A DNA stretch of 23,004 nucleotides from Funneliformis mosseae (lineage: Eukaryota > Glomeromycota > Glomeromycetes > Glomerales > Glomeraceae): NCBI GenBank assembly GCA_910592005.1, contig CAJVPP010001082.1:1-23004 (forward strand). Direction: 5' to 3'. The notes under the pieces were generated by a model. It made no database searches. It saw only the letters and a list, made by a program, of their open reading frames with translations, and was not told the origin of the DNA. Positions within the stretch are counted from its first letter, which is position 1; each line of letters begins with the position of its first letter. This document shows positions 1-23,004 of the stretch, piece by piece. A program made the position numbers and the translations under genes.

Positions 1-307
1 TACAATTACAGTTTTTCATGTAGAATTTTATTCTTTTTCAAATGTACTTTTTAATTATAATAATTAATGATAAATTTAAAAATTTTTATTAAGAGTAAAG
101 TTCACTTTGAATTTTATAAAATGTGTGCAAAAAAATACTTTATTTTCCTCCCACCTGTTCGGTTGGTTGTTTATAAATATTCCAATTATGTGAACTATTT
201 ATATTATATCTGATCATCTAAAAATAGATTTTGTTTGTTTTTTTTATTTTTATTTTTTAAACAATAAATTTTAATACTAAATATGTGGGCGTATATACTA
301 ATATGTG
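1..307. other. AT-rich flank, no gene seen
   Basis: Very AT-rich DNA with homopolymer T runs. I find no open frame with coding character and no RNA signature on either strand. Confidence 0.5.
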
Positions 308-1012
308 TTAGAAACTGGTCGATCGACCTGTCAATCGATGTTAATCATGCCTAAATACTGAAATTGCAGAATAAGTGGATGCAAATGAAGCCAAGAATTG
401 ACAGAAACTTGGCTTTCGCTGATAGGCCTATAATGGGTACTGTTTCACATCTTCAATTTTAGGGGCTCTTACACAAGTAAGGAAGTGATTAACTAGTAAT
501 TAGTAGATTGGGTACTGCCTACGGGTGGCTAGGGTGATAATAGACTGTATTGCATTGCCGCAGCATCCTCCAATCGAGCTGTCATTAGAGGTAGAAACTG
601 GGTTCAATTCCTGGGTGAATTTGACGATATGGATACGACAGCCACCTACCTTTCTGAGGTTCTATAAGATGAACAATGTCTAAGCCTTCCCGATCATGTG
701 TAAAATACCCTGATACTGGGCAGAGGTAATAGTATCCAGATATGGTGTTGGTAAACACAGGGAAAAATTGACAAAAAGTACCTGTGGTTGAAAGTGATCC
801 CTCTATCCATATTTGACAGTGGTTCTGAGATCTAGAGACTCTGAGGGCTAGCTCTTGGGGATGTCGACCTAAGTGGCAATCTTCAGACCAGTATTATAAG
901 GCAGGTTCTGGCTAGAACTATGTGTCTAGTCACGACTTTGGGGGATTCTCAGGTGTAGAGGGTAACATCTTAATACTTCGTTTAAAGATTCCTATGTACT
1001 GGATACTATAAC

Positions 1013-1033
<21 letters not shown>
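308..1033 (+). mobile_element. SINE-like poly(A)-tailed retroposon
   Basis: This block of about 725 bp is much richer in G and C than everything around it and has sharp edges. It ends in an 18-base poly(A) run followed by (TA)n, the hallmark of target-primed retrotransposition. A perfect match to the Pol III B box (GGTTCAATTCC, 601-611) lies within it, flanked by bases that can form a tRNA T-stem (598-602 with 610-614, including G-T pairs). A weaker A-box-like TGGCTAGGGTG is at 526-536. No open frame of any length is present, which argues against a LINE or gene. The length is long for a SINE, and I could not see a convincing target-site duplication. The 5' boundary near 308 is an estimate. 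Alternatives are a truncated non-coding tail of a LINE or a retroposed non-coding RNA. Confidence 0.55.
526..611 (+). promoter_or_regulatory. Candidate internal Pol III promoter (A and B boxes)
   Basis: The B box GGTTCAATTCC at 601-611 matches the consensus GGTTCRANTCC at every position. The A-box candidate at 526-536 matches about 8 of 11 positions, and the spacing of about 64 bases is long for a tRNA. The B box is well supported; the A box is weak. Confidence 0.45.
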
Positions 1034-1049
<16 letters not shown>

Positions 1050-1050
1050 T
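1016..1050 (+). repeat. Poly(A) tail followed by (TA)n
   Basis: Eighteen A residues (1016-1033) pass directly into a TA dinucleotide run (1034-1050). It marks the 3' end of the SINE-like element. Confidence 0.85.
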
Positions 1051-1078
1051 TTTAAAATTGATAATTTAACATTTTTAT

Positions 1079-1431
1079 TAGGTAATGATACCAGAGATTT
1101 AAGCTTTAAAAAAAGATAATTTTATAAAAGTGGTCGAATATAATGAGTATTTTAAATATAACTGTGAATATTTGTAATATGTTATATTAATTTCAAATTT
1201 ATTCAAGTTTAGTAAATAAGAATTGGTAGAAAGGTAGAGTTGTAAGAACAAATAAAATTAGAATATTTTTACAGATATATACAAAAATTTTGTAAGTAGT
1301 AATTATTAATAATTATTGAATAGAAATTTACAATTTTAATCTATTATATTCTTCTCTTAATATAGACCAGTTGTTAATAATAAAAATGAAGTGGCAGAAA
1401 ATGAAAAGTCTAATAATCATCTTAGACAAAA
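1079..1431 (+). repeat. Diverged direct repeat, copy 1
   Basis: About 350 bp recurs in the same order and orientation at 2061-2386, at roughly 75% identity by eye. Shared landmarks are GAGATTTAAGCTTTAAAAAAA near the start, ATATAACTGTGAATATTTGTA in the middle, AACAAATAAAATT, and GAAAAGTCTA near the end. A short frame after a possible splice acceptor (around 1365-1430) is also conserved in copy 2, so part of it may once have been an exon. Function unknown. Confidence 0.7.
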
Positions 1432-2060
1432 ATCAAAAGAAATTATACTATCATATAAACTTCTATTTGCTGTAGCTTTGTGAGACTTTAATAGTAAGTG
1501 AAGTAGTTGTTATTTTCTTTAATATATAAATATGTGATTATGTATTTGATCATGATTATTATAGTAATTAATAGATAATAATACTGGTGTTAGTGATAAT
1601 CTATTTGCATAACTAAATGACTGTGCCAACTAACATTATCAATGATTACTAGGAAAATTGTGATCATTGTTTTTACCGATTTCACTGCTATCACGATTAT
1701 CATTGTGATATTCATTTTCATTATTATTATGTTTATCATTATTTTATTTACTATCTTTATTATTATAGTTATATTTACTTTCACTATTATATTTATTATC
1801 TCTATCTTATAATTGTATTTTATATAAATATCTCGTATTGTCACCTTGATAAACTAACAAGTTTCTATCGTACAATTAATAAGGTATAATCTTAACAACA
1901 TAAAAACTATATCTTTACCAATATCTATTTTCTTAAAATATAAATCATTAATAAAGACGACCTGACCCTTCAACTTAAGTAAATTTGTGTTTATTTCTTT
2001 ATAGTTTACCATTTAAACTCCCTGTTAGCAAATAAGCTTTGTTATCCTAACAACATAGTG
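1432..2060 (-). other. AT-rich spacer with Asn/Asp-rich degenerate tract
   Basis: Between the two direct-repeat copies. On the minus strand, around 1815-1630, one frame reads as an Asn/Asp/Ser-rich low-complexity peptide with a few stops, from degenerate GATAAT-like units. It could be a decayed low-complexity exon or simply an AT-rich microsatellite. I see no domain. Confidence 0.3.
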
Positions 2061-2386
2061 TTTAGGCTTAACACTGGAGATTTAAGCTTTAAAAAAATGA
2101 TTTTATATTAGTAGTTGAATATAATAGGGTTTTGAATATAACTGTGAATATTTGTATTATGTTTATTTCACTTTTTAAATTGGATTCAAATTTTAGTAAA
2201 TATGGATTGGTGAAAAGGTCAAATTCTAGAAACAAATAAAATTGAAATTAATAATATTTAATAAATATAATCAAAAAAATATATAATAAATTATAGTTCT
2301 AATCTATATATTTCAGATCAATTATTAATAATGAAAATAATGTAAAAGAATATGAAAAGTCTATAAATAATCAACTAAATCACTAT
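2061..2386 (+). repeat. Diverged direct repeat, copy 2
   Basis: Second copy of the repeat at 1079-1431, with the same order of landmarks and small indels. No terminal repeats or target duplication are visible that would assign it to a transposon class. Confidence 0.7.
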
Positions 2387-4236
2387 TGTATATTCAAATC
2401 ATTAAAATTTTAGGATTTTAAGTAATTGTTTTTTATCTTTTGTTTTTGAAAAGAATAGTTAAAAATATTCTTTAATCATAATTAGATTTTTAGATTAAAA
2501 TTTATAATATATTGATATTTAAATTTAGTACTCAAAAATATTATCATAAATAAATATAAATATAATATATCATATACTACAGAACAAATATTTCACTTTC
2601 TAGACTATTCTTTATCAAAAAATAATTATAAAGTTTATTTGACTTAATTACAAGTATAATATATATAAAATAAGTAATTGTTAACTATTTTCCACATGGA
2701 TATCAAGAAATAAAGTAAGCTCTTCTCAAATATTAAAATTATTAAAAATTTTAAAATTTTGAATAATCTTTTGTCTGAGATAATGCAGTTCAATGTCAAG
2801 GTTAATAAATTTTGAGTTTATAATAGAAATAATTATTTTTATTGAACTAAACTATTAATAAATTCTTTGAAGTTTTGTCATATTAATAAATATATGTTAA
2901 ATAAAGCAATATTATAAATATCTTTATTTTAATATTTTTTATTGGAAATAAATCATAAAAATCTAATTTGCGATATTAAACTATCCTAATGATGAGATAC
3001 CTTTTTTTGTTTAAATATTCAAATTGAAGGATTTTTTTATGTTACTTTCTTGCGAAGATAAACTTTTCTTAGTTACAGAAATGCTAACAAATTTATTCAG
3101 TTTTTACTGACATTATCACTCCAATTTTTAGTGAATTCCTTACTTAGTATGAGAAACCTTACTATGTTATAGACAATTTTTGTAAGAAGAGATCATATAA
3201 TTAATTCTTCAATTACGTTAAAAAATAAATGCAATAATTTATTCAATTGCGATAAGGTATCAAATTGAGTTCACAGAAAATTTTTTAATTATAAAGAAAT
3301 TAAAACAACCAACTTTTTGTCATTAATATTATTTTTATAGTTAATTCTTTATATATATATCTATTTTATATGTAAAATAAATACTGATTGTGATATATAA
3401 ATATTAAAAATATAATAAGATAATAACCTAAATATAAAATCTAAGATATACTTGTTCATTTATTATGAAGTTTTTTTATGAAGAATTTTATATGTATACA
3501 GAAATTTCTTTAATAGCAATAAAAAAGTATTTTATTAATGGGTATTATGTTAGAATTGCTTTGAGTTCTTTGCTTTAACCATTCTCATATTCAATATTAG
3601 CTTTTTAAACTAATGGACATTTAGACTATTAGATTATTGGACTAATAGACTTAGTCCATTCCAATTCTATTAAAATTTAGACTATTAAAATATAGTCTTT
3701 ATCTAACAACTATAAATTTATATATAATTTTAGCAATATGTTCATAATTATAATAATTAATAAAATATATATTATGTAAATCATTTTTATTAAATTTTAT
3801 TAAATTATTATTTAATATAAAATTTGACAAATAATTAGTTTCCTCTAAACTCTCAATATAAGTTTCTAGTAGGATAAAATAAATTTAAAATATTTGTATA
3901 TTAATTTCAAGCTCTCTATTATCTGAAAAATTAAGGTCAGGTAGAATTATTCTAGTTAAATCATTGTATTATCATTTCAATTTTTATTTAAGTTAGGCTA
4001 GCATTATAAATTTGATCAGAATTATAATATATAAAATTATAATTTGGCCAAAATTATATAATTGGAAATTAAATAAAATCTAATTCTAATGCTACCTATA
4101 TCAGAGTCATTAAGAAAATGCTAAATTTCTTAAAATAGATTTTAATAAGAAGGGGGTTTGAATTAGAGACAATGATTATCAGCAGTAATAAAAACTAATT
4201 ATGCAAAATTTTATAATATAAAGTGACATTAGAATT
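2387..4236. other. AT-rich gene-free stretch
   Basis: No supported gene on either strand. The only local structure is around 3612-3690, where AGACTATTA and GGACTAATAG recur and GGACT...AGTCC forms a short hairpin (3639-3657). The rest is AT-rich sequence without recognisable coding, RNA or transposon signals. Confidence 0.5.
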
Positions 4237-4475
4237 CTAAATGAATTGAGTTAAGTTGAGTTTAAAGATCAACTCTATTTAATTCATTTTTTTAGTCAAG
4301 TCGAATCAAATTTATTTTATAAAATCTTTCAATTTGATTTGATTCAAGTTAATATAAATTTTAAACTCAACTCAATTTGATTTAACTCAAGTTTAACTCA
4401 ACTCAATTTTGACTTGAATTTATTTGAGTTAAGTCAAGTTTAAATCAAGTTTTGAGTCAAATTTAAATTAACTTA
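4237..4475. repeat. Palindromic AACTCAA/TTGAGTT repeat block
   Basis: About 240 bp made of degenerate copies of TTGAGTTAAG/AACTCAACTC and TCAAGTT/AACTTGA in both orientations, so the block can fold on itself in many registers. It lies just downstream of the hAT transposase gene's 3' end. Such short, bidirectional subterminal repeats are common transposase-binding sites in hAT and similar DNA transposons, so it may be the end region of that hAT element. This is inference; I found no clean TIR or target duplication. Confidence 0.55.
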
Positions 4476-4639
4476 TAAATATTTAAATATGAAAAAATTT
4501 ATTTTAAATTACTTGATATTATAAGTTTTATATATTATTTTTTTTAAATCAAAATTATATCATAAAAAAAAATAAAAATAAAATAAAAAACACAAAATAA
4601 AAAAATTTAATTTTTTCTTTAAAATAGTTTACTATTAAG

Positions 4640-5901
4640 ATTTAAGACATATATACACTCTAATTATTTCTGCTGATAAATTACATCTTTTTTGTGTAAT
4701 TAAATCAGTTTTTTAAAAAATGCTCTTTCTATCGAAATACTAATAACTTAAAAATAAATATAAATTAGATTGATTAAAAATTAAAATTATAAAAATTTCA
4801 TAAAATTTTAAATTTATTTACCTAGAATAGCTAAAAAATCTCTTGCTATTTTTGCTAAATAAAAATATAATGATTCATTTAACTAAAAAAAATAAATTAA
4901 TAAGCTTAAAAATAATATGAAATTATTAATAAAATATATTACTTACTTTTCACCATTATAATAAATTAGTTTTTAAAGATGCAAGTGAAGCATTAAGATA
5001 ATACTCTATTTCATTAATATTTTCTACACATTATCTTTTATATATATGATTTAATAAATCATCATCTTCTTCAAAACTTTCATTTGGATTTTCTAAATCT
5101 ATTATCAATGATGTATAATACATATTGAAATAAGAAGTAAAATTTTATGTAATTTCTCAATAAAATTTACTTTCCAATGATTATCAATATAATATGATAA
5201 TTTTAATTATAGATCAAATACTATAAATTAATAATAATAAATTAATAATCTATAAATTAATATTAATAAATAAAATAAATAAAACTTACTAGTAATAATA
5301 GGATAAACATTAGAATTTGCATGATAATAATATTTTTTTAATTTTTCTAATGCTACTGTAGTAGCAGTATTTATTTCTATTATTAAAGTTTTTATTTAAA
5401 AATATTCAGTCATATTCATTAACTAATTATAAGTTAGTATTGTAATTGTTAAAGTTAGAAAACTTTTATGTGAAACATATTTTATTGCTTATGCAAAATA
5501 CTATAAATAAATTAATTAAATTAATTAAAAAAATATATTATAATACAATTAATTATATTATTTCTTACCTTTAATAAATTTTCTATTTCTTTTAATAAAT
5601 TCCATTCACAATCATTTAAAACATATAATTTTAATTCTCATTCAGATATTTCTGTATTATCTAAAACCTTTAATAATTATAATAATTATTAATAAATTTT
5701 ATAAATTTAGTTATAATAATAAATTTTTAATACTAATCTCATGTAATTTAAAATTATGTTTAATCATATCATAAGTAGAATTTCATCTTATTTTTACATC
5801 TAATATAAGTTTTTTAACAGGAAGAGAAGCTGCATTATATTGATGTAAAAATTTTCACAATGTTGAGATGAAGCTCTAATTTTAACAATAAGCTTACAAA
5901 G
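4640..5901 (-). pseudogene. hAT-family transposase, downstream exons (decayed)
   Basis: Minus-strand exons read in order along the C-terminal half of a hAT (Ac-like) transposase. KIRASSQHCENF (near 5870) is followed by LILDVKIRWNSTYD (about 5797-5763), the conserved RWNSTYDM-type block. Next come DCEWNLLKEIENLLK (near 5600-5560), VALEKLKKYYYHAN (near 5340), an acidic stretch, and NEIEYYLNASLASLKTNLLQWWK (written from 5030 to 4950). AKIARDFLAIL (near 4850) and DLITQKRCNLSAEIIR (near 4700) finish it, matching the hAT dimerisation region and its C-terminal end. Introns with GTAAG donors and TAG acceptors separate them. Stops occur at Gln and Trp positions (RWNST and the second W of QWW are TGA), and at least one frameshift is needed. 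The upstream part of the same gene is at 22809-23004, across the inserted element. Confidence 0.85.
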
Positions 5902-6150
5902 CTATATGAGACATATTGCAATAAAACTAGACAAAGTAAATATTTTATTATGTAATATGAATGAGAGGCTGATTGTAATATGATTGTAAAATTGATCAGT
6001 ATGACTGATGACATTTTGAAAAGTAATAATAGTGCTTGTTTATAACTTATAGACTTGTTAATTTTAATGCTCACTTTATCATACTAGAATGTGATGAATA
6101 TAAACCATAACATGATTAATATAGAATTACCTCTATATATAAAAATATTA

Positions 6151-6158
6151 ATATGAAT
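6151..6158 (+). repeat. 8-bp target-site duplication, left copy
   Basis: ATATGAAT, repeated exactly at 7006-7013. It fits the hAT preference nTnnnnAn (T at position 2, A at position 7). Confidence 0.85.
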
Positions 6159-7005
6159 TAGAGAAGTGATCTGCAGATAATAATCATGTAAATATCTGGA
6201 TAATGTAAATATTTAGATTATATTTAAGTACTATGAATTTGTGAAATTTATCTGCAGATTATCCGTAAAATTAATGGATATTTGCAAATTAATACCAATC
6301 TATAATTCAAATCTGCAGATATTCATAATAATTTATTACAATTTGTATTTGAACTTTAATATTCAATAAAGCATAATACAAATAATTACAATAATTTAAA
6401 TGATTATATAAAGATTTAAAGGTTTATTATAAAGAAAATTGTGATTGAATATTAAAAAAGGCTTTAAAAAATTTATTTGTAATTGACTAAAACACTGTAT
6501 ATAATATAATTTTTTAAAAATTTCATCATAAATAGCCTAATTCTTATATAGCTATATACAATAAATTCAAAATATTATAATAACTTTTCAGATCGTAATG
6601 TATTCTAATCCATTTCAGAAATACTTTACTAAAAAAAAGTGCAATAATTGTTAAAAATATTCATTTCCGCCAAAAAATTCTAATATGTAAATTTGGTTAT
6701 AATAAATAATAATGTTGTAACGAAATTATAATAAATAAATAATAATGAAAAATAGATTTAAAATAAATTAATAAATATAAAATGTGCGTATAATTAGACT
6801 GGATAATATTAAGTCTAATCACAAATATTCAGATATTTGCAGATTTACTGTTATCTATACGATCTATTGATCATTTGTAGATATTTAGCTCATAATTCAC
6901 AAATTATTTATTTGGTTTTCAGTAGATGTATAATTATTATCTAGATCATTTTTTTAACTGACGGACGAATAATTTTATCCACAGATAATTCAGATCATTT
7001 TACTA
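6159..7005. mobile_element. Non-autonomous hAT-like element (MITE-like, 847 bp)
   Basis: Termini are TAGAGAAGTGATCTG and, reverse-complemented at the right end, TAGTAAAATGATCTG, matching at 12 of 15 positions. TAGAG fits the canonical hAT end YARNG. It is flanked by the exact 8-bp duplication ATATGAAT. The subterminal 150 bp at both ends are packed with ATCTGCAGAT/ATATCTG-type short repeats in both orientations, the layout of hAT transposase-binding sites. There is no coding frame, so mobility must have been supplied in trans. The homologous right TIR (around 22470-22490) lacks the insertion and shows the pre-insertion sequence, which confirms the boundaries. Confidence 0.9.
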
Positions 7006-7013
7006 ATATGAAT
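7006..7013 (+). repeat. 8-bp target-site duplication, right copy
   Basis: Exact copy of 6151-6158 (ATATGAAT), immediately right of the hAT-like element. The left-TIR sequence resumes here. Confidence 0.85.
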
Positions 7014-7033
7014 CTAATTTACATCAGATTTAC

Positions 7034-7332
7034 TATGAAACCCAAGAATTACAACACTATTAAAAGCATTCTAAAAAAGCTCAAGGTAAAAAAATTGCTT
7101 CTTACATTTTCAAAATAAATGATACTTAAATACTAGAAGCTTATCTAAAAAAAGAAAAAATTACTTATGAAATTTACTATAAAGAAAGAAAAATTATAAA
7201 TGTTAAAAAAAGAAAATAAAATGAAAGTATGCAAAAAGTAGAAACCCTTAGAAGGAAAATAATTTTATTATACCAATATTGATTTATTTTTTTTTACACA
7301 AAAAAAATTCTTCTTTATGCAAAATATAATTA
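7034..7332 (+). pseudogene. Small basic ORF beginning in left TIR (frameshifted)
   Basis: The ATG at 7034 opens a frame starting MKPKNYNTIKSILKK. After a one-base loss in an A run (near 7075-7080) it continues as IASYIFKINDT..ILEAYLKKEKITYEIYYKERKII. The same protein is read from the right TIR at 22454-22221. Past the TIR the frame continues with Lys/Arg-rich sequence to about 7332. No known domain is recognised. The start is supported because ATG is conserved in both TIR copies. Facing inward from both ends, it may be an element-encoded DNA-binding or regulatory protein; that is inference only. It could also be the first exon of the gene at 7682-8176. Confidence 0.5.
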
Positions 7333-7681
7333 ACGATCATCATATTACATTACTTATCAATAAAAAAATGTTGTTAAAATTTTTGAACAAAAAATTTTAT
7401 ATATTCAAAGATATGTTTTATGAGTCTTTATTTTTCTCTTATGAATATTAAAATAAGGTAAATAATCTCACTTTGTATTGGAACATTATAAAAACATTAC
7501 CAATTCACTTAATTTTCAAGTAAAAAAAAATTCAAATAACAAATCCTTCTAATAATCATCATTAAACAATTTTATTTTTTGGTTTTAAAAAAAAAAAATA
7601 ATCAATAAATATTTACACAATTTTTATTCATAATAATATTTTAAAAAAATGCTTATTTTCAATAGTAAACTTTTTTATAGA
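7333..7681. other. AT-rich gap or possible intron
   Basis: No coding frame seen. It ends in TTTTTTATAG at 7671-7680, a plausible splice acceptor for the frame that opens at 7682, so the gap could be an intron joining the TIR ORF to the next coding block. Not demonstrable from sequence alone. Confidence 0.35.
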
Positions 7682-8176
7682 TTGTTAATTGAACTCCTTC
7701 TTGGTTTCTTGATTCACTATAAAACCTACCAAAATCAACTCCATACTATAAATCAAAAAATTGATCAAATAATCAACAAAATAGAACCAAGAAAGAAACA
7801 ATTTAAAAATAAAACAAATTAACTTACTAGTAATAAACAATATTTATAAGAAATAGAAAATCAATAGAAGGATTTCAAACAATTATTTGATAAAAATATT
7901 AGGTTAAATCCCAATTTTTCATTTAATGACATGGTTATTAAAATTCACTAATTACTAGGAGATGGAAAAGAAGTTACTGCTTTCACAATAAAAAACTTCT
8001 ATCAACAAAAATCTAATCCTAGAAGTAAAACAATAGAAGTAATTCAGAAATGGGTCAACAAAGAAAAGAAGAAAGAGGTGGAGAGTGAAGATTACAAAGA
8101 AGATAATAAAAATAATGAAGATACAAATAATAATAATATTATTATTAATAATAGCAGTAATAATAATAAAAGTTGA
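7682..8176 (+). pseudogene. Lys/Asn-rich protein with helix-turn-helix-like core
   Basis: One frame of about 165 codons runs from just after a splice-acceptor-like TATAG to TGA at 8174. It is interrupted only by four TAA/TAG codons, all where Gln fits (for example in KIH*LLGDGKE). The order is: an N-terminal helical segment rich in Gln, Asn and Lys, possibly coiled coil (about residues 1-75); a compact core LLGDGKEVTAFTIKNFYQQ followed by SNPRSKTIEVIQKWVNKEKK (about residues 95-140); and an acidic Asn-rich low-complexity tail. The core looks like a small DNA-binding helix bundle in which a TIKNFYQQKSNPR-type turn precedes a recognition-like helix, but I cannot name a family. No indel is needed. 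If TGA at 8174 were read as Trp the frame would run on to about 8255. Confidence 0.55.
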
Positions 8177-8819
8177 ATTTTTGTCAGTGTCCAAAGAATA
8201 GGTAATACTTACAGTGGTTTTAGATCTGAGTATTTTTCTTTCATGCAAGTGCTCTAACAATTCTTTAACTTATATTTTTATAAATTATTTATGTATTTTT
8301 CTATTATTAGTTGAATTAAAATAAAAATAATTTTCTTTTGTCATTTATTGGTTACTGGACATATCTTTTGATTTGCAAATAAATAATATAAAAATATTGA
8401 TCACATTATTATCATGTCACAATGATTGAATTTATTTTACTTTCTAACTAAAAAAAAATAACTTTTAAAGTCAAATATTTACTTACCAAGTGTCAATTAT
8501 TACTATTTCAAAAAATTTATATTTCTTTGAACTATATTTTACTTTTATAAGATAATTTTTAATAGGCAACAAAAATAAGCAGTTTATGCAAGATCCTTTT
8601 TATATAACCAATTTTTATTATTACAAATGTTTTCAAAATATATAAATATGAAAAAGAAATTATATTTAGCATTAATATTCACATTAATATTAGCATTAAT
8701 ATAAAAATGGTAATGATAAGTATTTATTTATTTATGCATTTTATTTTTGTCTTTTAACCTGTCTTCTGTATCTTAACCAAATTTCTCAAATTCTTTTTAT
8801 ATTCCAATCTTCAGGTTTG
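8177..8819 (-). other. AT-rich interval with one possible exon
   Basis: On the minus strand 8262-8207 reads LKELLEHLHERKILRSKTT and then GTAAGTATT, an excellent 5' splice site, so it may be an isolated exon of a minus-strand gene, perhaps the 3' part of the gene at 8820-11630. I cannot place the exons around it. The rest (8265-8819) is AT-rich with short direct repeats of CATTAATATTAG near 8670-8700 and no gene I can support. Confidence 0.3.
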
Positions 8820-11629
8820 CTATTTGGTAAAGAACAGATTTCAATAAATATTTCCTTTGTTTTTTTCTATCGATAATTCAGATGTTTGTTGTAATCTTAA
8901 AAAGATATTTTATTCTGAATTAGTTAAAGATCTATATCGTCATTTAGGAATTAGAACTTTAACATTAATGTTATAAGGTTGTAATGGTAAATAATATTTT
9001 ATTATTATCGTTATCGTTATTATTTAATATAAAAAAATTTATTTTAAACATTATCTATACTTACCATTATTATTATCGTTGTTATTTATTTTATCATGTA
9101 TAATTTGAGTTTGCCTTTCTGTATTAAGCATAATACTTTGCTGTGTTATTTTATTATTTTTTTTAATTGTTTTTTCTAATTCTTTACAATTTTTTTTTAT
9201 CTTTTTTTGTTGTTCAATTATAATTGTCTTTATATTTTTTACATGTTATCCTTTTGTGTTATAAGATATACTTTTTTAATTTCTTGAGCATGAATATTGT
9301 TAAGTCATTCAACTTCAATTTTATAGCAAGTAAATAGATTGTTAAATCTATCTTTATTATTTTCAATTGTTTCTTTAAATATTTTATGAGTAGATAGATC
9401 CGTAAGATTAAAAGCATTAGTAAGTTGATTAATCAAATTCCAAAGAGCTTCTTTACAAGACTTTATAGCATGATTATTTTGAATTAAAATATCTTCTTCA
9501 ATATATTCATTTAAAAGTACATTTAATTTTTCTCGTTCTGATTATACAGAACTTATTCGTTATTTCAAATCTTCTCCATTATCAGGATTTTTCCAATATT
9601 TTATTTTATATACTTTACGTCAAATCTTCATCAAAAGCAAAAAAATAACCTGGACTAGTAAGATTGATAGAACATGCATGATGAAGTAATAATTGTAAAG
9701 ATGGGTTTTCAAAAATGATATATAAAAAATAAGTAACTGATCTTGCATAGTTACTTTTTTCCATTACAGGAAAAAGTGAGGTAAATGCAATCAAATTTTC
9801 AAATTGCATATCATAATAATCATATTGAATTTCTATTTTATATCCTATCTAATACCCACACTAACAAAAATATAAATACCCATACTTTCATTATATAGTT
9901 ATTATCACTTTGAATAATGTCATTAAAGGTTTGATTTTTGTGTTTCAAAATTTGATTCAAAGAAATTCTAACTGCTACCTATATTAATTCTAAGACATAG
10001 TATATCACTTAATAATCTACTACCTTCTCTAATTTGTCTAAATAGTGATCACTAATACAAGCCATTAAATTAAAAATTTCATATCCTGAAAAAATAGTGA
10101 TCAAAGTGATACACATTTTTTTAATTGTATGTCATGCACCAAGTAAAAGTCTCAATTCAAATTTTTATTCTTGATAAGAAATTAATTGACGAAAGATCAC
10201 TTCATCATAAGCTACATTAATATTTTTATAATTACCATTTTTTGGAAAAAAATCTTTAAAATACATCAAGTTAAAAATCCCTTAGTTAATAAAACGTTAA
10301 AAATTTTGATTAGTCAAGCTTTTAGTAGTTGTATATTTATTTCAGATACGATTTTAAAAGAAAAAGCTATTTTTTTTTGCTTGTGTTTTAATTATTCCAT
10401 TAGCTCTGCTCCAAGAATATTTCTCAATGCATAAAGAGGTGGATGATTAATCTGTAAGATATTATGTAGTTATTTAGTATCACACAAGGTTTTATTAGCA
10501 TGATAGCCACACTAAGATGATAATTTTACATATGTACATATTACAAGCATTGTGTACAGCCTCATTATTACATGGATTTTCACTGGGTTCTAAAATAATT
10601 ACATTAAGTGATAATAATTTACATTCTAATTCAACATATTTAACTAATTCCTGATAAACTGTATTTATATCAAAGTCTATTTCATCATCCTAATAATTTA
10701 AGAGCATCAATAGTATTATGATTATATTCTTTTTGACAGGAAAAAACCTTTGTGCCACTTTCTTTATGCTTAAAAAAATGACTACCTTCTGTTTGAAAAC
10801 ATACTAATTTGTATTATCATTATTTTTTTAGAAATTCTATTTTTATCATTAAAAGCTGAACACACTTGGAGTCCTACGTAAGGTATTTGTATATTTTAGT
10901 TTATAATATTCATAAAATGCTTTATACAACTCTCATCATAACTAAAAAAATATTTATCTTTGTGACAAAAGAGACATTGACGTTAATAAATATAACTTTT
11001 TTTTACTGATCGTATTTGTTTTGATTTTTTTTATGTAATTGATTTTGATTAAATGTAAAATGTGACATACAAATACCTAAAGTGTGTAATATAGTTTCAG
11101 GATTAGTTTGACTAATAACAGTTCTATCAACTTCCTACGTTTCTATTAATTATCAAAAAGAACGAAGAATATGTCTTAGCTTTATATAATTTGGATAACG
11201 TTTTATTTGTCTATTGAAAATATCTATCAATACACATAGAACAAGATTTTTACACTCAATATCACTTATTAAATAGTTTTCATCAGAACTAATTGTTGAA
11301 TTTTTTTCAATAGAATCTTTTCAATCGAATCTATGTCCTTCTATATTATATCGATATTAACTTCATTACATTCATCTAAATTAGCTTTTTCTTTAGCATT
11401 TTGAAATGCTTATAATTGAACAAAAATTCATGAATATCTTCACTATTGCTATCATTTGTAGTAGGTGTTGTCAGAATTTCACAAGTATTATCAGTTGTAA
11501 TATTATAATTATTATTCTTAAGTAAGATGTTATCCTTATCAGGATCATTATATTCAAATTTGCAACTATTTATATAGTCTGCAAGAGTTCTCATTTCCCC
11601 AAAACAGATATTTTCATTTTTAAAAGACA

Positions 11630-11630
<1 letters not shown>
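8820..11630 (-). pseudogene. Large multi-exon protein of unknown function (decayed)
   Basis: A chain of minus-strand coding blocks. It starts MSFKNENICFGEMRTLADYI (ATG at 11630). The next block (about 11340-10830) holds GHRFDW, KLRHILRSFW and a Cys/His cluster CLFCHKDKYFFSYDESCIKHF (reported in pieces: C-x2-C, then C-x3-H). Then come HKESGTKVFSCQKEYNHN (near 10750), NHPPLYALRNILGAE (near 10450) and DEVIFRQLISYQE...FELRLLLGAWHT (near 10180-10120). NLIAFTSLFPVMEKSNYARS (near 9790-9730) and CSINLTSPGYFFAFDE follow. The last parts are an EALWNLINQLTNAFNL block (near 9440), a basic Gln-rich segment ending in a GTAAGT donor (near 9063), and LPLQPYNINVKVLIP (near 8965). I associate these phrases, from memory, with an uncharacterised multicopy Glomeromycotina family. 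Stops sit at Gln and Trp positions (GAWHT has TGA), and frameshifts are present. It might be the element's replication or mobility protein, but no catalytic motif is recognised. Confidence 0.6.

Positions 11631-11657
<27 letters not shown>
11631..11657. repeat. T27 run (A27 before the minus-strand ATG)
   Basis: Twenty-seven T residues on the plus strand, followed by nine A. On the minus strand this places an uninterrupted A run directly against the ATG at 11630, so any transcript would have an oligo(A) leader. Confidence 0.8.
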
Positions 11658-11664
<7 letters not shown>

Positions 11665-13141
11665 AACTTTTGATGAAGATTATTTAAGGATTACAACTAC
11701 TATAAACTTTTTGTAAAGAAACTACTTATAAGTATAAAAAAATTAAAAAAAAAAGTTGCATATTATTTGTATATTATGCTGATTATGTCATATTTTAGAG
11801 GTACAAATCTTTATCACAAGCTATTGCTATATATAGATCGATAAATTCTATATAAAAATAATTATCATACTAATATTGATATTCTAATATCTGCTTAAGA
11901 AGTGTGCCATTTATAATTTTATGACCTGATGCATTCATTTATCGATGACGCTTATCTGTTTCAAATAAGCACGTTTATATTCTTCTGATTTTCCTATATA
12001 ATAATAAATATAAATTGAAAAGAATAACGATAATGAAAATAAAATAATACAATAAATATATTGAATATAAGTAAAATAAATACCTTTGCATGTTATTCCT
12101 TATTTGTATCAATTATCGTAATAAATATCGATATCATGTCTGTCTTTGTTCTTAGCATTCATTTTCATATTTATCTGATTAAATCAATGGTATGAGTTCT
12201 AGGATTGCTCTCAATGGTTAATAATATCAGTTGTGATGATGATTGTTTAAGGAAGAAAAAAGAATTGCCATTCCTGTCATGTAAAAAGTAAATTAATATA
12301 TATAGAAATAAATTGATGTCTGTTTCTCTAAATGATACTCACAGGATATTCTCGCATATAATGCATCTAATTACAAATTGAAATAATAATCATAAAACAT
12401 TCTTTCAGATATAATGATCAAAGAGCAATAAATGAAATTTAAATTCTAATACTAATATACATGTCTGATAAATACTAAGTTTGATAATGCTTTTTCCATA
12501 TAATTCTTCAATAATACAGGCTCTGCCTCTTTTGAATTCTCTCAAGAAGTTTCGCTAATATTCTCTTTGAATATGAATAATAATCTAGATGCGTACATAT
12601 CTTAGAAAATTTACTCTATGCTAAAAATTTACATACCAATTTCTTTAAAGAACCATAAAAAGTTAGAACTTTGATGCTATTACAGCACAATACTGCTCGA
12701 CAACAGCATTGATCACATTTTTGACTATAATAAAAGTATCTTCAGCAAAATATAAAGATTTTTAGCTTAATTAATAGAGCAACATCTAGAATCACTTTGA
12801 TGAATTATTTGCTTCAGAAAATTCATTTACTAGCTATTCCAGTTGCTGGAATTATCTAAAAACCTGTAATTAACCAATGAAATTGAAAAAATATACTATC
12901 AATTAGTTGATACGATTGGTTTTAAATCTATTCTTCTTATTTAAATTCCTATTTTTTGAGTTAATAACGATAATCATACAATATCAAATCTAAATATTTT
13001 ATAATTATAAAGTTAGCTTAACAATAAAAAATATATAAACATTCTGATTAAATATTTTAAATAAGATTAATTATCTTACCATTATCTTTTATCTATAGTA
13101 ATGTATACTTTAACACTTGTATATAAATGCTTTTTAAATAA

Positions 13142-13739
13142 TGTAACAGGATTGGATTGATAAACATAACGCAGAATATTGCAGATCTAAATGTCAGACA
13201 TATCAGACATATTTGATATATTTGATATACTGAACATATTTGATATAATTGATATCTTGGACATATCGGACATATGAGATATATTTGATTTATTTGTTAT
13301 ATCCATCTATGTATTAATTTAATATAAATAGAGAGTAATAGAATCATGTAAACAGTAGTTCGCTTTTAGCTCACTTTTAGTTTTCCTTTAGTTTGCTTTT
13401 AGATACGCATTTAGTAGCTCTTGTAGAAGTGCTTGGCCTAATATCTCACTTAGTACTCTAACTCCTTCGACTTCTTTTCGTATTCTTTCTTACTTTCTTA
13501 TATTCTTATTTTCTTATTTTATTATTATCTCTTATCTTTATTTTTATTATTATCAATAAACATATTATTATACCTCTGAATTAATCGAGCTGTCTTGCTT
13601 CTAGTTTTATTGTGAATACACTATTGTGTAGATTATAAATCCTGAGATAAATTAAATTGAGTTGCTACGTAAACTTAGAAGAATCACCACTTGAACACCC
13701 CATCTAACAGTCGCAATTCGCAAGGATTGCACATTAACA
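13142..13739 (+). mobile_element. Solo LTR of a retrotransposon
   Basis: The 598-bp segment starts TGTAACAGG and ends CATTAACA (TG...CA ends), flanked by ATAA on both sides (13138-13141 and 13740-13743), a possible 4-bp target duplication. Inside are a TATA box TATAAATAGAG (13323-13333) and a downstream AATAAA polyadenylation signal (13555-13560), in promoter-then-terminator order as in an LTR. Base composition is less AT-rich than the surroundings. No internal retrotransposon genes lie on either side, so it is a solo LTR. The 4-bp duplication is AT-only and could arise by chance, so exact ends are provisional. Confidence 0.6.
13190..13300 (+). repeat. 9-bp GATATATTT-type tandem repeat
   Basis: Degenerate tandem copies of GACATATCA/GATATATTT with period 9, about twelve units, in the U3 part of the solo LTR upstream of its TATA box. 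Period 9 gives an open (x-D-I)n frame, but nothing else suggests translation; enhancer-like U3 repeats are more plausible. Confidence 0.65.
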
Positions 13740-14575
13740 ATAATGCTATCTAACTAACATAAAATTCCATTTGGTTTACACTATATATTTTAAACAGAAA
13801 ATCTTATTTTTACTGGAATTTGCTTTACTCTCACCTTCTCATCAGTAAAGCAAATTAACTTCATTAATAAAATAATATTAGGCTTAATCTCATAATAATA
13901 AATAATTAATGAAAGGTTTTTAACTTTTCTTGACAGAATATTTTTTCAATTATTACTAATGCTACATTGTTATTACTAAACTATCACTTGTAGTAAATTG
14001 AATAATAGTATTTTTAATATATTGTCTTATCATTATCGAAACTCTTAAATTCAATTTACTATAATGTATATTGATATAATCTGCAAAGTGTTTCTACTTT
14101 TCAGTAACAGATATATTTCATTCTCGCCATAAAAATAATAATGATAAATTTTGAACTTTTTGAAGAAAGATCATTTTAAGGTTTTGACTGCTACAAAATT
14201 TATTATACTATTTATTTTAAAAAATAACTTAAAGGTATATTTTTTCTTAATAGTATAGGCATGGTTAATTTATTACATTTTTGTAAAAAATGAAACAAAG
14301 TTACACTTTTTTTGCTTTTTTACATTTTTTTATATAAAAAAAATAAATCTCGATTTTTTGGAATAAATTTTACTTTCATGAAATTCATATTGATAGTTGA
14401 TCATATTGATCTCTTAACAATGATCAATCAAAATTAATTAAAATAATAATACAATTGATATCATGATAATTGCAACCATAAATTTTATTTTTATCAAATA
14501 ATGAATAATTGATTAATGACAAAAAAAAATTTTTTTTAAAAAAATTAATTTTAAATCTTTTAGTTTTTTAAAAAA

Positions 14576-17500
14576 TGATAATAAAAGAAGAAATTAAACA
14601 AGAATTAATAAAAGCAGATGTGAGATTAGACAAAATATCAAAGAATTTGAAGAAATTTGAAGAAGGAGAAAATGATAGAAAGTGGTTGAACAAGTGAGGA
14701 AAAAGGTGAAAAGTAAAAAACTTAGTGAAGAGAAAAAGAAGGAGAAGGAAAGATGGAAGGAGAAAAAGGGGTCATTGGAAGCAGAGAAGAAGAGGTGGGG
14801 AGATCAGGTGAAGTACTTATAAAAAAAACTAGTTGAATTTAAAGAAAGGAAAAGTAATGAATAAATTGCGTAAAAATATAAATATTTTTCATTCATTCTA
14901 TTTCGTTTATTTATTTATTTATTAATAAAACATTTGATATATTGTTTACAATATTGGCTAATCTATGCTTTTTTTTATCAACCTGCATCATTTTTTGTAA
15001 TTATAGTTGATGATCTAAATGAAGAGAAACCTAGGAATAAAGAGTTATATAAGAATTCAATTTATCTTCAATGATATTTTGTTTCTTTAACCCTGCTCAA
15101 TTGTTAATATTAATTGATATTTTATATAGATCTGAATTGTGCTTTCCAAATTGATTTCAAGGACCATGTCAATTATATATCATTTTTAAAGAATCAATTA
15201 AGCAAAGTTTCCAAATCTCCTAAAAATTACTACAATTACTTACCTGTTGTTCAATCATCAAGATATGTCTATATATGAGCTTGTAAAATCACATCCTTTA
15301 ATATATATATGTTTTCATAATAAAGGCTTAACTGAATACCCCTTAGCAATACCAAAGAGTGATATTATGCTAAAAGAAATTAAAGAAGCAACAAATATAG
15401 CAATTGCAAAAGAAATGGCAAAGATATAGCTTAAATTAATGATATTTGTGTTTTATGAGATGAAATTGAAGTCTTCAAAATTATTGACAAATACTGTAAG
15501 ATAATATATTTTTCTCTGCTAATGTTATAATATGTGATTAACATATTATTATTTAATTTTTTTTTAAAAATAGGAATTGGAAAACATTTCTGAACGAAGG
15601 TTCATTCAACAAAAAAGATCTTAAAATCAAATTGGAATACTCAAAAAATTGATAATAAAATTACAAAATAAATAGCCATTTTTTTTGATGAATCTTCTGC
15701 CTTCTTGGTATGATTTTATTTATATTTTAAAATAGGTTGAGATTTATTCTTAGATTAAGATTTATTTTTTTAATAGATATTAAAATAAACCAAGCTTATA
15801 AAGATAATTAAGATAATGATAATAAACCTTTTTAAGCAATTCATCAAGTTTTATATTTCTTTTTAGAATATGCTTATGGTATTCTTACTGATACAAATTT
15901 TTCTATTGCTAACCTTACACCATTAAAAAATAAAGACAGTTCTGTAAATGTACACAAAATAATATTTCTATGACAAAATGGCAGACTTTACAAATTATTA
16001 AAGTTTTTTAATTTTGGTTTTATAGGTAAGGGAATATGATCATAATATTCATAAACCATTTATTTATATAGTAATACAGGATTGCTTAAGGTATTATATC
16101 TCATCATTTTTATTGAAATGTTTATATACATTATTATTTACTTTTGATAACTTTTTTTTACAACTTAATTTTATATAGTGACATAGATCAGATTCCACAT
16201 GATAAAGATATCTCAACATATGATATTATTCAGTTTGATAGACCTTTTTGGGTATCTAATTGGATAGCTAGCAAACACTTAGATAATCAATTTAAATTTC
16301 GTGATGTAATAAATCTTGCAAAAGCTAAACTTCTTGGAAGTACCTCTAGTTGGAATATAGGTAAATCTAATAGTCAATGAAAGAGGACTGTTACTCTTGC
16401 ATTAATTGCATACATTGTTATTTTATATGTCTTCCTAGCATTAAGCATTGCACTAGAACTTGTTAGGGCACACATGGTTACTCTGATTACAATTGATAAA
16501 AATTATGAAAATTATATTATCACATACCCTTTTGAACCTATACTTTCAGAGGCTTCATTAGAACTAATGTCAGAGAGAAATATTTAAAAAGAAGTTCTTT
16601 AAGAATTAGATTACACTTTTCAATCAGGTAGTATTCTTAATACTAGCACTCAAGGTGAGCTTGCTGTAAGGTTATTATTATTGAATGCCTGACATCATCT
16701 GATCCTTTCACAAAAGTCAATTAACTCTAAAGTATTTATAAACTAGCATTTTTTAATTATCACTTTTTTGTGTTCTCATCCTCACTATTATATGTATAGG
16801 TGACATTTTCTTCTTGATTTTCAGTTATTAATTTCCTTCAAGAACTTCTTGGTTATGCATTTCTAAAAGAAAAATTTTTCCACTTCAATAATTTTATGTT
16901 AGGATTTACACATTTCATTCTAGTCACATATGTATCAGTTAAAGAAGATCTTATTTTAATCTATAAATAATGTAGTATTGTGTTATGTAAAAGAAATCAA
17001 AAAGACATAGATTTAATTATTCCAATTATGTATAATAAAAATATAAAAATAGAAATAATATTAATTCAGGTATAATTCTAAATATTATTCTTAATATTCA
17101 TTCTATTTTATATAATTAACATAACAATATTATTCATAGATTAAGAATCATGTATACAGAGACAGTAAAATAAAATATGAACTTGAATCTTCACTTTCAC
17201 CAAATATTATATTTGAAAATAGTTATCCAATGAGTTAAAAGATAACAATTTAGATATATTACTACATGTTGATAAGAATATCTTTCCTCTTATTTAATGT
17301 CTATTTTATATTATATTGATATCCAAATTACTTTGACAAACTATCTTCATTCTTCTTGTAGATTTGACATATATTAATAAATTTTCATTAGAAATATATT
17401 GTTATAATAAAGAATATAAACAATTTAATAATACTTCATTATATGACCTTCATAATAAATCTAATTCTATATATGACTTATCCAAACATAATCAACTTGT

Positions 17501-17660
17501 TGCTTGTAGCTTAGACTCTTTCAATATCACTACAGAATATAAAATAATCTTTCAAAGTCTTTTACATTCATGGACTGACCAAATCTGATTGGCTAAAGAG
17601 AAATATAATGTTGAATAATTTTTACATTAAATGATGCCTTGTATATATTCCAGAAAAAGG
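14576..17660 (+). pseudogene. Crinkler-like P-loop NTPase with nuclease-like C-terminus
   Basis: The ATG at 14576 opens a charged coiled-coil segment (KEEIKQELIKADVRLDKISK, then after a frameshift KKEKERWKEKKGSLEAEKKR). The NTPase part starts near 15130 (LNCAFQIDFKDHV). At 15247-15285 the frame reads VVQSS-RY and then SIYELVKSHPLIYICF, where a Walker A (GxGKS) would be expected before YELVKS; that loop appears deleted. Walker B is intact as IAIFFDESSAFL (15672-15707) before a GTATGA donor. A long block with STYDIIQFDRPFWVSNWIAS follows (16196-16740). The C-terminus has KDIDLIIPIMY and, across an intron (17070-17139), ILIQ-IKNHVYRDSKI, resembling the D...QxK core of PD-(D/E)XK nucleases. This order matches Crinkler-RHS-type NTPase-nuclease effectors. 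Several stops (SQW, NAW as TGA) and frameshifts show it is dead. Confidence 0.6.
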
Positions 17661-18204
17661 TAATGTTATTTTTATTATTTTTAGTTTTTATTCTCTAGTT
17701 ACTAATATTTATTTATATTGTATACAACGCAGATTTTATGATGATGATAAGAAAGAAAATTACAAGAAAAGTAAACAAAAATGATAAGATAAAAGACATT
17801 TTAAATGATTCTAATTTTACAATACTAGAAATATTGAGTTTTTACAAACTAATAGTTCCTTTTTACTGATTAATTTTTAATAACAAAATTTAAAATTATT
17901 CTTGCTTAATGAATATTTGTTTATTGTAAAAACATAAATGAATTTAACTTTTACAATCTTATAATATAGTATATTTATAACTCAAAGAAATTTACCCTTT
18001 ATAATAATAAGTTTAAATAAGAAATTTGGTTTTTATATTAAAAAAACATATTGATAACAATTATTTATCAAAAAGCATTTAATAATATTGAATTTTTCTA
18101 TTTTGAAATACTAATATTAGTTCAAAAAATTGGTGATTGCTTTTTTAGTGTGCCTGCATTAAAATAATACAAAGTAAACAAAAATTATAAAATTATATAT
18201 ATAG
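17661..18204 (+). other. AT-rich interval, possible 5' exon of the next gene
   Basis: 17730-17880 contains a short frame (KITRKVNKNDKIKDILN, then TILEILSFYKLIVPF) that could be an N-terminal exon of the transposase-like gene, because 18203-18204 is a good TATATAG acceptor. No other feature is visible in the rest. Confidence 0.3.
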
Positions 18205-19965
18205 GAATAAATGTATATGAAAAATATTAACAAGGTAATAAATATAATAGTTCTAATGAATATCAAAAAGCAATTAATTTTTTAGAAAAAGGTTGTAAAT
18301 GTAATTGTTCTTTAAAAATTTCTAAGGAAGAATTTGCAGAATTAAGAAAATCTTTTCAAGTACTTTTTAAGTTTGAACAAGATATATTTTTAATGGCTCA
18401 ACTTAAAGTAATGAATGATAGATCAATAAGCATTAGTAGACGTCTTAAAAAGAAAACCAGATCTAATAAAAGAACTTTCTACTATTAGGATCACAATATA
18501 TTCCTTTATCAAGAAACTTATCTCAATATGCTAAGAATTGATAGAACTTATTTTAAAAATATTAGAAATCACCTAATAAGTAATAGTCTTTTACCAAGAA
18601 TTTATGGTAATATTAAAAGAATGCCTTAATGGAAAACTAAGATGATAATTGATAAAAATGAGCTGAAATAGTAAAAAACTTTCTTGAAAATTATGTAGAA
18701 GTTCATAGATTACCAAGTCCAAGAAAAAGTATCAATAGAATAACTCAATTAATTATATTTTTACTAGCTAAAATGAGTTATAAATCTGTATATAGAGATT
18801 TTCTGATTGGTTTAGAAGAAGATAGCAAATTGAAATTCTTAAAATATGATGTCTTCAGAAAATTATGACATCAATTGACATCAGAAATTCAAATTATGAG
18901 TCTCAGAATTGATCTGTATGATACTTATCAACATTTTAGAAATGGTTTATATTATAATACTTGCTAAGAGAAAGAAGCTAAAGAATTACTCAAAAGATTT
19001 AAAGAATATCTATCTAAGGCAAAATTAGAAAGAAATTATTATAATAAAAATACCAAAATTAGCATAAAAACAAAGAAAATTAGTAAATTAACATTATTCA
19101 AAGGGTAAAATACAGTATTGTAGTATTGATGTCACTACTCATTATAGTTATAATTGAGCTCAAAATATTCATGTGTTACATTCAGATCAATAAGTAAATA
19201 AAATCTATTATCTTAGTCTATATAAAATTCATTTATTTAGTATTCAAGATGAAGCAGTAAAGGAACAAATCAATTATATTCTTAATAAAGATGAAATTAT
19301 AGAAAAAGGATCTAATGACACACTTAGCATAATTTTTAATGGAATTAATAAATTAAATAAAAGTGAAAAGCATTTAAAGATTACTTGTGATAATGCAGGT
19401 GATCAAAATAAAAATAATGTAATAATTTGGTTTTATTTATATTTGGTAATTTGTGAATATTATGAAAAATATTAAATTGAATTTCATGATTATTGGGCAT
19501 ATCAAATTCAAATGTGATGGTAGTTTTGGAATGATTAAAAATTTTATAGAAAAATAAGTATAGATTATGTAAACCATGTTGTAAAAGTTATAAAAAAATC
19601 AAGTCTAGCAGGATTGAATAAAGCTCAATGTTATGAAGATAGAAAAGGTTTTTAATACTTAAATATCAAATCTATTTTAGGAATTTATTTTAAGAAATTA
19701 TCAAGTATTCAGAAATATCAACATTTTCTTTTTAAAGTAACTAATCTTAGTACAGTAAATATTCAAGAAGTTGCTAATAAACCTTTTCTGAATTCAGTTT
19801 ATTAAAACTATGAAAGCAGATATTTTTGAAGAAATTAGAACTTTATCTATTTTAGTATTAACACCATCTTTTTTGGATTACAAAAGACAAGAATATCTTT
19901 ACCAGAATATTCGTTTATTTATTAGAGATAAATTCAAAGATATTACTTATCCAAGACCAAGATGA
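18205..19965 (+). pseudogene. DDE-type transposase-derived gene (DUF7869-like), decayed
   Basis: Starts after a TATATAG acceptor. In order: AINFLEKGCKCNCSLKISKE (Cys cluster), MAQLKVMNDRS, LKKKTRSNKRTFYY, then QETYLNMLRIDRTYFKNIRN. The middle has KNFLENYVEVHRLPSPRKS, KMSYKSVYRDF and SLRIDLYDTYQHFRNG, where related proteins have a C-x2-C pair that is Tyr-x2-Tyr here. THYSYNWAQNIHV follows, then LKITCDNAGDQNKNN (about 19376-19420), the Asp-x-x-x-x-Gln-Asn-Lys-Asn signature of this RNase H-like family. The end has GHIKFKCDGSFGMIK, SSLAGLNKAQCYED and LDYKRQEYLYQNIR. The expected fold carries out DDE cut-and-paste chemistry. Stops at Gln/Trp codons and at least three frameshifts (near 18662, 19480 and 19545) inactivate it. 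It is the best candidate transposase of the 16.8-kb element, though it could be a separate insertion. The family name is from memory. Confidence 0.7.
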
Positions 19966-20031
19966 ATACATTAAATTATATTTATATATGTAATTAATTA
20001 TTAATAAATGTATAACTATTAACTATTTCTC

Positions 20032-22198
20032 ATGACAAACCAAGAATATGAAAATTAAGTTTGATTAACAAATTGATTAAGGCTGAAAGCAAAATAAGAA
20101 AAAAAGGATTTTAACAATTTAGCCAGTGTTAAAAAAAAATTAGAACTCTTTGTTTTATTCAATAAGACTATACTGGTAAAGTAATAATAGAGAACTTCCC
20201 TAATTTAACTCAATTGAATTTAGATAATAATGAATTATTAGAAGAGATTATTATTTGCAATTATCCTGATTTAAAATTAGTATAGATAGCCCATAATAAA
20301 TTTATTAAGTTAAAGATAGAGAACTGTTCTTCTGTTAAAGAAATTTATATTCATAATAATCAATTAATTAAATGAGACTTTCCAGTTGAAAAATTAAAGA
20401 GTAAAAACTTAAGAACTATCTTTTATAGTGATAATCCTTTAACTACTAATGAAAAAAAGAGGTTAGATAATTTGGGATTAGAAGATATCATAAAAAGAAG
20501 TAGGGTAGATGGTTATGCTCAAACTTGGTTAGATGTTAAGTATCCTCTTGACAAAAGAAATGAAGTGAAAAAACTAGATCTTAGCAGTTTAGGATTATAA
20601 GGAGAATTAAACTTAAAAGGATTTACTAATTTAAAAAGTTTAGATTGTAGTAATAATGAACTAATTGATTTAGATTTATATAAAGTATAAGAAATTGAAA
20701 TATTAGGATTATTCAAATAATCAATTATGAAAGTTAAATGTTAATAGCAATAAAGAATTGTAAAAAGTGCATGCTAATCATAATGAAATATGAAAAACAG
20801 ATTTCACTGGTTTAAGTAATTTACATACTTTAATGATAACATTTAATGAACTAGAAGAAGTTGATTTAAGTGACTTAACTAGTTTAAAAAGTTTAAATTG
20901 TAATTTAAATAATTTAGATGCTTTAGATTTAAATAATAACTTAGAAATAGAAAGTGTATATTTTTATTGTAATGATATTGAAAAGTTAGAAATTAAAGAG
21001 TTAAAAAATTTAAAGTATTTATATTATTATAAAAATAGGTTAGAAGAATTAGACTGTCACAACTCAAAAAGTTTGAAAGAATTGTTTATTTGTCATCAAT
21101 AAGAAATATCACTTTGTAACCTAAATGTCAAGGATTGTGAAAATTTGATAATACTAGATTGTGCTGAGAACAGTTTAAAAGAATTAGATATTAACACTTA
21201 AAAAACTTAGAGTTTGTCTTATAAAGAAAATTTAATTAATAAAATTAATGCTAGTAATTCAAAAAAATTTAGAATTTCTTGATTTTTTTAATCATCATTA
21301 CTTATTTTATTCCTCCTCTGATAGACAAATCTTAAAACTTGAAAAGTAGATAAATTAAAAAAACTATTTTTATGTTGAGCATGTTCTGATTGACAATCAC
21401 TGAAAAATCTTTAAGTGTTGGAAATAGATAAAAAAGAAGTTCTAGAGTTTAAACAATTCTTATAAGAAAAAAGAGATAAACCAATAAAAGAAATCTTGGC
21501 TAATTCCAATAATTACTCTCTTGAAGATATTCTCAAATTAGATAAGAAAAAATTAAAAGAAGTATCTAAAGAGTTAAAGAATAAGTTAACTGAACTAGCA
21601 AAACAAAAACATAAAGAAATAAAAAAACAAAAAGAAAAGGAGTTTGTGGATGAAATAAGAAAGAGGTTTAATATAGATGAGGAAGAAATCTAATCAAAAA
21701 AAAGAGAAAAAAGAAGTTCCTCCCTTAGAAAAAGATAGTGATTCTCCAAGTGAAGAAGAAACTCCTCTTCTTACTTCTCAAGAATCATCAACACCAAAGG
21801 ATAATAATAAAGATAAAAACGTTTATGAGTTTAATGAAGAGCAAAAAGCCTTTTCTCTTTTTGATTTAGAATAACTAGAATAGTTTTTTATTCAACATGA
21901 TATAAAAAATGTTACTCTTGATAATAATAATAAATTAGTAGTTGAATATCATAATATTAATAATAATAATAATAAAGCTGAATTACAATAAATATTTAAT
22001 TATTTAAAAAGCAATAATAAAATCTCTTTATCCTATTCTGAACTTAAACAAATAATTGCTGAGAAAAGGTAAGAATAATTATTATCAACCAATCCAATTA
22101 ATTACTTACCTTACATTTTGAGAGGAACAATAATATTATTGATAATAGAAGTTTTTGTCTATCTGTTAGGAAAAAAGAAAAAAAAATCAAGGAATTAA
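20032..22198 (+). pseudogene. Leucine-rich-repeat protein with C-terminal membrane segment
   Basis: The ATG at 20032 (MTNQEYEN) precedes about 720 codons of one reading broken by stops and about five frameshifts. Repeats of the type NLTQLNLDNNELLEEIIICN and NLKSLDCSNNELIDLDL run from about 20190 to 21240, with RVDGYAQTWLDVKYPLDKRNE separating two LRR groups (20505-20570). Then come a Lys/Glu-rich helical coil (21496-21690), an acidic Pro/Ser stretch (PPLEKDSDSPSEEETPLLT), an Asn-rich linker, and a hydrophobic segment ILRGTIILLIIEVFVYLL (about 22115-22168) followed by KKKKKSRN and TAA. The topology suggests a tail-anchored protein displaying LRRs on one side of a membrane. By hand count about 18 Gln positions are TAA/TAG and 17 CAA; of eight Trp, seven are TGA and one TGG. 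Frameshifts lie mainly in A runs (20131-20139, 20715-20717, 21261-21267, 21696-21703). Cys/Asn-type LRRs of this style occur in AMF and in their Mollicutes-related endobacteria (from memory). Confidence 0.7.
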
Positions 22199-22220
22199 TT
22201 AATCTAAATTAGATAATAAA

Positions 22221-22454
22221 TTATTTTTTTTCTAATTTTCTTTTCTTTCTAGATTCATCATGATTTTGTGTTAATATTCTTTTATTAGTTATAATTTTTC
22301 TTTCTTCATGGTAAATTTCATAGGTAATCCTTTTTTTTCTTAGATAAGTTTTCAGTGTTTGAGTATCATTTATTTTGAAAATATAAGGAGCAATTTTTTC
22401 ATCTTAAGCTTTTTTTAGAATGCTTCTAATAATGCTGTAATTCTTTGGTTCCAT
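22221..22454 (-). pseudogene. Small basic ORF beginning in right TIR
   Basis: The ATG at 22454 opens MEPKNYSIIRSILKKA, one TAA at a probable Gln, then KIAPYIFKINDTQTLKTYLR and ITYEIYHEERKII. It ends in a basic tail (ESRKKRKLEKK) at TAA 22221-22223, about 77 residues. It is the inverted counterpart of the ORF at 7034. Between copies changes are mostly conservative (EPK/KPK, TYLRKKR/AYLKKEK). The basic end could be a nuclear localisation signal. No family recognised. It faces inward and converges on the LRR gene, whose stop lies 22 bases away. Confidence 0.55.
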
Positions 22455-22729
22455 AGTAGATCTAATGTAAATTAATTTCATATTAATATTTTTATATATA
22501 AAGATAATCTTATATTAATCATGTTATGGTTTATATTCATCACATTCTGGTATAATAAAGTGAGCATTAAAATTAACAAGTCCATAAGTTATAAATAAGT
22601 ACCATTATTACTTTCAAAATGTCATCAGTCATACTGATCAATTTTACAACCACATCACAATTAGCTTCTCATTTATGTCATATAATAAAATGTTCACTTT
22701 GTCTGATTTTATTGCAGTATGCTTTATAT
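22310..22729 (-). repeat. Right terminal inverted repeat
   Basis: The reverse complement matches 5904-6158 and 7014-7205 in order. It is uninterrupted where the left TIR holds the 847-bp hAT-like insertion (TATTAATATGAAATTAATTT here). The outer end is near 22729, next to AT-rich simple sequence (22730-22808) that leads to the hAT exon. Confidence 0.85.
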
Positions 22730-22808
22730 TATAAATAAATATAATATATATTATATTATAAATTAATTTTAAAAATTTAAAAAATTTAAAAAATATATAT
22801 ATTATTAT

Positions 22809-23004
22809 CTTTAAAACTATGCTACTTGTTGCTTTATTATGAAGTGTTTTAATTTCACTTTCTAAACAATTAGCTTTTAAAGAAATAAGTGCACTTTGTA
22901 CAAATAAATTTATAATATGTGCAAAATATCAAATATGATTATTTTTTTTAGTAAAATTAATATTTTGTAATTGACATTCTTTTTCAAGTTCTTCTATCAT
23001 AGTA
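22809..23004 (-). pseudogene. hAT-family transposase, upstream exon (partial, decayed)
   Basis: Minus-strand frame entering from the window edge: IEELEKECQLQNINFTKKN, then HI-W(TGA)-YFAHIINLFVQSALISLK, the conserved C/YFAHIINLxVQ block of hAT transposases. It ends SEIKTLHNKATSSIVLK at 22809. The next base run (ATAATAAT) could be a GT donor mutated to AT. The protein continues in frame in LCKLIVKIRASS at 5901, on the far side of the 16.8-kb element. The N-terminal part, with any BED zinc finger, lies outside the window. Confidence 0.8.

Follow-up and report, generated by a model that had tools for sequence, protein, structure and literature searches.

The window, which is the whole stretch of 23,004 nucleotides of Funneliformis mosseae DNA that was analyzed, very probably (we put it at roughly 0.8) contains a dead copy of a repeated DNA element with terminal inverted repeats (TIRs), which was inserted into another repeat under duplication of the 4-bp sequence ATAT, likely in a cut-and-paste manner by the DUF7869 protein of the family, a predicted DDD transposase of the RNase H fold. 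If this is correct, DUF7869, a domain of unknown function, would be assigned to transposition. The features of the window are listed in Table 1.

A single TIR element spans positions 5908 to 22725, these being its exact ends, with ATAT flanking it on each side. The two distant inverted copies that the earlier note had taken for the ends of one insertion were indeed its arms: the left arm (aligned spans 5908-6157 and 7001-7288) is 90% identical to the right arm (22197-22725) in its outer and 80% in its inner part. Target duplications were analyzed by comparing lengths of 2 to 10 bp and slid boundaries across the twelve family copies that have both ends. The duplication was identical at 4 bp in 11 of these 12 copies (seven times ATAT, once ATTT, and further ACAT, TAAT and AAGT) and at 3 or 5 bp in none; of the other lengths, 2 bp was identical in seven copies, as ATAT implies, 6 bp in one and 8, 9 and 10 bp in none, so that 4 bp stands out. 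Eight contigs were compared at the insertion site, and in five of them the host repeat was uninterrupted and contained one ATAT, either without extra bases at the junction (C1737, C4070) or with two extra bases beside it (C594, C3555, C442). The other three showed a deletion across the site (C1027), around 0.6 kb of extra sequence (C3749) or an essentially one-sided alignment (C299). Because the junction comparison thus provides uninterrupted copies with a single ATAT elsewhere in the genome, the element must have been inserted into a repeat. In this way, both the constant-length duplication and the empty site that the earlier note had proposed to look for were found, and its view of a single long-TIR DNA transposon that is now dead at this locus was upheld. 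The identification of the split repeat as a hAT gene was not confirmed by profiles: four short pieces of the interrupted repeat gave no Pfam match, hAT profiles included, the 150 places that were scored out of 357 hAT-dimer (PF05699) candidates did not include contig C1082, and what we take to be hAT-like motifs in the flanking repeat were seen by eye only.

Table 1. Features of the element and its surroundings in the window.
Feature	Positions	Strand	Basis or remark
Host repeat (interrupted), left half	5200..5903	-	junction comparison
Target site duplication ATAT, left copy	5904..5907	n/a	junction and copy comparison
Left TIR, outer part	5908..6158	+	89.8% match to the right arm over element positions 5-250
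Nested insertion in left TIR, 845 bp	6159..7003	n/a	10-bp duplication TAATATGAAT at 6149-6158 and 7004-7013
Left TIR, inner part	7004..7288	+	contains broken left TIR ORF copy (frame from 7008)
Subterminal block	7404..8349	+	also in C2139 and C3750; 84% DNA identity over 7001-8349
Nested insertion, ~6.1 kb	8350..14510	n/a	absent here from C2139, C3750 and C18; ends approximate
Shared block	14514..14923	+	C2139 (75%), C18 (69%)
Cargo-gene remnant	16117..16584	+	family of the C2139 cargo, 31% over 112 aa
DUF7869 gene remnant (predicted transposase)	18252..19959	+	four matching stretches, 13 in-frame stops
Leucine-rich-repeat gene remnant	20600..21099	+	PF12799 match
Right TIR, ~529 bp	22197..22725	-	arm alignment and copy comparison
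TIR ORF, right copy	22221..22481	-	87 codons including stop; interrupted by a single in-frame stop (codon 26)
Target site duplication ATAT, right copy	22726..22729	n/a	junction and copy comparison
Host repeat (interrupted), right half	22730..23004	-	junction comparison

A genome search for the TIR tips at 3 mismatches yielded 82 tips; a tip is borne by 70 of the 4154 contigs. Twenty tips formed inward pairs, on 10 contigs and with a spacing of 3.5-15.6 kb, and every contig having both kinds of tip contained such a pair, whereas 62 were partnerless at this threshold. The latter count is tempered by the fact that contigs are short and diverged tips were missed: C3964 was overlooked altogether and C225 and C1082 came out with one tip each, although all three have both ends. 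A predominance of single TIRs, which had been named beforehand as an outcome that would speak against the element, was in part observed for the tips as counted, next to the pairs on 10 contigs. The expected partner copies of similar structure were recovered as well, as 11 of the 12 two-ended copies contained a (broken) DUF7869 gene. Conversely, an inward tip was located within 13.5 kb of 29 of the 38 transposase places. The arms aligned over around 300-530 bp in most of the twelve copies and the interiors vary from copy to copy. A third tip follows 33 kb further along C18, and the two tips of C1832 share one orientation.

The earlier note had described an element of 16.8 kb, and it was correct about the ends; this is, however, not the element's own size, because two nested insertions (845 bp and around 6.1 kb) are contained in it, without which around 9.8 kb remains. 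Sequence related to the 845-bp insertion, presumably a Mutator-like element given its duplication length, is present on other contigs. The 6.1-kb insertion carries a minus-strand ORF (9618-9848) with 51 genome matches, self included, and a search for TIRs of this insertion gave none that were convincing. The ORF cluster of the subterminal block is common to 5 of the 12 copies, and a small ORF in the block shared with C2139 and C18, itself common to C2139, has by eye the look of a coiled coil. As to the genes that had been proposed for the interior, the leucine-rich-repeat remnant was substantiated (PF12799, 28.2 bits against a cut-off of 27), and so was the DDE-type gene, by the DUF7869 profile, the predicted DDE fold and the invariant aspartates; the identity of an effector-like NTPase-nuclease lacked profile support, its two pieces giving no Pfam match. 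Over many chosen cargo pieces (selected ORFs), Pfam returned nothing above cut-off except PF12799, DUF7869 and the others named here, and Rfam gave no match at the gathering threshold.

The DUF7869 domain was recovered in all 45 proteins tested, which were drawn from a family for which the database gave 867 matches. Its predicted fold matches those of DDE integrases and transposases and three aspartates (D311/D390/D432) are invariant, which points to the predicted DDD transposase. A comparison with solved structures on basis of sequence gave 9 matches, all at E 0.58 or worse, and mentions of DUF7869 in the open-access literature were not found. Around a diverged DUF7869 gene (L047, C1742), seven candidate pairs of short TIRs were mostly A/T runs and none was convincing; three shuffles gave 1, 0 and 0 pairs.

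With regard to the affiliation of the family, length and long TIRs bring to mind the Polintons, the target duplications of which measure 6 bp. Considering that the duplication is 4 bp here (6 bp being identical in a single copy), that the gene common to the copies is DUF7869 and that nothing in a viral structure library matched at E 0.001 or better, a Polinton-like self-synthesizing or virus-derived element is hardly credible. Ginger elements possess a Gypsy-type integrase core, described by the rve profile. The 45 DUF7869 members matched 16 Pfam families at E 0.1, and these included neither this profile nor that of the Mutator transposase, but the predicted fold is of the integrase kind. Target duplications of Mutator-like elements (MULEs) are 8-11 bp long, as is the case for the 845-bp insertion in the left TIR but not for the element itself. 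Long TIRs around varied sequence are, however, common to the element and MULEs (PMC3310237). In length the element resembles ToxhAT, a 14-kb effector-carrying DNA transposon of wheat pathogens that is of hAT type by name and has one known cargo (PMC12506042), whereas here many copies carry different cargo of putative action. That the family is a known Sola2 (or other Sola group) of the kind on record for Rhizophagus irregularis, but with unusually long TIRs, has a chance that falls just short of even. According to PMC3627910, the Sola2 elements of slime moulds combine AT-rich 4-bp duplications of the form AWWT (ATAT, AAAT, ATTT) with an encoded transposase and with varied passengers, there Fanzor, beside a constant transposase part, and PMC11075540 reports Sola-2 families in R. 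irregularis. Eight of the 11 identical duplications found here fit AWWT, but ACAT, TAAT and AAGT do not; the slime-mould TIRs measure 12-21 bp (PMC3627910) and are not the long, protein-coding arms seen here; and Pfam assigns the transposase to DUF7869, with a weak match to an ISAzo13-type DDE domain (best E 0.004) in 11 of the 45 members. No Sola structure was seen in the PDB lists, which excludes nothing. The element is perhaps related to Sola2; membership is not claimed.

Each TIR codes for protein in its inner half, which contains an ORF of around 88 codons with a third-position diversity of 0.36 versus 0.21/0.16 and with 638 database matches, although both copies in the window are broken. 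Pfam gave nothing above cut-off for this ORF, and a search of the open-access literature for TIR-encoded ORFs matched only on plant TIR-domain proteins and myxoma virus. As the ORF reads inward at both ends, ahead of other genes, it could be the first exon of a cargo or transposase gene, spliced from either end, in which case promoter, start codon and a shared N-terminal domain would all come from the TIRs. One database match (P0312) runs on into a coiled coil that by eye resembles ORFs close to one of the TIRs in C225 and C591. Against this, of the 120 matches listed, 94 had a length of 77-90 aa, with exactly 88 aa in 44 cases, and 85 ended in GK or EK; but since the search was restricted to proteins of 0.55-1.75 times the query length, and intron-ignoring ORF calls may make up many of the matches, fusions would be missed. 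We regard the exon reading as unlikely. The varied interior genes could likewise have been added by later nested insertion, or be neighbours that happened to be caught between the TIRs, as holds for the 6.1-kb block with its repeated ORF and as would suit the leucine-rich-repeat piece at 20794-21099, which has no other match in the genome. The cargo family shared by C2139 and C1082, however, occurs on 11 contigs, and on 6 of these it is located on the inner side of a TIR tip (4 of 9 without these two source contigs; hypergeometric 8.7e-6, contigs counted unweighted by size), and C310 and C3750 have a second cargo family in common just ahead of the transposase, which makes chance trapping rather improbable.

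Returning to the cut-and-paste transposon, the DUF7869 protein would recognize the TIRs, cut, and join with a 4-bp stagger, and the TIR ORF would yield a small, basic-tailed ferredoxin-like protein, acting in the nucleus on the element. With two copies of this ORF per element, either end would keep one. The stretch between TIR and transposase may serve as a slot for host or effector-type genes, and the copy in the window would afterwards have received its two nested insertions and then have decayed. More tentatively, and with the odds somewhat against it, these copies may represent a DNA-transposon lineage of mycorrhizal fungi in which the TIRs are genes for a small ferredoxin-like nuclear protein needed for transposition or its control, and which, by means of the DDD transposase and an interchangeable effector-type slot, shuffles domains of the Crinkler type into and out of the host effector repertoire. 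TIRs are usually regarded as binding sites and promoters; here they would exemplify TIRs that are constrained by coding for a protein.

The cargo would moreover be tied to a Crinkler-effector domain of the same genome, and effector spread and recombination therefore become a directly testable question. C310 and C3750 carry a kinase-type domain that, on 4 of the 17 contigs of this genome in which it occurs, is found behind a Crinkler (CRN) header (PF20147). A common coiled-coil header for the cargo genes was rejected, as besides the query the search brought up a single weak match, and so was the Crinkler header as first exon of the cargo: the contigs with a known TIR pair contained none of the 78 header matches in the genome. 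One of the 78 is located on a contig with a TIR tip (C1530), on the outer side of the tip.

The window element is a real, dead, gene-carrying DNA transposon, and it belongs to a family with unusual coding terminal inverted repeats (TIRs). Its two inverted arms, which the earlier note had correctly recognized, show 85-92% complementarity in ungapped blocks of 143, 139, 118 and 78 bp; no other inverted repeat in this AT-rich window exceeds 53 bp. Further copies of the TIR sequence are numerous in the source genome (at least 40 matches in 82 Mb, 4154 contigs), and alignment of 26 TIR tips with their flanks yielded a tip of GGGGCA, in which some G positions can be A, and next to it approximately CTGCAACAAAACCAGACAAAGTGAACATT. 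Twelve copies with both ends were recovered (contigs C3964, C21, C310, C591, C2139, C439, C18, C3750, C469, C225, C127 and C1082, the last being the window), with lengths of 3.5 to 16.8 kb. The four bases outside both tips were identical in 11 of these, which supplies the constant-length target duplication that the earlier note had named as support. Duplications of 3 or 5 bases were found in none of the 12, sliding the boundaries by up to 3 bases left four-base agreement in at most 4 of 12, and random 4-mers agree in 1.0% of cases. The sole exception is C2139 (ATGT versus ATAT); the right tip of C225 carries a small deletion. The duplication reads ATAT in 7 of the 11 copies and otherwise ACAT, TAAT, AAGT or ATTT, and because the latter four are non-palindromic the self-complementarity of ATAT does not account for the agreement.

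Searched singly, the two flanks had 27 and 50 matches in the genome, and 10 loci on 8 contigs were compared with both flanks joined through one ATAT. Uninterrupted sites were found on C1737 and C4070 (one ATAT, no additional bases) and on C594, C3555 and C442 (2 additional bases beside the junction), and these empty sites, anticipated in the earlier note, therefore establish the insertion. Among the others, C1027 has a deletion across the site, C3749 has ~0.6 kb additional sequence and the alignment of C299 is essentially one-sided. That the element split a repeat is thus correct; the designation of this repeat as a hAT gene rests on a motif impression. Four pieces of it had no Pfam match, and the only ORF of at least 80 aa in two of its relatives measured 86 aa.

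The earlier view of a dead, gene-carrying transposon holds in part, with its size of 16.8 kb being an overestimate. The window copy is colinear with C2139, C3750 and C18 up to ~8349 and again from ~14514, so ~6.1 kb was inserted between; a second insertion, of 845 bp with a 10-bp duplication, lies inside the left TIR. Without these two, ~9.8 kb remain, a length that falls among those of the other copies. The minus-strand ORF of the ~6.1-kb block has 51 genome matches including itself (best other on C2542, 80%), so this block is a separate repeat; five pieces of it had no Pfam match. The left part of the 845-bp insertion also matches C656, C1038, C307, C911 and C527, which makes it a small repeat family in its own right.

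Positions of features in the window and of one related locus
Feature	Position	Remark
Higher-GC margin	1-1000	GC 0.35 vs 0.17-0.27 across remaining window
ORF	588-893	102 aa, within higher-GC margin
Element	5908-22725	ATAT on both sides
845-bp insertion	6159-7003	in left TIR
~6.1-kb insertion	~8350-14510	
ORF of ~6.1-kb block	9618-9848	minus strand
Array of 9-bp units	13188-13301	within ~6.1-kb insertion
LRR and coiled-coil-looking remnants	20376-21871	
LRR piece	20794-21099	no second match anywhere in genome
L047, diverged DUF7869 gene	C1742:12300-16300	one stop between open stretches of 375 and 163 aa

The ends of the element are of greater interest than its middle. Each arm contains an ORF of ~88 codons that starts at about base 245 and runs inward. 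Over 35 arms, diversity at the three codon positions was 0.208, 0.163 and 0.359 in the ORF half, whereas the outer half gave 0.213, 0.229 and 0.229. The third-position excess was reached by 0 of 20000 shuffles (relatedness among the arms makes the rows non-independent); an earlier count on 27 arm pieces gave 0.173, 0.122 and 0.325. A database search with one ORF copy (L031), blind to much longer fusion proteins, retained 638 proteins out of 646 candidates. Among the 120 matches listed, 94 had lengths of 77-90 aa, including 44 of exactly 88 aa, and the sequence ended in GK or EK in 85. One database protein (P0196), modelled at pLDDT 75.1, was predicted to fold as beta-alpha-beta-beta-alpha-beta, an arrangement that is ferredoxin-like in the model, with a basic tail of low prediction quality. 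Cas2 and VapD were among its best structure matches, none of which was significant. The product may be a small nuclear protein that the element encodes. The right ORF of the window is interrupted by a stop at codon 26, and the 845-bp insertion splits the left one.

Outside the TIRs and the transposase the copies differ from each other (ORFs of at least 40 aa compared). In Pfam searches on chosen cargo pieces, C591 gave a kinase above the cut-off, C439 both an AAA-ATPase-like protein and a treble-clef finger, and the window the LRR; matches under the cut-off were kinase-like in C310 and C3750 and to DUF6826 in C3257, a copy known from one end. The LRR remnant described previously is thereby supported, and the NTPase-nuclease label of another window remnant found no Pfam support. 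The cargo slot is not uniform, since the ATPase-like gene of C439 is antiparallel to the transposase and the window LRR lies on the transposase's other side. The C310 kinase-like piece had 24 matches on 17 contigs; in 4 of these contigs (C2279, C170, C1307 and C625) a match to the Crinkler header (PF20147) preceded the piece's match on the same strand by no more than 4 kb. No header match falls on any contig where a TIR pair is known. These elements thus do carry a domain familiar from effector genes, minus the Crinkler header. Crinkler-domain genes are described among high-copy genes of R. irregularis (PMC8647823). For a cargo family common to C2139 and the window, 12 matches were spread over 11 contigs. 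Six of these contigs have a TIR tip, and there the match lies on its inner side (tip-bearing contigs 70/4154); after removal of both source contigs 4 of 9 remained (hypergeometric 8.7e-6, contigs counted equally whatever their length). Some relatives of the C2139-type gene have open frames far longer than the window remnant.

Insertion with a 4-bp duplication, the family of copies and the coding TIR are observed, and the transposase, which carries a DUF7869 domain, is predicted to have a DDD fold. The DUF7869 protein would bind the TIR tips and carry out cutting and joining at a stagger of 4 bp; the TIR protein may assist or regulate, and cargo located between TIR and transposase would move along with the element. 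Named database protein relatives include those of Diversispora, Ambispora, Geosiphon, Gigaspora and Rhizophagus, so the host is probably a glomeromycete. In the open-access literature searched, no paper on DUF7869 or on coding TIRs of this type was found. Sola2 elements are characterized by an AT-rich 4-bp duplication (AWWT) and variable passengers (PMC3627910), and Sola-2 is mentioned for R. irregularis (PMC11075540). The present family resembles them in both features, a likeness by description that implies no membership: 8 of the 11 duplications fit AWWT (misfits ACAT, TAAT and AAGT). Mutator and Polinton fit worse, and Ginger probably does too. The contig of L047 showed no TIR tip in the tip search and no clear short TIRs; its diverged DUF7869 gene is nearly open.
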